Source: Kocuria turfanensis (GTDB taxonomy: Bacteria > Actinomycetota > Actinomycetes > Actinomycetales > Micrococcaceae). From it: a DNA stretch of 64,000 bases. Below the pieces are notes generated by a model, which was given only the letters and a program-made list of their open reading frames with translations, did no database searches and was not told the origin of the DNA. Positions 1 through 64,000 of the stretch are shown here, piece by piece. Location of the stretch: contig NZ_CP014480.1 in the NCBI RefSeq assembly GCF_001580365.1, positions 744,001 through 808,000 of the forward strand. Direction: 5' to 3'. The first letter of the stretch is position 1, and each line of letters begins with the position of its first letter. A program made the position numbers and the translations under genes.

Positions 1-547
1 AGGAGACGAGCTCGCCGCGCTGCTGCTTGCCCGCGTTGAGGAACGTGGGGGTGGCCGGCTGGAAGCGCCCGGAGATGATCTCGTCCACGAGCTGGGTGGC
101 GAGGGTCTCGTTGCCGTCGGCGAGGTACAGGGAGACCATGACCACGCGGTCCTCGAAGCGCTCGAGGTAGCGCTGGCCGTCGAAGGTCTTCAGCGTGTAG
201 GACGTGTAGAACTTGAACGCGCCCAGGAAGGTCTCGAAGCGGAACTTCTTCGCGTAGGCCCGCTTGGAGAGCTCCTTGATGAAGTCCCGGCTGTACTTCG
301 CCAGGACCTCGGGCTCGTAGTACTGGTGCGAGACCAGGTAGTCGAGCTTCTCCTCGAGGTCGTGGAAGAAGACGGTGTTGTTGTTGACGTGCTGCAGGAA
401 GTACTGCCGCGCGGCCTGCCGGTCGGCGTCGAACTGGATGTTGCCGTCCGCGTCGTAGAGGTTCAGCAGGGCGTTGAGCTCGTGGTAGCCCAGGCCCCGG
501 TACTTCTCCGGAACGCGCTTGTCCTCGTGGCCGGGCTCGACGCTCAC
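1..547 (-). CDS. nrdE: Ribonucleotide reductase class Ib, alpha subunit NrdE (5' part only)
   Basis: This is the N-terminal 182 codons of the catalytic large subunit that reduces ribonucleoside diphosphates to deoxyribonucleotides. The gene runs off the left edge. The frame opens with GTG at 547, which shares the four bases GTGA with the nrdI stop, so the two are translationally coupled. The visible protein has the NrdE N-terminal signature: a '[16 protein letters not shown]' stretch, then '[14 protein letters not shown]' and, near the window edge, '[11 protein letters not shown]', which precedes the substrate-binding region. It follows nrdH and nrdI in the standard nrdHIE order, so nrdF is expected to the left. 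The call is secure; the active-site cysteines lie outside the window. Confidence 0.95.
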
Positions 548-1038
548 GCCCGGGGCTGCGGAAATTGTCGCCAAAACTGTTCCAATCCTTCGTTTACCTT
601 GCGGACATCCTCGGAGGTGCCCATGAGTTCGAACTTGTAGAGGACGGGGACGTCGCACTTGGCCGCGATCTTGTCCGCGGCCAGGCAGAACGCCGGCCCG
701 AAGTTGGTGTTGCCCGCGCCGATCACGCCGCGCAGCAGCCGCCGGTTGGCCTCCCGGTTGAGGAACTTCACGACCTGCGGCGGAACGGCCCCGCTGCCGT
801 TGGGTCTCCCGTAGGTCGGGGCGACCAGCACGAAGGGCTCGGTCATCTCGGGGGGCTCCTCCCCGGTCAGAAGAGGAAGGCGCACCGCGCGGGCGGCGAG
901 CTTCTCGACGAAGCGGTGCGTGTTGTTGGAGACCGAGGAGAAGTAGACGACCAGGGGGGCGCAGGACTCGGACGCCGCGCGGGCGGCGCCGGGCTCCTGC
1001 AGAGCGGTCCCGGGGGTGCCGGGGAGGTTCGTGCTCAT
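544..1038 (-). CDS. nrdI: Flavodoxin-like NrdI, class Ib RNR activator
   Basis: NrdI is the FMN protein that supplies oxidant to assemble the dimanganese-tyrosyl radical cofactor in NrdF. The 164-residue protein has the phosphate-binding loop '[15 protein letters not shown]' near residue 33, 'APTYGRP' and '[12 protein letters not shown]', all typical of NrdI. An ATG at 1038 was chosen. The frame stays open further upstream towards nrdH, but that part has no NrdI character. The first 26 or so residues (Ala/Gly/Pro rich) are an extension compared with shorter family members, so a later start is possible. The gene lies about 98 bp after nrdH and overlaps nrdE by 4 bp. Confidence 0.93.
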
Positions 1039-1136
1039 GTGCTTCCGCGCTCCGGGGTGGGTCGGTGGCCGGTGGTCCTGCATCCGGGTCCGGGTCCGGG
1101 ACCGGGCGCCGCGGGGAAGCGGGCGGCGCGCGGGCC

Positions 1137-1373
1137 TCAGGCCGAGAGCAGGACGGCCAGGGAGGTGATCTTGTCCGGACGGTAGCCGGACCAGTGCTCG
1201 GTGGACGTCTCGACGACCGGGACCTGCTGGTAGCCCAGCGCCAGGACGTGGGCCAGGGCCGCCTCGTCCTCGGTGACGTCGACGACGCTGTACTCGATGC
1301 CCTTCTTGGTCAGGGCCCGGTAGGTGGCATTGCACTGGACGCAGGACGGCTTGCTGTACACGGTCACGGACAT
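1137..1373 (-). CDS. nrdH: Glutaredoxin-like redoxin NrdH
   Basis: This small redoxin is the electron donor to NrdE, reduced by thioredoxin reductase. It is 78 residues long, the usual family length, with the redox motif C11-V-Q-C14 after the first strand, 'QQVPVVE' (cis-Pro loop) and '[10 protein letters not shown]', the NrdH C-terminal signature. The start is ATG at 1373 behind an AAGGGGAA-type ribosome site. It is the first gene of the nrdHIE operon. The NrdR boxes about 100-150 bp upstream make it the likely transcription entry point. Confidence 0.96.
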
Positions 1374-1473
1374 CGCTGTTTCCCCTTGGTCGCTCGGGTG
1401 GTTTTTCGGGGGAGATCCGGGACTTCCGCAGACTCTGCGGCTGTGAAGGGGTCTCTCCGGGTGGCTGATTTCA

Positions 1474-1521
1474 ATACTACATCTAGTGTTCGGAAGGGGA
1501 AGTGACCCCTAGATGCAGTGG
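1474..1521 (-). promoter_or_regulatory. Tandem NrdR boxes upstream of nrdHIE
   Basis: Two copies of an NrdR-type 16-mer are seen. The box at 1474-1489 reads ACACTAGATGTAGTAT on the minus strand, close to the published consensus acaCwAtATaTwGtgt. The box at 1506-1521 matches it at 11 of 16 bases and keeps the core CTAGATG.AGT. Their centres are 32 bp apart, about three helical turns, the usual spacing for paired NrdR sites. The proximal box contains TAGTAT, which could be the -10 element, so bound NrdR would block RNA polymerase. The regulator itself is not in the window. Confidence 0.8.
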
Positions 1522-1527
1522 TGAAGG

Positions 1528-1579
1528 TTGTCCACAGCTCCTCTCTGCCTATCCCCAGGACGGGCCTCGGCCATCCACA
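1528..1579. promoter_or_regulatory. Three phased DnaA-box-like 9-mers upstream of nrdH
   Basis: TTGTCCACA at 1528-1536 is a perfect actinobacterial-style DnaA box. CTATCCCCA at 1549-1557 and CCATCCACA at 1571-1579 are each two mismatches away from the TTRTCCACA form. All three point the same way and start 21 and 22 bp apart, so they lie on one face of the helix. They sit just upstream of the NrdR boxes. DnaA control of nrd genes is known in other bacteria; here it is inference from the sites alone. Confidence 0.45.
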
Positions 1580-1672
1580 GGGCACCGTCCGCGGGGGTCG
1601 CGGAATTCCGCGACCGGGGCCCCGATATGCACAGGCTGTGCGCTCCGCGGGGCCCCCGGGCGGTGGACGGAA

Positions 1673-3151
1673 TTAATTTTCGGACACGGCGTGTCGGCTC
1701 CGGCGGCGGGGCCGGCGCAGACCGACCGCCGCGCCGGCGAGCAGGGCCCGCAGGCCCCGGTAGGGCGGGTAGACGACCCACAGGGTGTCGGGAGCGAGCG
1801 GCTTGTCCAGGACCGCCCGCGCGTGGGAGAACGTGGTGAACGAGAACTTCCCGTGGTAGGCGCCGGTGCCGCTCTCCCCCACCCCGCCGAAGGGCAGCTC
1901 CGGGCTGCTCAGCTGCAGCAGCGGGGCGTTGAAGGACAGCCCGCCGGAGGACGTGCGCCGGCGGAAGAGCTCCTTGACCGCCTTCACCTCGGTGAACACG
2001 TAGAGGGCCAGCGGCTTGTCCCTCGCAGTGACGAGCTCCACCGCGTGCTCGGCCGACTCCACCGGCACCAGCGGCAGGACGGGCCCGAAGATCTCCTCGG
2101 CCATCAGCGGGCCGTCCGGCGCCGAGCGCACCACCGTGGGCGCCAGGTAGCGCGCCTCCGGGTCGGCCGCGCCGCCGCACACCACGTCCTCGGCAGGGAC
2201 CTGGTCCAGGAGGCCGGTGAGCCGGTCCAGGTGGCGCCCGGTGACGATCCGCCCGTAGGAGGAGCTGCGGCGCGGGTCCTTCCCGTAGAGCTCCCCCACC
2301 GCCCGCACCAGCTCGGGCTCGAGGGCGGCCAGCGTCCCGGGCGTGCCGAGGACGTGGTCCGGGGCCACGCAGGTCTGTCCGGCGTTGAGGAACTTCCCCC
2401 ACACGATCCGCCGCGCAGCCGTCCGCAGATCGGTCGAGCCGTCCACCCAGACCGGGGACTTCCCGCCCAGCTCGAGGGTCACCGGGGTCAGGTGCCGGGC
2501 GGCCGCGGCCATCACGATCCGGGCGACCGTCCCGTTGCCGGTGTAGAAGACGTGGTCGAAGCGGTGCTCCAGCAGCCGGGTGGTCTCCGGGACCCCGCCC
2601 TCGACCACGCTGACGCAGTCCCCCAGGTACGTCTCGAGCAGTCCGGCCAGCACTGCGGACACCGTGGCGGAGACCTCGGAGGGCTTGACGACGACGGTGT
2701 TGCCGGCGGCGAGCGCTCCCGCCAGCGGGCTCAGGACGAGCTGGACGGGGTAGTTCCACGGCGCCATCACGAGCACGGTGCCGAGCGGCTGGTGCTCGAT
2801 CCGGGAGCGGGCCGGGGCCAGGCTCAGCGGCACCGGGATCCGCACCGGGGCCATCCAGCGGCGCAGCTCCCTGCGGATCCCGGCGATCTCCTCGAGGGTG
2901 AAGCCGATCTCGGTCAGCCACGCCTCGGCAGGGGGCTTGCCGAGGTCGGCGGCGAGGGCGTCCTGCAGCGCCTCGCGGTTCTCCCGCAGCAGGTCCTCCA
3001 GCCGCTGGAGCCGGTCCAGCCGGGCCTCGAGGTCCAGGTCCGGGACGAAGGACGCCCGGGCCCGGGCGACGGCGGCGTCGACCGCCGGGAAGTCCCCGGT
3101 GGTGGTGGCGGCCGGGGCGGCTGCGGTGAGGGTGCTGTGGGTGCTCGTCAT
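1673..3151 (-). CDS. Aldehyde dehydrogenase, ALDH3-like
   Basis: This NAD(P)-dependent enzyme oxidises aldehydes to carboxylates. The 492-residue protein carries the full ALDH core: PWNYP (N133), KPSE with K156, 'FYTGNG', the general base E227 in TLELGGK and the nucleophile C261 in GQTC. 'CVAPDHVL' after the cysteine and 'PFGGVGESGTGAYHG' near the C-terminus are typical of the class 3 / fatty-aldehyde / coniferyl-aldehyde branch. The start is ATG at 3151; a TACGCT element six bases upstream and no Shine-Dalgarno suggest a leaderless message. The neighbours (App1 phosphatase, formaldehyde dehydrogenase) hint at aldehyde or lipid turnover, but the natural substrate cannot be read from sequence. 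Confidence 0.9.
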   Translation of the reverse strand: MTSTHSTLTAAAPAATTTGDFPAVDAAVARARASFVPDLDLEARLDRLQRLEDLLRENREALQDALAADLGKPPAEAWLTEIGFTLEEIAGIRRELRRWMAPVRIPVPLSLAPARSRIEHQPLGTVLVMAPWNYPVQLVLSPLAGALAAGNTVVVKPSEVSATVSAVLAGLLETYLGDCVSVVEGGVPETTRLLEHRFDHVFYTGNGTVARIVMAAAARHLTPVTLELGGKSPVWVDGSTDLRTAARRIVWGKFLNAGQTCVAPDHVLGTPGTLAALEPELVRAVGELYGKDPRRSSSYGRIVTGRHLDRLTGLLDQVPAEDVVCGGAADPEARYLAPTVVRSAPDGPLMAEEIFGPVLPLVPVESAEHAVELVTARDKPLALYVFTEVKAVKELFRRRTSSGGLSFNAPLLQLSSPELPFGGVGESGTGAYHGKFSFTTFSHARAVLDKPLAPDTLWVVYPPYRGLRALLAGAAVGLRRPRRRSRHAVSEN

Positions 3152-3157
3152 GGGTCC

Positions 3158-3163
3158 AGCGTA
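3158..3163 (-). promoter_or_regulatory. -10 element (TACGCT) for a leaderless ALDH transcript
   Basis: TACGCT ends six bases before the ATG at 3151. A start site 6-7 nt downstream of the -10 would coincide with the start codon, and no ribosome-binding site is present. Confidence 0.5.
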
Positions 3164-3209
3164 GGACCGTGCTCGGACGTCCCACGCCGCGGGCGGGACG
3201 CCCTGCCGC

Positions 3210-4280
3210 TCAGAGCAGTCCGTGCTCGGCGAGCTGGCGGGAGATGGAGGCGCCGTCGTTGCCCTCGATCCACAGCGTCCCCTCGGGGATGCTCACGCGC
3301 CGCTCCTCGTTGACCAGCGGATTGCCGGCCAGGACCGCCTCGGCCGGGGACAGGTTGCGGATCACGATCGCGGCCACGTGGTCCGGGTAGCGGTGCACGA
3401 ACCCGCTGTAGATCTCGGGGTCGTGCTGGCCGTCGTCGCCGATGAGGATCCAGCGCACCTCCGGGAAGTTCCGGGCCAGGCGCTCCAGGTTCTGCACCTT
3501 GTGGGCCGAGCCGGCCCGGAACCAGCGGTCCGTGGTGGGCCCCCAGTCGGTGAGCAGCAGGGCCCCGTCCGGGTAGGCGTTGCGGGTGAGGAACCGGCGC
3601 AGGGTGGGCGCCACGTTCCAGGCGCCCGTGGAGAGGTAGACGAACGGCGCCTCGTGGTGGCGGTGCAGCAGCCGGTCCATCATCACGGCCATGCCCGGGG
3701 TCGGGGTGCGGGCGTGCTCGTTGAGCACGAAGGAGTTCCAGGCCGCCAGCAGGGGGCGGGGCAGAGCGGTGACCATGACGGTGTCGTCGACGTCGGAGAC
3801 CACGCCGATCCGCTGCTCGTCGGCGACGACGAACACCCGGGCCTCGACGACGTCCGAACCGTCCGTCTGCATCCACACGGTGTGCTCGCCGGGGGGCAGG
3901 GACACCTGCAGGTCGACGTCGACCACTCCGCCCTTGTCGGCCACCAGGTGGAACTCGTACTCGTCGATCCAGACGTTGACGTGGGCGAAGGCGATGGGCA
4001 CGGAGGTGAAGGAGCGCCAGCCACGGATGGACTCGGCGCTCTCGTCGGTGGACTCGATGAGCCCGCGGGTCTTCAGCAGCGCCCGGCCCAGCACCCGCAC
4101 GTGGTGCTCGGACCCGTAGCCCTCGAAGGCGACCATGACGGGGATGTCGCCCCGGGTCTCGGCGCGGCGCTGGCGGAACCGGTGGAACCGCTGCTCGAGG
4201 CGGTAGCCCACGTTGATGGCTTCCTCGGTGACGTGGTCGACGGTCTGCAGGAGGTCCGAGCTGTCGGATTTCTTCGCCAT
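3210..4280 (-). CDS. App1-family phosphatase domain protein (DUF2183)
   Basis: The 356-residue protein matches the App1/DUF2183 family, whose yeast member is a phosphatidate phosphatase. The HAD-like catalytic motif DVDDT is at 163-167, with 'STGAWN' and 'LIGDDGQHDPEIY' as the later HAD motifs. The N-terminal half (about 45-155) is the family's beta-rich region with a 'VAFEGYGS' start. There is no signal peptide or membrane segment, so it is probably cytosolic. ATG at 4280 follows an AACACT element by six bases, again leaderless-like. Phosphatidate hydrolysis is known for the family but not shown here. Confidence 0.82.
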   Translation of the reverse strand: MAKKSDSSDLLQTVDHVTEEAINVGYRLEQRFHRFRQRRAETRGDIPVMVAFEGYGSEHHVRVLGRALLKTRGLIESTDESAESIRGWRSFTSVPIAFAHVNVWIDEYEFHLVADKGGVVDVDLQVSLPPGEHTVWMQTDGSDVVEARVFVVADEQRIGVVSDVDDTVMVTALPRPLLAAWNSFVLNEHARTPTPGMAVMMDRLLHRHHEAPFVYLSTGAWNVAPTLRRFLTRNAYPDGALLLTDWGPTTDRWFRAGSAHKVQNLERLARNFPEVRWILIGDDGQHDPEIYSGFVHRYPDHVAAIVIRNLSPAEAVLAGNPLVNEERRVSIPEGTLWIEGNDGASISRQLAEHGLL

Positions 4281-4315
4281 GCGCCCAGTGTTTCACAGCG
4301 CCCGCCCAGGCCACG

Positions 4316-4373
4316 GCACGCCCGCGGGGCGCTGCGGGCCGGTTCCCCGGCCCGCAGCGCCCCGCGGGCGTGC
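4316..4373 (-). terminator. Perfect 27-bp hairpin terminator after fdhA
   Basis: The arms 4316-4342 and 4347-4373 are perfect reverse complements around a TTCC loop. The hairpin begins 22 bp after the fdhA stop and has no U-tract, as is common for GC-rich actinobacterial terminators. It isolates fdhA from the App1 gene that follows on the same strand. Confidence 0.85.
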
Positions 4374-4395
4374 GTCGTCGCGCTGGGTGCTGCGG

Positions 4396-5613
4396 CTAGT
4401 TCTTGATGTAGCCGTTGGGGTTGAGCACGTACTTCGTGGCGGCCCCGGCGTCGAACTCGGCGTAGCCCTTCGGCGCCTCCTCCAGCGGGATGGCCTTGGC
4501 GTTGACGGCCTTCGCGATCTGGATCTTGTCGTGCAGGATCGCCATCATCAGCTGCCGGTTGTACTTCATGACCGGGCACTGGCCGGTGGTGAAGGACAGG
4601 GACTTGGCCCAGCCGGTGCCGAGGCTGATGGACAGGGAGCCCTTCTTGGCGGCCTCGTCGACCGCCCCCGGGTCCCCGGTGACGTAGAGGCCCGGGATGC
4701 CCAGGGCCCCGCCGGCGGCGGTGATGTCCATCAGGGAGTTCAGCACGGTGGCCGGGGCCTCGTGGGAGGCGTCCTTGCCGTGCCCGCGGGCCTCGAAGCC
4801 CACGGCGTCCACGCCGCAGTCGACCTCCGGCACGCCGAGGATCTGCTCGATCTGCTCGGCCGGCGCGCCCTTGGACACGTCCACGGTCTCGCAGCCGAAG
4901 CTGCGGGCCTGGGCCAGGCGCTGCTCGTTCATGTCGCCCACGATCACCACGGCCGCCCCGAGCAGGTGAGCGGAGGCCGCCGCGGCCAGGCCGACCGGGC
5001 CGGCGCCGGCGATGTAGACGGTGGAGCCGACCCCCACTCCGGCCGTGACCACGCCGTGGTAGCCGGTGGGCAGGATGTCGGAGAGCATGGCCAGGTCCAT
5101 GATCTTCTCCAGGGCCTGGTCCCGGTCCGGGAACTTCAGCAGGTTCCAGTCCGCGTAGGGCACCAGGACGTACTCGGCCTGCCCGCCGACCCAGCCGCCC
5201 ATGTCCACGTAGCCGTAGGCGGAGCCGGGCCGGTCCGGGTTGACGTTGAGGCAGATGCCGGTCTTGCGCTCCTTGCAGTTGCGGCAGCGCCCGCACGAGA
5301 TGTTGAAGGGCACGGAGACGATGTCCCCGGCCTTGATGAACTCGACGTCGGGACCGACCTCCACGACCTCGCCCGTGATCTCGTGACCCAGGACCAGGTC
5401 GGTGGGGGCCGTGGTGCGGCCGCGGACCATGTGCTGGTCGGAGCCGCAGATGTTGGTGGCCACGGTCCGGAGGATGACCCCGTGCGGGACCTTTCGGCCG
5501 ATGTTGGCCGGGTTGATCCCCGGCGCGTCCTTGAGATCGAACTCGGGGTAGTTCGTGTCGATGACCTCGACCTTGCCGGGACCCTTGTAGGCGACCGCTC
5601 TGTTGCCTGCCAT
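4396..5613 (-). CDS. fdhA: Glutathione-independent formaldehyde dehydrogenase
   Basis: This zinc-dependent medium-chain dehydrogenase oxidises formaldehyde to formate with tightly bound NAD and is independent of added thiols. The 405-residue protein has catalytic-zinc ligands in 'NICGSDQH' (C56, H61) and 'GHEITGEVV', a structural zinc cluster 'SCGRCRNCKERKTGIC', and the Rossmann 'GAGPVGLAAAA'. The 'GHGKDASHEAPATVLN' insert and the C-terminal 'NPNGYIKN' are typical of the FdhA branch and separate it from ordinary alcohol dehydrogenases. Two ATGs are adjacent (5616, 5613). The AGAGG ribosome site is only 2 nt from the first and 5 nt from the second, so the second was chosen. It is a single-gene unit closed by a strong hairpin. 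Confidence 0.9.
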   Translation of the reverse strand: MAGNRAVAYKGPGKVEVIDTNYPEFDLKDAPGINPANIGRKVPHGVILRTVATNICGSDQHMVRGRTTAPTDLVLGHEITGEVVEVGPDVEFIKAGDIVSVPFNISCGRCRNCKERKTGICLNVNPDRPGSAYGYVDMGGWVGGQAEYVLVPYADWNLLKFPDRDQALEKIMDLAMLSDILPTGYHGVVTAGVGVGSTVYIAGAGPVGLAAAASAHLLGAAVVIVGDMNEQRLAQARSFGCETVDVSKGAPAEQIEQILGVPEVDCGVDAVGFEARGHGKDASHEAPATVLNSLMDITAAGGALGIPGLYVTGDPGAVDEAAKKGSLSISLGTGWAKSLSFTTGQCPVMKYNRQLMMAILHDKIQIAKAVNAKAIPLEEAPKGYAEFDAGAATKYVLNPNGYIKN

Positions 5614-5846
5614 CATGACCTCTTCCGTTGAGGATGTCCGCTGGAATGTGCGCCGCGAGGCGCGCGTGTCCGGCGGATTCCGACACGCCGTGATGCAGCT
5701 CACGGAGGTCGGCCGCCGGTGGAGCAGACGCTAACAGGACGCATCAACGAGTGGAAGGGATGCGGGCGAGTACGGCTTTTGTGGCACGGGAGCGCCCGGA
5801 GCGGCAGCGCGGAGAACGTGACGGGCGGCGCCGCGGACGGGACAGC

Positions 5847-5883
5847 AAAAGAGCCCGTTCCGCGTGATGCGGAACGGGCTCTC
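5847..5883 (-). terminator. Rho-independent terminator of tRNA-Ala
   Basis: A 14-bp stem (5850-5863 with 5869-5882, loop GTGAT) ends in a run of T on the minus strand. It begins 7 bp after the mature 3' end of tRNA-Ala. Confidence 0.85.
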
Positions 5884-5889
5884 TCGTCC

Positions 5890-5965
5890 TGGTGGAGCTG
5901 AGGGGACTCGAACCCCTGACCCTTTGCATGCCATGCAAATGCGCTACCAGCTGCGCCACAGCCCC
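5890..5965 (-). tRNA. tRNA-Ala (anticodon GGC)
   Basis: The 76-nt cloverleaf has a GGGGCTG acceptor, a seven-base anticodon loop ATGGCAT giving GGC, a GGTTCGAGTCC T-arm and an encoded CCA end. It reads codons GCC and GCU. Confidence 0.97.
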
Positions 5966-6080
5966 AGGTCGTTACCTCCGGAACACTATCACAACCTCGG
6001 AGTTCCCTTTTCGGTCACCCTTTTCCGGTTGATCCTGCGCCCCGCTGGGCAACGCATTCATAGTAGACAGCTGATCCGGA

Positions 6081-6503
6081 TCAAGGCAAATCGTCGGACG
6101 CGGGGGCCGGCGCGGACTCCTCCGGCGCGGTGGCGCCCTGCTCGGGCACCCCCAGGTCGACCACGGGGCTGTCCCGCCAGAGCCGCTCGAGCGCGTAGAA
6201 GGCCCGGTCCTCGTCGTGCTGGACGTGGATGACCACGTCGCCGTAGTCCAGGAGGACCCATCTGCCCTCGGAGCGGCCCTCGCGCCGGATCGGGCGCAGA
6301 TCGAGCCGCTCGACGAGCTTCTCCTCGATCTCGTCGACCACGGCGTTGACGAGCCGCTCGTTGGAGGCGGAGGCGACGAGGAACGCGTCGGTGATGCCCA
6401 GCGCCTCGCTGACGTCGAGGGCCACGATGTCGTGGGCCTGCTTCGCGTCGGCCGCGGCGGCCGCGACCTGGAGGATGGACAGGGAGAGATCGTTGACAGT
6501 CAA
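6081..6503 (-). CDS. rsfS: Ribosome silencing factor RsfS
   Basis: RsfS binds ribosomal protein L14 and blocks subunit joining when nutrients are scarce. The 140-residue protein contains the family core 'DIVALDVSEALGITDAFLVASASNERLVNAV' (given here as its start DIVALDVSE and end SNERLVNAV) and 'LLDYGDVVIHV'. An acidic, Ala/Pro-rich tail of about 20 residues follows the fold. The best start is TTG at 6503, six bases after AAAGGA; no ATG lies upstream in a sensible place. It is the last gene of the proBA-nadD block, the position it holds in many actinobacteria. Confidence 0.93.
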   Translation of the reverse strand: MTVNDLSLSILQVAAAAADAKQAHDIVALDVSEALGITDAFLVASASNERLVNAVVDEIEEKLVERLDLRPIRREGRSEGRWVLLDYGDVVIHVQHDEDRAFYALERLWRDSPVVDLGVPEQGATAPEESAPAPASDDLP

Positions 6504-6596
6504 GGAGGATCCTTTCCCGGCGAACCGGTGGTTCCGCCCCCGCGGTGAGGACGGTGTCGAGCGAACGGAAGGTGAACAGGAGGGAGGGAGGCGCCC

Positions 6597-7544
6597 TCAG
6601 AGGACGAAGAGCACCAGCACCACGGCCAGCGCCGCCAGCAGGACCAGCAGCAGGAGCCCGAACCAGCGGCCTCCGGCCCCGCGCCGGTACTCGCGCGGTT
6701 CGAGCAGCTCCAGGCCGCCCGCCGCCGTGGCGGGCACCGGAGCGGCCGGCGGTTCCGGCTCCTCCTCGGCCTCGGGCCACGCCCCGGCCGGCTCCGGCAC
6801 GGCGGACGCCGAGGGGGCGGTCCCGGAGGAGGCGGTCTCCGACGGGGCCGATAGTGGTTCCGCCGGCGGCGCCTCCGTGTCGCCGGGATCCTCCGGGACC
6901 GCCGCGTGCGAGCCGTGGTGCTCGGCGGGGGCGAGGATCTCGATGTGCGTCAGCGCGGCCAGCTCCTCCGGCGCGAGCCGGTTGCTGAACAGGGAGGGAT
7001 CGACGTGCACCGGGTCGTGGCCCACGTGCCCGTCCGCGCCGGCCACGCCGTCCGCGCCGGGGAACACGACGGTGATCTGCTCGGTCGCCTCCGCAGGCGC
7101 GGGTTCCCCCGCCGTGGGCTCCCCCGGCGTGGGCTCCCCCGGTGTGGGCTCCCCCGGTGTGGGCTCCCCCGGCGCCGGCTCGGCCGACGAGACCTCGACG
7201 GGAGCGGACGGCGCCACGGGCGGTTCCGGCGTCACGGGCGCGGGGACCCCGGCACCGCCGGCGGAGGACGCGTTGGCCTGCTCGGCCTGGGCGGCGAGCT
7301 CGGCGAACCGGCGCTGCTTCTCGAGCAGCTCCGGGTCGGCCGGGTTCCCACCGGCCTGCTCCAGCTCGCGGGAGCGTTCGGCCAGCTCCCGCTGCAGGCG
7401 GGCCAGCCGCCGCGGTCCGAGGGGCTTCACGGGCCGCACCGGCACGGCGTCCCCGCCGAGGTCGATGATCGGGGCCGGCCCGGAGGGGGGCGGCTGCCCG
7501 GCGTCCCGGGTCCCGTCGTCCCGGGTCTGGTCGCCGCCGGACAT
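6597..7544 (-). CDS. Tail-anchored Pro/Glu-rich protein of unknown function
   Basis: I do not recognise a family. The 315-residue protein has a charged, probably coiled-coil segment at about 45-95, then a long low-complexity region including perfect five-residue repeats of the type GEPTP (about residues 125-150). It ends in one hydrophobic helix at about 293-315 that reaches the C-terminus with nothing after it. This is the layout of a C-tail-anchored membrane protein with a long cytoplasmic, probably disordered, N-terminal part. The start ATG at 7544 shares one base with the nadD stop, so the two are coupled. The position between nadD and rsfS is conserved in relatives, but function is open. 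Confidence 0.7.
   Translation of the reverse strand: MSGGDQTRDDGTRDAGQPPPSGPAPIIDLGGDAVPVRPVKPLGPRRLARLQRELAERSRELEQAGGNPADPELLEKQRRFAELAAQAEQANASSAGGAGVPAPVTPEPPVAPSAPVEVSSAEPAPGEPTPGEPTPGEPTPGEPTAGEPAPAEATEQITVVFPGADGVAGADGHVGHDPVHVDPSLFSNRLAPEELAALTHIEILAPAEHHGSHAAVPEDPGDTEAPPAEPLSAPSETASSGTAPSASAVPEPAGAWPEAEEEPEPPAAPVPATAAGGLELLEPREYRRGAGGRWFGLLLLVLLAALAVVLVLFVL
7101..7180. repeat. 15-bp in-frame tandem repeat coding GEPTP units
   Basis: About five near-identical 15-bp copies (GTGGGCTCCCCCGGY on the plus strand) lie inside the 315-residue tail-anchored protein. A 15-bp unit keeps the frame, so copy-number change would only lengthen or shorten the protein. Confidence 0.85.
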
Positions 7545-8272
7545 CAGGGGGCCTCCACCGGGACGGTGCCCGGGTGCGCGCCGACGTGACCGGCCTCCGC
7601 GCTCGGCTCGGGACCGAGGTACAGGCCGTACTTGTTGATGTACTGCACCACACCGTCGGGCACGAGGTACCAGACGGGCTTGTGCTGGGCCACCCGGGCC
7701 CGGCAGTCCGTGGAGGAGATGGCCATGGCCGGCACCTCCAGCAGGTTCACCCCGCTGGACCCGACGGGCGCGGCGAGATCGTGCCCCGGACGCGTGACCC
7801 CCACGAAGTGGGCGAGCTCCCACAGCTCCTCGGCGCCCTTCCACGTCAGGATCTCCGCCATGACGTCGGCGCCGGTGATGAAGAACAGGTCCGCCTCCGG
7901 GCGCTGGCGCTTCAGGTCGCGCAGGGTGTCCACGGTGAACGTCGGGCCGTCGCGCTCGATGTCGACGCGGCTGACGGTGAAGCGCGGGTTGGACGCCGTG
8001 GCGATCACCGTCATCAGGTAGCGGTGCTCGGCGGGGCTGACGGCCCCGGCGGCCTTCTGCCACGGGTGGCCGGTGGGCACGAACACGACCTCGTCGAGGT
8101 CGAACTCCCCCGCCACCTCGGAGGCGGCCACGAGGTGACCGTGGTGGATCGGGTCGAACGTCCCGCCCATCACGCCCAGCCGGGTGCGTCCGGGCCGGCG
8201 GGGCGGGACGGCCGTCCCCGTCGCGGGCAGGTCCCGGGAGCGGGCGGAGGCGTCCTGGGCGGCGGTCGTCAC
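7544..8272 (-). CDS. nadD: Nicotinate-nucleotide adenylyltransferase
   Basis: NadD converts nicotinate mononucleotide and ATP to deamido-NAD in NAD biosynthesis. The protein has the nucleotidyltransferase motif [11 protein letters not shown] at about residues 36-46 and 'AISSTDCR', the ISST.R motif near the C-terminus. GTG at 8272 was chosen because it lies 19 bp after the upstream stop with a GGGAG ribosome site. This gives 242 residues, including an N-terminal extension of about 30 residues before the Rossmann strand. The frame is open to 8332, but that part overlaps the upstream gene. Confidence 0.92.
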
Positions 8273-8291
8273 GACGAGGGGACTCCCTGGC

Positions 8292-8540
8292 TCAGCCGTG
8301 CCGCTTGGCGGCGTACTCGGCGAGCAGCGCACGCTCGTCCGCCGGCAGGTCCGCGGGATCCTGGTGCTGGCCGGCCTCCGGGCTGAGCCCGCGGTTGGCG
8401 AAGGACATCGCCACGATCATCAGACCGATCAGCACGACGAACACGGAGACGCCCCAGACGGCGGGCGGGATCCCGGCCTCGGCGGCGGCGTGCCCACCCT
8501 CGACGGCGGCGAGGACGGTGGTGACGGACTGCTGGAACAT
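8292..8540 (-). CDS. Small single-pass membrane protein, unknown function
   Basis: This 82-residue protein has one hydrophobic helix (about 28-48, '[20 protein letters not shown]') followed by a short charged cytoplasmic tail ending '[11 protein letters not shown]'. ATG at 8540 follows an AAGGGATCC ribosome site. It lies between proA and nadD, a position where relatives also carry a small uncharacterised membrane protein. No function is known to me. Confidence 0.75.
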
Positions 8541-8660
8541 GGGGATCCCTTCTGGTGCCGGCGCGGGGCCGGAAGTCGGTGAGCGGCCCGTGCCGCCTCG
8601 GCCGGCGGGCCCGGACGGTTCTCATGGTACTGAATCCGCGGCGGGCCCGCCGCGTGCGGC

Positions 8661-10019
8661 TCAGGCGCGGACGTGCCCGTCGCCCTGGACGATCCACTTG
8701 GTGGTGGTCAGCTCCTCCAGGCCCATCGGGCCGCGCGCGTGCATCTTCTGCGTGGAGATGCCGATCTCGGCGCCGAGGCCCAGCTGCCCGCCGTCGGTGA
8801 ACCGGGTGGAGGCGTTGACCATGACCGCGGCGGCGTCGATCTCCGCCACGAACCGCTCGGCGTGGGCGAGGTCGTTGGTCACGATGGCCTCGGTGTGCCG
8901 GGTGGACCAGCGGTCGATGTGCTCGAGGGCCTCGTCCAGGGAGTCGACCACCTTCACGGCCAGGTCCATGGACAGGTACTCGGTGGCCCAGTCCTCGTCG
9001 GTGGCGCGGACGTGGTGGCTGCCGGCCGGCAGCATCGCCTCGGCGCGCTCGTCGACGTGCAGGGTCACCCCGGCGCGGTCGAGGGCCGCCAGGACGGTGC
9101 CCCCGTGCGCGAAGCCGCTGTGCAGCAGCAGCGTCTCCGTGGTGTTGCACGTGCTGGTGCGGTGGGTCTTGGAGTTCACGACGAGGTCGACGGCCATGTC
9201 CTTCGACGCGGAGTGGTCGACGAACAGGTGCACGTTGCCCTCGCCGGTCTCGATCACGGGGACCTTCGCGTTCTGCACGACCGACTGGATCAGCCCGTGC
9301 CCGCCGCGCGGGATGAGGACGTCGACCTTGCCGCGGGCGCCCATCAGGGCGTTCGCGCCGTCGCGGCCGTACTCGTCGATGCTCTGGACGCAGTCCACGG
9401 GCAGCTTCACGTCGGCGAGGGAGTCGCGGATGATGCCGACGAGGGCCCGGTTGCTCTCCTCCGCGGCCGAGCCGCCGCGCAGCAGCACGGCGTTGCCGGA
9501 CTTCAGCGCGATGCCGGCGATGTCGACGGTCACGTTCGGGCGGGCCTCGTAGATGGCGCCGACCACGCCCATGGGCACGCGCACCTGGCGCATCCGCAGG
9601 CCGTTGGGCAGGGTGCTGCCGCGGACGAACCCGCCCACGGGGTCGGGCAGCGCGGCGAGCTCGCGCAGGCTTTCGGCCAGGCCGGTGATCCGCTGGGCGT
9701 CGAGCTTCAGGCGGTCCAGCAGGGCCTCGGAGGTCCCGTTCACGCGGCCGCGCTCGAGGTCCTTGGCGTTGGCGGCGAGCACGACGTCCTGCTTGCGCTC
9801 GATCCGGTCCGCGATGGCCAGCAGCGCGCGGTCCTTCCAGGTGCGGGTGGCGCGGGCGAGGACACGGGCGGAGCCGCGGGCGTCGTCGGCCATGGCGGAC
9901 ACGCCGGCGACCGGGTCCTCGCCGAAGGTGGCGATCACGCCGGTGTCGGACACGACCGCCTTGCCGGTCGCGGGGGTGGCTTCGTCGGTGGTCACGGAAT
10001 CGTGTGCGGCGGAAGTCAT
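8661..10019 (-). CDS. proA: Gamma-glutamyl phosphate reductase
   Basis: ProA reduces gamma-glutamyl phosphate to glutamate semialdehyde, the second step of proline synthesis. The 452-residue protein carries the catalytic C291 in 'RTSTCNTTETLL', 'GAIYEARPNVT', and the C-terminal 'GPMGLEELTT' signature. It is about 30 residues longer than many homologues because of an N-terminal extension. The start ATG at 10019 overlaps the proB stop by 4 bp (ATGA), so the two are translationally coupled. Confidence 0.96.
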   Translation of the reverse strand: MTSAAHDSVTTDEATPATGKAVVSDTGVIATFGEDPVAGVSAMADDARGSARVLARATRTWKDRALLAIADRIERKQDVVLAANAKDLERGRVNGTSEALLDRLKLDAQRITGLAESLRELAALPDPVGGFVRGSTLPNGLRMRQVRVPMGVVGAIYEARPNVTVDIAGIALKSGNAVLLRGGSAAEESNRALVGIIRDSLADVKLPVDCVQSIDEYGRDGANALMGARGKVDVLIPRGGHGLIQSVVQNAKVPVIETGEGNVHLFVDHSASKDMAVDLVVNSKTHRTSTCNTTETLLLHSGFAHGGTVLAALDRAGVTLHVDERAEAMLPAGSHHVRATDEDWATEYLSMDLAVKVVDSLDEALEHIDRWSTRHTEAIVTNDLAHAERFVAEIDAAAVMVNASTRFTDGGQLGLGAEIGISTQKMHARGPMGLEELTTTKWIVQGDGHVRA

Positions 10020-11269
10020 TTCTTCAGTTTAGTCCGCGCGCCCCGGGCGCGCAGGACCACCAGGTTGTCCACGTGCACGAGCTCCCGGCTGTAGTCGTCG
10101 CCGAGCTCGTCCGCGAGGACGGAGGTGGACTTGCCGAGCATCGGGGGGATCTCGTCCGAGGAGTAGTTGCTGAGCCCGTGGGCGATCTCCCGGCCCTCCG
10201 GGTCCCGCAGCGAGACCGGCTCCCCCGCCTCGAAGGTGCCGGAGACCCCGACGACGCCGGCGGCCAGCAGGGAGTTGCGGTCGCGGATCGCCTCCACGGC
10301 GCCCGGGTCCAGGGTGAGCGAGCCCTTGATGTCCGCCAGGTGGGCCAGCCACAGCAGCCGCACGTTGCGGCGGCCCCCGGAGGTCGCGAACCAGGTCCCG
10401 ACGTCCTCCCCGTGCAGGGCGCGGGTGATGTTCTGCGCCGAGGTGACGAGGGCGGGGATGCCAGAGGCCGCCGCGATCCGGGCCGCCTGGACCTTGGTGA
10501 CCATGCCGCCCGAGCCCACGCCGGCGGCGCCCACGGAGCCGATCTGCACGCCCTCGAGGTCCTTGATGGGGTCGTTGACCACCGGGATCCGGTCCCCGCC
10601 CTTGCGGGGGTCCTTGGTGTAGAGGGCGTCGACGTCGGAGAGCAGCAGCAGGACGTCGGCCTTGATCAGGTGGGCGATGAGGGCGGCGATGCGGTCGTTG
10701 TCGCCGAACTTGATCTCCTGGCTGGACACCGCGTCGTTCTCGTTGACGATCGGCAGCACGCCGAAGTCCAGGAGCCGCTCGATCTGGCGGTGGGTGTTCT
10801 TGTAGTGGCTGCGCCGCATGAGGTCCTCGGCGGTCACCAGCACCTGCCCCACGGTGACGCCGTAGCGGGCGAAGGACTCGATGTAGCGGCCCATGAGCAG
10901 CCCCTGGCCCACGGCGGCCGCGGCCTGCTTGCCGGCGAGGTTCTTGGGCCGCCGGGACAGCCCCAGGGGCGCCAGGCCGGCCGTGATCGCGCCCGAGGAG
11001 ACGAACACGATCTCGATGCCGCGCGCCTTGGTCTCCCCCAGGGCGTCCACGATCATCCGCACGGCCTGCTCGTCGATGGAGCTCTCGATGGACGTCAGCG
11101 ACGACGAGCCGACCTTCACCACCACCCGGTGGGCGCGCGGGATGTCCTCCCGGCGCTCGATCGGGCTGCGCCGGTTCTTGCCGCGGTTCTCGCTGCTGAG
11201 CTGGACCGCGGACTTCTCCGCGACCTCCTCGAGGCGTTCGACGTCGATCTGGGTCGTCTGCTCGTTCAT
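10016..11269 (-). CDS. proB: Glutamate 5-kinase
   Basis: ProB phosphorylates glutamate, the committed and proline-inhibited step of proline synthesis. The kinase domain starts at about residue 49 with VVVKVGSSSL and shows 'VSSGAITAG', 'NENDAVS' and 'LLSDVDALY'. A C-terminal PUA domain (about 330-410) is present. The first 46 residues are a charged extension not usual in the family. ATG at 11269 has a GGGAG site about 10 nt upstream; a shorter start is possible. Upstream lies a 265-bp repetitive stretch before obgE. Confidence 0.95.
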   Translation of the reverse strand: MNEQTTQIDVERLEEVAEKSAVQLSSENRGKNRRSPIERREDIPRAHRVVVKVGSSSLTSIESSIDEQAVRMIVDALGETKARGIEIVFVSSGAITAGLAPLGLSRRPKNLAGKQAAAAVGQGLLMGRYIESFARYGVTVGQVLVTAEDLMRRSHYKNTHRQIERLLDFGVLPIVNENDAVSSQEIKFGDNDRIAALIAHLIKADVLLLLSDVDALYTKDPRKGGDRIPVVNDPIKDLEGVQIGSVGAAGVGSGGMVTKVQAARIAAASGIPALVTSAQNITRALHGEDVGTWFATSGGRRNVRLLWLAHLADIKGSLTLDPGAVEAIRDRNSLLAAGVVGVSGTFEAGEPVSLRDPEGREIAHGLSNYSSDEIPPMLGKSTSVLADELGDDYSRELVHVDNLVVLRARGARTKLKK

Positions 11270-11280
11270 CCTGTGCGTCT

Positions 11281-11546
11281 CCCTGTGCGGTGGGGGTCGT
11301 CGGTAGGGGGGTCGGTCGTGATGGTTGTGCGGCGGGTCGTGGTCGTCGGTGTCGTCGCTGCCGGGGCGGTCGTGTCCCGGGGCGGTCGTGTCCCGGGACG
11401 GTCGCGGCCCGGGCCGGTCCTCGGGCGTCGGTGCCGCGTCGGTCGTGTCCGCGTCGGTCTTGTCCGGCTCGGTCGTGCCGGGTCCGGCTCGATCGTGTCC
11501 GGGTCGGTCGTGTTGGGGTCGGTCGTCGTTCGTCGGTCGTCGGTCG
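11281..11546. repeat. Low-complexity GGTCGTG/GTCCGG repeat tract between obgE and proB
   Basis: The stretch is built from many imperfect copies of a 10-18 bp unit around CGGTCGTGTC. It has no convincing ORF on codon-use grounds and no clear terminator. It separates obgE from proB on the same strand. Strand asymmetry is strong (G/T on plus, C/A on minus), unlike the flanking genes. Confidence 0.75.
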
Positions 11547-13160
<1,614 letters not shown>

Positions 13161-13266
13161 TTAAAACTGTAGAGGGCGGGCGCTGGACGCACCCACCCTC
13201 CACAGATCAGACATGGGTGGTGCGGGACGGAGCCCGCACCGGGGGCCGGCGGACCGGCCCGGTCGA

Positions 13267-13524
13267 CTACTCGGCGGCAGCCTGGATGTTGACGACCTTG
13301 CGGCCCCGACGGGTGCCGAACTCGACCTGCCCGGCGGCCAGGGCGAACAGGGTGTCGTCGCCACCGCGGCCGACGTTCAGGCCGGGGTGGAAGTGCGTGC
13401 CGCGCTGGCGGACGAGGATCTCGCCGGCGTTGACGGTCTGGCCGCCGAAGCGCTTCACGCCGAGGTACTGCGCGTTGGAATCCCGACCGTTGCGAGTGGA
13501 GCTCGCGCCCTTCTTGTGTGCCAT
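13267..13524 (-). CDS. rpmA: 50S ribosomal protein L27
   Basis: L27 is a ribosomal protein near the peptidyl-transferase centre. The 85-residue protein begins [16 protein letters not shown] and includes '[16 protein letters not shown]', as expected. The N-terminus starts directly with the mature AHKKG sequence, so no ribosomal-protease cleavage peptide is encoded. It lies 61 bp after rplU in the same transcript. Confidence 0.98.
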
Positions 13525-13585
13525 GAGGTGTGCCTACCTTCGTGTTGGGACTGGCGTCCGGTATGTGGAGGGGGAATCGCGCCGA

Positions 13586-13897
13586 TCAGGCGTCGATACC
13601 GGTCACCTTGACGGTGGTCAGCTCGGCCCGGAAGCCCTGGCGCTTCTTGTAGCCGGTCTTGTTCTTGAACTTCTGGATGGAGATCTTGGGACCGCGCAGG
13701 TCGCCGACGATCTCTGCCGTGACCTTCACGTTGGCCAGGGTCTGGGCATCCGAGGTGATCTTGTCCCCGTCGACCAGCAGAAGAGCAGGAAGCTCGATGG
13801 TGCTGCCTGCTCCGCCGGCGACGCGGTCAAGGGTAACGAGGTCTCCGACGGAAACCTTTTCCTGGCGGCCGCCAGCGCGGACAATCGCGTACACCAC
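13586..13897 (-). CDS. rplU: 50S ribosomal protein L21
   Basis: L21 binds 23S rRNA with L20. The sequence '[18 protein letters not shown]' is the L21 N-terminus, and 'GHRQPFT'-type family ends are replaced here by '[17 protein letters not shown]'. An in-frame ATG lies nine codons upstream (13924), but family length (about 103 residues) and sequence favour GTG at 13897, with an AAGTGAG site upstream. It is the first gene of rplU-rpmA-obgE. Confidence 0.95.
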
Positions 13898-14117
13898 TTG
13901 GGAACTCACTTCTCTCGACGTCATGTGTAAACAGTGTGGGTCGAGCGCACCCCTGTCAGGACCAACGACGTTGAGACGAGCTGACGGTGACCGGCCCGTG
14001 GGACCAGGCCGTGGTCAGCGCAGGTTCGCCGCAATTCAGGAACTGCACCCGCATGTGCCGCCAGGTGGGGTGTCGAGTTGGAACACGCGCGCACCGGCAT
14101 GGCACCGAAGATCAAGA

Positions 14118-15638
14118 CTACTCGATCCCGTCAATGCCCGCCAACCGAACCGCCGCGACCGGCGCGTCGAAGAAGTCCCGCTCCAGGGCGCAGGCCTCCA
14201 GGAACACCTCCCGCATCCGCTCCCGCACGGCTGGGGACGCGCCCCGGGCGGCCTCGTCGAGCAGCTCCCGGGCCGTGCGGGTCGCGGCCTGGAACCCCTC
14301 GTCGGCGTAGGTGGCGAGCCAGTCCGCGTAGGGGTGCTCGCCGGTCCCGGCGGCGGCCGCGAGCTCCCCCAGGTGCCGGCCGACATCGGCGTAGACCCAG
14401 AAGCACGGCAGCACCGCGGCGAGGCCCACCGGGTAGGGCTCCGCGGCGGTGGCCGCGAGCAGGAAGGAGGTGTAGCGCCGGGTCACCTCCCCGGGCCCGG
14501 CCCCGGCGGCCCCCGTCGCGGCGTGCTGCAGGCGGGCCCGGTGCAGCTCGCTCTCCGTCTCGGTGCAGGAGACCGCGCCGGTCGCGAAGAACAGCCGCTG
14601 CCGCTCGTCCGGGGCCCGGGCGGCGAGCAGGGTCAGCGCCCGGCTGTAGCCGTCGAGGTACTGCAGGTCCTGGTCGAGGTAGGCCAGGAACCGCTCCGGC
14701 TCGAGCCGGCCGTCGCCCAGGCCGCGGACGAAGTCGAGCTCCTCGATCTCCCGGCGCACCCCGGCGGAGGCCGCCCAGAGCTCGTCGCTGAACCGGGCCG
14801 GTGCCGCACCCCAGCTCTCGAGCGCGTCCTGGACGTGGTGGAAGTGGTGCACGGGGCCGCTGCCGTGGCCGACCGCCAGGTCCCCGGAGCGCTCGAGCGC
14901 CCCGCGCAGCCACTCGCGGGCGATTCCGAGGCTGTGCGCCCAGTCCCCGTGCCGGGCCTGCAGGGTGGCCAGCGCCGAGGAGAGCGAGCAGCCGGTGCCG
15001 TGGGAGTTCTCGGTGGGCACCCGGGCGCCGTCGAACGCGACGAGGGGCTCCGGCGCGTCCGGGCCCACGAGGGCGTCGGGGGTGCGGTCCCCGGTGAGGT
15101 GCCCGCCCTTGACGAGCACCAGGGTGTCGTGGGCCCGGGCCACCCGGTGGCCCTGCGCCAGGGCCTCCGCCCAGGAGGAGGCGATCTCCTCCTGGGCGAG
15201 GACCGCCAGCTCCGGCAGGTTCGGGGTGACGAGGTCGGCGTGGCGGAGCATCGCGCGCAGCGCGTCCTCGGCCTCCCGCTCGAGCAGGCGCCCGCCCGAG
15301 GTCGCGACCATGACGGGGTCCAGCACCACCACCGGCGGCCGGTGGTCCTCGAGCCAGCGGGTCACCGTCTCGATCACCGGCACGGAGCCGAGCATGCCGA
15401 TCTTCACCGCGTCGATCTCGACGTCCTCGGCGACGGCGTCCAGCTGGGCGGCGAGGAACTCCACCGGCGGGACGTGCACGCCGCGCACCCCGAGGGTGTT
15501 CTGCACCACGACGGCCGTCACGGCGCTCATCCCGTAGCCGCCCATCGCCGCGATCGACTTCAGGTCCGCGTGCTGTCCCGCCCCGCCGGTGGGGTCGGTG
15601 CCGGCCACGGCCAGGACGCGGGGCACCCGGGGACTCAT
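14118..15638 (-). CDS. thiD: Fused HMP-P kinase / thiaminase II (ThiD-TenA)
   Basis: This is a two-domain thiamin enzyme of 506 residues. Residues 1 to about 265 form ThiD, which phosphorylates HMP and HMP-P ('[18 protein letters not shown]', 'DPVMVATSG', '[12 protein letters not shown]'). Residues about 283-506 form TenA, which salvages HMP from degraded thiamin; its nucleophile is C358 in 'AVSCTETE', with '[16 protein letters not shown]' at the start. The normal ThiD motif begins AGSDSGGGAG, so [10 protein letters not shown] is a variant of it. The ATG at 15638 overlaps the thiE stop (ATGA). It is the last gene of the riboswitch-controlled thiMED operon. Confidence 0.93.
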
Positions 15639-16315
15639 CGGGCCACCTCCTCGGGGACGCGGCCGAAAGCGCGCACGTAGCGGGCGGCCGCGGCCGCGGG
15701 GTCGGGGTCGGCGCAGATGCCGGAGACCACGGCCAGCCCCGCCGCCCCGGCGGCACGCAGGGCCGCGGCGTCCTCGACCCGCACCCCGCCGATCGCCAGG
15801 CACGGCAGGGCGGTGCGGGCCGCGGCACGGGCGAACCCCTCGACGCCCAGCGGCTCGGGGTGGTCGGGCTTGGTGCGGGTGGCGCGCACGGCGCCGACCC
15901 CCAGGTAGTCGACGGTGCCCGGGGGCAGGGCGGCGGCCGCGTCGAGCTCCGGCGCCGTGGCGGCGCTCAGGCCCAGCACCGCGTCCGGCCCGCAGATCCG
16001 CCGGGCCAGCTCCACGGGCAGGTCGCTCTGGCCGACGTGCACCCCGGCCACGGGCGCGCCGGCCGCCCGGGCGGCCAGGTAGGCGTCGGCGCGGTCGTCG
16101 ACGAGCACGGGGACGTCCCGGCCCACGCGCTCCGCGACGGCCACGAGCAGGGCCACCAGGTCCCGGGCCGGGGCGTGCTTCTCCCGGACCTGGACCATGG
16201 TGGCTCCCCCGGCCACGGCGGCCGCCACGACGTCGGGCACGCTGCGCGGGGCGCTGAGCGCCGTGTCGGTCACGAGGTGCAGGGTTAGGGCGGCGGGATC
16301 GAGACGGGCGCTCAC
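15635..16315 (-). CDS. thiE: Thiamin-phosphate synthase
   Basis: ThiE joins HMP-PP and thiazole phosphate to give thiamin phosphate. The 226-residue TIM-barrel shows '[15 protein letters not shown]', '[13 protein letters not shown]', '[10 protein letters not shown]' and '[17 protein letters not shown]', all ThiE hallmarks. The start is GTG at 16315, sharing GTGA with the thiM stop; its own stop overlaps the next ATG. This tight coupling suggests equal dosing of the three proteins. Confidence 0.94.
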
Positions 16316-17184
16316 CGGGCACCCTCCTCGCGCACGAGCTCCGCCCGGGCGGCGAGCTGCTCCGGCGTGATGGCGTGCAGCCGGTCCAGCAGGGCCACGG
16401 CGAAGGACCCGGGGCCGGCGCAGTCGGCGGCGGCGTCCTCGGCCGCCAGGGTGTACACCGTCGTGGCGGCCGTCGCCGCCGCGGCGGGGTCGGCGCGCAC
16501 GGCGGTGAAGGCGGCCATCAGGGCGCCCAGGGCGCAGCCCCCGCCGGTGATCCGCGTCAGCAGCGGCGTGCCGTGCGGCACGCGCACCACGCCCCCGTCG
16601 GGGGCGCGCACGAGGTCGACCGGACCGGAGACGGCCACGGCCGAGCCGGCCTGCGCGGCCAGCACGGCGGCGGCGTCCCGGGCGGCGTCGACGCCGTGGG
16701 TGGCGTCCGTGCCCCGCCCTCCGGCGCCGCCGGCGAGGCCGATGATCTCCGAGGCGTTGCCGCGCACGATCGCCGGCCGGTGCCGCAGCAGGTCTCGGGC
16801 CAGTGCGGTGCGCACGGGCAGGGCGCCCACGGCCACGGGGTCCAGCACCCATGCGCGGCCGGCCCGCTGCCGGGCGCCGACGGCCTCGTAGGCGGCCCCG
16901 CGCTGCTCGGCGGTGGGTGTGCCGGTGTTGACGAGCAGCCCGTCGGCGAGCTCCGCGAAGACTCCGCCCTCGCCCTGGATGTCGGTCATGGCCGGGGAGG
17001 CGCCCACCGCCAGCAGGACGTTGGCGGTGACGTTGGCGACCACGGTGTTGGTGATGCACTGCACCAGCGGCGCTGCGGTGCGCAGCTCCTCGAGGGCCGT
17101 GGCGGCGTCCTCGGCGAGCGCGTGGTCCGGTGGCGCCCCCTCGGCTCCTGCGGTGCGGGCGGGCGGGGGTACGGCATCGCGCAT
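16312..17184 (-). CDS. thiM: Hydroxyethylthiazole kinase
   Basis: ThiM phosphorylates the thiazole alcohol in thiamin salvage. The 290-residue protein has '[21 protein letters not shown]', cut here to its key part QCITN..V, plus 'ASPAM', 'LDPVAVG', 'RGNASEI' and '[10 protein letters not shown]'. Two ATGs compete. The one at 17193 lies inside the conserved 3' end of the TPP aptamer. The one at 17184 is nine bases after the GGGA of that aptamer, which would then serve as the Shine-Dalgarno, so it was chosen. A salvage set (thiM, thiE, thiD-tenA) without thiC or thiG is what the window shows. Confidence 0.92.
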
Positions 17185-17189
17185 CAGCG

Positions 17190-17265
17190 ACATCCCTTCG
17201 CTAGTACTGGCTAGATCAGGTTCGACGGGTGTGATCTCAGCCGCTCGCGCGGCACCCCGTGTCAG
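17190..17265 (-). promoter_or_regulatory. TPP riboswitch (THI element)
   Basis: On the minus strand the leader shows the conserved order ACACGGGGTGCC (about 17263-17251), CTGAGA (17240-17235), ACACCC, GAACCTGATCT and GCGAAGGGA (17201-17193). The final GGGA doubles as the ribosome site for thiM at 17184, so thiamin pyrophosphate binding should sequester it and block translation. This is the translational mode usual in GC-rich actinobacteria. Confidence 0.96.
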
Positions 17266-17351
17266 GTGTTCCGCCAGTCTAGCCGCCGGCCGGTGCCGGG
17301 CGCGGCGGGGCCGGATCCGGCCGTGGACCGCCGCACGAGGCGGCCGCCCGG

Positions 17352-18086
17352 TCAGAAGAATCCGTTGCCGTGCGGCATCCGCTCCGGGACGGGCTGGACG
17401 ACCTCCCAGTGCTCGAGGATCCGTCCGTCGACGACCCGCCACAGGTCGTAGCAGCCTGCCGGGCGCCGGTCACCGTGCTCCGGGGCCTCGCCGTCGGGCT
17501 CGAGCACGCCCTCGGTGACGGTGAGGACGAAGTCGCCCTCGCCGAGCACCCGGTGGAGGGCGTGCCGGGCGAGCCGGGCGCCCGGGCCGGCGCCGTGCTC
17601 GACGTAGCGCGGGTCGCGGGCCAGCTCCGCGAGGGCCTCCCGGTCGGCGCCCAGGAGCCGTTCGTGCACCCACTCGGTGATCAGCGCCTTGTTCGCCGCG
17701 GTGTGCTCGTGGTCCGTGACCTGCCGGGGGCCGTCGATCCGGTGGGCGCCGGCGGCGCCGCCGGGCAGCGGCGCGTAGGCGTCCCAGTGCTCGGCGAGGC
17801 GGTCGCCGGCCACACGGAAGACGTCCACTGCCACCAGGGGCTCCGGGGCGAGGCCGTGGTACACGCAGTGGACGGCGACCATGTCCCCGTCCTCGAGCAT
17901 GCGCAGGTTGTCGATCCGGAAGTCCTCGGGGAGCTGCTGGAGGACGGCGCGGAGCCCCTCCCGGCCGTCGGCCCCGAGGGCGGAGTGCTGCCGGAAGTCC
18001 GGGGCCCAGTACCGGTCGAGGGCCGAGGGATCCCGGTGTCCGAAGAGGTCGGTGCCGGCGGTGAGTACGATCTGCTTGCTGCTCAT
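17352..18086 (-). CDS. Double NTF2/SnoaL-like protein
   Basis: The 244-residue protein contains two tandem SnoaL/NTF2-like alpha+beta barrels (about 1-110 and 120-240). Each has the pattern '[22 protein letters not shown]' / '[21 protein letters not shown]' (shown in part) and an '[12 protein letters not shown]' / '[12 protein letters not shown]' ending. Such proteins are small-ligand isomerases, cyclases or binding proteins, and the substrate is unknown. ATG at 18086 is preferred because GAGGGG sits 6 nt upstream; an ATG two codons earlier abuts that site. It is unrelated in function to the thiamin operon that follows. Confidence 0.75.
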
Positions 18087-18274
18087 GGCCATCCCCTCGG
18101 CGCTGCGGGCCGGGGGTCCGCCCGGTCGGGCCGCCCGCGTGTGGTGCGACCACGCTACTCCCGCTCCTGCAGGGCCGGACAGAGGATCGGGCCATGTGAC
18201 GGCCCGGGAACCCGGCAGGAGGGCGGCACGAGTCCGGGCCCTGCCGTGACCAGGAGTACCGGTCCCGCGACGGC

Positions 18275-18306
18275 GAAGGACCCCGACCGGCGGGTCGGGG
18301 TCCTTC
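18275..18306 (-). terminator. Hairpin terminator after rne
   Basis: There is a perfect 14-bp stem, 18275-18288 with 18293-18306, around GGCG, starting 24 bp after the rne stop. Confidence 0.8.
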
Positions 18307-18329
18307 GGGGTGCGTCGGCGGGCTGGCGC

Positions 18330-21300
18330 TCAGCCCTGGCCGGCGGGCCGGCCGCTGGTGAGGTCCTCGGCCTTGACACCGACGCCCACGACGGTCGGCC
18401 CGTGGCCGGCGGGAGCGCGCTGCGGAAGCTCCGCGGCGGTCGTCGCCTCGTGCCGCCCGCCCTCGGCGGCGGCCGCCTGACCGGCGGTCACCTGGGCCTC
18501 CCCCGGTCGGGCGGCCGGGGCCGAGGCACGGCGGGAGCGCCGGCGCGGACGCGCCGGCTCCGCGGGCGCCTCGGCCGTCGTCCCAGCCGGTGTCCCGGTG
18601 GAGGGCCCGGTCGGGGGCACGGCCGGGGCCTGGCTCGTGGCCTGCCGCTCCCGGGCGGGGGTCCGCGCCGGCTCGGCCCTCTCGTCCTCGGGCTCGGCCG
18701 CGGGAGCACCGGCGTCGTCCGCCGGCGCGGCGGTCCGCTGCTCCGGTGCCCGCTGGTCGAAGGCCTCCGCCAGCGAGTCCAGGCTCAGTCGGGGCGCCTC
18801 GGCGGGCTCCTCGGCGACGGGCGCGTGGCCCTGCGGGAGCTCGATGACCTCGCCCTTGATCGTCAGGCGCGAGCCCTGCTCGGCTGCGGGCTCCTCGACG
18901 GCGGGCGCGGGCTCGGCCGGGGGTCGGGTCTCCTCCGTCTCCGGCTGCTCGGCGGCGGTCTCCGCGCCCTGGCCGCGGTTGCGGCTGCGCTTGCCGCGGC
19001 GCTTCTTCCGCGAGCGCCCCGAGCCCTCGGGGCGGGACTCCGCCGGGGCGGCCGGCTCCTCGGCGCGGGGCGTCTCCGGCTCCTCCGGGGTCTCGTGGTG
19101 GGTCGCGGCCGCGATGGTCGCGAACGCCGTGCGCGCGGCCTCGGCCTTCGCCTTCTCCGCGGGATCCGGCTCGGCGGTCCGGGCCTCCGGGCGGGCGGGC
19201 TGCTGCTCGCCCTGGCCGCGGCGGCTGCGCTTGCGGTCGGTGCGGTTGGGCCGCTGGTCGCGGATCTCGCCCGGGACGCCGCCGGTGCGGCCCTCCAGCG
19301 GGTGGTCGTGCACGACGACGCCGCGGCCGGCGCAGTGCTCACAGGGCTCGGAGAACACCTCGAGCAGGCCGGTGCCCATCCGCTTGCGGGTCATCTGCAC
19401 CAGCCCGAGGGAGGTCACCTCGGCCACCTGGTGCTTGGTGCGGTCCCGTCCCAGGCACTCCACCAGGCGGCGCAGCACGAGGTCGCGGTTGGACTCGAGC
19501 ACCATGTCGATGAAGTCGATGACGATGATGCCGCCGATGTCCCGCAGCCGCAGCTGCCGCACGATCTCCTCGGCGGCCTCCAGGTTGTTCTTGGTGACGG
19601 TCTCCTCGAGGTTGCCCCCGGAGCCGGTGAACTTGCCGGTGTTGACGTCGACGACCGTCATGGCCTCGGTCCGGTCGATCACGAGCGAGCCGCCCGAGGG
19701 CAGGAAGACCTTGCGGTCGAGAGCCTTCTCGATCTGTTCCTCCACACGCTGGTTCACGAACAGGTCCTCGTCCTCGTCCCACTTCTGGAGCCGGTCGAGC
19801 AGGTCCGGCGCGACGTAGGTCACGTACGCCTCGATGTTGTCCCACGCCTCGTCGCCCTGGACCACCATGGTGGTGAAGTCCTCGTTGAAGACGTCGCGGA
19901 CGGTCTTGATGGTCAGGTCCGGCTCCGCGTACAGCATCTCCGGGGCCAGGGTCTTGGTGGAGCTCGCCCGTTCCTGGATCTGCTCCCACTGGGCCCGCAG
20001 CCGGTTGATGTCGTGGGTGAGCTCCTGCTCGGAGGCGCCCTCCGCGGCGGTGCGCACGATGACGCCCGCCCCGTCCGGCAGGCGGTCCTTGAGGATCTTC
20101 TTCAGCCGGGCGCGCTCGACGTCGGGCAGCTTCCGGGAGATCCCGGTCATCGAGCCGCCCGGGACGTAGACCAGGTAGCGGCCGGGCAGGGAGATCTGGC
20201 TCGTGAGCCGGGCGCCCTTGTGCCCCACCGGGTCCTTGGTGACCTGCACGAGCACCGAGTCCCCGGACTTCAGGGCGACCTCGATCCGGCGCGGCCCGCC
20301 CTCGAGGCGGGAGGCGTCCCAGTTGACCTCGCCGGCGTAGAGCACCGCGTTGCGGCCCCGGCCGATGTCGATGAACGCCGCCTCCATGGAGGGCAGCACG
20401 TTCTGCACCTTGCCCACGTAGACGTTGCCGATCAGCGAGTCCTGCTGCGTGTGGGAGACGAAGTGCTCGGCCAGCACGCCGTCCTCGAGGACGCCGATCT
20501 GGATCCGGTTGTCCTTCTGCCGCACGAGCATCCGCCGTTCGACGGACTCGCGGCGGGCGAGGAACTCGGCCTCGGTGATGACCTGCCGGCGGCGGCCGGT
20601 CTGGCGGGACTCACGCCGACGCTGCTTCTTGGCCTCGAGCCGGGTGGAGCCCTTCACCGCCACGACCTCGTCGACCGTGGCGCTCTCCGCGGCGCGCGGG
20701 GCGCGGACCCGCGTGACGGTGTTGGGCGGGTCGTCGTCGCTGCCGCCCACCAGCTCCATGTCCACGTCCCCGCGGCGCCGGCGACGGCGCCGGCGGCTGG
20801 TCACGCCCCCGCCGGTGCCCTGTTCGGCCTCCTCGGCCTCCTCGGCGAGCTCGGCCGCCTCCGCCTCGGCCCCGTCGCCCGGGTCCTCGGCGGTCGCGTT
20901 CTCCTCCTGCTGCCGGCGCCGGGCCTCGCGGCGGCGGGCCGCCCGCTGCTGCGCGGCCTCGCGCAGCTCGTCGAGGTCCGGGGCGTGGAACATGAGCGAG
21001 GTCGCGGTGACGGCGGCCGCCAGCGGGGTGTCGGACTCCTCCGGCTCCTCGGCGTCGCCGGTGTCCTCCTGGCCGGAGCCCTCCGGGCTCGGCACGGGGC
21101 CCCCCTGGGAGACCTCCTCCGCGGGCGGAGCGGCGGTCCCGGCGGCAACGGTCTCGGCGGGCTCCTGGCCGGAGCCCTCCGGACCCCGCGTGGAGCTCAC
21201 CGCGGGAGCCTCCTCCGAGGGCGCGGCAGCGGCCTCGGAGGCAGCGGTCTCGGCGGGCTCCTGGCCGGAACCGTCCGGGTCCCGCGTGGAGCTCACCGTG

Positions 21301-21875
21301 GGAGCCTCTTCAGCGGGCGCGGCAGCGGCCTCCGGGTCGTTGCGGTGAGAGCCCGGCGCGGAGCCCGTGCGGGGGGCCTCCTCCGCGGGCGCGGCAACGG
21401 CCTCGGCGGTGTCCTCGGCGGTGTCCGCTGCGCGGTCATCGGCGGACGGCGAGCCGCCGGCCGCGGGGACCGCGTCCTGGTCCGCCGGCGCGGCGCTCAC
21501 GCCGAGGTCCTGGGCCTCACCGGCCGGCTCGATCTCCTCGCCGGCCAGGGCGGCCCCGGGCGTGCCCGGTGCGGGGCGGCTCGGCGCGGAGACCTCCTCG
21601 GCCACCGAGCCCGGCGTCTCGTCGCCGGGCACGGCGGTGCCCGGCGCGACGTCGAGGGTGTCGGTCCCGGCGGCGTCGCCGCGCGCCGGGGCGGGCGACT
21701 GCGCTCCGGCGGGCTCGTCGAGGACGTCGCCCGGCGTCTCCGCCAGGGTCCCGGGGGCGTTGTCGCCCGCCGGGTCCACGGCCGCGGGTTCCGGGCGTGC
21801 GTCGTCCGATGTGTTCTGCTGACCAGCGTCCAGGGCGTCCTGCGCCCCGTCCTGGTTCACCTGTTCGGCATCCAT
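18330..21875 (-). CDS. rne: Ribonuclease E/G family endoribonuclease
   Basis: This enzyme processes and degrades mRNA and matures rRNA. The 1181-residue protein has a long acidic, repeat-bearing N-terminal region (1 to about 430), then the catalytic core. The core shows an S1 domain beginning 'DSLIGNVYVGKVQNVLPSM' near 475, the magnesium-binding aspartates in 'VVDVNTGKF' (about 743) and 'IVIDFIDM' (about 788), and the zinc link CEHCAGRG (about 843). A basic/acidic disordered tail follows to the end. Having extensions on both sides of the core, rather than only a C-terminal one as in E. coli, is the actinobacterial arrangement. The start is ATG at 21875 with GGAG 11 nt upstream. Its upstream region is long (over 400 bp to the divergent gene). 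Confidence 0.94.
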   Translation of the reverse strand: MDAEQVNQDGAQDALDAGQQNTSDDARPEPAAVDPAGDNAPGTLAETPGDVLDEPAGAQSPAPARGDAAGTDTLDVAPGTAVPGDETPGSVAEEVSAPSRPAPGTPGAALAGEEIEPAGEAQDLGVSAAPADQDAVPAAGGSPSADDRAADTAEDTAEAVAAPAEEAPRTGSAPGSHRNDPEAAAAPAEEAPTVSSTRDPDGSGQEPAETAASEAAAAPSEEAPAVSSTRGPEGSGQEPAETVAAGTAAPPAEEVSQGGPVPSPEGSGQEDTGDAEEPEESDTPLAAAVTATSLMFHAPDLDELREAAQQRAARRREARRRQQEENATAEDPGDGAEAEAAELAEEAEEAEQGTGGGVTSRRRRRRRRGDVDMELVGGSDDDPPNTVTRVRAPRAAESATVDEVVAVKGSTRLEAKKQRRRESRQTGRRRQVITEAEFLARRESVERRMLVRQKDNRIQIGVLEDGVLAEHFVSHTQQDSLIGNVYVGKVQNVLPSMEAAFIDIGRGRNAVLYAGEVNWDASRLEGGPRRIEVALKSGDSVLVQVTKDPVGHKGARLTSQISLPGRYLVYVPGGSMTGISRKLPDVERARLKKILKDRLPDGAGVIVRTAAEGASEQELTHDINRLRAQWEQIQERASSTKTLAPEMLYAEPDLTIKTVRDVFNEDFTTMVVQGDEAWDNIEAYVTYVAPDLLDRLQKWDEDEDLFVNQRVEEQIEKALDRKVFLPSGGSLVIDRTEAMTVVDVNTGKFTGSGGNLEETVTKNNLEAAEEIVRQLRLRDIGGIIVIDFIDMVLESNRDLVLRRLVECLGRDRTKHQVAEVTSLGLVQMTRKRMGTGLLEVFSEPCEHCAGRGVVVHDHPLEGRTGGVPGEIRDQRPNRTDRKRSRRGQGEQQPARPEARTAEPDPAEKAKAEAARTAFATIAAATHHETPEEPETPRAEEPAAPAESRPEGSGRSRKKRRGKRSRNRGQGAETAAEQPETEETRPPAEPAPAVEEPAAEQGSRLTIKGEVIELPQGHAPVAEEPAEAPRLSLDSLAEAFDQRAPEQRTAAPADDAGAPAAEPEDERAEPARTPARERQATSQAPAVPPTGPSTGTPAGTTAEAPAEPARPRRRSRRASAPAARPGEAQVTAGQAAAAEGGRHEATTAAELPQRAPAGHGPTVVGVGVKAEDLTSGRPAGQG
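21055..21340. repeat. 96-bp in-frame repeats in the N-terminal region of rne
   Basis: At least two full units offset by exactly 96 bp (starts near 21151 and 21247) and a partial third encode 32-residue repeats containing 'GSGQEPAET' and 'EEAP.VSSTR'. The unit keeps the reading frame. Confidence 0.8.
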
Positions 21876-22291
21876 ATACAGCTGTGCTCCATGCCGCGGT
21901 ACGCCGTCCGTACCCGGTCCCCGCAGCGGCTTGGTCGGCGTTTCGCCGGTGGGGTCCACGCGGCGGCCAGAAGTCCTGTGCGTACCCGCCGCGTCCCGCA
22001 CGCCACGCGAACGGGCGGGGACGGCAACGAGCCAGTCCGGGGCTCCGAGCCGCTGCTCGCAAGGGCAACGGTCTTGGGCCGGCGGCGGACGCGCTCAATC
22101 CGATGAGAGCCGCGGGTCCTGCCGACCGGCGTCGAAGTCCGGCTGGGCCGAGATTCCGCGTACGGGCGGGCTCGACCGTGGTCAGTATCTCACAGACGCC
22201 CGGTTCCGACCCGGATTGTCCTCGTCACGGCCCGCAACCGGCCCGCCGGGCTCCCCGGGAACTCCGGGGAGCATCCCCTAGGATCGGGCCT
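21876..22291. other. Divergent intergenic region between rne and the VKOR gene
   Basis: There is no gene in these 416 bp. A possible rne -10 (GATACT on the minus strand, 22199-22194) would give a 5' untranslated region of roughly 310 nt, in keeping with autoregulated rne leaders elsewhere, but the -35 is weak. The right end holds the VKOR promoter. Confidence 0.4.
22279..22284 (+). promoter_or_regulatory. -10 element (TAGGAT) for a leaderless VKOR transcript
   Basis: TAGGAT ends seven bases before the GTG at 22292, with no ribosome-binding site between them. Confidence 0.5.
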
Positions 22292-22924
22292 GTGACCACC
22301 TCTGCCTCAGCCCTCGACGACTCCCCCGCCCAGCGCTCCGAGCCCGCCGCGCGCGCCGACCGGCGCTGGGGTCTCGTGGCCCTCATGACCGGACTGCTCG
22401 GCTTCTACGGCGCGGCCACGCTGGTCTACGAGCGGGTCCAGCTCTTCCTCGACGCCGGCCACCGCACCAGCTGCGACATCAACTCCTGGCTGTCCTGCGG
22501 CACGGTCATGCGCACCCCGCAGGCCGAGGCCTTCGGCTTCCCCAACCCCTTCATCGGCCTCGTCGCCTACGCGGTCGTGGTGGCCGTGGCCCTGGCGGTG
22601 CTGGCCGGGGCCCGGTTCGCGGCCTGGTACTGGTGGGGCGTGCAGATCGGGGTGACCCTGGGATGGCTGTTCGTGCTGTGGCTGTGGTACCAGACCACGT
22701 TCGAGATCAACGCCCTGTGCCTGTACTGCATGCTCGTCTGGGTGATGCAGACGGTGCTGGTGGTGCAGACCACCGCCCGGAACCTGCGCGCGGGTGTCCT
22801 GCCCGCCCCGGCCGCCGTGGCGCGCGGGGCGGAGCAGTGGGCGTGGTTCGCGGCCGCCGCGCTGCTCGTGCTGATCTTCGGGACGGTGCTGATCCGCTTC
22901 GCCGGCGTCATCTTCCCGGCCTGA
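22292..22924 (+). CDS. Vitamin K epoxide reductase family membrane protein
   Basis: Bacterial VKOR homologues reoxidise a DsbA-like partner and pass electrons to quinone, driving disulfide formation outside the membrane. The 210-residue protein has four to five membrane helices, the loop pair C61 and C69 ('SCDINSWLSCG') and the active-site C143-L-Y-C146. The key serine-like 'NPFIGL' segment is also present. GTG at 22292 is seven bases after a -10 element. No DsbA partner with a signal peptide is adjacent. The 3' end overlaps the end of the rearranged ndk reading frame by 17 bp on the other strand. Confidence 0.92.
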   Translation: MTTSASALDDSPAQRSEPAARADRRWGLVALMTGLLGFYGAATLVYERVQLFLDAGHRTSCDINSWLSCGTVMRTPQAEAFGFPNPFIGLVAYAVVVAVALAVLAGARFAAWYWWGVQIGVTLGWLFVLWLWYQTTFEINALCLYCMLVWVMQTVLVVQTTARNLRAGVLPAPAAVARGAEQWAWFAAAALLVLIFGTVLIRFAGVIFPA

Positions 22925-23441
22925 TCTGCCCGGCGTGCTTGTTCCGGACCGACCCGCGTCGCCCGCCCGGGCGCGGCGCCGGACGACGGCGGCCACCACG
23001 GGGCCGCTGAGCATGAACTGCACCAGCGGCTCGAAGAAGGGCTTGCCCCGGTTCGGCGGACTCCGGGGAGTCCGAGCCGTGCACGATGTTCTGCTGGACC
23101 TTCTGGCCCCAGTCCCGGCCGAGGTCGCCGCGGATGGTGCCCGGCGCGGCGGTGGTCGGCTCGGTGGTCCCGGCCAGCGAGCGGAAGCCCTCGATCACCC
23201 GGTCGCCCTCGACGACGGCGGCCACCACGGGGCCGCTGAGCATGAACTGCACCAGCGGCTCGAAGAAGGGCTTGCCCCGGTGCTCCGCGTAGTGCTCCTC
23301 GAGCACGGCGCGCTCCGCGTGGAGCAGCCGCAGGTCGGCCAGCCGGTAGCCCTTGGCCTCGATCCGGGCGAGGACCTGGCCGGTGAGGCCGCGGGCCACC
23401 CCGTCGGGCTTGACGAGGACGAGGGTGCGTTCCGTGGTCAT
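22908..23441 (-). CDS. ndk: Nucleoside diphosphate kinase with an aberrant C-terminus
   Basis: Ndk balances NTP pools by phosphotransfer through a histidine. Residues 1-130 are canonical: 'TLVLVKPDGV', 'FMLSGPVVAAV', 'RSLAGTTEPTTAAPGTIRGD' (last part TIRGD) and the catalytic H121 in 'NIVHGSDSPESAE'. Family members then end after about eight more residues (REI..WF type). Here codon 131 enters a 71-bp copy of the gene's own interior in a different frame. The ORF runs on for 47 unrelated residues rich in Arg/Gly/Pro, ending at 22908 inside the convergent VKOR gene. All catalytic residues remain, but the C-terminal strand and tail that help pack the oligomer are lost. The promoter TAGGCT (23487-23482) overlaps the upstream stop codon. 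Confidence 0.85.
   Translation of the reverse strand: MTTERTLVLVKPDGVARGLTGQVLARIEAKGYRLADLRLLHAERAVLEEHYAEHRGKPFFEPLVQFMLSGPVVAAVVEGDRVIEGFRSLAGTTEPTTAAPGTIRGDLGRDWGQKVQQNIVHGSDSPESAEPGQALLRAAGAVHAQRPRGGRRRPAPRPGGRRGSVRNKHAGQIRPGR
22982..23052. repeat. Direct repeat copy B (ndk interior duplicated at its 3' end)
   Basis: These 71 bp are identical and in the same orientation to 23211-23281, with an offset of 229 bp. It begins right after the codons for 'SPESAE' of ndk and replaces the expected gene end. The next 57 bp up to the VKOR stop resemble neither gene end. Confidence 0.95.
23211..23281. repeat. Direct repeat copy A (resident ndk segment)
   Basis: This is the in-frame original, encoding roughly residues 54-77 of Ndk (RGKPFF...SGPVVAAVV). 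Its duplicate is at 22982-23052. Confidence 0.95.
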
Positions 23442-23484
23442 GAGGATCCTTCCGGAGGACGGGTCTGGGATGTCGGTGCCCAGC

Positions 23485-23928
23485 CTATCCGTCCGGGTGC
23501 TCGCGCTCCCACTGCGCCTGGGCCGCGTCGCGGGCGGCGTTCTCCCGGTCCAGCCGCGCTCCCGTGCGCACCGCGTACCACCACGCCAGGGCGGAGAGCA
23601 CGCCCACCACGAACATGGCCGGGAGCACGAAGCCGGTGGCGATGAGCACGACCTGCAGGACCCAGCCCAGGGGGTACCCCCAGGAGCGGCCCAGCACGGC
23701 CGGGGCCAGCAGGAGGACGACGGCGAGGACGCAGCCGCCCGCGAAGATCGCCGTGCGGGTGCTGTCCTCCAGCTCGCGGCCGAGGACCCCGTAGGCGGTC
23801 AGGGCGGCGAAGAAGGCGATGAACGCCTCCATGACCAGCACGGAGGAGGCGAACATCGTGCGGATCGAGCGGCGCGGGCGGGGCTGCCCGGGACGCCACT
23901 CGCGCTGGGCCTTGGTCATGCGTGCCAC
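23485..23928 (-). CDS. DUF4233 membrane protein
   Basis: This is a small actinobacterial membrane protein of unknown role that travels with folC and ndk. The 147-residue protein has four hydrophobic helices between about residues 25 and 125 ('SSVLVMEAFIAFFAALTAYG', 'FAGGCVLAVVLLLAPAVLG' and two more) and charged ends. GTG at 23928 is chosen because GAGAGG lies 11 nt upstream; an ATG three codons later is an alternative. It sits between folC and ndk on the same strand, about 91 bp after folC. Confidence 0.85.
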   Translation of the reverse strand: MARMTKAQREWRPGQPRPRRSIRTMFASSVLVMEAFIAFFAALTAYGVLGRELEDSTRTAIFAGGCVLAVVLLLAPAVLGRSWGYPLGWVLQVVLIATGFVLPAMFVVGVLSALAWWYAVRTGARLDRENAARDAAQAQWEREHPDG

Positions 23929-24019
23929 GGGGAACGGTTCCTCTCCTGCGGATGGGCCGGTGGATGAGCCCGGGGACGGGCCGGCGGTGCGGCCGGCGGG
24001 TGCGGGGCGCGGGGCGCGG

Positions 24020-25393
24020 TCACAGGCCCAGCAGGGTCCGGGCCTCGCCGACCACCGTGATCGACCCGGTGACGAGCACGGCACCGTCGAACTCCGGGCG
24101 GCCGGCCGCGTCCTGGACGGCCTCGGCCACGGCGTCGTCGAGCGTGCCCACGGCGTGCACCACGTCCTCGGGGAAGCCGAGGTCCACGGCCAGCTCCGCG
24201 AGCTCCTGCGGGTCGACCGCCCGCGGCGACGAGGAGCGGGTGAACCAGAACTCGGTGTGGAACTCCTCGTACTCGTCCAGCAGCACCCGCAGCATCGCCT
24301 CGGCGTCCTTCTCGTGGAGCACGCCCACGACCAGGTTGAGCTTGCCGAAGGTGAAGGCCTCCTTGAGGGCGGCGGCCGCGGCGGTGAGCCCGTGCGGGTT
24401 GTGCGCCGCGTCGAGGATCACCGGCGGGGCCTTCCGGGCCAGCTCGAGGCGTCCCGGGGACGCCACGGCGCCCAGGCCGGCGCGCACGAGCTCGGGGTTG
24501 AGCTCCTTGTCGCCGCCGCCCAGGAACGCCTCCACGGCCGCCACCGCGGTCGCGGCGTTCTCCGCCTGGTGGACACCGAACAGCGGCAGCAGCACCTCGG
24601 GGTAGCGCCCGGCCAGGCCCTGCAGGGAGAGCACCTGCCCGCCGACGGCCGTGGCGCGGGACTCCACGCCGAACTCGACGCCGCCGAAGCGGAACGGGAC
24701 CCCCAGCTCGCGGGCCCGGCTCAGGAGCACCTCGGCGGCCTCGGGGGCCTGCGGGGCGGAGACCAGGAACCCGTGGGGCTTGAGGATCCCGGCCTTCTCC
24801 GCGGCGATCTCCCCCACCGTGTCGCCGAGCATGTCGGTGTGGTCGAGGTCGATCGGGGTGACCACGGAGACCGCGGCGTCGGCCACGTTCGTGGCGTCCC
24901 AGGAGCCGCCGATGCCGACCTCGAGCACGACCACGTCGACGGGCGCGTCGGCGAACACGGCGAACGCGAGCGCGGTGACCGTCTCGAAGTAGCTGAGCCG
25001 GGGCTCGCCGCGCTCGGCCAGCTCGGCGTCGACGAACCCCAGGTACGGGGCGATCTCGCCGTAGACCCGCACGAACGTCTCGTCGTCGACGGGCTCCCCG
25101 TCCACGCTGATCCGCTCGGTGACCCGGGAGAGGTGCGGGCTCGTGTAGCGGCCCACGCGCAGGTCGTGGGCCAGCAGCAGGGCCTCGATCATCCGGGCGG
25201 TCGAGGTCTTGCCGTTGGTGCCGGTCAGGTGGATGACCGGGGCGGCGCGCTGGGGCTCGCCGAGCACCTCCATGGCCCGGCGCATGGCGTCCAGGCGCGG
25301 GGCCATCCGGTTCTCGGGGGCGCGCTCCAGCAGCCGGGCGTAGACCTCTTCGACGGTCGAGGCGTCCCCGGCCTCCGCGAACGGGGCGCTCAC
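24020..25393 (-). CDS. folC: Folylpolyglutamate synthase / dihydrofolate synthase
   Basis: FolC adds glutamates to folates, and in many bacteria also makes dihydrofolate. The 457-residue Mur-ligase-type protein has the P-loop TGTNGKTS at 57-64, '[13 protein letters not shown]', '[13 protein letters not shown]', 'DHTDMLG' and 'DAAHNPHG'. GTG at 25393 overlaps the ileS stop by 4 bp. It is cotranscribed with ileS in the conserved ileS-folC-DUF4233-ndk order. Confidence 0.95.
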
Positions 25394-28300
25394 GCCTGCA
25401 CCGTCCCGGCGCCGGTGGTGGCCGGGCTGGCCGCGCCGAGCACGGCGACGTCCACGGAGGGCTCGCCCACCCGCAGCTCGAGCTCGGTGGCCAGCGTCTC
25501 GCCGGCCACGAGCGCCCGGTGGGCCTCCAGGGCGGCGACCGTGCGCTCGTCGGCGGTGACCACGGCGCGGATCCGGTCGGAGACCCGCAGGTCGGCGTCC
25601 TTGCGGGCCTGTTGGATGGCCCGCACCATGTCCCGGGCGGTGCCCTCGGCCTCGAGCTCGGGGGTGAGCTCGGTGTCCAGGACCAGGAAGCCGCCGCCGG
25701 GCAGCACGGTCACGGCGCGGGAGCCGGCCGCGGCGTCCCCGGCCACGACCGTCTCCAGCTCGTACTCGCCCTCGTGCAGCACGACCCCGCCGGCGGTCAC
25801 GGTGCCGTCCTCGGCGGTAAACCAGTCCCCGGCCTTGGCCGCCCTGATCACCGTCTGCACGCCCTTGCCCAGGCGCGGGCCCGCCGCGCGGGCGTTGACC
25901 TTCAGCTGCTGGGAGATGCCGAACTGCTCCGCGGAGGCCTCCGCAGCGTCGAGCAGGGTCACCGACTTCAGGTTGAGCTCGTCGGCGACGATGTGCTCGA
26001 AGGTGCCCGCGAGCGCGTCCCCGCCGGGGACGACGACGGTCATCCCGGCCAGCGGCTGGCGCACGCGCAGCCTGTGGGCCTTGCGCAGGGCGGAGCCGGC
26101 CGAGCAGATGCTGCGGGTGGTCTCCATCCGCTGCACCAGGGCGGTCTCCGCGGGGAACAGCGACGCGTCCGGCCAGTCGGTCAGGTGCACGGAGCGCCCG
26201 GCCGTGAGCCCGCGCCAGATCTCCTCCGTGACCAGCGGCAGCAGCGGGGCGGCCACCCGGCAGACGGTCTCCAGGCAGGTGTACAGGACGTCGAAGGCGA
26301 CGGTGTCCTCGTCGAAGAAGCGGTCCCGGGAGCGGCGCACGTACCAGTTGGTGAGGGTGTCCATGTAGGCGCGCAGGTGCTCGGCGGCGCCGGAGACGTC
26401 GTAGCGGTCGAAGGCGTCCTTGACGTCGGTGACGAGCCGGCCGGTGGCCGCCAGCACGAAGCGGTCCATGACGTTGCCGGACTCGTGGCGGGTGCGCGCC
26501 TCGTACCCGGCGCCGCCGTTCGCGGCGTTCGTGTAGAGGCCGAAGAAGTGGTAGACGTTCCACAGCGGCAGCATCATCTGGCGCACGCCGTCGCGGATGC
26601 CCTGCTCGGTGACGACCAGGTTCCCGCCGCGCAGGATCGGGCTGGACATCAGGAACCAGCGCATGGCGTCGGCGCCGTCCCGGTCCAGGACCTCGTTGAC
26701 GTCCGGGTAGTTGCGCAGGGACTTGGACATCTTCTGCCCGTCCGAGCCGAGCACGATGCCGTGGCTGATGACGTTGCGGAAGGCGGGCCGGTCGAACAGC
26801 GCCGTGGCCAGGATGTGCAGGGTGTAGAACCAGCCGCGGGTCTGGCCGATGTACTCCACGATGAAGTCGCCCGGGTTGTGGGTCTCGAACCACTCCCGGT
26901 TCTCCATCGGGTAGTGCACCTGGGCGTAGGGCATGGAGCCGGAGTCGAACCAGACGTCCAGGACCTCGGGCACGCGGCGCATCGTGGAGCGGCCCGTGGG
27001 GTCGTCCGGGTTGGGCCGGGTCAGCTCGTCGATCCACGGCCGGTGCAGGTCCACCTCGCCGCGGTCGTTGCGGGGCACCCGGCCGAAGTCGGCCTCCAGC
27101 TCGGCGAGGGAGCCGTAGACGTCGCGGCGCGGGTGCTCGGGGTCGTCGGACTCCCAGACCGGGATGGGCGAGCCCCAGTACCGGTTGCGGGAGATCGACC
27201 AGTCGCGGGCGTTCTCCAGCCACTTGCCGAACTGGCCGTCCTTGACGTTGTCCGGGATCCAGTTGATCTGCTGGTTGAGCTCCACCATCCGGTCCTTGAT
27301 CCGGGTGACCTCCACGAACCAGGAGGACACGGCCCGGTAGATCAGCGGGTTCCGGCAGCGCCAGCAGTGCGGGTAGGGGTGCTCGTAGGTGGCCTGCCGC
27401 ACCAGCCGGCCCTGGGCCTTGAGGTCCCGGATCACCGTGCGGGCCACGTCCTTGTCGAAGACGTTGCGCCCGGCGATCCCGGCCAGCGGCGCGCCCGGGG
27501 CGAGCCGCTCGTCGGCGAAGGTCCGGTGGAAGACCCCGGACTCGTCGAGGGAGAGCACCACGGGGATGTCGTAGCGGGCGCAGACGTTCTGGTCGTCCTC
27601 GCCGTAGGCCGGGGCCTGGTGGACCAGCCCCGTGCCGTCGGTCGTGGTGACGTAGTCGGCCACCACGAACTGCCAGGACGTGCCCGTGCCGAAGCGCTCG
27701 GCGTCGGCGTAGTAGTCCCACAGCCGCCGGTAGCGCAGCCCCTCGAGGTCGGCTCCGCGGTGGCGGGCGGTCACGGCGGCCGCCGCCGCGGCGGCGGGGT
27801 CCTCCTCCTCGCCCCAGCCCAGGTCCTTGGCGTAGGCGCCCAGCAGCTCCTCGGCGATGAGGAAGCGCCGGCCCGCGAGCTCCCCGGCCCCGGGGACCAC
27901 CGCGTAGACGATCTCCGGGCCCACGGCGATCGCCTGGTTGGTCGGCAGCGTCCAGGGCGTGGTGGTCCAGGCGAGGGCCTCCACCCCGGCCAGCTCGGCG
28001 GCCAGCTCGGGCCGCACCGCCCAGGAGGCGTCGTCGAGCACGGGGAAGGTGACGGTGACGGTCTGGTCCTGGCGGTCCTGGTAGACGTCGTCGTCCATCC
28101 GCAGCTCGTGGTTGGACAGCGGCGTCTCGTCCTTCCAGCAGTAGGGCAGCACGCGGTAGCCGGAGTAGACGAGGCCCTTGTCGTCGAGCGCCTTGAACGC
28201 CGCGATCACGGACTCCATGTACTCGGGGTTGAGGGTCTTGTAGTCGTTGTCGAAGTCGACCCAGCGCGCCTGGCGGGTCACGTAGTCCTGCCACTCGGAG

Positions 28301-28746
28301 GCGTACTTCATCACGGAGGACCGGCAGGCGTCGTTGAACGCCGCGACGCCCATCCGCTCGATCTCCTGCTTGTCCGCCATGCCCAGCTGCTTCATGGCCT
28401 CCAGCTCGGCGGGCAGCCCGTGGGTGTCCCAGCCGAAGCGGCGCTCCACCCGGCGGCCCTGCTGGGTCTGGTAGCGGGCCACGAGGTCCTTGACGTAGCC
28501 GGTGAGCAGGTGGCCGTAGTGCGGCAGGCCGTTGGCGAAGGGCGGGCCGTCGTAGAAGACGAACTCGTTGGAGCCGTCCCGGCCGGGATCGCGCTGGTCC
28601 ACGCTGGCCTGGAAGGTGCGGTCCTGCGCCCAGTAGGCGAGGACCCGCTCCTCGACGGCCGGGAACGCAGGGGCCGCGGGCACGCCGCGGGCGGCGGGGT
28701 CGGTGGTCGCCTTGGGGTAGACGGGCTGGTCTGGCACGGGGTCCAT
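25390..28746 (-). CDS. ileS: Isoleucyl-tRNA synthetase
   Basis: This enzyme charges tRNA-Ile and edits Val-tRNA-Ile. The 1118-residue protein shows the HIGH motif as HYGH (76-79, in '[11 protein letters not shown]'), the CP1 editing domain ('[14 protein letters not shown]'), '[17 protein letters not shown]', and KMSKS at about 672-676. The length and the HYGH form fit the longer IleRS type found in many actinobacteria and eukaryotes. ATG at 28746 was chosen. Expression is governed by a T-box leader with an isoleucine specifier. Confidence 0.97.
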
Positions 28747-28799
28747 CCTCGTTCTGACGTCGGTGCTGCTGGTGCGGGTCAGGGAGCAAGGACGCTGCC

Positions 28800-28985
28800 G
28801 GCCGGTCGCCCGGGGCGGAACGCGGTACCACCTCGCTTGCGGCCCGCTCCCCCGGAGGAGGCGCGGGCCGCCGCTCGTTGACTGCTGTGACGGGCTTACC
28901 CGTTCGGTTCTACTGGGGCCCCTCCCGCGACGGGCGGGGCCTGTTCTTCCGAAGGCTCCCCGGTGATGGCCGGATCGACGCCGTG
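28800..28985 (-). promoter_or_regulatory. ileS T-box riboswitch (specifier ATC)
   Basis: The minus-strand leader has the T-box sequence AGCGAGGTGGTACCGCG (about 28837-28821), the part that pairs with the uncharged tRNA acceptor end. Stem I is short (about 28970-28935), closed by GGCC/GGCC, and presents ATC (28967-28965), an isoleucine codon, as specifier. The GGAGCCTTCGGAAGAAC loop is the form seen in actinobacterial ileS leaders, where control is on translation initiation rather than termination. The leader ends some 54-75 nt before the ileS ATG. Confidence 0.92.
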
Positions 28986-29062
28986 ATGACTGCCCCCAGC
29001 TTAACCCACGCGCGGGCCGGTGCCGAGGCCGGGGCCGCCCCGGGCCGGCCCCGGCCTCGTGA

Positions 29063-29068
29063 GAGACT
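29063..29068 (+). promoter_or_regulatory. -10 element (GAGACT) for a leaderless valS transcript
   Basis: GAGACT, a variant of TAGACT, ends seven bases before the ATG at 29076. There is no ribosome site in between. Confidence 0.4.
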
Positions 29069-29075
29069 GGTCGGC

Positions 29076-31712
29076 ATGGCTGACAACACGCAGGGCACAG
29101 ACACGCCCGCACCGACGACCGTGACCGTTCCCGACAAGCCCGCCCTGGAGGGACTGGAGCAGACGTACTCGCGGAAGTGGCGCGAGGAGGGCACCTTCGC
29201 GTTCGACGAGGACACGACCCGCGAGCAGGTCTACTCGATCGACACTCCCCCGCCGACCGCCTCCGGCTCCCTCCACGTCGGCCACATGTTCTCCTACACG
29301 CAGACCGACGTGATCGCCCGCTACCAGCGGATGAGCGGCAAGAACGTCTTCTACCCGCTGGGCTGGGACGACAACGGCCTGCCCACCGAGCGGCGGGTGC
29401 AGAACTACTACGGCGTGCGCTGCGACCCCGCCCGGCCCTACGTGGAGGGCTACCGCCCGCCGGAGAAGCCCGCGAAGAACCAGCGCGACTGGGACGTGGT
29501 CTCCCGCCGGAACTTCATCGAGCTCTGCGAGGAGCTGGCGGTCGAGGACGAGAAGGTCTTCGAGCACCTCTTCTCCACCCTGGGCCTGTCCGTGGACTGG
29601 ACCCGCACCTACCGCACGATCGACGCCCGCTCCCGGGCGGTCTCCCAGCGCGCCTTCCTCGAGGACCTGGCCGCCGGCAACGCCTATCTGGCCGAGGCCC
29701 CCACCCTGTGGGACGTCACCTTCCGCACCGCCGTGGCCCAGGCCGAGCTCGAGGACCGGGAGCGGGAGGGCTTCTACCACCGGGTGGCCTTCCACCGGCC
29801 CGACGGCGGGACCGTCCACATCGAGACGACCCGCCCCGAGCTCCTGCCCGCGTGCGTGGCCCTCGTGGCCCACCCGGACGACGAGCGCTACCAGCCGCTG
29901 TTCGGCACCACGGTGCGCTCCCCGCTGTTCGACGTCGAGGTCGAGGTCCGGGCGCACCCGCTGGCCAAGCCGGACAAGGGCTCCGGGATCGCGATGATCT
30001 GCACCTTCGGCGACCTCACCGACGTCACGTGGTGGCGCGAGCTGGAGCTGCCGACCCGCGCGCTGGTCGGCCGTGACGGCCGCTTCGCGAGCGAGACCCC
30101 GGAGTGGATCGCCGCCGGGGCCCCGGCCGAGCACTACGCCCGGGTGGCCGGCAGGACGGTGTTCTCCGCCCAGCAGGCCGTCGTGGAGATGCTGCGCGAG
30201 TCCGGGGACCTGGTGGGCGAGCCGCAGAAGGTCGTGCACCCGGTGAACTTCTACGAGAAGGGCGACAAGCCCCTCGAGGTCGTCACCTCCCGCCAGTGGT
30301 ACATCCGCAACGGCGGCCGCGACGCCGAGCGCCGCGACGCGCTGCTGGCGCGGGGCCGCGAGATGGACTGGCACCCCTCGTTCATGCGCTCCCGGTACGA
30401 GAACTGGATCGAGGGCCTCAACGGCGACTGGCTGATCTCCCGCCAGCGCTTCTTCGGGGTCCCGTTCCCGGTCTGGTACCGCCTCGACGGCGACGGCAAC
30501 CCGGACTACGACGCTCCCGTCCTGCCCGCCCACGACCAGCTGCCGGTGGACCCGGCCGCCGAGCCCGCCCCCGGCTTCGACGAGTCCCAGCGGGACCAGC
30601 CGCACGGCTTCACCGGGGACCCGGACGTGCTCGACACCTGGGCCACGTCCTCGCTGACCCCCCAGATCGCCACCGGCTGGGCGTTCGACGAGCAGCTGCA
30701 CGCCAACACGTTCCCGATGGACCTGCGGCCGCAGGGCCACGACATCATCCGCACCTGGCTGTTCTCCACCGTCGTGCGCTCGGAGTCGCTGGCCGGCACG
30801 GTGCCCTGGACCAACACCGCGCTCTCCGGGTGGATCCTCGACCCGGACCGCAAGAAGATGTCCAAGTCCAAGGGCAACGTGGTGGTCCCCACCGAGGTGC
30901 TCGAGAACTACGGCGCCGACGCGGTGCGCTACTGGGCCGCCTCGGCCCGCCTGGGCGCGGACACCGCCTACGACGAGGGGCAGATGAAGATCGGCCGCCG
31001 GCTGGCGATCAAGCTGCTCAACGCCTCGAAGTTCGTCCTCGCCCAGGGCGTCACGGAGGCGTCCGTGCTCGGCGCCGGGGCGTCCGCCGACGTGCTGACC
31101 GAGCCCCTGGACCGGGCGCTGCTCGCGCAGCTGCGCACGGTGGTGGAGCGCGCCACGCAGGCCTTCGCGGACTACGAGTACGCCCGGGCGCTGCAGCTCA
31201 CGGAGCAGTTCTTCTGGACGTTCACCGACGACTACGTCGAGCTCGTCAAGGACCGGGCCTACGGGGCCCGCGGCGAGGCCGCTCAGGCCTCCGTGCACGC
31301 CGCGCTGGCCACCACCCTCGACGCCCTGCTGCGGCTGTTCGCCCCGGTGCTGCCCTTCGCCACGGAGGAGGTGTGGTCCTGGTGGCGCACCGGGTCCGTG
31401 CACCGGGCCGCGTGGCCGGCGGCCGACGCCTTCGCCGCGGCCGTGGACGGTGCCGACCCGGAGGTCCTCACCACCCTGGGCGAGGCGCTGTCCGGGCTGC
31501 GCAAGGCCAAGTCGGAGGCCAAGGTCAAGCAGCGCACCGCCGTGCGCTCGGCGACCATCACCGCCCCCGCCGCGGAGGTGGCCCGGCTCGAGGCCGGGCT
31601 GGACGACCTCCGGGCCGCCGGCAACGCCGACCAGCTCACGCTCGTGGCCGGGGACGAGGGCCTCAGCGTGCGCGACGTCGAGCTGGCCCCCGCCGAGGAG
31701 CCCGCGCGGTAG
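29076..31712 (+). CDS. valS: Valyl-tRNA synthetase
   Basis: This enzyme charges tRNA-Val and edits Thr-tRNA-Val. The 878-residue protein has HVGH at 67-70, '[20 protein letters not shown]' (editing domain, first part ETTRPE), KMSKS at 594-598 in '[12 protein letters not shown]', and the C-terminal anticodon-binding part. '[20 protein letters not shown]' is typical of the actinobacterial ValRS branch. The frame is open further upstream, but ATG at 29076 begins the conserved protein. It is divergent from ileS, with the T-box region between them. Confidence 0.96.
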
Positions 31713-31729
31713 ACGCCCCGGGCACGGAG

Positions 31730-31760
31730 GAAGCCCCCATGGGTCCGCCATGGGGGCTTC
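31730..31760 (+). terminator. Hairpin terminator after valS
   Basis: There is a perfect 13-bp stem, 31730-31742 with 31748-31760, loop GTCCG, 17 bp after the valS stop. It can also serve the convergent DsbA-like gene. Confidence 0.8.
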
Positions 31761-31798
31761 GTCCGTGTCCGGCGCGGCGCACCGGGGATGCGGGAGCG

Positions 31799-32395
31799 TC
31801 AGGAGAAGACGGGGCCCTGCTCCCGCCCGCGCTTGAGCTCGTAGAACCCCGGGTAGGAGGCCAGGGCCAGCGAGCCGTCCCAGATCCTCGCGGCCTCCTC
31901 CCCCGTCGGGGCGGGGGTGAAGACGGGGCCGAAGAACCCGGTGCCGTTGACCGCGATGCAGGGGGTGCCGATGTCCTGCCCGGCGACCGTCCGCGCGGCC
32001 TCGGTGGAGTCCCGCAGCGCCCCGTCGAACTCGGCGGAGTCCTTGGCGGCCGCGAGCTCGGCGGGCAGCCCGACCTCGGCGAGCGACTCGGTGATGATCT
32101 GCTCCAGGTCCTCCATGCCGCCGGGGTGGCGGCGGGTGCCCATCGCGTCGTAGAGCTTCTTGCGCTGGTCGTCGCCGTGGGCGCTCGCCGCGGCCTCGAC
32201 CACGCGCACCAGCCACATCGACTTCTCGTGGCCGTGGTGGTGGTTGTCCGGGTTGTCCTCGTTCAGGATGCCGAGGGAGATGATCCGCCACGTGACCTCC
32301 ACGTCGCGGCGGGACTCCACCTCCTCCATCCAGCGGGAGGTCATCCAGGCCCAGGGGCACAGGGGATCGAACCAGAAATCGACCTTGTCCGTCAT
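31799..32395 (-). CDS. DsbA-family protein, mycothiol-dependent nitroreductase type (Rv2466c-like)
   Basis: The 198-residue cytosolic thioredoxin-fold protein resembles mycobacterial Rv2466c, a mycothiol-linked reductase. It opens 'VDFWFDPLCPWAWMTSRWM' (C13-P-W-A), has the cis-Pro loop 'GTPCIAVNG' and ends 'ASYPGFYELKRGREQGP'. Unlike Rv2466c (CPWC), the second cysteine of the motif is alanine, so any redox cycle must use C13 with mycothiol or another cysteine; C-P-W-A forms are common in relatives. ATG at 32395 follows AGGAAGCTG. It is the only gene between valS and clpX. Confidence 0.85.
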   Translation of the reverse strand: MTDKVDFWFDPLCPWAWMTSRWMEEVESRRDVEVTWRIISLGILNEDNPDNHHHGHEKSMWLVRVVEAAASAHGDDQRKKLYDAMGTRRHPGGMEDLEQIITESLAEVGLPAELAAAKDSAEFDGALRDSTEAARTVAGQDIGTPCIAVNGTGFFGPVFTPAPTGEEAARIWDGSLALASYPGFYELKRGREQGPVFS

Positions 32396-32462
32396 CAGCT
32401 TCCTCTCCTCACGGGTGCGCCCGCCGGGACCGGCGGGCGCCTCACGGAGTACAAGCCACGGA

Positions 32463-33758
32463 TCAGGCGGTTTTGTTCCGGTTCTGCTCCTCACGGATCA
32501 TCTCGTGCGTGATGATCTCCGGCTCGGCCTGCTTGGCCACGGCCTCGGCGGTGACGAGCACCGCGGCGATGTCCTCGCGGCTGGGCAGCTCGAACATCAC
32601 CGGCTGCAGGACGTCCTCGAGGATGGCGCGCAGCCCGCGGGCACCGGTGCCCCGCTGGATCGCGAGCTCGGCGACGGCCGTGAGGGCCTCCGGGTCGAAG
32701 GTCAGCTCGACGCCGTCGAGCTGGAACATCTTCCGGTACTGCTTCACGAGGGCGTTGCGCGGCTCGGTGAGGATCCGGGTGAGGTCGGCGACGGTCAGCT
32801 CCCGCAGGGTGGTGACCACGGGCAGCCGGCCGATGAGCTCGGGGATCAGGCCGAACTTCAGCAGGTCCTCGGGCATGACGTCGGCCATCACGTCCCGGCG
32901 CGGGCCGCTCTCCCGCAGTGCGGCGCCGAACCCGATGCTGGTGTGCCCGGCGCGGGAGTCCACGATGTCCTCCAGGCCGGCGAAGGCACCGGCCACGATG
33001 AACAGCACGTTCGTGGTGTCGATCTGGATGAACTCCTGCTGGGGGTGCTTGCGCCCGCCCTGCGGCGGCACCGAGGCCACGGTGCCCTCGAGGATCTTCA
33101 GCAGGGCCTGCTGCACGCCCTCCCCGGAGACGTCGCGGGTGATGGAGGGGTTCTCGGACTTGCGGGAGATCTTGTCGATCTCGTCGATGTAGATGATGCC
33201 CGTCTCGGCCCGCTTGACGTCGTAGTCCGCGGCCTGGATGAGCTTGAGCAGGATGTTCTCCACGTCCTCGCCCACGTAGCCGGCCTCGGTGAGGGAGGTG
33301 GCGTCGGCGACGGCGAAGGGGACGTCGAGCCGGCGGGCCAGCGACTGCGCCAGGTAGGTCTTGCCGGAGCCGGTGGGCCCGACGAGCAGGATGTTGGACT
33401 TGGCGATCTCCACGTCCTCGTCACCGGCCGCGGTGGCCAGGGACAGGGGCTTGCCGTTCTCCCCGGCCCGGACCCGCTTGTAGTGGTTGTACACCGCCAC
33501 GGACAGCGCCCGCTTGGCGGTCTCCTGCCCGATGACGTACTGGTGCAGGTGCTGGTAGATCTCGTGGGGTGTGGGAAGCTCCTGCTGCTCCAGGTCCTTG
33601 ACCTCGCTCAGCTCCTCCTCGATGATCTCGTTGCACAGCTCGATGCACTCGTCGCAGATGTAGACGCGTGGGCCCGCGATGAGCTTGCGGACCTGCTTCT
33701 GGCTCTTGCCGCAGAAGGAGCACTTGAGCAGATCCGCGGTCTCGCCGATGCGCGCCAT
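32463..33758 (-). CDS. clpX: ATP-dependent Clp protease ATPase subunit ClpX
   Basis: ClpX unfolds substrates and feeds them to ClpP. The 431-residue protein has the N-terminal zinc-binding domain (C13, C16, C35, C38), Walker A GPTGSGKT at 127-134, Walker B '[10 protein letters not shown]', and the ClpP-docking IGF-type loop ('[10 protein letters not shown]'). ATG at 33758 has an AGAGGA site. A TATCCT -10 lies about 38 nt upstream, and a strong terminator separates it from clpP2. clpX is therefore probably transcribed on its own, although it follows clpP1-clpP2. Confidence 0.97.
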
Positions 33759-33834
33759 GAATCAGTCCTCTGGTCGGGTACGGAAATCCTCGTCCAGGAT
33801 AGGCGAGGACCGGGGCCCGCCCCAACACCGGGAC

Positions 33835-33878
33835 GCCCCGGTGCGCCGCGACCGGTCCGGGTCGCGGCGCACCGGGGC
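33835..33878 (-). terminator. Perfect 19-bp terminator after clpP2
   Basis: The arms 33835-33853 and 33860-33878 are exact reverse complements around GGTCCG. The hairpin starts 23 bp after the clpP2 stop and just upstream of the clpX promoter. Confidence 0.85.
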
Positions 33879-33901
33879 TCCGGCGGGACGGGTGCCGCGC
33901 G

Positions 33902-34579
33902 TCAGACGGTGACGGTGGCGGGCTTGTGGATCTTGCGGGACTCCAGGACGTGGTCCACGATCCCGTACTCCTTGGCGGCGGCGGCGGTGAGGATCTTGTC
34001 GCGCTCGATGTCGCGGTTGACCTCCTCGGCGGTCTTGCCGGAGTGCAGGGCCAGGGTCTCCTCCAGCCACTCGCGCATGCGCATGATCTCGTTGGCCTGG
34101 ATCTCGATGTCGGAGGCCTGCCCGCCGCCCTGCCCGGACATGGCCGGCTGGTGGATGAGCACGCGGGCGTTGGGCAGCGCCAGGCGCTTGCCCGGGGTGC
34201 CGCCGGCCAGCAGCACGGCGGCCGCGGAGGCCGCCTGCCCGAGGCACACGGTCTGGATCTCCGGGCGGATGAACTGCATGGTGTCGTAGATCGCGGTCAT
34301 CGCGGTGAACGACCCGCCCGGGGAGTTGATGTACATGGTGATGTCCCGGTCGGCGTCCTGCGCCTCGAGCACCAGCAGCTGGGCCATCACGTCGTCGGCC
34401 GAGGCGTCGTCGACCTGCACGCCCAGGAAGATGATCCGGTCCTCGAACAGCTTGGTGTAGGGGTTCTGCCGGCGGTACCCGTAGGGGGTGCGCTCCTCGA
34501 AGTCGGGGAGCACGTAGCGGCTGGTGGGCAGGGCGGCCGCGGAACCGGCCGTGGACGAAGGTCCGTAGGTGTAGGTCAT
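33902..34579 (-). CDS. clpP2: ATP-dependent Clp protease proteolytic subunit, ClpP2
   Basis: This is one of two ClpP subunits that form a mixed tetradecamer in actinobacteria. The 225-residue protein has the catalytic triad S118 ('GQAASAAA'), H143 ('LIHQP') and D194 ('IERDKI'). The N-terminus is about 35 residues longer than mature E. coli ClpP and is probably processed. '[19 protein letters not shown]' marks the ClpP2 branch. ATG at 34579 lies 61 bp after clpP1 in the same operon. Confidence 0.95.
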
Positions 34580-34640
34580 CGTTGAGATCCTCGAGAGTCT
34601 GGGGTGCTTGCCGGGTCGTGGGGGCGGGACCGCCGAGGTC

Positions 34641-35306
34641 CTACTCCTGGTCCTTCATGGTCCCGCCGCCGCCGGTCATGGCCCCGGCCGAGCTGGCGAT
34701 GTGGTCGAAGAAGCCGTAGTCCAGGGCGCGCTGGGCGTCGAACCAGTTGTCCCGGTCGTTGTCGCGGAGGATGGTCTCCAGGGTCTGGCCGGTCTGCTCG
34801 GCGGTGAGCTCGGCCAGACGCTGCTTCATCGACAGGATGAGCTCGGCCTGCACCCGGATGTCCGAGGCGGTGCCGCCCATGCCGCCGGAGGGCTGGTGCA
34901 TGAGGATCCGGGCGTTGGGGGTCGCGTAGCGCTTGCCCTTGGCGCCGGAGGAGAGCAGGAACTGGCCCATCGAGGCCGCCAGGCCGGTGGCCACGGTCAC
35001 GACGTCGTTCGGGATCAGCTGCATGGTGTCGTAGATCGCCATGCCCGCGGTGACGGAGCCGCCCGGGGAGTTGATGTACAGGAAGATGTCGGCCTGCGGG
35101 TCCTCGGCCGAGAGCAGCAGCATCTGGGAGCAGATGAGGTTCGCGTTGTCGTCGCGCACCTCGGAGCCCAGCCAGATGATGCGCTCCTTGAGCAGCCGGT
35201 TGTAGACGTAGTCGTCCTGGCCGCCCATCGGGGCGCCGCCCTGCAGGCGCGGGCCGGTGGAGGTTGCGTGGGTCGAGCCGAACGGCGACTCGTGAGCGGA
35301 GGTCAT
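34641..35306 (-). CDS. clpP1: ATP-dependent Clp protease proteolytic subunit, ClpP1
   Basis: This is the partner of ClpP2. The 221-residue protein has S112 ('GLAASMG'), H137 ('LMHQPSGG') and 'LERDTDRDN'-type family aspartate region as '[11 protein letters not shown]'. ATG at 35306 follows an AGAGGCACTG stretch. The region upstream has a TAGTGT -10 and a ClgR-type operator, so this is the stress-controlled head of clpP1-clpP2. Trigger factor, which hands nascent chains to the same quality-control network, lies immediately upstream. Confidence 0.95.
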
Positions 35307-35353
35307 GAAACAGTGCCTCTTTCGTCCGTGTGGTCCGGTGATCTCTGAACAGA

Positions 35354-35411
35354 ACACTAGTGCCCGCCCCGGGCCGGAACCGGTCCGCGCCGGGGTTGTT
35401 CGCTGATGGCG
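35354..35411 (-). promoter_or_regulatory. clpP1P2 promoter with a ClgR-type operator
   Basis: CGCTGATGGCG at 35401-35411 fits the CGCYNANRGCG core of the ClgR motif described in Corynebacterium. A TAGTGT -10 (35359-35354 on the minus strand) lies about 50 bp closer to clpP1, so the operator would sit near -60, a position suited to an activator. ClgR itself is not in the window. Confidence 0.65.
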
Positions 35412-35440
35412 CATGGTGGCCGCGGCGGGCCCGCCGACGG

Positions 35441-35479
35441 CGGAGGCGCCGCCGTTCCGGGGGAACGACGGCGCCTCCG
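35441..35479 (-). terminator. Hairpin terminator after tig
   Basis: A 16-17 bp stem with one mismatch (35441-35458 with 35463-35479) begins 17 bp after the tig stop. Confidence 0.7.
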
Positions 35480-35496
35480 GCGCGGGGCTCAGGACC

Positions 35497-36957
35497 TCAC
35501 TTGGCCGAGTCCGCGGAGTCGGCGGAGTCCGCCGACTCGGCCGACTCCGGGGACTCGGGCGAGTCCGCCGACTCCTCCTCGGTGCCGGGGGTCGGGGCGG
35601 CGGTGGTCTCCTCGGGGGCGACCTCCTCGGCCTGCTCCTCGGACGCCTGCTCCTCGGCGCCCTGCTCCTCGTCCTGCGGGCGGACGAACGCGGAGAGGTC
35701 CACCGGGTTGCCCTCGGTGTCGGTGACCGTGGCGTACTCCAGGACCTTGGCCAGGGCCTTGCGGCGGCGGACCTCGCCGACCATCAGCCCGGCCTGGCCG
35801 GAGGAGTCCAGCAGCTGCGCGAACTGGTTCGGGTCCATGCCGTACTGCTGGGACATGTTGATGATGTAGTCGATCAGCTCGGACTGCTCGACGCCGATCT
35901 CCTCGGCCTCGGCGACCGCGTCCAGCACGATCTCGTTGCGGAAGGCGTCCTCGGCGTTCTTGCGGACCTCGTCCCGGTGCTCCGGGGAGTCGTGGTCGGC
36001 CTCGGCCTGCGGGTTGTCGAAGTGCTGGGCGATCTGTTCGTCGATCACGGCCTGCGGCACGGGGATCTCGACCAGCGAGAGCAGCTTCTCCAGGACCTTG
36101 TCGCGGGCCTCGATGCCCTGCTCGACGACGGTGCCCTCGGCGGCCTGCTTCTTCAGGTCCTCCTTGAGCTCCTCGATGGTGTCGAACTCGGAGGCCAGCT
36201 GGGCGAACTCGTCGTCGGCCTCGGGCAGCTCGCGCTCCTTCACGGCGGTGACCTTGACCTTGACGGTCGCGTCCTCACCGCTGTGCTCGCCGCCGGCGAG
36301 CTTCGTCTCGAAGGTGGCGTCCTCCTCGGCGGACAGGCCGGTGATGGCCTCGTCCATGCCGTCGAGCATGGTGCCGGCGCCCACCTGGTAGGACAGGTCG
36401 TTGGCGGCGTCGACCTCCTCGCCGTCGACCAGGGCCTGCAGGTCGAGGGTGACGAAGTCGCCCTCGACGGCCGGGCGGTCCACGGTCTTGAGGGTGCCGA
36501 AGCGCCCGCGCAGCTCGTCGAGGGCCTTCTGCTCGTCCTCGGCGGAGGCCTCGCGGGCGTCCACCTCGACCTCGAGGCCCTTGTAGTCGGGCAGCTCGAT
36601 CTCGGGGCGCACGGCCACGTCGATCTCGACCTTGGTGTCGGCCTCACGGTTCGTCTCGTCCGGCTTGGCGACGACCTCGACCTGCGGCTGGGTCAGGGGG
36701 GTGATCCCGTTCTCGGCCAGGGCCTGCTGGAAGAAGGTGTTCAGGCCCTCGTTGAGCGCGTTCTCGACGACGAAGTCGAAGCCCACGCGCTGCTCGATCA
36801 GCCGCGCCGGGACCTTGCCGCGGCGGAAGCCGGGGACCTGGATCTGGTTCCCGAGCGACTTGTAGGTCTCGTCGATGAACGGCTTCAGTTCCGCGAACGG
36901 GACGTCCACGACGATCTTGACCTGGGTCGGGTTGAGTTTCTCGACGGCGCTCTTCAC
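35497..36957 (-). CDS. tig: Trigger factor
   Basis: This ribosome-bound chaperone and prolyl isomerase has 486 residues. The ribosome-binding signature '[18 protein letters not shown]' is in the N-terminal domain. An FKBP-type PPIase domain (about 160-245) and a helical C-terminal chaperone domain follow. The last 60 residues are an acidic tail ending in repeated S-A-D units, encoded by short GAGTC-type DNA repeats. That tail is longer than in E. coli. The start is GTG at 36957 with AGGAG about 10 nt upstream. Confidence 0.96.
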
Positions 36958-37030
36958 TTCCGCTGCACTCCTGAGTGGTAGGTCGGGTGGGTGTTCTGGG
37001 GCCGTGCTCCGGCCCGGGACAGTCGGAAAG

Positions 37031-37058
37031 GCGGCTGCCCGGTGGACCGGGCAGCCGC
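37031..37058 (-). terminator. Terminator of tRNA-Pro
   Basis: There is a perfect 12-bp stem (37031-37042 with 37047-37058, loop TGGA), followed on the minus strand by CTTTCC. Confidence 0.8.
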
Positions 37059-37065
37059 TCCAACG

Positions 37066-37138
37066 TCGGGGCGACAGGACTCGAACCTGCGATCTCCTGC
37101 TCCCAAAGCAGGCGCGCTAGCCACTACGCTACGCCCCG
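37066..37138 (-). tRNA. tRNA-Pro (anticodon TGG)
   Basis: The cloverleaf has a CGGGGCG acceptor paired to CGCCCCG, discriminator A, the anticodon loop TTTGGGA giving TGG, and a GGTTCGAGTCC T-arm. No CCA is encoded. Confidence 0.96.
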
Positions 37139-37309
37139 GTACCTGCAGCCTCGGCTGCAACGACTGCGGTCCGGTGCTCGGGCACGGACCACCGGCGAGT
37201 CTACCGGCTGGGCGGACGCACCCGCACCTCGGCCCGCCGCGAGCTGCCGCGGCCGGTCCGCGGGGGTCCTCCTGGGGCCGGCCCCGGCGCGGGGAGCGCG
37301 GCCGGGGAT

Positions 37310-37338
37310 TTGACACCGCACGCGCCGGGCCGGTTAAT
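37310..37338 (+). promoter_or_regulatory. Sigma-A promoter of tRNA-Gly
   Basis: A perfect TTGACA (37310-37315) is followed after 17 bp by GTTAAT (37333-37338). The tRNA begins 26 bp downstream. Confidence 0.85.
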
Positions 37339-37364
37339 GGAAAGGCCCGCCACGAGCGGGCGCC

Positions 37365-37435
37365 GGGGATGTAGCTCAATGGTAGAGCCTCAGTCTTCCA
37401 AACTGATTACGCGGGTTCGATTCCCGTCATCCCCT
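37365..37435 (+). tRNA. tRNA-Gly (anticodon TCC)
   Basis: The cloverleaf has a GGGGATG acceptor paired to CATCCCC, the anticodon loop CTTCCAA giving TCC, and a GGTTCGATTCC T-arm. No CCA is encoded. It is divergent from tRNA-Pro. Confidence 0.96.
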
Positions 37436-37457
37436 CCCCCGCACGTTCCCGTGCACC

Positions 37458-37487
37458 AACGCCCCGGTCCGCTCGGACCGGGGCGTT
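37458..37487 (+). terminator. Terminator of tRNA-Gly
   Basis: There is a perfect 14-bp stem, 37458-37471 with 37474-37487, followed by CGTCGT. It can also serve the convergent methyltransferase gene. Confidence 0.75.
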
Positions 37488-37560
37488 CGTCGTCGGCGGG
37501 GTTGCTCCACCCCGCTCACGGCCCGCTCGCCGCCCGCGTCCCGGGCCGGTCGCGGCCGGG

Positions 37561-38202
37561 TCAGCGGACCAGGCCGACCACCTGCCAGAGCCGGCCGCGG
37601 TGGGCGTGGACGGGGCGCAGCCCGTGGGCGCGCAGCACCTCCAGCATCGCCTCGGGCGGGTGCAGGTAGTTGCGGAACGAGCGGCCGGTGAGCCGGTAGA
37701 ACGCGTTGAGCAGGGCGAGGGACGCCCGGATCCCCGGGGTGTCGGGCGGGAAGCTGAGCACCAGCATCCGTTCCGCGTGGTCCGCCGCGGCCGCCAGCAG
37801 CCGCTCGTGGTCGGGATAGCAGCACACCACCCGGTGCAGCACGACGACGTCGTGGGCCGCCACCGCCCCCGGGTCCACCGCGATGTCCAGCTGCCGGCGC
37901 ACGGTGCGCCCGCGGACCCCGGCCGCCGCGGCGAGCGCGGCCGCCTCGGTCTCGTAGGAGTCCACCAGCTCCAGGTTGGTCGTGCGGGCCGCGCCGCGGC
38001 GCAGCAGCTCCAGCTGCACCTCGCCCACGCCGCCGCCGATCTCGAGCACGGACGCCCCGTCCACGCCCCGGGCGGTGAGGAAGTCCAGCACCCGGCGGGT
38101 GGTCCGGTCCGGGCCGCGCAGGCGGTACCGGGCGGCCAGCCCGCGGGCCACCCGGGGCCCGAAGACGCTCGCGTAGTTCGCGGGGCCGCAGCAACCGGAC
38201 AT
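37561..38202 (-). CDS. Class I SAM-dependent methyltransferase
   Basis: This 213-residue methyltransferase has a clear SAM-binding glycine loop 'VLEIGGGVGEVQLELL' (about residue 52) and an acidic ribose-binding position in 'ELVDSYETEA'. The N-terminus MSGCCGPANY has a vicinal cysteine pair, and the C-terminal part 'NAFYRLTGRSFRNYLHPPEAM' resembles small-molecule methyltransferases, including the Mg-protoporphyrin-type fold family, but I cannot name the substrate. ATG at 38202 lies six bases after a TATCCT -10 with no ribosome site. It stands alone between tRNA-Gly and the Nei gene. Confidence 0.8.
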   Translation of the reverse strand: MSGCCGPANYASVFGPRVARGLAARYRLRGPDRTTRRVLDFLTARGVDGASVLEIGGGVGEVQLELLRRGAARTTNLELVDSYETEAAALAAAAGVRGRTVRRQLDIAVDPGAVAAHDVVVLHRVVCCYPDHERLLAAAADHAERMLVLSFPPDTPGIRASLALLNAFYRLTGRSFRNYLHPPEAMLEVLRAHGLRPVHAHRGRLWQVVGLVR

Positions 38203-38208
38203 GGCACC

Positions 38209-38214
38209 AGGATA
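38209..38214 (-). promoter_or_regulatory. -10 element (TATCCT) for a leaderless methyltransferase transcript
   Basis: TATCCT ends six bases before the ATG at 38202. Confidence 0.5.
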
Positions 38215-38305
38215 TCCCCGGCTCGGGCCCGGCGGCTCAGCCACGGCGGCTCGGGCCCGGCAGCTCGGGTCCTGCGGTCAGGCCCCGCGGCTCAGGGCCG
38301 GCGGC

Positions 38306-39196
38306 TCAGGGCTGGCAGGCGGGGCACCAGTAGAGGCCGCGGCCGGCCAGCTCCCCGGTCGCCACGGGGGTCCCGCACCGCCGGCAGGGCTGCCCGGCGC
38401 GCCGGTAGACGTAGTGGGCGTGCTCGGGCCAGGCCGCGGTCTCGTCCACCCCGGGACGGTCGGCGGGGTCCGTGGTGACGATCCGGCCCAGCCGGGCCCC
38501 GGCGCGCATCAGGGCCACGTTCTCCGCCCACAGCCGCCGCACGGCCTCCTCCCCCAGCGCCCGGCCGGGCAGCAGGGGGTCCACGCCGCACCGGAACAGC
38601 GACTCCGCCCGGAAGATGTTGCCCACCCCCGCCAGCACGGCCTGGTCCATGAGCAGCACCCCGACCGGACGGCGGCTGCGCCGCACGGCGGTCAGGAACG
38701 GCGCCGGGTCGGCGCCGGGGTCCAGCGGGTCGGGACCCAGCCGGGCCCGGGCGGCCTCGGCCTCCGCGCGGCTCTCGAGCACGCACAGCGCGGGCCCGCG
38801 CAGGTCGGCCCAGCCCTCGTCGCCCACCAGGCGCACCCGCACCGCGCCCACCGGCGCGGGCGGACGCAGCGGGCCGGCGGCGGGCGCGGCGTCGTCGTCG
38901 GCCTCCCGCTCGCCGATCCGCCGCGGCGCCCCGATGGAGGAGGCCCCGCGGAACCGCGCGGTGCCGCCGAAGCTCCACGCCCCGTACAGGCCCAGGTGCG
39001 AGCGCAGCACGCGGTCCCCCGCGAAGTCGAGGAACAGCTGCTTGCCGTGGGCGCGGGCGCCCTCCAGGACGGCGCCGTCGAGGGCCGCGGCCCCCTCCGC
39101 GAACCGGCCCTGCGGGGAGCTCACGGCCAGGGTCTGGCCCACGAAGCAGTCGGCGAACTGGCGGGCCAGCCGGTGGACCGAGTGGCCCTCCGGCAC
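38306..39196 (-). CDS. nei: Fpg/Nei-family DNA glycosylase (endonuclease VIII-like)
   Basis: This base-excision enzyme removes oxidised pyrimidines and cuts the abasic site. The 296-residue protein begins M-P2-E3-G-H, placing the catalytic N-terminal Pro after Met removal and the Glu next to it; the G-H form points to Nei rather than MutM. 'GVGNIFRAESLF' is the helix-two-turn-helix. A C-terminal zinc finger ('CRRCGTPV...YWCPAC') is intact. The start is GTG at 39196, directly abutting the rpiB stop. Confidence 0.92.
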   Translation of the reverse strand: MPEGHSVHRLARQFADCFVGQTLAVSSPQGRFAEGAAALDGAVLEGARAHGKQLFLDFAGDRVLRSHLGLYGAWSFGGTARFRGASSIGAPRRIGEREADDDAAPAAGPLRPPAPVGAVRVRLVGDEGWADLRGPALCVLESRAEAEAARARLGPDPLDPGADPAPFLTAVRRSRRPVGVLLMDQAVLAGVGNIFRAESLFRCGVDPLLPGRALGEEAVRRLWAENVALMRAGARLGRIVTTDPADRPGVDETAAWPEHAHYVYRRAGQPCRRCGTPVATGELAGRGLYWCPACQP

Positions 39197-39718
39197 TCAG
39201 GCCTCCCGGGCGGCGGGGAACTCCCGCGGGCGCAGCTCCTCGAGCCGGCCCGCCACGGTCCCGGTGGCCTCGTACTCGGCGACCTGGCCGATCCGCCGCG
39301 CGTGGCGCTCCTCGCCGGAGAAGGGCTCCGCGAGGAACGCCTTGACGATCTCCAGCGCCTCCTCCCGGGGGTGCTGGCGCCCGCCGACGGCCGCGACCTG
39401 GGCGTCGTTGTGCTGGCGGGCCAGGCGGGCGGTGTCCAGGTTCCAGGCGAGGGCGGCGCGGATCCCGCGGACCTTGTTGGCGGCGATCTGCTCCCCGTTG
39501 CCGGACCCGCCCAGGACGATGCCCAGGGAGTCCAGGCCCGCCTCCCGGTCCTCGCGCACGGCGCGCGCGGCGCTGATGCAGAAGGCGGGGTAGTCGTCGA
39601 GGGCGTCGTACTCGGCCGGGCCGTGGTCGACGAGGTCGTAGCCGGCGGCGACGAGCTCCTCGACCAGGTAGCGGGAGAGGTCCAGGCCGGCGTGGTCGGT
39701 GGCGATGTGGACGCGCAT
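39197..39718 (-). CDS. rpiB: Ribose-5-phosphate isomerase B
   Basis: RpiB interconverts ribose-5-phosphate and ribulose-5-phosphate. The 173-residue protein has 'IATDHAGLDL', 'VLGGSGNGEQIAANKV' (with Ser/Gly in the place of the catalytic cysteine of E. coli RpiB, as in actinobacterial enzymes) and 'ARQHNDAQVAAVGGRQ'. ATG at 39718 follows CAGGAGCACGCC. It is followed without a gap by the Nei gene. Confidence 0.93.
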   Translation of the reverse strand: MRVHIATDHAGLDLSRYLVEELVAAGYDLVDHGPAEYDALDDYPAFCISAARAVREDREAGLDSLGIVLGGSGNGEQIAANKVRGIRAALAWNLDTARLARQHNDAQVAAVGGRQHPREEALEIVKAFLAEPFSGEERHARRIGQVAEYEATGTVAGRLEELRPREFPAAREA

Positions 39719-39861
39719 GGGCGGCGTGCTCCTGGGGTTCGCGGGTACGGGGCGGGATCGTGGCGGGAACCGCGCGCGCGGACCGGCCGCCCACCAGCGT
39801 AGTTGCTGGCGCGCCGGGCCGGGCCCGGGACGTCCTCCCTCGGGGAGGGTGACGCGGCTGA

Positions 39862-39867
39862 CATAAT
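39862..39867 (+). promoter_or_regulatory. -10 element (CATAAT) of pepN
   Basis: CATAAT lies 66 bp before the pepN start, leaving a leader of about 60 nt with a GAGAGGA ribosome site. Confidence 0.45.
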
Positions 39868-39933
39868 GGACGGAATCCCTGCGGCCCACCGGCCGTGGGC
39901 GCCCCCTGCCCCCGACGAGAGGACGGCACTGAA

Positions 39934-42501
39934 GTGCCCGGAACCAACCTGACCCGCCAGGAGGCGGCCGCGCGGGCCGAGACCGTCGCCGTGGACGCCT
40001 ACGACGTGGTCCTGGACCTCACCCGCGGCGAGCGGCTCTTCCGCTCGACGACCACCGTGCGCTTCCGGGCCGTCCCGGGCGCCTCGACGTTCATCGACGC
40101 GATCACCGACACGGTGCACTCCGTGGTGCTCAACGGCAGGGAGCTGGACCCCGCAGAGGTCTCCGACGGGGCGCGGATCCAGCTGCCGGGCCTGGAGGAC
40201 GAGAACGTGCTGACGGTCGAGGCGGACTGCCGGTACATGAACACCGGCGAGGGCCTGCACCGGTTCGTGGACCCGGTCGACGACGAGGTCTACCTCTACA
40301 CCCAGTTCGAGGTGGCGGACACGCGCCGGATGTTCGCCGTGTTCGAGCAGCCGGACCTCAAGGCGCGCTTCGCGTTCACGGTCACGGCCCCCGCGCACTG
40401 GACGGTGGTCTCCACCCAGCCCACCCCGGAGCCCGTGCCGGCCGGTCCCGGCGCGGCCACGTGGTCCTTCTCCCCCACGCCCGTGGTGCCCTGCTACGTC
40501 ACGGCCCTCATCGCCGGCCCCTACGCCTCCGTGCACGACGAGCTCGTCAGCGCCGACGGGCGCACGGTGCCGCTGGGGCTGTACGCCCGGCGCTCGCTCA
40601 TGGAGCACGTCGAGGCGGAGGAGATGTTCGGCATCACCAAGCGGGGCTTCGAGTTCTTCGAGGCGCAGTTCGGGATGCCCTACCCCTTCGAGAAGTACGA
40701 CCAGCTCTTCGTCCCGCAGTTCAACGCCGGGGCCATGGAGAACGCCGGGGCGGTGACCTTCGTGGAGCTCTACGTGTTCCGCTCCCGGCCCACGCAGGCG
40801 CGCGTGGAGCGGCGGGCGATCACGATCCTGCACGAGCTGGCGCACATGTGGTTCGGGGACTTCGTGACCATGCGCTGGTGGAACGACCTGTGGCTCAACG
40901 AGTCCTTCGCGGAGTTCATGTCCACCCTCGCCGCGGCGGAGAACACCCGCTACACCGACGCGTGGACGACCTTCGCCGCCGGGGAGAAGTCCTGGGGCTA
41001 CGAGCAGGACCAGCTGCCCACCACCCACCCCATCAAGGCCGAGATCCGCGACCTCGAGGACGTGCTCGTCAACTTCGACGGCATCACCTACGCCAAGGGC
41101 GCCTCGGTGCTCAAGCAGCTGGTCGCGTGGGTGGGCCAGGAGCAGTTCATGGCCGGGCTGAACCGGTACTTCCGGGAGCACGCGTGGGGCAACACCGAGC
41201 TGCGGGACCTCATGGTCCGGCTCGAGGAGGCCAGCGGCCGGGACCTGGAGCAGTGGTCCGCCAAGTGGCTCGAGACCGCCGGGGTGAACACCCTGACCCC
41301 GGTGCTCGAGACCGACGAGGACGGGGTGATCCGCTCCTTCCGGATCGAGCAGACCGCCCCCGAGGAGCACCCGACCCTCCGCCCGCACCGGCTGGCCGTC
41401 GGGTTCTACGACCACGACGGCGAGCAGGGCAAGCTCGTGCGCACCCACCGGGTGGAGCTCGACGTCGACGGACCCGTCACCGAGGTGGCCGAGCTGGTCG
41501 GCCGGGAGCTGCCGGACCTGGTGCTGCTCAACGACGACGACCTCGCCTACGCGAAGATCCGCCTCGACGAGTGCTCCCTGGACACCGCGCTCACGCACCT
41601 GAAGAACTTCGAGCGGACCCTGCCCCGGGCCCTCGTCCAGGCCTCCGTGTGGGACGGCGTGCACGACGGCGAGACCCCGGCCCGCCGCTACGTGGAGCTC
41701 GTGCTGGGCAACATCGCCCACGAGACGGACTCCACCGGCATCCAGGTCCAGCTGCGCCGGCTGGAGACGGTGCTGGAGGGCTACGTGGCCGAACCGGTGC
41801 GCGAGGCCGTGCAGCACGACGCCGCCGACCGGCTGTGGCGGCTCACCGAGGAGGCCGGGGCCGGGTCCGACCAGCAGCTGCAGTTCCTCAAGGCCTTCGC
41901 CCGGCACGCCCGCACGGCCGGCCAGCTCGACGTGCTCGAGCAGCTGCTGGACGGGCGCCGGTCCCTGGCGGGCCTGGCCCTGGACACCGACCTGCGCTGG
42001 GCGGTGCTCACCGCCCTGTGCGCCGGGGGGCGCCTCGGGGACGAGGCGGTGGACGCGATGCTCGCCGAGGACAACACCGAGAACGGCGCCATCGCCGCGG
42101 CCCGCGCCCGCGCCGCGGTCCCCACGGCCGAGGCCAAGGCCCGGGCCTGGGAGCAGATCATGGTGGAGGGCTCGCTGCCCAACTCCATCCAGGACGCGGC
42201 GATCGACGGGTTCCGCACGGCCGCCGACCCGTCCCTGCTCGAGCCCTGGGCCGAGCAGTACTTCGCGGCGATGCCCGAGCTGTGGCGCACCCGCACCCAC
42301 GAGCTCGCCCAGCAGATCGCCGTGGGGATGTACCCGAACATCCCCACCCAGCGCACCGTCGACGCCACGGACGCGTTCCTGGCCGGACTGCCCGTGGACC
42401 TGCACGGGCTGCGCCGGCTCGTGCTCGAGCAGCGCGACGCCACCGCCCGCGCGGTCCGCGGTCAGGCCGTGGACGCCCGGTACGAGGTGGCGCGGGCATG
42501 A
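39934..42501 (+). CDS. pepN: Aminopeptidase N (M1 family)
   Basis: This zinc aminopeptidase releases N-terminal residues from peptides in the cytosol. The 855-residue protein has the substrate-anchoring GAMEN motif near 266 and HExxH-x18-E zinc ligands H300, H304 and E323 ('HELAHMWFGDF', 'LNESFAEF'). GTG at 39934 gives the conserved start 'PGTNLTRQEAA'; the frame is open 13 codons more but without similarity in style. The stop overlaps the globin ATG by 4 bp, so a truncated globin is coupled to it. Confidence 0.96.
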   Translation: MPGTNLTRQEAAARAETVAVDAYDVVLDLTRGERLFRSTTTVRFRAVPGASTFIDAITDTVHSVVLNGRELDPAEVSDGARIQLPGLEDENVLTVEADCRYMNTGEGLHRFVDPVDDEVYLYTQFEVADTRRMFAVFEQPDLKARFAFTVTAPAHWTVVSTQPTPEPVPAGPGAATWSFSPTPVVPCYVTALIAGPYASVHDELVSADGRTVPLGLYARRSLMEHVEAEEMFGITKRGFEFFEAQFGMPYPFEKYDQLFVPQFNAGAMENAGAVTFVELYVFRSRPTQARVERRAITILHELAHMWFGDFVTMRWWNDLWLNESFAEFMSTLAAAENTRYTDAWTTFAAGEKSWGYEQDQLPTTHPIKAEIRDLEDVLVNFDGITYAKGASVLKQLVAWVGQEQFMAGLNRYFREHAWGNTELRDLMVRLEEASGRDLEQWSAKWLETAGVNTLTPVLETDEDGVIRSFRIEQTAPEEHPTLRPHRLAVGFYDHDGEQGKLVRTHRVELDVDGPVTEVAELVGRELPDLVLLNDDDLAYAKIRLDECSLDTALTHLKNFERTLPRALVQASVWDGVHDGETPARRYVELVLGNIAHETDSTGIQVQLRRLETVLEGYVAEPVREAVQHDAADRLWRLTEEAGAGSDQQLQFLKAFARHARTAGQLDVLEQLLDGRRSLAGLALDTDLRWAVLTALCAGGRLGDEAVDAMLAEDNTENGAIAAARARAAVPTAEAKARAWEQIMVEGSLPNSIQDAAIDGFRTAADPSLLEPWAEQYFAAMPELWRTRTHELAQQIAVGMYPNIPTQRTVDATDAFLAGLPVDLHGLRRLVLEQRDATARAVRGQAVDARYEVARA

Positions 42502-43088
42502 GCGACGAGCAGAGGCCGCCCGGGCCGGGTCCCGGGCACGCTCCTGAGCCCGGTCGTGAGCCCGGTCGTGAGCCCGGCGGCGCACCGCGCACGGACCCCG
42601 CGGCCGCGGCCCCGCCCGGGTCCCGGTCCTTCGCGGTGGGGGCGCCGCTGTCCCAGCTGCGCCGGCCCGTGCCGCAGGTCGGCGACGAGCGGCAGGAGGC
42701 CGAGGCGGGCACGTCGGCGTCGTTCTACGAGCAGGTGGGCGGGCACGAGACGTTCGTGAAGCTCGTGCACGAGTTCTACGCCCGGGTGGCCGAGGACGAG
42801 CGGTTCCGGGCGCTGTACCCGGACGACGACCTCGGCCCCGCCGAGGAGCGGCTGCGGATGTTCCTCGAGCAGTACTGGGGCGGGCCCACCACCTACTCCG
42901 AGCAGCGCGGGCACCCGCGGCTGCGGATGCGGCACATGCCGTTCCCCGTGGACGTGTGGGCCCGGGAGACGTGGCTGAAGCACATGCGCGCAGCCCTGGA
43001 CACCCTGGAGCTCTCGCCGCTGCACGACGGGATCATCTGGGACTACTTCGACCGTGCCGCCCACGCCATGATCAACCGCCCCGGCTGA
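42498..43088 (+). CDS. glbO: Group II truncated hemoglobin
   Basis: GlbO-type globins bind O2 tightly and are linked to respiration or peroxide chemistry. The 196-residue protein has the fold from about residue 76 ('SFYEQVGGHETFVKLVHEFY'), the proximal-His region 'RGHPRLRMRH', and 'YWGGPTTYSEQRG', the group II signature. The first 70 residues are Pro/Gly/Ala-rich with repeated E-P-G-R units and look disordered, which is unusual for this family. It is coupled to pepN by ATGA overlap, a pairing common in Micrococcales. Confidence 0.92.
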   Translation: MSDEQRPPGPGPGHAPEPGREPGREPGGAPRTDPAAAAPPGSRSFAVGAPLSQLRRPVPQVGDERQEAEAGTSASFYEQVGGHETFVKLVHEFYARVAEDERFRALYPDDDLGPAEERLRMFLEQYWGGPTTYSEQRGHPRLRMRHMPFPVDVWARETWLKHMRAALDTLELSPLHDGIIWDYFDRAAHAMINRPG

Positions 43089-43118
43089 GGCCGGTGCCCC
43101 GGGTCCGCCGCGGCGGGC

Positions 43119-43787
43119 TCAGCGCTTGGTGAGCACGTGGCCGCCGGGGGTGCTCAGGCGCACCCAGCGGCCGTTCTCGGCCACGGCGACCTCCGCGCCG
43201 GGGCGGAGGAAGCCCAGCGAGTACGCCGCGAACGCCGCGCCGTCCGGCACCGGGGCGCCGCTGAGGCGCCCGGCGAGGGTCTCGGCCCAGCCCGACGAGC
43301 GGCCCCAGACCTGCGAGCGCACGGTGTCCACGACGGCGGCGCCCGCGTCCGTGGGCACCGTGCGGGCGACCTCGGCGATCCCGGCCCGGGCCGTCTCGCG
43401 CAGGGCGTCACCGGCCACCGCGCCCACCGGCGTCCACCCGCTCAGCGGCGGGGCGATGCCGGCCCAGGAGACGGCCGCGTCCATCGGCGGCAGCCCCACC
43501 TCGGCCTGCTCCTGGTCCTGGCGGGGCATCCGGTCGAGCACCCCGCCGAGCGGGACCGTGACGTCCAGCTCGTGCGCGCGGGCCAGCGCGGCGGTGCGCA
43601 GCCCCAGCACCGTGGGCGTGCGGTCCAGCAGGCCGTGGGGCTCCAGCACGCACACGTACGCGCCCACGGCGCGCCCGCGCGCCTGGAAGCGCACCGCGCC
43701 CTGGGGGTCCACCCCGCGGGCGCGGGTCAGGAAGGTCCGCAGGTCCGCGACGTCGCGCGGGTCGGTCAGCGGCAGGAAACGGCTCAT
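43119..43787 (-). CDS. Conserved actinobacterial protein, unknown function
   Basis: I do not recognise a named family. The 222-residue protein is soluble, with no signal peptide or membrane helix. It has 'VRFQARGRAVGAYVCVLEPHGLLDRTPTVLGLRTAAL' near residue 33 (key part GAYVCVLEPHGLLD) and an ordered-looking C-terminal half. ATG at 43787 lies six bases after the stop of the upstream thioesterase gene, so the two are probably one transcript. It converges with the globin gene. Confidence 0.7.
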   Translation of the reverse strand: MSRFLPLTDPRDVADLRTFLTRARGVDPQGAVRFQARGRAVGAYVCVLEPHGLLDRTPTVLGLRTAALARAHELDVTVPLGGVLDRMPRQDQEQAEVGLPPMDAAVSWAGIAPPLSGWTPVGAVAGDALRETARAGIAEVARTVPTDAGAAVVDTVRSQVWGRSSGWAETLAGRLSGAPVPDGAAFAAYSLGFLRPGAEVAVAENGRWVRLSTPGGHVLTKR

Positions 43788-43792
43788 CGGGC

Positions 43793-44278
43793 TCAGGCCC
43801 CGGCGGGAGCGGGCCGGCGGGCGAACCGGGTGGGGGCGTCCACCCACTGCTCGAGCAGCTCGCGCTGCGTGCCGTCCAGGCGGACGGGCCGCCCGGTGCC
43901 CCGGTCGATCTGCACGACGGCGGTCTGCGCCACGGCGTAGACGCGCGAGCCGTCCTCCTCCTGCACGGCGTAGTCCAGCACGAAGCTGGACCCGCCCACG
44001 GAGGAGACCCACACCCGCACGAACACCGGCCCGGGCCGGTACAGCAGCTGCTCCGTGTACTCGATCTCCTGGCGCCCGATCACGGTCTGGCGCTCCCCCA
44101 GCAGGGAGCGGAACGAGGCGCCCTCCGGGATCCCCGCCGCGGCGTCCTCGGGAAGCGCGCGGGACATGAGCCGGACGCGGGCGTCCTCCAGGTACTGCAG
44201 CATGGTGACGTTGTTGACGTGGCCGTAGCTGTCGATGTCGCCGAAGCGCATCTGGATGGGGATCAGCAGGGATGACAT
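43793..44278 (-). CDS. Acyl-CoA thioesterase, 4HBT (YbgC/FadM-like) hotdog protein
   Basis: This 161-residue single-hotdog thioesterase shows 'MRFGDIDSYGHVNN', the YbgC-type motif with the catalytic Asp in GDID.YGHVNN. The rest of the fold ('IEYTEQLLYRPGPVFVRVWV') follows. ATG at 44278 gives the sequence MSSLLIPIQMRF. It is divergent from tesB across a 13-bp tandem repeat and is followed by the conserved hypothetical gene. Confidence 0.88.
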   Translation of the reverse strand: MSSLLIPIQMRFGDIDSYGHVNNVTMLQYLEDARVRLMSRALPEDAAAGIPEGASFRSLLGERQTVIGRQEIEYTEQLLYRPGPVFVRVWVSSVGGSSFVLDYAVQEEDGSRVYAVAQTAVVQIDRGTGRPVRLDGTQRELLEQWVDAPTRFARRPAPAGA

Positions 44279-44318
44279 GCATCCCATCCCATCACACCCG
44301 GGCGCCGCCGGAAGCTCA

Positions 44319-44383
44319 CCACGACAGCGCGCCACGACAGCGCGCCACGACAGCGCGCCACGACAGCGCGCCGCGACAGCGCG
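44319..44383. repeat. Five-copy 13-bp tandem repeat in a divergent promoter region
   Basis: Copies 44319-44331, 44332-44344, 44345-44357 and 44358-44370 read CCACGACAGCGCG exactly. Copy five (44371-44383) differs at one base, and a sixth is truncated. The block sits between the divergent hotdog-thioesterase and tesB genes. Confidence 0.97.
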
Positions 44384-44425
44384 CCGCGGCCCGGGCGGGC
44401 GGCGGGAAGGACCGGGGGCCTTGGC

Positions 44426-44431
44426 TAGAGT
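44426..44431 (+). promoter_or_regulatory. -10 element (TAGAGT) for a leaderless tesB transcript
   Basis: TAGAGT ends seven bases before the ATG at 44439. The 13-bp repeats end 42 bp upstream of it, so the last copy falls around the -35 to UP region. Confidence 0.5.
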
Positions 44432-44438
44432 GAAGCCC

Positions 44439-45329
44439 ATGACCTACAGCCCCATCCCGGACCCCACGCAGGCGCTGCTCGACATGCTGGACCTCGCCGA
44501 CGGCGGCGGCGCCCGCACCCTCGAGGACATCTACGTGGGCCACTCCATCTCCCCCGCCCGCGGCCGGGTCTACGGCGGGCAGGTCCTGGCCCAGGCCGCC
44601 ACCGCCGCGATGCGCACGGTGGAGCCGGAGCGGATCATCCACTCCCTGCACGCGTACTTCCTGCGCGCCGGGGACGTGTCCCAGCCCATCACCTTCGGCG
44701 TGGAGCGGATCCGCGACGGCCGCTCGTTCTCCGCCCGCCGGGTGCACGCCTACCAGGACGGCCGCGCCATCCTCTCGGCCATCGCCTCCTTCCAGGTCCC
44801 CGCCCGGGGGCTGGACCACCAGGACGAGTCGCCGCGCAACCTCCCCGACCCCGAGTCGCTGCCCAGCGCCGTCGAGCTGCTGGGCCACATCGACGCCCCG
44901 GAGGCGCAGGCGATCGCCCACGAACGGCCCTTCGACATGCGCTACATCACCGAGCCCATCTACTTCCAGCCGGACTCCCGCGGCGAGCCGTTCAACGCGG
45001 TGTGGATCAAGACGCTCAAGCCGCTGCCGGACGATCCGGACGTGCACCGCGCGGCCCTGGCCTACGCCAGCGACTACACCCTGCTCGAGCCGATCCTGCG
45101 GCTGCACGGGAAGACCTGGATCGAGCCGGGCATGAACCTCGCCTCCCTCGACCACGCCATGTGGTGGCACCGCGAGGCCCGCGCCGACGAGTGGCTGCTC
45201 TACGTGCAGTCCTCCCCCAACGCCTCCTCGGCGCGCGGGCTGGGCGTGGGACGGATGTTCACCCGGGACGGCCGGCTCGTGGCCACCACCGCCCAGGAGG
45301 GCATGATGCGCTTCCCGGAGTTCGCCTAG
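44439..45329 (+). CDS. tesB: Acyl-CoA thioesterase II
   Basis: TesB hydrolyses medium and long acyl-CoAs. The 296-residue protein is a double hotdog: the N-terminal half has 'GRVYGGQVLAQAATAA' and the 'LHAYFLRAG' strand, and the C-terminal half has 'ALAYASDYTLLEPILR' and 'SLDHAMWWHR' with the catalytic Asp. ATG at 44439 begins the conserved protein; an open frame upstream covers the tandem repeat and is not coding. It is divergent from a second, unrelated thioesterase. Confidence 0.94.
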   Translation: MTYSPIPDPTQALLDMLDLADGGGARTLEDIYVGHSISPARGRVYGGQVLAQAATAAMRTVEPERIIHSLHAYFLRAGDVSQPITFGVERIRDGRSFSARRVHAYQDGRAILSAIASFQVPARGLDHQDESPRNLPDPESLPSAVELLGHIDAPEAQAIAHERPFDMRYITEPIYFQPDSRGEPFNAVWIKTLKPLPDDPDVHRAALAYASDYTLLEPILRLHGKTWIEPGMNLASLDHAMWWHREARADEWLLYVQSSPNASSARGLGVGRMFTRDGRLVATTAQEGMMRFPEFA

Positions 45330-45472
45330 CTCCTCCGCCCCCGGCGCGGCCCCCGTCGTCGCGCCGGCTCCGGCGCCGACCACGCGGCGGCGGTGGCTCG
45401 CGCCGCGGCGCGGACCTGACCGTGACGCCTGTCCAGCCCCGGCACGAACCCCGGCGTCGGCGCCGATGCGAC

Positions 45473-45527
45473 GCAGGGGCCCGGCCGGTCGGGAGGATCT
45501 GGTCCTCCCGACCGGCCGGGCCCCTGC
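45473..45527. terminator. Perfect 25-bp bidirectional terminator between tesB and ettA
   Basis: The arms 45473-45497 and 45503-45527 are exact reverse complements, loop TCTGG. The hairpin lies 143 bp after tesB and 47 bp after the convergent ettA. Confidence 0.85.
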
Positions 45528-45574
45528 AGCACGTCGGAGGGCACCGGGCCGGCCGCGGTTCCCTCCGGCGCGGA

Positions 45575-47257
<1,683 letters not shown>

Positions 47258-47264
47258 GCCCTCA

Positions 47265-47270
47265 AGGCTA
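47265..47270 (-). promoter_or_regulatory. -10 element (TAGCCT) for a leaderless ettA transcript
   Basis: TAGCCT ends seven bases before the ATG at 47257. Confidence 0.5.
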
Positions 47271-47317
47271 CCCCGCCCCGTCCCCGCCCACCGGCGGGGA
47301 CGGAGCGGGACCGGCTG

Positions 47318-47355
47318 GGCCCCGCCCCCGCTCGACCGGGGTGCGGGGGTGGGCC
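47318..47355 (-). terminator. Possible terminator after ssb
   Basis: An imperfect GC-rich hairpin of about 13 bp (47318-47331 with 47343-47355) begins about 12 bp after the ssb stop. One bulge weakens the call. Confidence 0.45.
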
Positions 47356-47366
47356 GGACGGGCGGC

Positions 47367-47939
47367 TCAGGCGGTCGCGGGCTGCCGGCGCTGGCGGCGG
47401 CCCGGTTCGGCTCCGGGGCGGATCTCGCCGGTCTCCGGATCGACGCCCTCCGGAGCCGACGGGTCCTCCTCGGCCGGGTCCCGGCTCTCCCCGGAGGCGC
47501 CCGCCGTCTCCCCCGGAGCCGGCTGCGCCGTGCTCTCCCCGGCCGGTCCGGGTGATCCGGTCTGCTCCGTGGCCGGGGAGGAGGTGACGGTGCGCTGGAA
47601 GCAGGCCGTGCCCAGCGCCAGGTCGTGCCCGATGGAGACGGCGTCCACGTCCACGGCGGTGTTGCGCCCGTGCTCGCCCTCCCAGAACCGGACCTTCAGC
47701 TTTCCGACCACCACCACGGGCTGGCCCTTCTTGATGCTCGCCAGCGCGTTGAGCCCCAGCGCGCGGAACGCCTGCACCGAGAACCAGTTGGTGTGCCCGT
47801 CGCGCCAGGCCGAGCTCTGCTGGTCGAACCAGCGCGGCGTGGAGGCCAGGCGGAAGGTCACCACCACGGTGCCGTCGGGCAGGTTGCGGGACTCGGGGTC
47901 CGTGGCCACGTAGCCGCGGACGGTGATCTGCTCGGTCAT
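47367..47939 (-). CDS. ssb: Single-stranded DNA-binding protein paralogue
   Basis: The 190-residue OB-fold protein has 'VRGYVATDPESRNLPDGT', 'NWFSVQAFRALGLNALASIKKGQPVVVVGKLKVRFWEG' (key part FRALGLNALASIKKG) and 'VDVDAVSIGHDL'. The C-terminal third is Pro/Glu/Ser-rich and ends GRRQRRQPATA; the acidic tip (DDDIPF type) used to recruit partners is absent. It is therefore probably the second, non-replicative SSB rather than the rpsF-linked one. ATG at 47939 follows AGGAGTTCCCG. In relatives this gene likewise precedes ettA. Confidence 0.88.
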   Translation of the reverse strand: MTEQITVRGYVATDPESRNLPDGTVVVTFRLASTPRWFDQQSSAWRDGHTNWFSVQAFRALGLNALASIKKGQPVVVVGKLKVRFWEGEHGRNTAVDVDAVSIGHDLALGTACFQRTVTSSPATEQTGSPGPAGESTAQPAPGETAGASGESRDPAEEDPSAPEGVDPETGEIRPGAEPGRRQRRQPATA

Positions 47940-48327
47940 CGGGAACTCCTCAGGACGGCGGCCGTTCGGCCGGGGCTGGCCCCGGTGTCGGGGTGCCCCC
48001 AGGGTCCTGCGCTCCCGGCCCGGGGCGCGTCCCCGGCGGCCCGGTTGTGGAGGAGCATGCCCGCGGCCCTCGGGTCCCGGGGCCGGTGCAGTGCGGATCG
48101 TCCTGCGGCCGCTGGGGCCGGGAACCGGTGCCGGGCGGACCGACCCGCGGCCCCTGATGCCGGGAACCGATGCCGTGCGGATCGCCCTGGGCCCCTGCGT
48201 CCGGCAACCGGGGCCGGGCGGACCGACGCGTGCCGTCCGGGCCCGGGAACCGATGGCGTGCGGACCCGGGAACCGATGGCGTGCGGACCCGGCCGGTGGT
48301 CGGTGCGGAGCAGGTGGGCGACGTGCC
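47940..48327. repeat. Intergenic region with a degenerate direct-repeat family
   Basis: There is no gene in these 388 bp. Five related units of the form CGGGAACCGRTGCCGTGCGGA occur at about 48117, 48160, 48200, 48242 and 48265. The last two (48242-48264 and 48265-48287) are identical 23-bp copies with no gap. Spacing of the others is about 40-43 bp. Open frames cross the area but have no start signals or sensible composition. The ssb promoter must lie near its left end. Confidence 0.75.
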
Positions 48328-48462
48328 TCAGTCGAGGTCGGCGGTGTCCCAGGTGATCACGCCGAGCGGGCGGTGCTGCTTCTCCTGCTCCTGGGCACAC
48401 GCCCAGCACCACGGCCCGTGGACGGGTGGCGCCCCGCACGGGCAGAGCCGGATCTGGGCCAT
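48328..48462 (-). CDS. 44-residue putative zinc-ribbon miniprotein
   Basis: This small ORF is supported by GAGGTGA seven bases before ATG at 48462 and by its cysteine spacing. Cysteines 7, 9, 19 and 22 form C-x-C-x9-C-x2-C with a histidine at 15, suitable for one structural zinc. The C-terminal half ('EKQHRPLGVITWDTADLD') ends in an acidic tail. I do not recognise a family. It lies upstream of ssb on the same strand, separated by the repeat region. Coding status is likely but not certain given the length. Confidence 0.6.
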   Translation of the reverse strand: MAQIRLCPCGAPPVHGPWCWACAQEQEKQHRPLGVITWDTADLD

Positions 48463-48775
48463 CGTGCTCACCTCGATGAACGTTGCAGCGGCCGGTCGGG
48501 CGGTGGCCCGCCGGACGTCATCCTGCGCGGGTGCCCTCACTCCTACTACCGGTGCGGGAGCCCCTGTGGATGCAGCGGGGACGTGACGGCCCGGTCGGGG
48601 ACTCCCCCGGCGGCCGTCGTCCGGGCAGGAACCCGCCCGCGCGGGGGTGGGTCCTGGCCGGGAGCGCCGGACGGAGCGACGTGGCCGGACCCGTGCCCGG
48701 TCCCGGGTGCCCGGCCCCAGGTGCAGTGCGGACGCCGGGACCGGGCCCGGAGCACGGCCCCGGCCCCGGCGTGCC
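48463..48775. other. Intergenic region upstream of the zinc-ribbon miniprotein
   Basis: No gene, tRNA or clear terminator is visible in these 313 bp. The sequence is very GC-rich with many short CCCGG/CCGGG runs. A TAGGAG stretch near 48545 on the minus strand could be a weak -10. Confidence 0.4.
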
Positions 48776-49006
48776 CTAGACGATGAGGCCCTGCCCGGTG
48801 ATGATGCCCCCCGTGCGGGTGTCCAGCTGGACGCAGTGGCTGTCGATGACGCTGCGGATGATGGCCTCCAGGCGGTCGGGGGCGATGTCCTCGTCGACGT
48901 GCCGCGCGATGAAGTCCTTGGTGTCCTCCGCGGCCTCCTCGACGGTCTCGTAGTGGTGGTGGCGGGCCCCTCCGCCCACCCACTGCCGGATGATGGTGAC
49001 GCTCAT
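48776..49006 (-). CDS. Small conserved-looking protein of unknown function (76 residues)
   Basis: ATG at 49006 has a strong GGGGAGGAACC ribosome site. The protein has an HHH-containing N-terminus ('WVGGGARHHHYETVEEA'), a helical acidic middle ('DTKDFIARHVDEDIAPDRLEAIIRSVID', key part FIARHVDEDIAPDRL) and a short beta-like end 'GGIITGQGLIV'. There is no membrane or signal segment. I cannot assign a family. It is isolated from its neighbours by more than 300 bp on each side. Confidence 0.7.
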   Translation of the reverse strand: MSVTIIRQWVGGGARHHHYETVEEAAEDTKDFIARHVDEDIAPDRLEAIIRSVIDSHCVQLDTRTGGIITGQGLIV

Positions 49007-49349
49007 GGTTCCTCCCCTGATCGGGTCCGCAGGCGTGGCCCTGGCCGCCCCGGGTCTCCCCTCCGGGGCGGCCACTCCGGCGAGCTGCAGCCGGGGTGAG
49101 CGAGGATCGTGCTCCCGGCTCGCCCGCCCTGCCGAGGGCGGTACGAGGCCGGGTGGGCCACGTCTCGCGGAACACCTCTTAACTTATGCGAATTCACCGA
49201 GTCGGGCTGTCCCCACTTCCGCCCCGCACGGCGGTCGGCGGTGCCACGACCGCACGGGCCGTGACCGCGCACAGCGGGGGTCGTCGCACGCCGACGGTGG
49301 GCACCGGTGCCGTGCGTCGCCGGGCGAGGCCGGCAGTCGCGGCGTGCGC
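49007..49349. other. Intergenic region with an AT-rich patch
   Basis: No gene is seen in these 343 bp. A patch at about 49177-49197 (CTTAACTTATGCGAATTC) is far more AT-rich than its surroundings. It could hold the promoter of the 76-residue gene (CATAAG or TTAAGA on the minus strand), about 170 bp before its start. Confidence 0.4.
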
Positions 49350-50387
49350 CTACTGCGGAGTCGGCGACACCGGGACCCGCGGGTCCAGGAGTCGCTTGGC
49401 GCGCAGCGCCGGCTTCTCCACGAGCGTCCACGACAGGAAGGCCAGGGGCAGCACCAAGACCACGGTGAGCACGATGTTCGCGGTCACGCCCCACGCCGCG
49501 GTGCCGAGCATGACCAGCAGCTGCTGGACGGGATAGGCGTAGATGTACACGCCGTAGGACAGGTCCGTGCGGGTCGTCCAGTGGTGGGAGGGCAGGGATC
49601 CGATGCCGAGGACCGCGACGGCGAGCGGGAACTGGCCGAACAGGTCCGCCCAGCCCTCGTTGGTCAGGACGAGGTACGCAACGACTGCGGCCGCCACGTG
49701 CCACGGGCGGGGTCTCCAGCGGTCGGCCCAGGCCCAGACGGCCGCCCCGGCCAGGAAGTAGCCGGCGAGCCGGAGCCCGTTGAGGTAGAGGGTGGTGGTG
49801 ACCTCCAGCGGGCCCTCGGCGAGCACGCGGAGGCCGATGACCGCCAGGGTCAGTGCGGGCAGGACCCACCGGGCTCGCCGGACGGCCACGGAGAGGCTGA
49901 GCACCGCGCCGAGGGCGAGATAGGCGACCGCTTCGTAGAACAGGGTCCACAGGGAGCCGTTCCACGCCCCGTCGACGGGAGCCCCGACGAGCGACCCGTC
50001 GATCTCCCACTGGGTGATCCTGAGCGCGCTGTTCGACAGCACGAAGCCCGCGGCCGAGCGCAGGTCGAAGGCCTGGCCGCCCAGGCGGGCGCCCAGGGGC
50101 GCGAAGATCGCCGCCACCACCAGGAGGCTGACCAGGAAGCCCGGATAGATGCGCAGGAGGCGTCGCCAGAGGTAGGGCACGAACTGTGTCCGCGTGCGGC
50201 TCTCCGCGATGAGATAACCGCTCACCAGGAAGAAGCCGTTGACCGCCACGTCCGAGAGCATCTCCAGTCCGTGGCCGGAGGCACCGGTGAGCGGCCACGC
50301 GTGGCCGAGGATGACCATGGCCGCGAACACGATGCGGACGGCGTTGAGAAGGTTGTGACGGCTGCTGAGCCGATCCTTGAGTGTCAT
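49350..50387 (-). CDS. Acyltransferase 3 family membrane protein
   Basis: AT3 proteins O-acylate sugars of surface polymers. The 345-residue protein has about ten membrane helices, the N-terminal 'LNAVRIVFAAMVILGHAWPL' with the family histidine, 'GFFLVSGYLI' and 'RRLLRIYP', the AT3 signature. It lacks the SGNH domain seen in longer OafA proteins. ATG at 50387 is used. The gene stands alone beside tRNA-Arg, and its codon use looks slightly less GC-extreme than the core genes around it. The acceptor is unknown; the mannosyltransferase across the tRNA suggests cell-envelope lipomannan as one candidate, by inference only. Confidence 0.88.
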   Translation of the reverse strand: MTLKDRLSSRHNLLNAVRIVFAAMVILGHAWPLTGASGHGLEMLSDVAVNGFFLVSGYLIAESRTRTQFVPYLWRRLLRIYPGFLVSLLVVAAIFAPLGARLGGQAFDLRSAAGFVLSNSALRITQWEIDGSLVGAPVDGAWNGSLWTLFYEAVAYLALGAVLSLSVAVRRARWVLPALTLAVIGLRVLAEGPLEVTTTLYLNGLRLAGYFLAGAAVWAWADRWRPRPWHVAAAVVAYLVLTNEGWADLFGQFPLAVAVLGIGSLPSHHWTTRTDLSYGVYIYAYPVQQLLVMLGTAAWGVTANIVLTVVLVLPLAFLSWTLVEKPALRAKRLLDPRVPVSPTPQ

Positions 50388-50671
50388 GAGCGGCAGGACT
50401 CTCTGCGAGGGACCTCACCCGACCCCACGGGTGAGGACCGTATTCTCACATGCAAACGCCTGAAGCGCCATCACGATCGCACGGCATGACGAGGAGGCGA
50501 CCCGCCGGCGGAGGAACCGGCGGTCACCGCGCCGACCGGCCGGACCCGCACCGGCGCCGCCGGCGGCCACCGGGCCGCCCCGTCCGCGCTCACCCGCGGC
50601 CTCCGGCCGCGGCAGGCTGCTTCCGTGCCGACGACGGGGGGCTATGGCCTGTCCGACCAGTCGTTCTCCGG

Positions 50672-50744
50672 TGCCCCAGGAGGGAGTCGAACCCCCGACC
50701 AAGAGATTAGAAGGCTCCTGCTCTATCCACTGAGCTACTGAGGC
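50672..50744 (-). tRNA. tRNA-Arg (anticodon TCT)
   Basis: The 73-nt cloverleaf has acceptor GCCTCAG paired to CTGGGGC, the loop CTTCTAA giving TCT, and a GGTTCGACTCC T-arm. The anticodon stem has a C-T mismatch at the pair next to the loop (31-39). No complete CCA is encoded. Confidence 0.93.
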
Positions 50745-50813
50745 GGGCCGCCCGGGTCCGTGTCCCGGGCGCCGCGGACGAGTTTACCAACTCGCGGCGC
50801 CCGGCACGCGAGC

Positions 50814-52376
50814 TCAGATGACGGCGCTCTGCACCGGGGGCTCGGAGCGGCCGCGGAGCCTGCGTCCGGTCGCGGGGTCGAGGAACCACAGGTACACCCC
50901 GTAGGACAGCGCCACGACCGCCGCGATCAGCCGGCCGGAGCTCAGGTCGAGGTCCAGGTACGGGAAGACGTCGAGCTGGTCCGAGACCGCGTAGATCATG
51001 AAGAAGACGGTGAGGAAGAACAGGACGTCCACCTGCCAGTCGCTGCGGATGCCCGTGACCGCGAAGAGCGGGATGAGCCAGACCACGTACCAGGCCTGGA
51101 TCATCGGGGAGAACAGCACGATGGCCGCGAACGCCCAGGTCAGACGGCGGATGATCCGCTCGTCGCGGCCCGTGAACATCAGCCACAGGATGATCGGCAC
51201 GGCCAGCGCCTGCCCGATCGAGTGGACCGTGCCGCGCCACTGCCCGGCGTCGGCCCCCACAGCGGCGGCCAGGGCCGACGCCAGCCCGCCCAGGAAGCCC
51301 ACGGGGGCGTACCAGATGGACACCGAGCCCGGAGTGGACATCGCGGCGACCCAGCCGAAGCCGAAGCCGTTGACCAGGCCCATCAGCCAGAGCAGGGCCA
51401 GGGCGTAGACGAGGGTGAGGAACCACGCCACGAAGCGGCGCGTCCACGAGGCGTTCTTCCCGGCCCAGAGCAGACCGATGAAGGGCAGGAAGACGAGCGT
51501 GATGGGCTTGACGGCCACGGAGAGGGTGACGAGCGCCGTGCCGGCCAGCCCGCCCTTCCAGTTCCGGTGCACCGCGGCCACGTAGGTGCCGGCCAGGGCC
51601 AGGGCGATCATGATCGCGTCGTTGTGCACGGAGACGATGAAGTTGGTGAGGAACAGGGGGTTGGCCACGCTGAGCCACAGGGCCCGGGCGGGATTGATCC
51701 CGTGCAGCCGCGCCAGCCGCGGGATCAGCCACATGCAGGCGATCACGGCCAGCACGCACATCGCCCGGAACCACAGCACGGCCGCGTCCGGGTTCGCCCC
51801 GGTCACGGCCACCACGAGCTGCTCCAGCCACAGGAACAGGGGCCCGTAGGGCGGCGGCGACTCGGACCACATCTGGTCGGCGCCGAGCTGGAAGAAGTTG
51901 TCGATCGTGGAGACGCCGTGCTCGTAGGGATTGAGCCCGCTGGCCATCACCCGGCCCTGGCCGATGTAGGAGTACACGTCCCGGCTGAACAGGGGGATGG
52001 TCACGAGCATGGGCGCCGACCAGGCGGCGATGGCGATGAGCACCCACCGCCCGCTGCCGGGACCCCACCGGTTGAGCTTCTGGCCCAGCCGCAGCCACTC
52101 CCGGATCAGCAGCATCCCGCCCATCGCCAGCAGGAGGATCGATACGATCGCGCCCGCGGTGGTGAAGCGCATGGCGATGATGACCGGCACCTGGCGCAGC
52201 GGGGAGACGGAGGCGAGCCAGCCGACGCCCAGGGAGCCGACGAAGAGCATGAGCGAGCCGACGGTGCCCATGAGCACGGTGCGGAGCAGGGAGCCGGAGA
52301 CGGACCGGGAGCCGTCGGGGCCCGCCAGCGGTTCGGCGCCCTCGCCCGGCGCCGGCGTCCTCGAAGTGGTCTGCAC
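50814..52376 (-). CDS. mptB: Alpha-1,6-mannosyltransferase, MptB-like
   Basis: This polyprenol-phosphomannose-dependent GT-C mannosyltransferase builds the lipomannan backbone. The 520-residue protein has about 12 membrane helices, the GT-C catalytic acidic loop near 'LFSRDVYSYIGQGRVM' (Asp after the first long loop), 'GLNPYEHG', 'SPPPYGPLF', and 'SVHNDAIMIALALAG'. GTG at 52376, with GGGAGAGCA upstream, gives a 35-residue cytoplasmic N-terminus; an open frame further up is not used. It is divergent from orn. Micrococcaceae make lipomannans, which fits. Confidence 0.88.
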   Translation of the reverse strand: MQTTSRTPAPGEGAEPLAGPDGSRSVSGSLLRTVLMGTVGSLMLFVGSLGVGWLASVSPLRQVPVIIAMRFTTAGAIVSILLLAMGGMLLIREWLRLGQKLNRWGPGSGRWVLIAIAAWSAPMLVTIPLFSRDVYSYIGQGRVMASGLNPYEHGVSTIDNFFQLGADQMWSESPPPYGPLFLWLEQLVVAVTGANPDAAVLWFRAMCVLAVIACMWLIPRLARLHGINPARALWLSVANPLFLTNFIVSVHNDAIMIALALAGTYVAAVHRNWKGGLAGTALVTLSVAVKPITLVFLPFIGLLWAGKNASWTRRFVAWFLTLVYALALLWLMGLVNGFGFGWVAAMSTPGSVSIWYAPVGFLGGLASALAAAVGADAGQWRGTVHSIGQALAVPIILWLMFTGRDERIIRRLTWAFAAIVLFSPMIQAWYVVWLIPLFAVTGIRSDWQVDVLFFLTVFFMIYAVSDQLDVFPYLDLDLSSGRLIAAVVALSYGVYLWFLDPATGRRLRGRSEPPVQSAVI

Positions 52377-52519
52377 TGCTCTCCCGATGCGCCCGTCCGG
52401 TGGCTGCGGGCGGCCGCGGCTGGGCGCAGCGCGGACCCGTGGTCGCCCCGATCCTATCGTCGCCGACGGGAGAGCACCCGGCAGGGCCGTGCGCGGGAGG
52501 CGGCGTCGGGCCGGCACGG

Positions 52520-52525
52520 TAGATT
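52520..52525 (+). promoter_or_regulatory. -10 element (TAGATT) for a leaderless orn transcript
   Basis: TAGATT ends six bases before the GTG at 52532. Confidence 0.55.
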
Positions 52526-52531
52526 GTCGGG

Positions 52532-53149
52532 GTGGCTACTTCCAACGGACGCATTGTGTGGATCGACTGCGAGATGACGGGGCTGTCCCTCGAGGAGGAC
52601 GCCCTCATCGAGGTCGCGGCCCTCGTGACCGACGACGAGCTGAACGTCCTCGGCGAGGGCGTCGACGTGGTGATCCGCCCCAGTGACGAGGCCCTGGCGC
52701 AGATGGGCGACTTCGTGCGGAACATGCACACGGCGTCCAAGCTGCTCGACGAGCTGCCCTCCGGCCTGACGATGGAGCAGGCCCAGGAGCAGGTCCTCGC
52801 CTACATCCGGCAGTGGGTGCCCGAACCGGGCAAGGCCCCGCTGGGCGGCAACTCCGTGGGCACGGACCGCACCTTCCTGGTCCGGGACATGCCGCAGGTC
52901 GTGGAGCACCTGCACTACCGCGTGATCGACGTCTCCACCATCAAGGAGCTCTCCCGCCGCTGGTTCCCGCGCGCCTACTTCCAGGCCCCGCCGAAGACCG
53001 GCAACCACCGGGCGCTGGGCGACATCCGCGACTCGATCGACGAGCTGCGCTACTACCGCCAGGCCGTCTTCGCCCCCGAGCCGGGGCCCGACTCCGAGAC
53101 CGCCCGGGCCATCGCCGCGGAGATCGCCGGGTCCCGCACCGGCGCCTGA
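52532..53149 (+). CDS. orn: Oligoribonuclease
   Basis: Orn degrades 2-5 nt RNAs and pGpG to mononucleotides. The 205-residue DEDDh exonuclease has D12 and E14 in 'WIDCEMTGL', 'NSVGTDRTFLVRDMP' and 'NHRALGDIRDSIDELRYYR' with the catalytic His and Asp. GTG at 52532 follows a -10 by six bases with no Shine-Dalgarno. It precedes tRNA-His, which has its own promoter. Confidence 0.96.
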   Translation: MATSNGRIVWIDCEMTGLSLEEDALIEVAALVTDDELNVLGEGVDVVIRPSDEALAQMGDFVRNMHTASKLLDELPSGLTMEQAQEQVLAYIRQWVPEPGKAPLGGNSVGTDRTFLVRDMPQVVEHLHYRVIDVSTIKELSRRWFPRAYFQAPPKTGNHRALGDIRDSIDELRYYRQAVFAPEPGPDSETARAIAAEIAGSRTGA

Positions 53150-53217
53150 ACGACCGGGTCCGCGCCCGCCCCGCCGAGGCCGTGGCCGACGTGGTCGGGT
53201 GCGGTCCGGGAATGCGG

Positions 53218-53223
53218 TACACT
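53218..53223 (+). promoter_or_regulatory. -10 element (TACACT) of tRNA-His
   Basis: TACACT lies 46 bp before the mature tRNA-His end. It is a good -10, though the -35 is poorly conserved. Confidence 0.55.
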
Positions 53224-53269
53224 CGTATGCGTTGCCCAGCGGAAGCACGGTCTTCCGGCGGGCGTTCAT

Positions 53270-53344
53270 GGTGGGCGTAGCTCAGTTCGGCAGAGCGCCT
53301 GGTTGTGGTCCAGGAGGTCGCGGGTTCAACCCCCGTCGCTCACC
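53270..53344 (+). tRNA. tRNA-His (anticodon GTG)
   Basis: The cloverleaf has the histidine-specific extra G(-1) at 53270 opposite discriminator C at 53344, the anticodon loop TTGTGGT giving GTG, and a GGTTCAACCCC T-arm. No CCA is encoded. Confidence 0.96.
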
Positions 53345-53350
53345 CGCTGT

Positions 53351-53384
53351 GAAAGGCCGTCCCGAGGACTCGGGGCGGCCTTTC
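53351..53384 (+). terminator. Terminator of tRNA-His
   Basis: A 15-bp stem with one wobble pair (53351-53365 with 53370-53384), loop GGAC, starts 6 bp after the tRNA. Confidence 0.8.
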
Positions 53385-53444
53385 GTCGTTCCCGCCCCGG
53401 CTCGCGCAGGGGCGAAGCCCCCGGCAAGTCGAAGGAAGTGCGTC

Positions 53445-54017
53445 ATGGCCATCCGCCCCGTGGTGATCACCGGCAACCCCGTCCTGCACCGCCCCGCCGC
53501 CAAGGTGACGGCGTTCGACGACGCGCTGCGCGCCCTCGTCGAGGACATGTACGAGACCATGGACGCCGCCCACGGCGTGGGTCTGGCCGCCCCGCAGATC
53601 GGCGTGGGCCTGCGGATCTTCACCTACGCGTTCCCGAACGACGACGGGGTCCCGCCGCGCGGGGTGCTCGTGAACCCCGTGCTGACCCTCGGCCGGGTCT
53701 CCCAGGACGCCCCGGACCCGGACGAGGAGTCCGAGGGCTGCCTCTCCGTGCCCGGCTACAGCTGGCCGCTCAAGCGCGCGGACTGGGTCCGGGTGGCCGG
53801 GGTCGACACCGCGGGAGCGCCGGTGGCCTTCGAGGCCAACGGCTGGTTCGCCCGGGTGATGCAGCACGAGTACGACCACCTGGACGGCAAGCTCTACCTG
53901 GACCGGCTCAACGACAAGTGGGCCCGCAAGGCCCGCAGGGCGGTCAAGGCGGAGGGCTGGGGCCGGGACGGCCACAGCTGGACCCCGGGGGTCGACGAGG
54001 ACCCGTTCGGGCACTGA
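53445..54017 (+). CDS. def: Peptide deformylase
   Basis: This metalloenzyme removes the formyl group from nascent proteins. The 190-residue protein has all three motifs: 'GVGLAAPQIG' (44-53), 'EGCLSVPG' with metal ligand C99, and 'QHEYDHLDG' with H141, E142 and H145. ATG at 53445 follows GAAGGAAG. It converges with yaaA, and the two stop codons lie in one shared hairpin. Confidence 0.96.
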   Translation: MAIRPVVITGNPVLHRPAAKVTAFDDALRALVEDMYETMDAAHGVGLAAPQIGVGLRIFTYAFPNDDGVPPRGVLVNPVLTLGRVSQDAPDPDEESEGCLSVPGYSWPLKRADWVRVAGVDTAGAPVAFEANGWFARVMQHEYDHLDGKLYLDRLNDKWARKARRAVKAEGWGRDGHSWTPGVDEDPFGH

Positions 54018-54037
54018 GCCGGCGGGGACGGCTCAGT
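54013..54037. terminator. Shared hairpin containing both stop codons of def and yaaA
   Basis: A perfect 9-bp stem (54013-54021 with 54029-54037, loop GCGGGGA) includes the def TGA (54015-54017) and the yaaA TGA (54035-54033). It is a compact bidirectional terminator candidate. Confidence 0.6.
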
Positions 54038-54806
54038 CCCCGGGCAGCACCAGCACGAGCTCCCCGGCCGAGCGGGCCGTGGGCTCCCGGAGCTCCGCCC
54101 GCCAGCGCTCCCCGGCTGCCGCCAGCAGGTCCTGCGGCGTCGCGACGCACTCGCCGCCGGCGGCGCGCTGCACCAGGTGACGGGCGAGCAGCCCGCGGGT
54201 GTGCTTGGCCATGTGCGAGACGACCGTGCGCGTCCCGCCCCGCTCCCGGACGACCTTGACCCCGACCGTCCGCTCCCGGGGAGCACGCCACGCGGCGGCG
54301 TAGGCGGCCGAGCGGCAGTCGACCACGAGACGGTCCTCCGCGGCGGGTCCGAGCGCGGCGGGCAGGTGGCGCTTCCAGTGGGCCGCGAGCTTGCCCAGCC
54401 GGGGCAGTTCCGCCCCCATCGACAGCCGGTAGGCCGGGATCCGGTCCGTGGGCCGCACCGCGCCCCACAGGGCGGAGACGACGACGAGGGAGGCCGCCGC
54501 CGCCTCCTGCTGCCCGGCCGTGAGCCCCGCCGGGTCCAGGGCGTCGTAGAGCACCCCGGTGTAGACGTGCAGCGCCGGTGCCGCGGGCTCGGCGCCGAGA
54601 CGGGTGTTGCGCTCGACCTCCCCGCGCAGCCGCTCCCCCACGCCCAGCACCTCCAGGGCGTCCGCTCGGGCGCTCGCGCTCGCCAGCTCGGCGAGGACCT
54701 GCTCACGGGCGGGTGTGAGCTCGGGAAAGGCGAGGGCCTTGGTGTCGACGGGCTCGCCGGAGCCGGGGGCGGTCTTGGTCTCGGAGGGGGGCAGCAGGAT
54801 CAGCAC
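54033..54806 (-). CDS. yaaA: Peroxide stress protein YaaA (DUF328)
   Basis: YaaA lowers free iron and DNA damage during peroxide stress in E. coli. The 257-residue protein has the family start 'LILLPPSETKT', 'LHVYTGVLYDALD', 'ALWGAVRPTDRIPAYRLSMG' (second part RIPAYRLSMG) and 'VVDCRSAAYAA'. GTG at 54806 lies seven bases after TAGACT, so it is probably leaderless; the frame is open far upstream across the rnpB region but not as protein. Confidence 0.92.
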   Translation of the reverse strand: MLILLPPSETKTAPGSGEPVDTKALAFPELTPAREQVLAELASASARADALEVLGVGERLRGEVERNTRLGAEPAAPALHVYTGVLYDALDPAGLTAGQQEAAAASLVVVSALWGAVRPTDRIPAYRLSMGAELPRLGKLAAHWKRHLPAALGPAAEDRLVVDCRSAAYAAAWRAPRERTVGVKVVRERGGTRTVVSHMAKHTRGLLARHLVQRAAGGECVATPQDLLAAAGERWRAELREPTARSAGELVLVLPGD

Positions 54807-54813
54807 CCGCAGA

Positions 54814-54819
54814 AGTCTA
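54814..54819 (-). promoter_or_regulatory. -10 element (TAGACT) for a leaderless yaaA transcript
   Basis: TAGACT ends seven bases before the GTG at 54806. Confidence 0.55.
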
Positions 54820-54893
54820 GTGACCCGCGCGGCCGGTGGCGCCGGGCCCGGTCGCCGGACCCTGTCACGGGTCCGGGCAGGATCCCGGGCGGG

Positions 54894-54899
54894 TAGGAT
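54894..54899 (+). promoter_or_regulatory. -10 element (TAGGAT) of rnpB
   Basis: TAGGAT lies 7 bp before the first base of the RNase P RNA P1 helix. Confidence 0.7.
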
Positions 54900-54906
54900 G
54901 GACGGC

Positions 54907-55300
54907 GGACAGGCCGGCCGGGTGACCGCGGGCCGCGACCTCCGGGTCGTCGGCGCGAGGAAAGTCCGGGCTCCGCAGAGCAGGATGGTGGGCAACGCCC
55001 ACTCGGGGGAACCCGCAGGAAAGTGCCACAGAAAACAGACCGCCCGCCCCCGGTCCGTCCGGGCAGCGGGTGAGGGTGAAAAGGTGGTGTAAGAGACCAC
55101 CAGCGCGCCGGGTGACCGGCGCGGCTCGGTAAACCCCATCCGGAGCAAGGCCAGACAGGGTGCGCCCGAGGGCTGCTCGCCCGAGCACCCGGGTAGGCCG
55201 CTGGAGCCCGTCGGCAACGGCGGGCCTAGATGGATGGTCACCAGCACGGCCCGGGCGACCGGCCGTGTGCACAGAACCCGGCTTACAGGCCGGCCTGTCC
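54907..55300 (+). ncRNA. rnpB: RNase P RNA (bacterial class A)
   Basis: This is the catalytic RNA that trims tRNA 5' leaders. The ends form helix P1 (GGACAGGCCGGCC with GGCCGGCCTGTCC). Inside are the conserved GAGGAAAGTCCGGGCTC near 54957, AACCCGCAGGAAAGTGCCACAGAAA, GGGTGAAAAGGTG, GGTAAACCCCATC, AGATGGATGGTC and the terminal CAGAACCCGGCTTACAG (each given in part). The exact 5' and 3' ends are set by P1 and may differ by a few bases. Confidence 0.96.
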
Positions 55301-55326
55301 CTCGTTCCTCCCCGGCCCGCCGGCGG

Positions 55327-56061
55327 TCAGCCGCGGACCAGGATCACCCCGCACTCCGGGCAGGTGAGGACCTCGTCCTCGGCCGCCGCCCGGAAGGTCG
55401 CGGCGTCCGTGGGGCTCAGCGCGGTCCCGCACGACCCGCACACGCTGCCGCGCAGCTCCGCGGCCGCCGGGCGCTCCGTGCCGCGGCCGGTGCGGATCTT
55501 CTCGTACCGGGCGACCAGCGCGGGTGCGCCCACGGCCTGCGCCGCGGCCGCGCGCGTGGCCGCCAGTTCCTCGCGCTCCGCCGTGAGTGCCTGCCCCTCC
55601 TCGTCCCGGGCGGCCACGCGCCGCCGGGCGTCAGCGTCCGCCGCCCTGAGCCGCGGGGTGATGCGGGCGCGGTGCTCCGCCGCGTCGTCGAGCTCCTGCA
55701 TGAGCTCCAGCTCCGCCTCCTCCGCCGCTGCCAGCTGGCGGGTGCGGGTGTCGATCTCGTGCTGCAGCCCCATGAGGTCCTTGGCGGTCCCGCCCTGCTC
55801 CAGGCGGCGGCGGTCCTTCTCGATGGAGGCCTGGACGCGGGCGACCTTCTCCTCCGCCGCGGCCAGCCGCTGCCGGATGTCCTGCTCCCCGGCGTCGAGA
55901 TCCTTGGCCGCGGCGATGGCCCGGGCCCGCAGCTGCAGCGCGGCGGCGACCTCGGGATCGGCCCTCAGCTCCGCGATCCGGGCCGCGATGCGGCGCAGCC
56001 GGGCGTCGACGCGCTCGAGCTCCAGGAGCGCTCGTTGCTGTTCGGGCGTGGCGGTGCTCAT
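55327..56061 (-). CDS. Coiled-coil protein with C-terminal C4 zinc ribbon
   Basis: The 244-residue protein is mostly a long helical hairpin (about 8-180, heptad-rich, charged) followed by a zinc ribbon with CGSCG and CPECG cysteine pairs at the C-terminus. This layout matches the CT398/FlgZ-like family, conserved beside Nif3-family genes in actinobacteria; function is not settled. The 'RRLEQGGTAKDLMGLQHEIDTRTRQL' segment (key part KDLMGLQHEI) is the conserved hinge. ATG at 56061 overlaps the Nif3 stop by 4 bp. Confidence 0.85.
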   Translation of the reverse strand: MSTATPEQQRALLELERVDARLRRIAARIAELRADPEVAAALQLRARAIAAAKDLDAGEQDIRQRLAAAEEKVARVQASIEKDRRRLEQGGTAKDLMGLQHEIDTRTRQLAAAEEAELELMQELDDAAEHRARITPRLRAADADARRRVAARDEEGQALTAEREELAATRAAAAQAVGAPALVARYEKIRTGRGTERPAAAELRGSVCGSCGTALSPTDAATFRAAAEDEVLTCPECGVILVRG

Positions 56062-57107
56062 GCGGGTCCTCCTGCGGTGGGGCCGGGACGGTCGTGGCCG
56101 GGGCGGAAGGCGGACCGGTGATCGTGGACAGAGTGGTCCGGGGCGGGGTGGTCGTGACCCGGTCGGCCGGCGGCCCCGTGGTCGTGGACAGGGTGGTCGT
56201 GGACAGGGTGATCGGGGGCGGGGTGATCGAGGGCAGGGTGGTCGACGCGGAAGTCCCACGGGTCGGAGCGGCGCACCGAGACCTCGACCGCCACGTCGTG
56301 GCCGCGCGCGGCCAGCGCCGCGCGCAGCGCCGCCGCGCCCACGGGCAGCCACAGCCACTCGCTGGCGAAGTGGGAGAGGTCCACGAGGCAGGGGGTGCCG
56401 TCCGCGCCCGGACCCAGGGCCGCCTCGCGAGCCTCGGAGGCGGGGTGGTGGCGCAGGTCGGCGGTGACGTAGACGTCGGCGCCGCTGGCCCGCACCTCGT
56501 CGAAGAGGGAGTCCCCCGCCCCGCCGCACACCGCGACGCGGCGCACCGGGGTGTCGGGGTCCCCCGCCACGCGGACCCCGTGGGCGGTGGCGGGCACGGC
56601 GGCGGCCAGGCGCCGCGCCAGCTGCGCCAGGGACACCGGCTCGGGCAGCTCGCCCACCCGGCCGATGCCCACGGCGGGGTCGGCCGGGTGCGGTGCCAGG
56701 GGTGTCGTCGTCGTGAGCCCGGCGGCGCGGGCCACGGCGTCCGAGACGCCGTCCGGGGCGGAGTCCGCGTTGGTGTGGCAGGCGAGCAGGGCGCACCGGT
56801 GTTCGATGAGCTCGTGCACCACCGCGCCCTTGAAGCCGTCCGCGGCCACGGAGGTGACGCCGCGCAGCAGCAGCGGGTGGTGGGTGAGGAGCAGGTCGGT
56901 GCCGGTGGAGACGGCCTCGGCGACCACGTCGGCCACGGGGTCCACGGCGAAGAGGATCCGGCGCACGGGCTGCTCCGGGCGCCCGGTGACGAGCCCGCTG
57001 GCGTCCCAGGGCTCCTGCAGGTGCAGCGGCCAGAGCGCTTCGACGGCCTCGAGCACCTCCGACAGCGTGGGGGCGGGCCCGGTCGGGGACGTGCTCTGCT
57101 GGCTCAT
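56058..57107 (-). CDS. Nif3-like dinuclear metal centre protein with a His-rich tail
   Basis: The 349-residue protein has the Nif3/DUF34 (YbgI) fold: 'LLLTHHPLLLRG', 'ACHTNADSAPDGV' and the C-terminal 'DLSHFASEW' supply the usual metal ligands. Members have been linked to GTP cyclohydrolase-like or metal-handling roles, but the reaction is uncertain. After the fold (about residue 285) comes an unusual tail of about 60 residues with 13 histidines in D-H-P and V-H-D-H repeats. It could bind Ni, Zn or Co. ATG at 57107 is six bases after TAGACT. It is coupled to the zinc-ribbon gene. Confidence 0.9.
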   Translation of the reverse strand: MSQQSTSPTGPAPTLSEVLEAVEALWPLHLQEPWDASGLVTGRPEQPVRRILFAVDPVADVVAEAVSTGTDLLLTHHPLLLRGVTSVAADGFKGAVVHELIEHRCALLACHTNADSAPDGVSDAVARAAGLTTTTPLAPHPADPAVGIGRVGELPEPVSLAQLARRLAAAVPATAHGVRVAGDPDTPVRRVAVCGGAGDSLFDEVRASGADVYVTADLRHHPASEAREAALGPGADGTPCLVDLSHFASEWLWLPVGAAALRAALAARGHDVAVEVSVRRSDPWDFRVDHPALDHPAPDHPVHDHPVHDHGAAGRPGHDHPAPDHSVHDHRSAFRPGHDRPGPTAGGPA

Positions 57108-57113
57108 GGGCCC

Positions 57114-57119
57114 AGTCTA
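57114..57119 (-). promoter_or_regulatory. -10 element (TAGACT) for a leaderless nif3-like transcript
   Basis: TAGACT ends six bases before the ATG at 57107. Confidence 0.55.
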
Positions 57120-57198
57120 GGAGTCCCTGCGCGGGGGACCCGGGCGGGTCCGGGCGGTGGCGCGGGAATGTTGCGCGCGGCGCGGTGTTGTACCCGGC

Positions 57199-57777
57199 AT
57201 GGCCTCTCCCGAGTTCGACGACGCACGCCCCGTCCCCGACGACCGCCCCGCCTCCGTGACCTTCGTGCTCGCGGGCGGGTGCTTCTGGTGCCTCGACGCG
57301 GTGTACCGGATCACGCGGGGCGTCACCTCCGTGGTCTCCGGCTACACCGGCGGCGCCACGGACCGTCCCACCTACTACGAGGTCTGCTCCGGCCACACCG
57401 GGCACGCCGAGGCGGTCGCCGTGACCTTCGATCCCTCCGTCGTGCCGGCGGACGTGATCCTCGACCTCTTCTTCACCGGCCACGACCCCACCACCCTCAA
57501 CCGGCAGGGCTACGACGTCGGCACCCAGTACCGCTCGGCGATGTTCTGGGCCGACGACGACCAGCGGGAGCTGTTCGCGGCCGCGATCGAGCGCACGCAG
57601 CCGCTGTGGGACCGGCCGATCGTCACCACCCTCGAGCCGCTGGGCACGTTCTGGGAGGCCGAGCCGGAGCACCAGGACTTCTACGCCGCGCAGCCCTGGA
57701 ACGGGTACTGCCAGGTGATCATCAATCCCAAGCTGGCCAAGGTCCGGCAACGTTACTCCGCGTGGCTTACCGCGTAG
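57199..57777 (+). CDS. msrA: Peptide methionine-S-sulfoxide reductase A
   Basis: MsrA repairs the S epimer of methionine sulfoxide. The 192-residue protein has the active-site GCFWC (catalytic C28), 'GYTGG', 'YYEVCSGHTGHAEAV' and 'DPTTLNRQGYDVGTQYRS', all family hallmarks. 'NGYCQVIINPKLAK' near the C-terminus has a resolving-type cysteine. ATG at 57199 was chosen because the core begins soon after; a start 14 codons earlier is open but less likely. It stands alone upstream of cysK. Confidence 0.95.
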   Translation: MASPEFDDARPVPDDRPASVTFVLAGGCFWCLDAVYRITRGVTSVVSGYTGGATDRPTYYEVCSGHTGHAEAVAVTFDPSVVPADVILDLFFTGHDPTTLNRQGYDVGTQYRSAMFWADDDQRELFAAAIERTQPLWDRPIVTTLEPLGTFWEAEPEHQDFYAAQPWNGYCQVIINPKLAKVRQRYSAWLTA

Positions 57778-57783
57778 TAGCAG

Positions 57784-57813
57784 TTGCGGAGCCTGGCTAG
57801 GCTGAGCTAGGAC
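57784..57813 (+). promoter_or_regulatory. Promoter of cysK
   Basis: TTGCGG (57784-57789) and TAGGAC (57808-57813) are separated by 18 bp, giving a leader of about 85 nt. A second -10-like TAGGCT (57798-57803) lies between them. Confidence 0.5.
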
Positions 57814-57905
57814 CGCGCCGCCGCGGTCACCCCCAGGGCCCCGGCGGCTCAGGAGCACGTTCCCACCCCACCGAGAACCGACCACGCAGAAACCGAGGTA
57901 TGCAC

Positions 57906-58841
57906 ATGGCGAAGATCTACAACGACGTCACCGAGATCGTGGGCCGCACCCCGCTCGTCCACCTGAACCGGCTCGACGAGGGCCTGCCCGGCAACGTCGC
58001 CGTGAAGCTGGAGTTCTACAACCCGGCCAACTCGGTCAAGGACCGGATCGGCGTGGCCATCATCGACGCCGCGGAGAAGTCCGGCAAGCTCAAGCCGGGC
58101 GGCACGATCGTGGAGGGCACCTCCGGCAACACCGGCATCGCCCTGGCCATGGTCGGCGCGGCGCGCGGGTACAAGGTCATCCTGACCATGCCCGAGACCA
58201 TGTCCACGGAGCGCCGGGTCATGCTGCGCGCCTACGGCGCCCAGATCGTGCTCACCCCCGGCGCCGAGGGCATGCGCGGGGCGGTCGACAAGGCCCGCGA
58301 GATCGTCGAGAGCACCGAGAACGCCGTCCTGGCCAGCCAGTTCGCCAACGAGGCGAACCCGGCCGTCCACTACGCCACCACCGGCCCCGAGGTCTGGGAG
58401 GACACCGACGGGCAGATCGACATCTTCATCTCGGGCGTGGGCACCGGCGGCACCATCACCGGCGCGGGCCGGTACCTGCGCGAGCAGAAGCCGGACATCC
58501 GGCTGCTCGTGGTCGAGCCGGCCGACTCCCCGCTGCTGACCGAGGGCAAGGCGGGCCCCCACAAGATCCAGGGCCTGGGCGCGAACTTCGTCCCGGACAT
58601 CCTCGACCGGGAGATCTACGACGACGTCTACGACGTGACCGTCGAGGACTCCGTGCGCGTGGCCCGGGAACTGGGCACCAAGGAGGGCATCCTCGGCGGG
58701 ATCTCCTCGGGCGCCATCGTGTGGGCCGCCCTCCAGGAGGCCGCCAAGGAGGAGAACCGGGACAAGCTGATCGTGGCGATCGTCTGCGACTACGGGGAGC
58801 GCTACATCTCCACGCTGCTCTACGAGGACATCCGCGGCTGA
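57906..58841 (+). CDS. cysK: Cysteine synthase A (O-acetylserine sulfhydrylase)
   Basis: CysK makes cysteine from O-acetylserine and sulfide. The 311-residue PLP enzyme has the Schiff-base K45 in 'NPANSVKDRIG', the substrate loop TSGNTG (72-77) and 'GVGTGGTITGAGRYL'. Two ATGs are in frame (57900, 57906); the GAGG ribosome site is 7 nt from the second, which was chosen. cysE follows 185 bp later on the same strand and supplies O-acetylserine. Confidence 0.96.
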   Translation: MAKIYNDVTEIVGRTPLVHLNRLDEGLPGNVAVKLEFYNPANSVKDRIGVAIIDAAEKSGKLKPGGTIVEGTSGNTGIALAMVGAARGYKVILTMPETMSTERRVMLRAYGAQIVLTPGAEGMRGAVDKAREIVESTENAVLASQFANEANPAVHYATTGPEVWEDTDGQIDIFISGVGTGGTITGAGRYLREQKPDIRLLVVEPADSPLLTEGKAGPHKIQGLGANFVPDILDREIYDDVYDVTVEDSVRVARELGTKEGILGGISSGAIVWAALQEAAKEENRDKLIVAIVCDYGERYISTLLYEDIRG

Positions 58842-58949
58842 TCCGGCCCGGGCGCTCCGCGCCGACGACCCGCCCCTTCCGGGAATAGCGCCGCCTCCCG
58901 GCGACGTTGCCCCGGAGGTGGGCGGGTCGTTCCGGTTCGCACCCCGCAA

Positions 58950-58980
58950 CCGGTCCGCGTGGATCCGCGCCGCGGACCGG
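58950..58980 (+). promoter_or_regulatory. Hairpin in the cysK-cysE gap
   Basis: A perfect 10-bp GC stem (58950-58959 with 58971-58980, 11-nt loop) ends 46 nt before the cysE start. It may partly terminate cysK transcripts or lower cysE expression; it has no U-run. Confidence 0.35.
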
Positions 58981-59026
58981 GCCACCGCCCCGGAAGAACC
59001 GACCCCCGGAAGAACAGAGGAAGATC

Positions 59027-59611
59027 TTGAGTTTCTGGAGCAGACTCGCCGAGGACCTGCAGACGGCCCGCACGCACGACCCCGCCGCCCGCTCCCGGCT
59101 GGAGATCGCCCTCAACTACTCGGGTCTGCACGCCATCTGGATCCACCGCCTCTCGCACCTGCTGTGGCAGCACCCGGAGCGGCGGCTGCTCGCCCGGACG
59201 GTCTCCCAGCTCGGCCGGTTCCTCACCGGCGTCGAGATCCATCCCGGCGCCGTCATCGGTCGTCGCTTCTTCATCGACCACGGCATGGGCGTGGTCATCG
59301 GGGAGACCGCCGAGATCGGCGAGGACGTGATGATCTACCACGGGGTGACCCTCGGCGGCCGGTCCCTGGAGAAGGTCAAGCGCCACCCCACCGTGGGCGA
59401 CCGCGTGGTGATCGGCGCCGGGGCGAAGATCCTCGGTCCCGTGGAGATCGGGGCGGACTCGGCGGTCGGCGCCAACGCCGTGGTGGTCAAGGACGTGCCC
59501 GAGGACGCGATCGTGACCGGGATCCCCGGCAAGGTGCGCCCGCGCACCCCGGAGAAGCAGCAGCCGCTGGTGGACCCCTCCACCTACATCGACCCCGCGA
59601 TGTGGATCTAG
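59027..59611 (+). CDS. cysE: Serine O-acetyltransferase
   Basis: CysE makes O-acetylserine, the substrate of CysK. The 194-residue protein is the short form without the long N-terminal helical domain of E. coli. It has '[26 protein letters not shown]' (key part IHPGA.IG), '[12 protein letters not shown]' and hexapeptide-repeat strands, with 'VTGIPGKV' at the end. The best start is TTG at 59027, six bases after AGAGG. The C-terminal 'IDPAMWI' resembles the tail that docks into CysK. Confidence 0.94.
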
Positions 59612-59646
59612 GCCGCGCCGGTCCAGAAGTCCCCGGCCACGGCGAC

Positions 59647-59686
59647 GCAGGAGGGCCACGCACCCGACGGTGCGTGGCCCTCCTGC
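59647..59686. terminator. Perfect 18-bp bidirectional terminator between cysE and gnd
   Basis: The arms 59647-59664 and 59669-59686 are exact reverse complements around CGAC. It serves convergent cysE (35 bp away) and gnd (23 bp away). Confidence 0.85.
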
Positions 59687-59709
59687 ATGGTGGCGAGGTG
59701 CAGTCGCGA

Positions 59710-61167
59710 CTAGGCGACGACCTCGGAGCGGTCCCCGGACCACAGGGTGTGGTAGACGCCCTCGGCGTCGTCGGTGCGCCGGTAGGTGTGCGCCCCGAAG
59801 TAGTCGCGCAGCCCCTGGGTCAGGGCCGCGTTGAGCCGCGGACGGCGCAGGGAGTCGTAGTAGTTCAGCGTGGAGGCGAACACCGGGGCCGGGATCCCGC
59901 GCTCCACCGCCCGGGCCACCACCCGGCGCCAGGACGGCAGGGCGTCCTCGATCGCGGCGACGAACTGCGGGGCGAAGAGCAGGTTCGCCGGGGCCGCCTC
60001 CCCCTGGTAGGCCTCCATGATGACCTCCAGCAGCTGCGCCCGGATGATGCAGCCCTCCCGCCACAGCGACGCGATGGTCGCCAGATCGAGGTCCCAGCCG
60101 TACTCCGCCCCGGCCATGGTGAGCATGTCCAGGCCCTGGGCGTAGGACACGAGCTTGGAGGCGTAGAGGGCCTTGCGCACGTCCTCGACGAACTCGGGGT
60201 CGTGCACGACGTCCTCGGTGGTGCCTCCGATCCCGGCCGGCAGCACGCGCTGGGCCTCGAGGCGCATCTCGGGCTCGGCGGAGGAGAGCGCGCGGGCGAA
60301 TACGGACTCGGCGATCGCGGTGACCGGCGAGCCGAGCTCCAAGGCCTCCTGGACGGTCCAGCGGCCGGTGCCCTTCTGGCCCGCGGCGTCGACGATCACG
60401 TCGATCAGCGGAGCCCCGGTGCGGGCGTCGACCTGGCGCAGCACGTGGGCGGTGATCTCGATGAGGTAGGAGGCCAGCTCCGTGGTGTTCCACTGCTCGA
60501 AGACCTCGGCCTGCTCCCCCGGCTCCAGGCCCGCGACGGCGCGCAGCAGCTCGTGTGCCTCGCCGATGACCTGCATGTCGGCGTACTCGATGCCGTTGTG
60601 CACCATCTTCACGAAGTGTCCGGCCCCGTCCGTGTCGATCCAGGCGCAGCACGGCTTGCCGTCCTCGGCCTTGGCCGCGATGTCCTCCAGCAGCGGCCCC
60701 AGCGCGTCGTAGGACTTGCGCGGGCCGCCGGGCATGATGGACGGCCCGAGCAGGGCGCCCTCCTCACCGCCCGAGACCCCGACCCCGACGAAGTCGATGC
60801 CCTGGGCGGCCAGCTCCCGCTCCCGGCGCCGGGTGTCCTGGAAGTAGGAGTTGCCGCCGTCGATGATGATGTCGTCCTTCTCCAGCAGCGGCACGAGCTG
60901 CTCGATCACCGCGTCCACCGGCGCCCCGGCCTTGACCATCACCAGGATGCGGCGGGGGGTCTCCAGGGAGTCGACGAGTTCCTGCAGGGTCTCGGTGCGG
61001 ATGAAGTTCCCCTCGGACCCGTGGGCCTCGAGGAGGGCGTCGGTCTTGGACACCGAACGGTTGTGGAGGGCGACGGTGTACCCGTGCCGGGCGAAGTTGC
61101 GGGCGAGGTTGGCGCCCATGACCGCGAGGCCGGTCACGCCGATCTGAGCTTTCTGTTCTGCTGCCAT
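59710..61167 (-). CDS. gnd: 6-phosphogluconate dehydrogenase (decarboxylating)
   Basis: Gnd oxidises 6-phosphogluconate to ribulose-5-phosphate with NADP in the pentose phosphate pathway. The 485-residue protein has the dinucleotide motif GLAVMG (13-18), 'VSGGEEGALLGPSIMPGG' and 'KMVHNGIEYADMQ' with the catalytic Lys. The length marks the long, dimeric NADP type. ATG at 61167 is six bases after TAGGCT. It is linked metabolically, not physically, to rpiB in this window. Confidence 0.96.
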   Translation of the reverse strand: MAAEQKAQIGVTGLAVMGANLARNFARHGYTVALHNRSVSKTDALLEAHGSEGNFIRTETLQELVDSLETPRRILVMVKAGAPVDAVIEQLVPLLEKDDIIIDGGNSYFQDTRRRERELAAQGIDFVGVGVSGGEEGALLGPSIMPGGPRKSYDALGPLLEDIAAKAEDGKPCCAWIDTDGAGHFVKMVHNGIEYADMQVIGEAHELLRAVAGLEPGEQAEVFEQWNTTELASYLIEITAHVLRQVDARTGAPLIDVIVDAAGQKGTGRWTVQEALELGSPVTAIAESVFARALSSAEPEMRLEAQRVLPAGIGGTTEDVVHDPEFVEDVRKALYASKLVSYAQGLDMLTMAGAEYGWDLDLATIASLWREGCIIRAQLLEVIMEAYQGEAAPANLLFAPQFVAAIEDALPSWRRVVARAVERGIPAPVFASTLNYYDSLRRPRLNAALTQGLRDYFGAHTYRRTDDAEGVYHTLWSGDRSEVVA

Positions 61168-61173
61168 GCCCCC

Positions 61174-61179
61174 AGCCTA
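61174..61179 (-). promoter_or_regulatory. -10 element (TAGGCT) for a leaderless gnd transcript
   Basis: TAGGCT ends six bases before the ATG at 61167. Confidence 0.55.
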
Positions 61180-61354
61180 CAAACCCTGGCGGGCGGCTCC
61201 GACCGGTCCCCGCTCGGCGCCCCGCGCACGGGACCCGCACGGACGCCCGGCCGCGGACGAGACGGCCCGCCGGACACCTCGTGTCACAAACCCCGCACAC
61301 CGGTCGTGGGCCCTACGGTGGTGCCATCGCAACCAGAGCCCAGGGGGGGTAGGG

Positions 61355-61639
61355 ATGCAGGCGTGGAGGAGAACCGCGATCGGGGCGGTGGCGTGTGCCG
61401 CACTGTGGTCGGGCGCCGGGTTCGCGCCGGCCGCCGCCGCCGACGGCAAGGTCGACCTGGTGGTGGGCGGCAAGCAGGTGCTCAACGAGGCCACGATCGA
61501 CCGCGCCAGCGAGAGGGCGGCACAACTGTGCGGGGGCAAGGCCTCCGCCTACGTGAAGAAGGCCCGGAAGGCGGACCGCGAGGGGAGCATCGTGGTCGTC
61601 TGCAGGCTGCCCGGAGGCAAGCAGGTGTACTTCCGCTAG
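61355..61639 (+). CDS. Small secreted protein of unknown function
   Basis: The 94-residue protein has a standard Sec signal peptide: basic start MQAWRR, hydrophobic core, and cleavage likely after the run of alanines near residue 29. The mature part (about 65 residues) has two cysteines (59 and 83) that could form a disulfide, and a basic 'YVKKARKADR' stretch. No family is recognised. ATG at 61355 has a purine-rich GGGGGGGTAGGG just upstream. It is divergent from gnd. Confidence 0.75.
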   Translation: MQAWRRTAIGAVACAALWSGAGFAPAAAADGKVDLVVGGKQVLNEATIDRASERAAQLCGGKASAYVKKARKADREGSIVVVCRLPGGKQVYFR

Positions 61640-61671
61640 CCGCGGCCCGTACCGGCGGCCCGCGGGGCACG

Positions 61672-61744
61672 TGGGTCCTACCGGGATCGAACCGATGACA
61701 TCCACGGTGTAAACGTGGCGCTCTACCAGCTGAGCTAAAGACCC
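61672..61744 (-). tRNA. tRNA-Val (anticodon TAC)
   Basis: The cloverleaf has acceptor GGGTCTT paired to AGGACCC with one wobble, the anticodon loop TTTACAC giving TAC, and a GGTTCGATCCC T-arm. No CCA is encoded. Confidence 0.96.
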
Positions 61745-61873
61745 TGACAACCGGGTGGACGATTTCTGCAACCGCCAGCACCCGGTTCCCGAACAGGCTA
61801 CCCGTTGCTACCAGCTGGTAACCGTGCAGGACGCCCGTCGCGGCTGTGGCGTTGGCCACATCCGGGCTCCATT

Positions 61874-62776
61874 CTACGGGCGGGCGAGTCGCTGTTCGAG
61901 CCGGACCAGGAACTCGCTGGCGGGGGCGTCGACCTTCACCCGGGCCGCGGCGTCCCCGCGGGTCCGGCCGTGGTTGACGATCAGCACCGGCACGCCGGCG
62001 CGCACGGCGTGCCGGACGAACCGGCGCCCCGAGTTCACGGTGAGGGAGGAGCCGACCACCAGGAGGGCGTCAGCGGTGTCCACCATCCGCAGCGCCCGCA
62101 GCACACGGTGCCGCGGGGCGTTCTCGCCGAAGAAGACGACGTCGGGCTTGAGGATCCCGCCGCAGACGGGGCAGTCGGGCACGCGGAAGCCCGCCGTGCG
62201 CGGCAGCACCGCGTCGGCGTCCGGGGCGAACTCGATGTCCTCCGGCGAGCCGATCGAGTCGTAGAAGCCGGGATTGAGCTCGTCGAAGAGGTCGGAGAGC
62301 ACCGCCCGCGGGATCCGCGTGCCGCACCGCATGCACAGCACGCGGGTGAAGCGCCCGTGCAGGTCCACGACGTTGAGGGAGCCCGCCGCCTGGTGCAGGC
62401 GGTCGATGTTCTGCGTGACGACGCCGGCGACCGCTCCGGCGGCCTCGAGCCGGGCGAGGGCCCCGTGGCCGGGGTTGGGGTCGGCCCGCTCGAGGTGCCG
62501 CCAGCCGTACTGGTTGCGCGCCCAGTAGTGGCTGCGCATCGCGGGGCCGGCCATGAACTGCTGGAAGGTCATGGGGGTGCGCGGGGCCGAGCCGGGGCCG
62601 CGGTAGTCCGGGATCCCGGAGTCGGTGCTGATCCCCGCGCCCGTCAGCACCGCGGTCCGCCGCCCGGCCAGCAGCGGGACGGCGGCGTCGAGCCCCTCGT
62701 CCAGGCCCGCGGCGTCGGGATCGGGGAACTGGTCGGGACCGACGGGGGCGCCGTAGCCGGCACGCACGGTGGGCAT
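61874..62776 (-). CDS. Sir2-family NAD-dependent protein deacylase
   Basis: This sirtuin removes acyl groups from lysines using NAD. The 300-residue protein has GAGIS (46-50) followed by 'DSGIPDYRG', 'TQNIDRLH' (121-128), the catalytic H140 in 'DLHGRF', and a zinc site C148-x2-C151 with C202-x2-C205. 'DVVFFGE' and 'GSSLTVNSG' complete the fold. The zinc-module spacing (over 50 residues between pairs) is larger than in CobB. ATG at 62776 lies 28 bp after the peroxiredoxin gene with a poor ribosome site, so they are probably cotranscribed. Confidence 0.93.
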   Translation of the reverse strand: MPTVRAGYGAPVGPDQFPDPDAAGLDEGLDAAVPLLAGRRTAVLTGAGISTDSGIPDYRGPGSAPRTPMTFQQFMAGPAMRSHYWARNQYGWRHLERADPNPGHGALARLEAAGAVAGVVTQNIDRLHQAAGSLNVVDLHGRFTRVLCMRCGTRIPRAVLSDLFDELNPGFYDSIGSPEDIEFAPDADAVLPRTAGFRVPDCPVCGGILKPDVVFFGENAPRHRVLRALRMVDTADALLVVGSSLTVNSGRRFVRHAVRAGVPVLIVNHGRTRGDAAARVKVDAPASEFLVRLEQRLARP

Positions 62777-62804
62777 CGCTGGTCGCTCGGACGGCGCCGG
62801 GGCC

Positions 62805-63263
62805 TCAGGCCGGCAGCTTGGCCAGGGCGGCGCGGTAGGCCTCGAGCTCCCGCGGCGTCCCGGGCTGGGCCCGGAAGGCGTCGACGACGACGCCCTGGGC
62901 GTCGAGCACGAACGTGGCCCGCTCCGCCTGCCCCGACACGGGGTCGAAGACGCCGTAGCGCTCGGCCACGGCCCCGTGCGGCCAGAAGTCGGAGAGCAGG
63001 TCGAACTCGAAGGACTCCTCGCGCGCGAACGCCCGCAGCGCGTACTTGGAGTCCACGGACACCGCCAGCAGCCTCACGCCGGCGTCGTCGAACACCGCCA
63101 GGTTGTCCTGGAGCCGGCACAGCTCCCCGGTGCAGGTCCCGGAGAAGGCGAAGGGGTAGAAGACGATGCTCACAGGCCGTCCCCGCAGTCCGCTCAGGGT
63201 GACCGGCTCGCCGAACTGGTTCGGCAGCGTGAAGTCCGGGGCGGTGTCGCCGATCTCGGGCAT
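62805..63263 (-). CDS. Peroxiredoxin (AhpE/Bcp-like)
   Basis: This thiol peroxidase has 152 residues. The peroxidatic cysteine is C44 in 'FAFSGTCTGEL', with C49 five residues on (C-x4-C), the pattern of atypical two-cysteine Bcp enzymes; overall the sequence is closest in style to mycobacterial AhpE, a one-cysteine type. The Arg of the catalytic site is in 'ERATFVLD'. ATG at 63263 follows AGGAGACCACCC. Pairing with a sirtuin suggests redox-linked protein repair, by context only. Confidence 0.9.
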   Translation of the reverse strand: MPEIGDTAPDFTLPNQFGEPVTLSGLRGRPVSIVFYPFAFSGTCTGELCRLQDNLAVFDDAGVRLLAVSVDSKYALRAFAREESFEFDLLSDFWPHGAVAERYGVFDPVSGQAERATFVLDAQGVVVDAFRAQPGTPRELEAYRAALAKLPA

Positions 63264-63300
63264 GGGTGGTCTCCTGTGGTGTGGACGCCGGGGCGCGTGC

Positions 63301-63717
63301 TCAGACGTTGCGCTTGGGCATGAGACGGGTCGCGGCCCAGTCCGCGCTGACCCGCGCGGTCGTGGTCACGTGCAGCCCCGCTGTGGGAGCCGCTTCCTGG
63401 ACCTCGGCGGGCGGCACGTAGCCGTCGCGCCCGGCCTTGGGGGTCAGCACCCACACCACGCCGCCGTCGTCCAGGGTGGTCTGGACGTCCACCAGGGTGT
63501 CCACGAGGTCGCCGTCGCCCTCGCGGAACCACAGCAGCACGGCGTCGACGACCTCCTGGTCCTCCTCGTCGAGCAGATCGGAACCGATCAGGTCCTCGAT
63601 GCCCTCTCTCAGGTCGAGGTCGACGTCCTCGTCGTATCCGAACTCCTGGATGTAGTCGCCATCCTTGAAACCGAGCTGGACTACCGCGTCGCCCGCGGTG
63701 GTCTTGGCCTCGCTCAC
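63301..63717 (-). CDS. DUF3052 family protein
   Basis: This 138-residue actinobacterial protein of unknown role has the family sequence 'VVQLGFKDGDYIQEFGYDEDVD' (key part GFKDGD.IQEFGYDED), a strongly acidic middle ('EGIEDLIGSDLLDEEDQEVVD' in part) and 'GGVVWVLTPKAGRDGYV'. GTG at 63717 follows AAGGAG by about 10 nt. In relatives it lies next to aceE; here the window ends before that can be seen. Confidence 0.88.
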   Translation of the reverse strand: MSEAKTTAGDAVVQLGFKDGDYIQEFGYDEDVDLDLREGIEDLIGSDLLDEEDQEVVDAVLLWFREGDGDLVDTLVDVQTTLDDGGVVWVLTPKAGRDGYVPPAEVQEAAPTAGLHVTTTARVSADWAATRLMPKRNV

Positions 63718-64000
63718 TGTTCTTGCTCCTTCTGGGATCGGGCCGACGAGCGACCGCGCACTGCGTACCGGTGCGGGGCTCCGCCTGCCCGTCGGCGGAC
63801 CGCGGGGGCACGGTGGCGGGCCGGATACCGGCTTCATCCTCCAGACAACACCGGATCAGGGTGTCTTTCAAGCTCCCGCACGGTGACGTCCCCCCGAATC
63901 GTGGGCCGCGCCCGCGTGTGACGGTCGGTCCCGGGTGTGGAAACATGGTGCCAACAGACACCCCGTACGCCTGGAACACCCCGCCGGCGCGATCCGCACG
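63718..64000. other. Terminal stretch, mostly non-coding
   Basis: This holds the upstream region of the DUF3052 gene. An ATG at 63945 opens a plus-strand frame to the window edge (starting MVPTDTPYAWN) that could be the start of the next gene. With 18 codons visible and no clear ribosome site, it is not called. Confidence 0.4.

Follow-up and report, generated by a model that had tools for sequence, protein, structure and literature searches.

Since the ndk gene (NDP kinase) in this stretch of Kocuria turfanensis DNA runs into a copy of its own interior just before its expected end, we wondered what kind of event could have produced such an arrangement, and whether it belongs to the strain or to its assembly. 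The stretch (the window) is 64,000 nucleotides long and corresponds to C1:744001-808000 of a 4.16-Mb genome in five contigs. The features that matter here are the following, in window coordinates.

22262..22924, plus strand: convergent vitamin K epoxide reductase (VKOR)-like frame, with an end that resembles that of relatives
22908..23051, minus strand: tail of 47 codons and a stop as read from the translation, replacing the REIGIWF-type end and with Gly132 at His+11
22925..22981, no strand assigned: residual ndk/VKOR intergenic DNA without a strong hairpin (best stem of 7 pairs between codon 130 and the VKOR stop)
22982..22994, no strand assigned: junction 2, GACGACGGCGGCC (GGCCGCCGTCGTC on the coding strand), similar to the hairpin arm in relatives
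22982..23052, minus strand: 71-bp copy at the ndk end, where all 35 relative loci have the normal ndk end instead
23052..23441, minus strand: ndk codons 1-130, intact core with active-site His121 (NIVHGSD), matching NF001908 over residues 1-130
23211..23281, minus strand: donor segment from which the copy was taken (ndk nt 161-231); it is collinear with relatives' ndk

Direct comparison within the window showed that 22982-23052 and 23211-23281 are identical at 71 of 71 nucleotides, at a spacing of 229; an exact donor segment, as looked for under template switching or templated insertion, is therefore present 229 bp away. Against the whole 4.16-Mb genome the 71-mer gave two full matches and one partial match elsewhere (34 nt, 85%). 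The ndk frame itself runs from 23441 to 22908 and encodes 177 amino acids, which are canonical to residue 130 (SPESAE) and are followed by 47 unrelated ones. In profile searches, residues 1-130 matched NF001908 with an E value of 6.7e-51 (171.8 bits, cut-off 155) and the window Ndk matched PF00334 with 156.5 bits (cut-off 27), and the active-site histidine of the NxxHGSD motif is kept as His121 in NIVHGSD. Codons 1-130 are ~95.6% identical at the nucleotide level to those of the nearest genus genome, G016 (18 of 390 nt differ, including one at the junction), and the encoded residues differ at eight positions up to codon 130. Only one residue of this core, Q65, differs from both G016 and the normal-length homologue P0004; it falls within the copied segment, and both copies have it. 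Because the core is free of stops and frameshifts and the two copies are still identical, the event appears to be young. The tail is rich in Arg and Pro, and no homologue among the best 120 of 7998 scored spans more than 82% of the 177 residues. A PF00334 search of this genome found no second ndk, the second match being the copy itself. A normal ndk end misplaced elsewhere in the assembly was also considered and rejected, as a degenerate EREIGIWF pattern gave 0 exact matches genome-wide.

An ndk match was obtained in 27 of 27 genus genomes, this one included. In all 35 relative loci examined (those of the 26 other genus genomes and nine named loci, some of which are the same DNA) the gene is closed by REI(G/A/S)IWF plus one residue and then a stop, the ends being REIGIWFA (20), REIGIWFG (11), REIGIWFS (2), REIAIWFA (1) and REISIWFG (1). 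The closest normal-length homologues, P0004 and P0005 (98% identical over the shared part), end in REIGIWFA. The original prediction had described the two identical segments, an Ndk that is canonical to residue 130 before 47 unrelated residues, a usual tail of eight residues and a normal gene end that is nowhere nearby; all of these descriptions held, and a comparison with relatives, as it had proposed for the nearest sequenced strain, showed normal ends throughout. Among the other sequences, three proteins from outside the window (P0001, P0002 and P0003; 294-296 residues) consist of two tandem Ndk domains, each with HGSD and an REI-type end. The ndk of a record titled Vibrio cholerae strain 35D (L043) ranks among Arthrobacter ndk, and this record is probably mislabelled or contaminated. 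In a record titled Kocuria polaris MS50-16 (L099) the ndk protein is only 78% identical to that of the window and the species label is doubtful, the value for the other K. polaris record being 92%.

On the far side of the copy, part of the convergent VKOR-like frame matches Streptomyces DNA annotated as vitamin K epoxide reductase; a plasmid search gave two weak VKOR matches only. Between ndk and this convergent gene, each of the six close relatives examined in detail has a long inverted repeat rich in GC, with stems of 19, 22, 16, 25, 15 and 25 pairs in a simple stem scan, whereas the best stem in the window has 7. Stems of at least 12 pairs were found in 20 of 28 distinct relative stretches and shorter ones in the other 8, one of which is a contig cut at 41 nt. 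A scan for consensus terminators, which demands a T run, gave no match in the window or in L007. Codon 130 and the VKOR stop lie 128 nt apart in the window and 101-154 nt apart in the six relatives; besides the copy, 57 nt of the window interval remain. From these comparisons it would follow that some 45-95 nt were replaced by the 71, and that the hairpin was formerly present in this lineage. The original prediction had ndk losing its 3' end to a duplication; the end is indeed lost, but by a replacement rather than a simple duplication, with the ndk end and the hairpin both missing and the spacing to the VKOR stop kept.

The two edges of the copy differ in what they share with the presumed earlier sequence. 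At junction 2 (22981/22982, on the VKOR side) the copy ends in GGCCGCCGTCGTC, which corresponds to ndk codons 73-77 and is like the hairpin arm of relatives. At junction 1 (23052/23053, on the ndk side), judged from relatives, about 1 nt is shared at most; the stretch ACCGGGGC, which had been proposed as shared at the junction, is the repeat's own end. We scored each of the 390 ndk positions by the longest stretch ending there that is also found in the intergenic DNA of relatives. The copied tract ends at ndk nt 231. In 14 of the 28 distinct relatives the best or tied best position was one of nt 229-232, the match there being 7-12 nt long; in the remaining 14 the best position was elsewhere in ndk, with 7-9 nt matched. 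When summed over the six close relatives, positions 232, 230, 229 and 231 ranked at the top (48, 45, 44 and 42), narrowly above 164, 274 and 329 (41 each). If only stretches ending exactly at nt 231 are considered, L004 and L006 match over just 4 nt; L006 was undistinctive in the scoring, and L011, which is cut short, stands outside the six-relative sum. The relatives share ancestry and hence are not independent. With the relatives standing in for the pre-event sequence, these results support, although they do not prove, that the guiding homology sits at junction 2, at the 22982 end.

We consider the best account to be a polymerase template switch at the ndk/VKOR hairpin, as a real mutation of the strain that probably left Ndk inactive. 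We assign it a probability of about 0.45; it would prove correct slightly less than half of the time, an artefact having about equal odds. The anatomy, the gene end and hairpin that are missing by comparison with relatives, the junction match and the missing glutamate (see below) can be read from the DNA, and from these we infer a polymerase, an ancestral sequence, a loss of activity and an order of steps. The polymerase would have copied ndk as far as codon 130 and then left the template. Its growing end would have been re-set 229 bp back, at ndk nt 161, from where 71 nt would have been copied, up to GGCCGCCGTCGTC in codons 73-77. Landing on the like sequence in the hairpin's far arm would have skipped the real ndk end and the rest of the hairpin, and the outcome would be a 177-residue Ndk without the catalytic-site glutamate and the C-terminal helix. 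Template switching at hairpin-forming repeats is known in E. coli, and in the quasipalindromes described in passages of PMC7202029 a hairpin-forming inverted repeat is likewise the site at which the polymerase switches and returns. There, however, the new strand serves as its own template and the inverted repeat is made more perfect, whereas in the window the template would be a direct-orientation segment 229 bp off and the hairpin is lost. The earlier suggestion of slippage or a template switch was right in kind, but it placed the homology at the wrong junction and missed the hairpin and the glutamate. Templated insertions at end-joining junctions, which are known mainly from eukaryotic polymerase-theta joining, resemble this locus in combining a short copy of nearby DNA at the junction with loss of target DNA; here, in contrast, a search for Ku in this genome found none (0/1), and one junction lies at a match to the hairpin arm. 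Because Ku was not found, classical bacterial end joining is unlikely.

Just as probable as a real template switch is a library or assembly artefact, in which the 71 nt came from a chimeric read or from gap filling and the strain itself has a normal ndk. The GC-rich hairpin would be hard to read, and a chimeric read could arise when a hairpin arm misprimes in vitro on the ndk interior. In favour of this explanation, P0004, P0005 and the 26 other genus genomes end ndk normally. We surveyed local copies in 1.664 Mb of this genome (the window and 80 stretches), with 1.2 Mb of two single-contig relatives as controls. We counted exact local direct repeats that were isolated, 32 nt or longer and out of coding register, leaving out tandem arrays, the tRNA-Glu pair and diverged paralogues. 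This gave 3 copies in this genome and 0 in the controls, a difference that is not significant alone (chance ~0.2 at equal rates, from 1.664/2.864 Mb, cubed) and to that extent weakens the artefact explanation. The copies, all 100% identical, are those of ndk (71 nt, spacing 229), L134 (57 nt, spacing 116) and L144 (132 nt, spacing 245). A genome-wide excess was not borne out: the first 864 kb had given four candidates, one of which is the tRNA-Glu pair in L147, and no other isolated copy of this kind (out of register, 32 nt or longer) turned up in the 800 kb sampled next.

Several kinds of repeat were left out of the count. Those in coding register were in L118, L121 (83 nt, in a Pro/Ala-rich protein), L127, L128, L131, L142 and L151, with further rows in L238, L265 and L274. 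Two rows, both out of register, were diverged multi-block or distant pairs, namely L125 (51 nt at a distance of 1763) and L158 (blocks at 929). Tandem arrays were in L146, L247 and L267, and the tRNA pair in L147. Out-of-register repeats of 20-31 nt were not counted either; there were several in this genome and, among the controls, three in G014 and none in G010. The L147 pair consists of two tRNA-Glu genes (3248-3323 and 3485-3558) with 74 identical nt, 235 bp apart; G016, G014, G003 and G022 match across both genes, an arrangement that is common to relatives. In L146, positions 4270-4422 hold a 40-bp tandem array of several copies, out of coding register.

The L134 copy (19199-19255 and 19315-19371; C1 about 2819199) is a perfect 57-nt copy near the start of a gene for a secreted-type coiled-coil protein, a label that is our reading of the translation. 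Its frame stays open, which speaks against an artefact, and like genes of G003 and G005 are without the copy. In L144 (1283-1414 and 1528-1659; C1 about 401283) a perfect 132-nt copy of the interior of a 105-residue gene starts one base past the stop codon of that gene, leaving it intact; the gene was matched in 24 of 27 genus genomes, this one included. If a steady natural process were at work, aged copies should be expected, unless they are lost fast. A blastn search of the sample of this genome gave no clear single-block pair of this kind at 88-99% identity, the pairs in that range being in L127 (44 nt, 88.6%, inside a longer 81% block and paralogous), L147 (the tRNA genes) and L238 (an array). 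An 81-nt pair in L248 (4566-4645 and 4697-4775; 86% identity, spacing 131, 22-nt exact core) may be a local copy that has aged. The presence of three perfect copies (57-132 nt) without clear intermediate identities is consistent with an artefact.

The assembly itself points both ways. A run of 27 N at L134:13954-13980, the sole one in the 1.664 Mb, has the same 13 nt on both flanks as a direct repeat, with a different open frame on either side, inside a glycosyltransferase-like frame (named from its translation). It is likely a scaffold gap between overlapping contig ends, although N can also stand for withheld sequence, and it favours an artefact in that the 1.2 Mb of the two control genomes contain 0 non-ACGT letters. 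Against an artefact, there is only this one N run in the whole sample and there are only five contigs, and the 3.74-Mb C1 spans several equal-scoring copies of a transposon-type DnaA-related gene (presumably transposon ATPases of the IstB type), which suggests long-range data.

Two further explanations would also make the lesion real, and we give each of them little credence. In the first, a genuine mutational process, still active in this lineage and independent of Ku, would insert perfect directly oriented copies (57-132 nt) of neighbouring DNA at hairpins and at the edges of genes, the ndk lesion being its latest product. The three copies described above are what it would account for, and the scarcity of aged copies and the non-significant excess over controls weigh against it. 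The second is a two-step mutation, a 229-bp tandem duplication from ndk nt 161 followed by a deletion between the short match in the second copy and the hairpin arm. Its end product would be the same, short direct repeats often give rise to deletions between them, and a spacing of 229 suits a tandem unit; however, it takes two rare events and an intermediate seen nowhere, and with these data it is indistinguishable from a one-step switch.

With the template switch taken as a real mutation, its consequence for Ndk activity can be judged from conserved residues. Glu at His+11 was present in 117 of 117 homologues shorter than 200 residues among the best 120 of 7998 scored, a count that excludes three two-domain proteins of 294-296 residues, whereas the window Ndk has Gly132. 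The window protein is without this glutamate (human E129) and also without the C-terminal REIxxWF helix. In human NME1, E129 hydrogen-bonds the active H118, as described in part of PMC7461546, and a passage of PMC6115381 states that NDPK activity is completely lost in E129A. Because the His+11 glutamate and the C-terminal helix are lost, the 177-residue product is probably inactive. AlphaFold2 agrees, with a mean pLDDT of 73.5 for the normal P0004 and 47.1 for the window protein on nearly the same alignment, and a helix at 126-137 versus 126-128, the window tail being of low confidence; this comparison is weak, as the alignments are shallow (28-29 rows) and the normal protein too has a low-confidence stretch at 86-117. 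The M. tuberculosis Ndk (1k44; PMC3589492) is likewise a short Ndk from an actinobacterium and lacks the tail of 15 residues that longer hexameric enzymes carry. It is aligned up to REIALWF near its end; the window protein lacks the REIxxWF stretch itself and has 47 unrelated residues. The loss of Ndk activity need not be lethal: passages of PMC11980595 describe ndk as non-essential in B. subtilis, and E. coli mutated in ndk, pykA and pykF together as viable. Pyruvate kinase is present in this genome. That the new tail is functional, with selection maintaining a changed Ndk that is active or regulated, is very improbable, since an open core in which only Q65 departs from both G016 and P0004 is set against the lost glutamate, the drop in AlphaFold2 confidence with the shortened helix, and an Arg/Pro-rich tail that takes the protein beyond the 82% span of its best 120 homologues of 7998. 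Of the two outcomes originally offered, an altered Ndk or a wrong assembly, both were reasonable, but a working variant is improbable given the loss of glutamate and helix.

Altogether, whether the ndk lesion is a real mutation or an artefact, its simplest explanation is that a polymerase switched template at this hairpin, either in the living cell or in vitro. Biologically it would be a single mutation, probably with loss of function, that arose by a mechanism of known type; the assembled sequence itself may be in error here. If it is an artefact, a strong GC-rich hairpin between two convergent genes can give rise to self-copies that are perfect but false, and here such a copy would destroy a housekeeping gene in a genome scored 100% complete. 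If it is real, the strain would be a natural mutant that is probably without NDP kinase activity, and the junction would clearly document a template switch that skipped a hairpin, in a bacterium in which no Ku is detectable. Should a process that pastes local copies be at work, K. turfanensis would provide a natural isolate without functional Ndk, a state that may itself disturb nucleotide pools and raise mutation.
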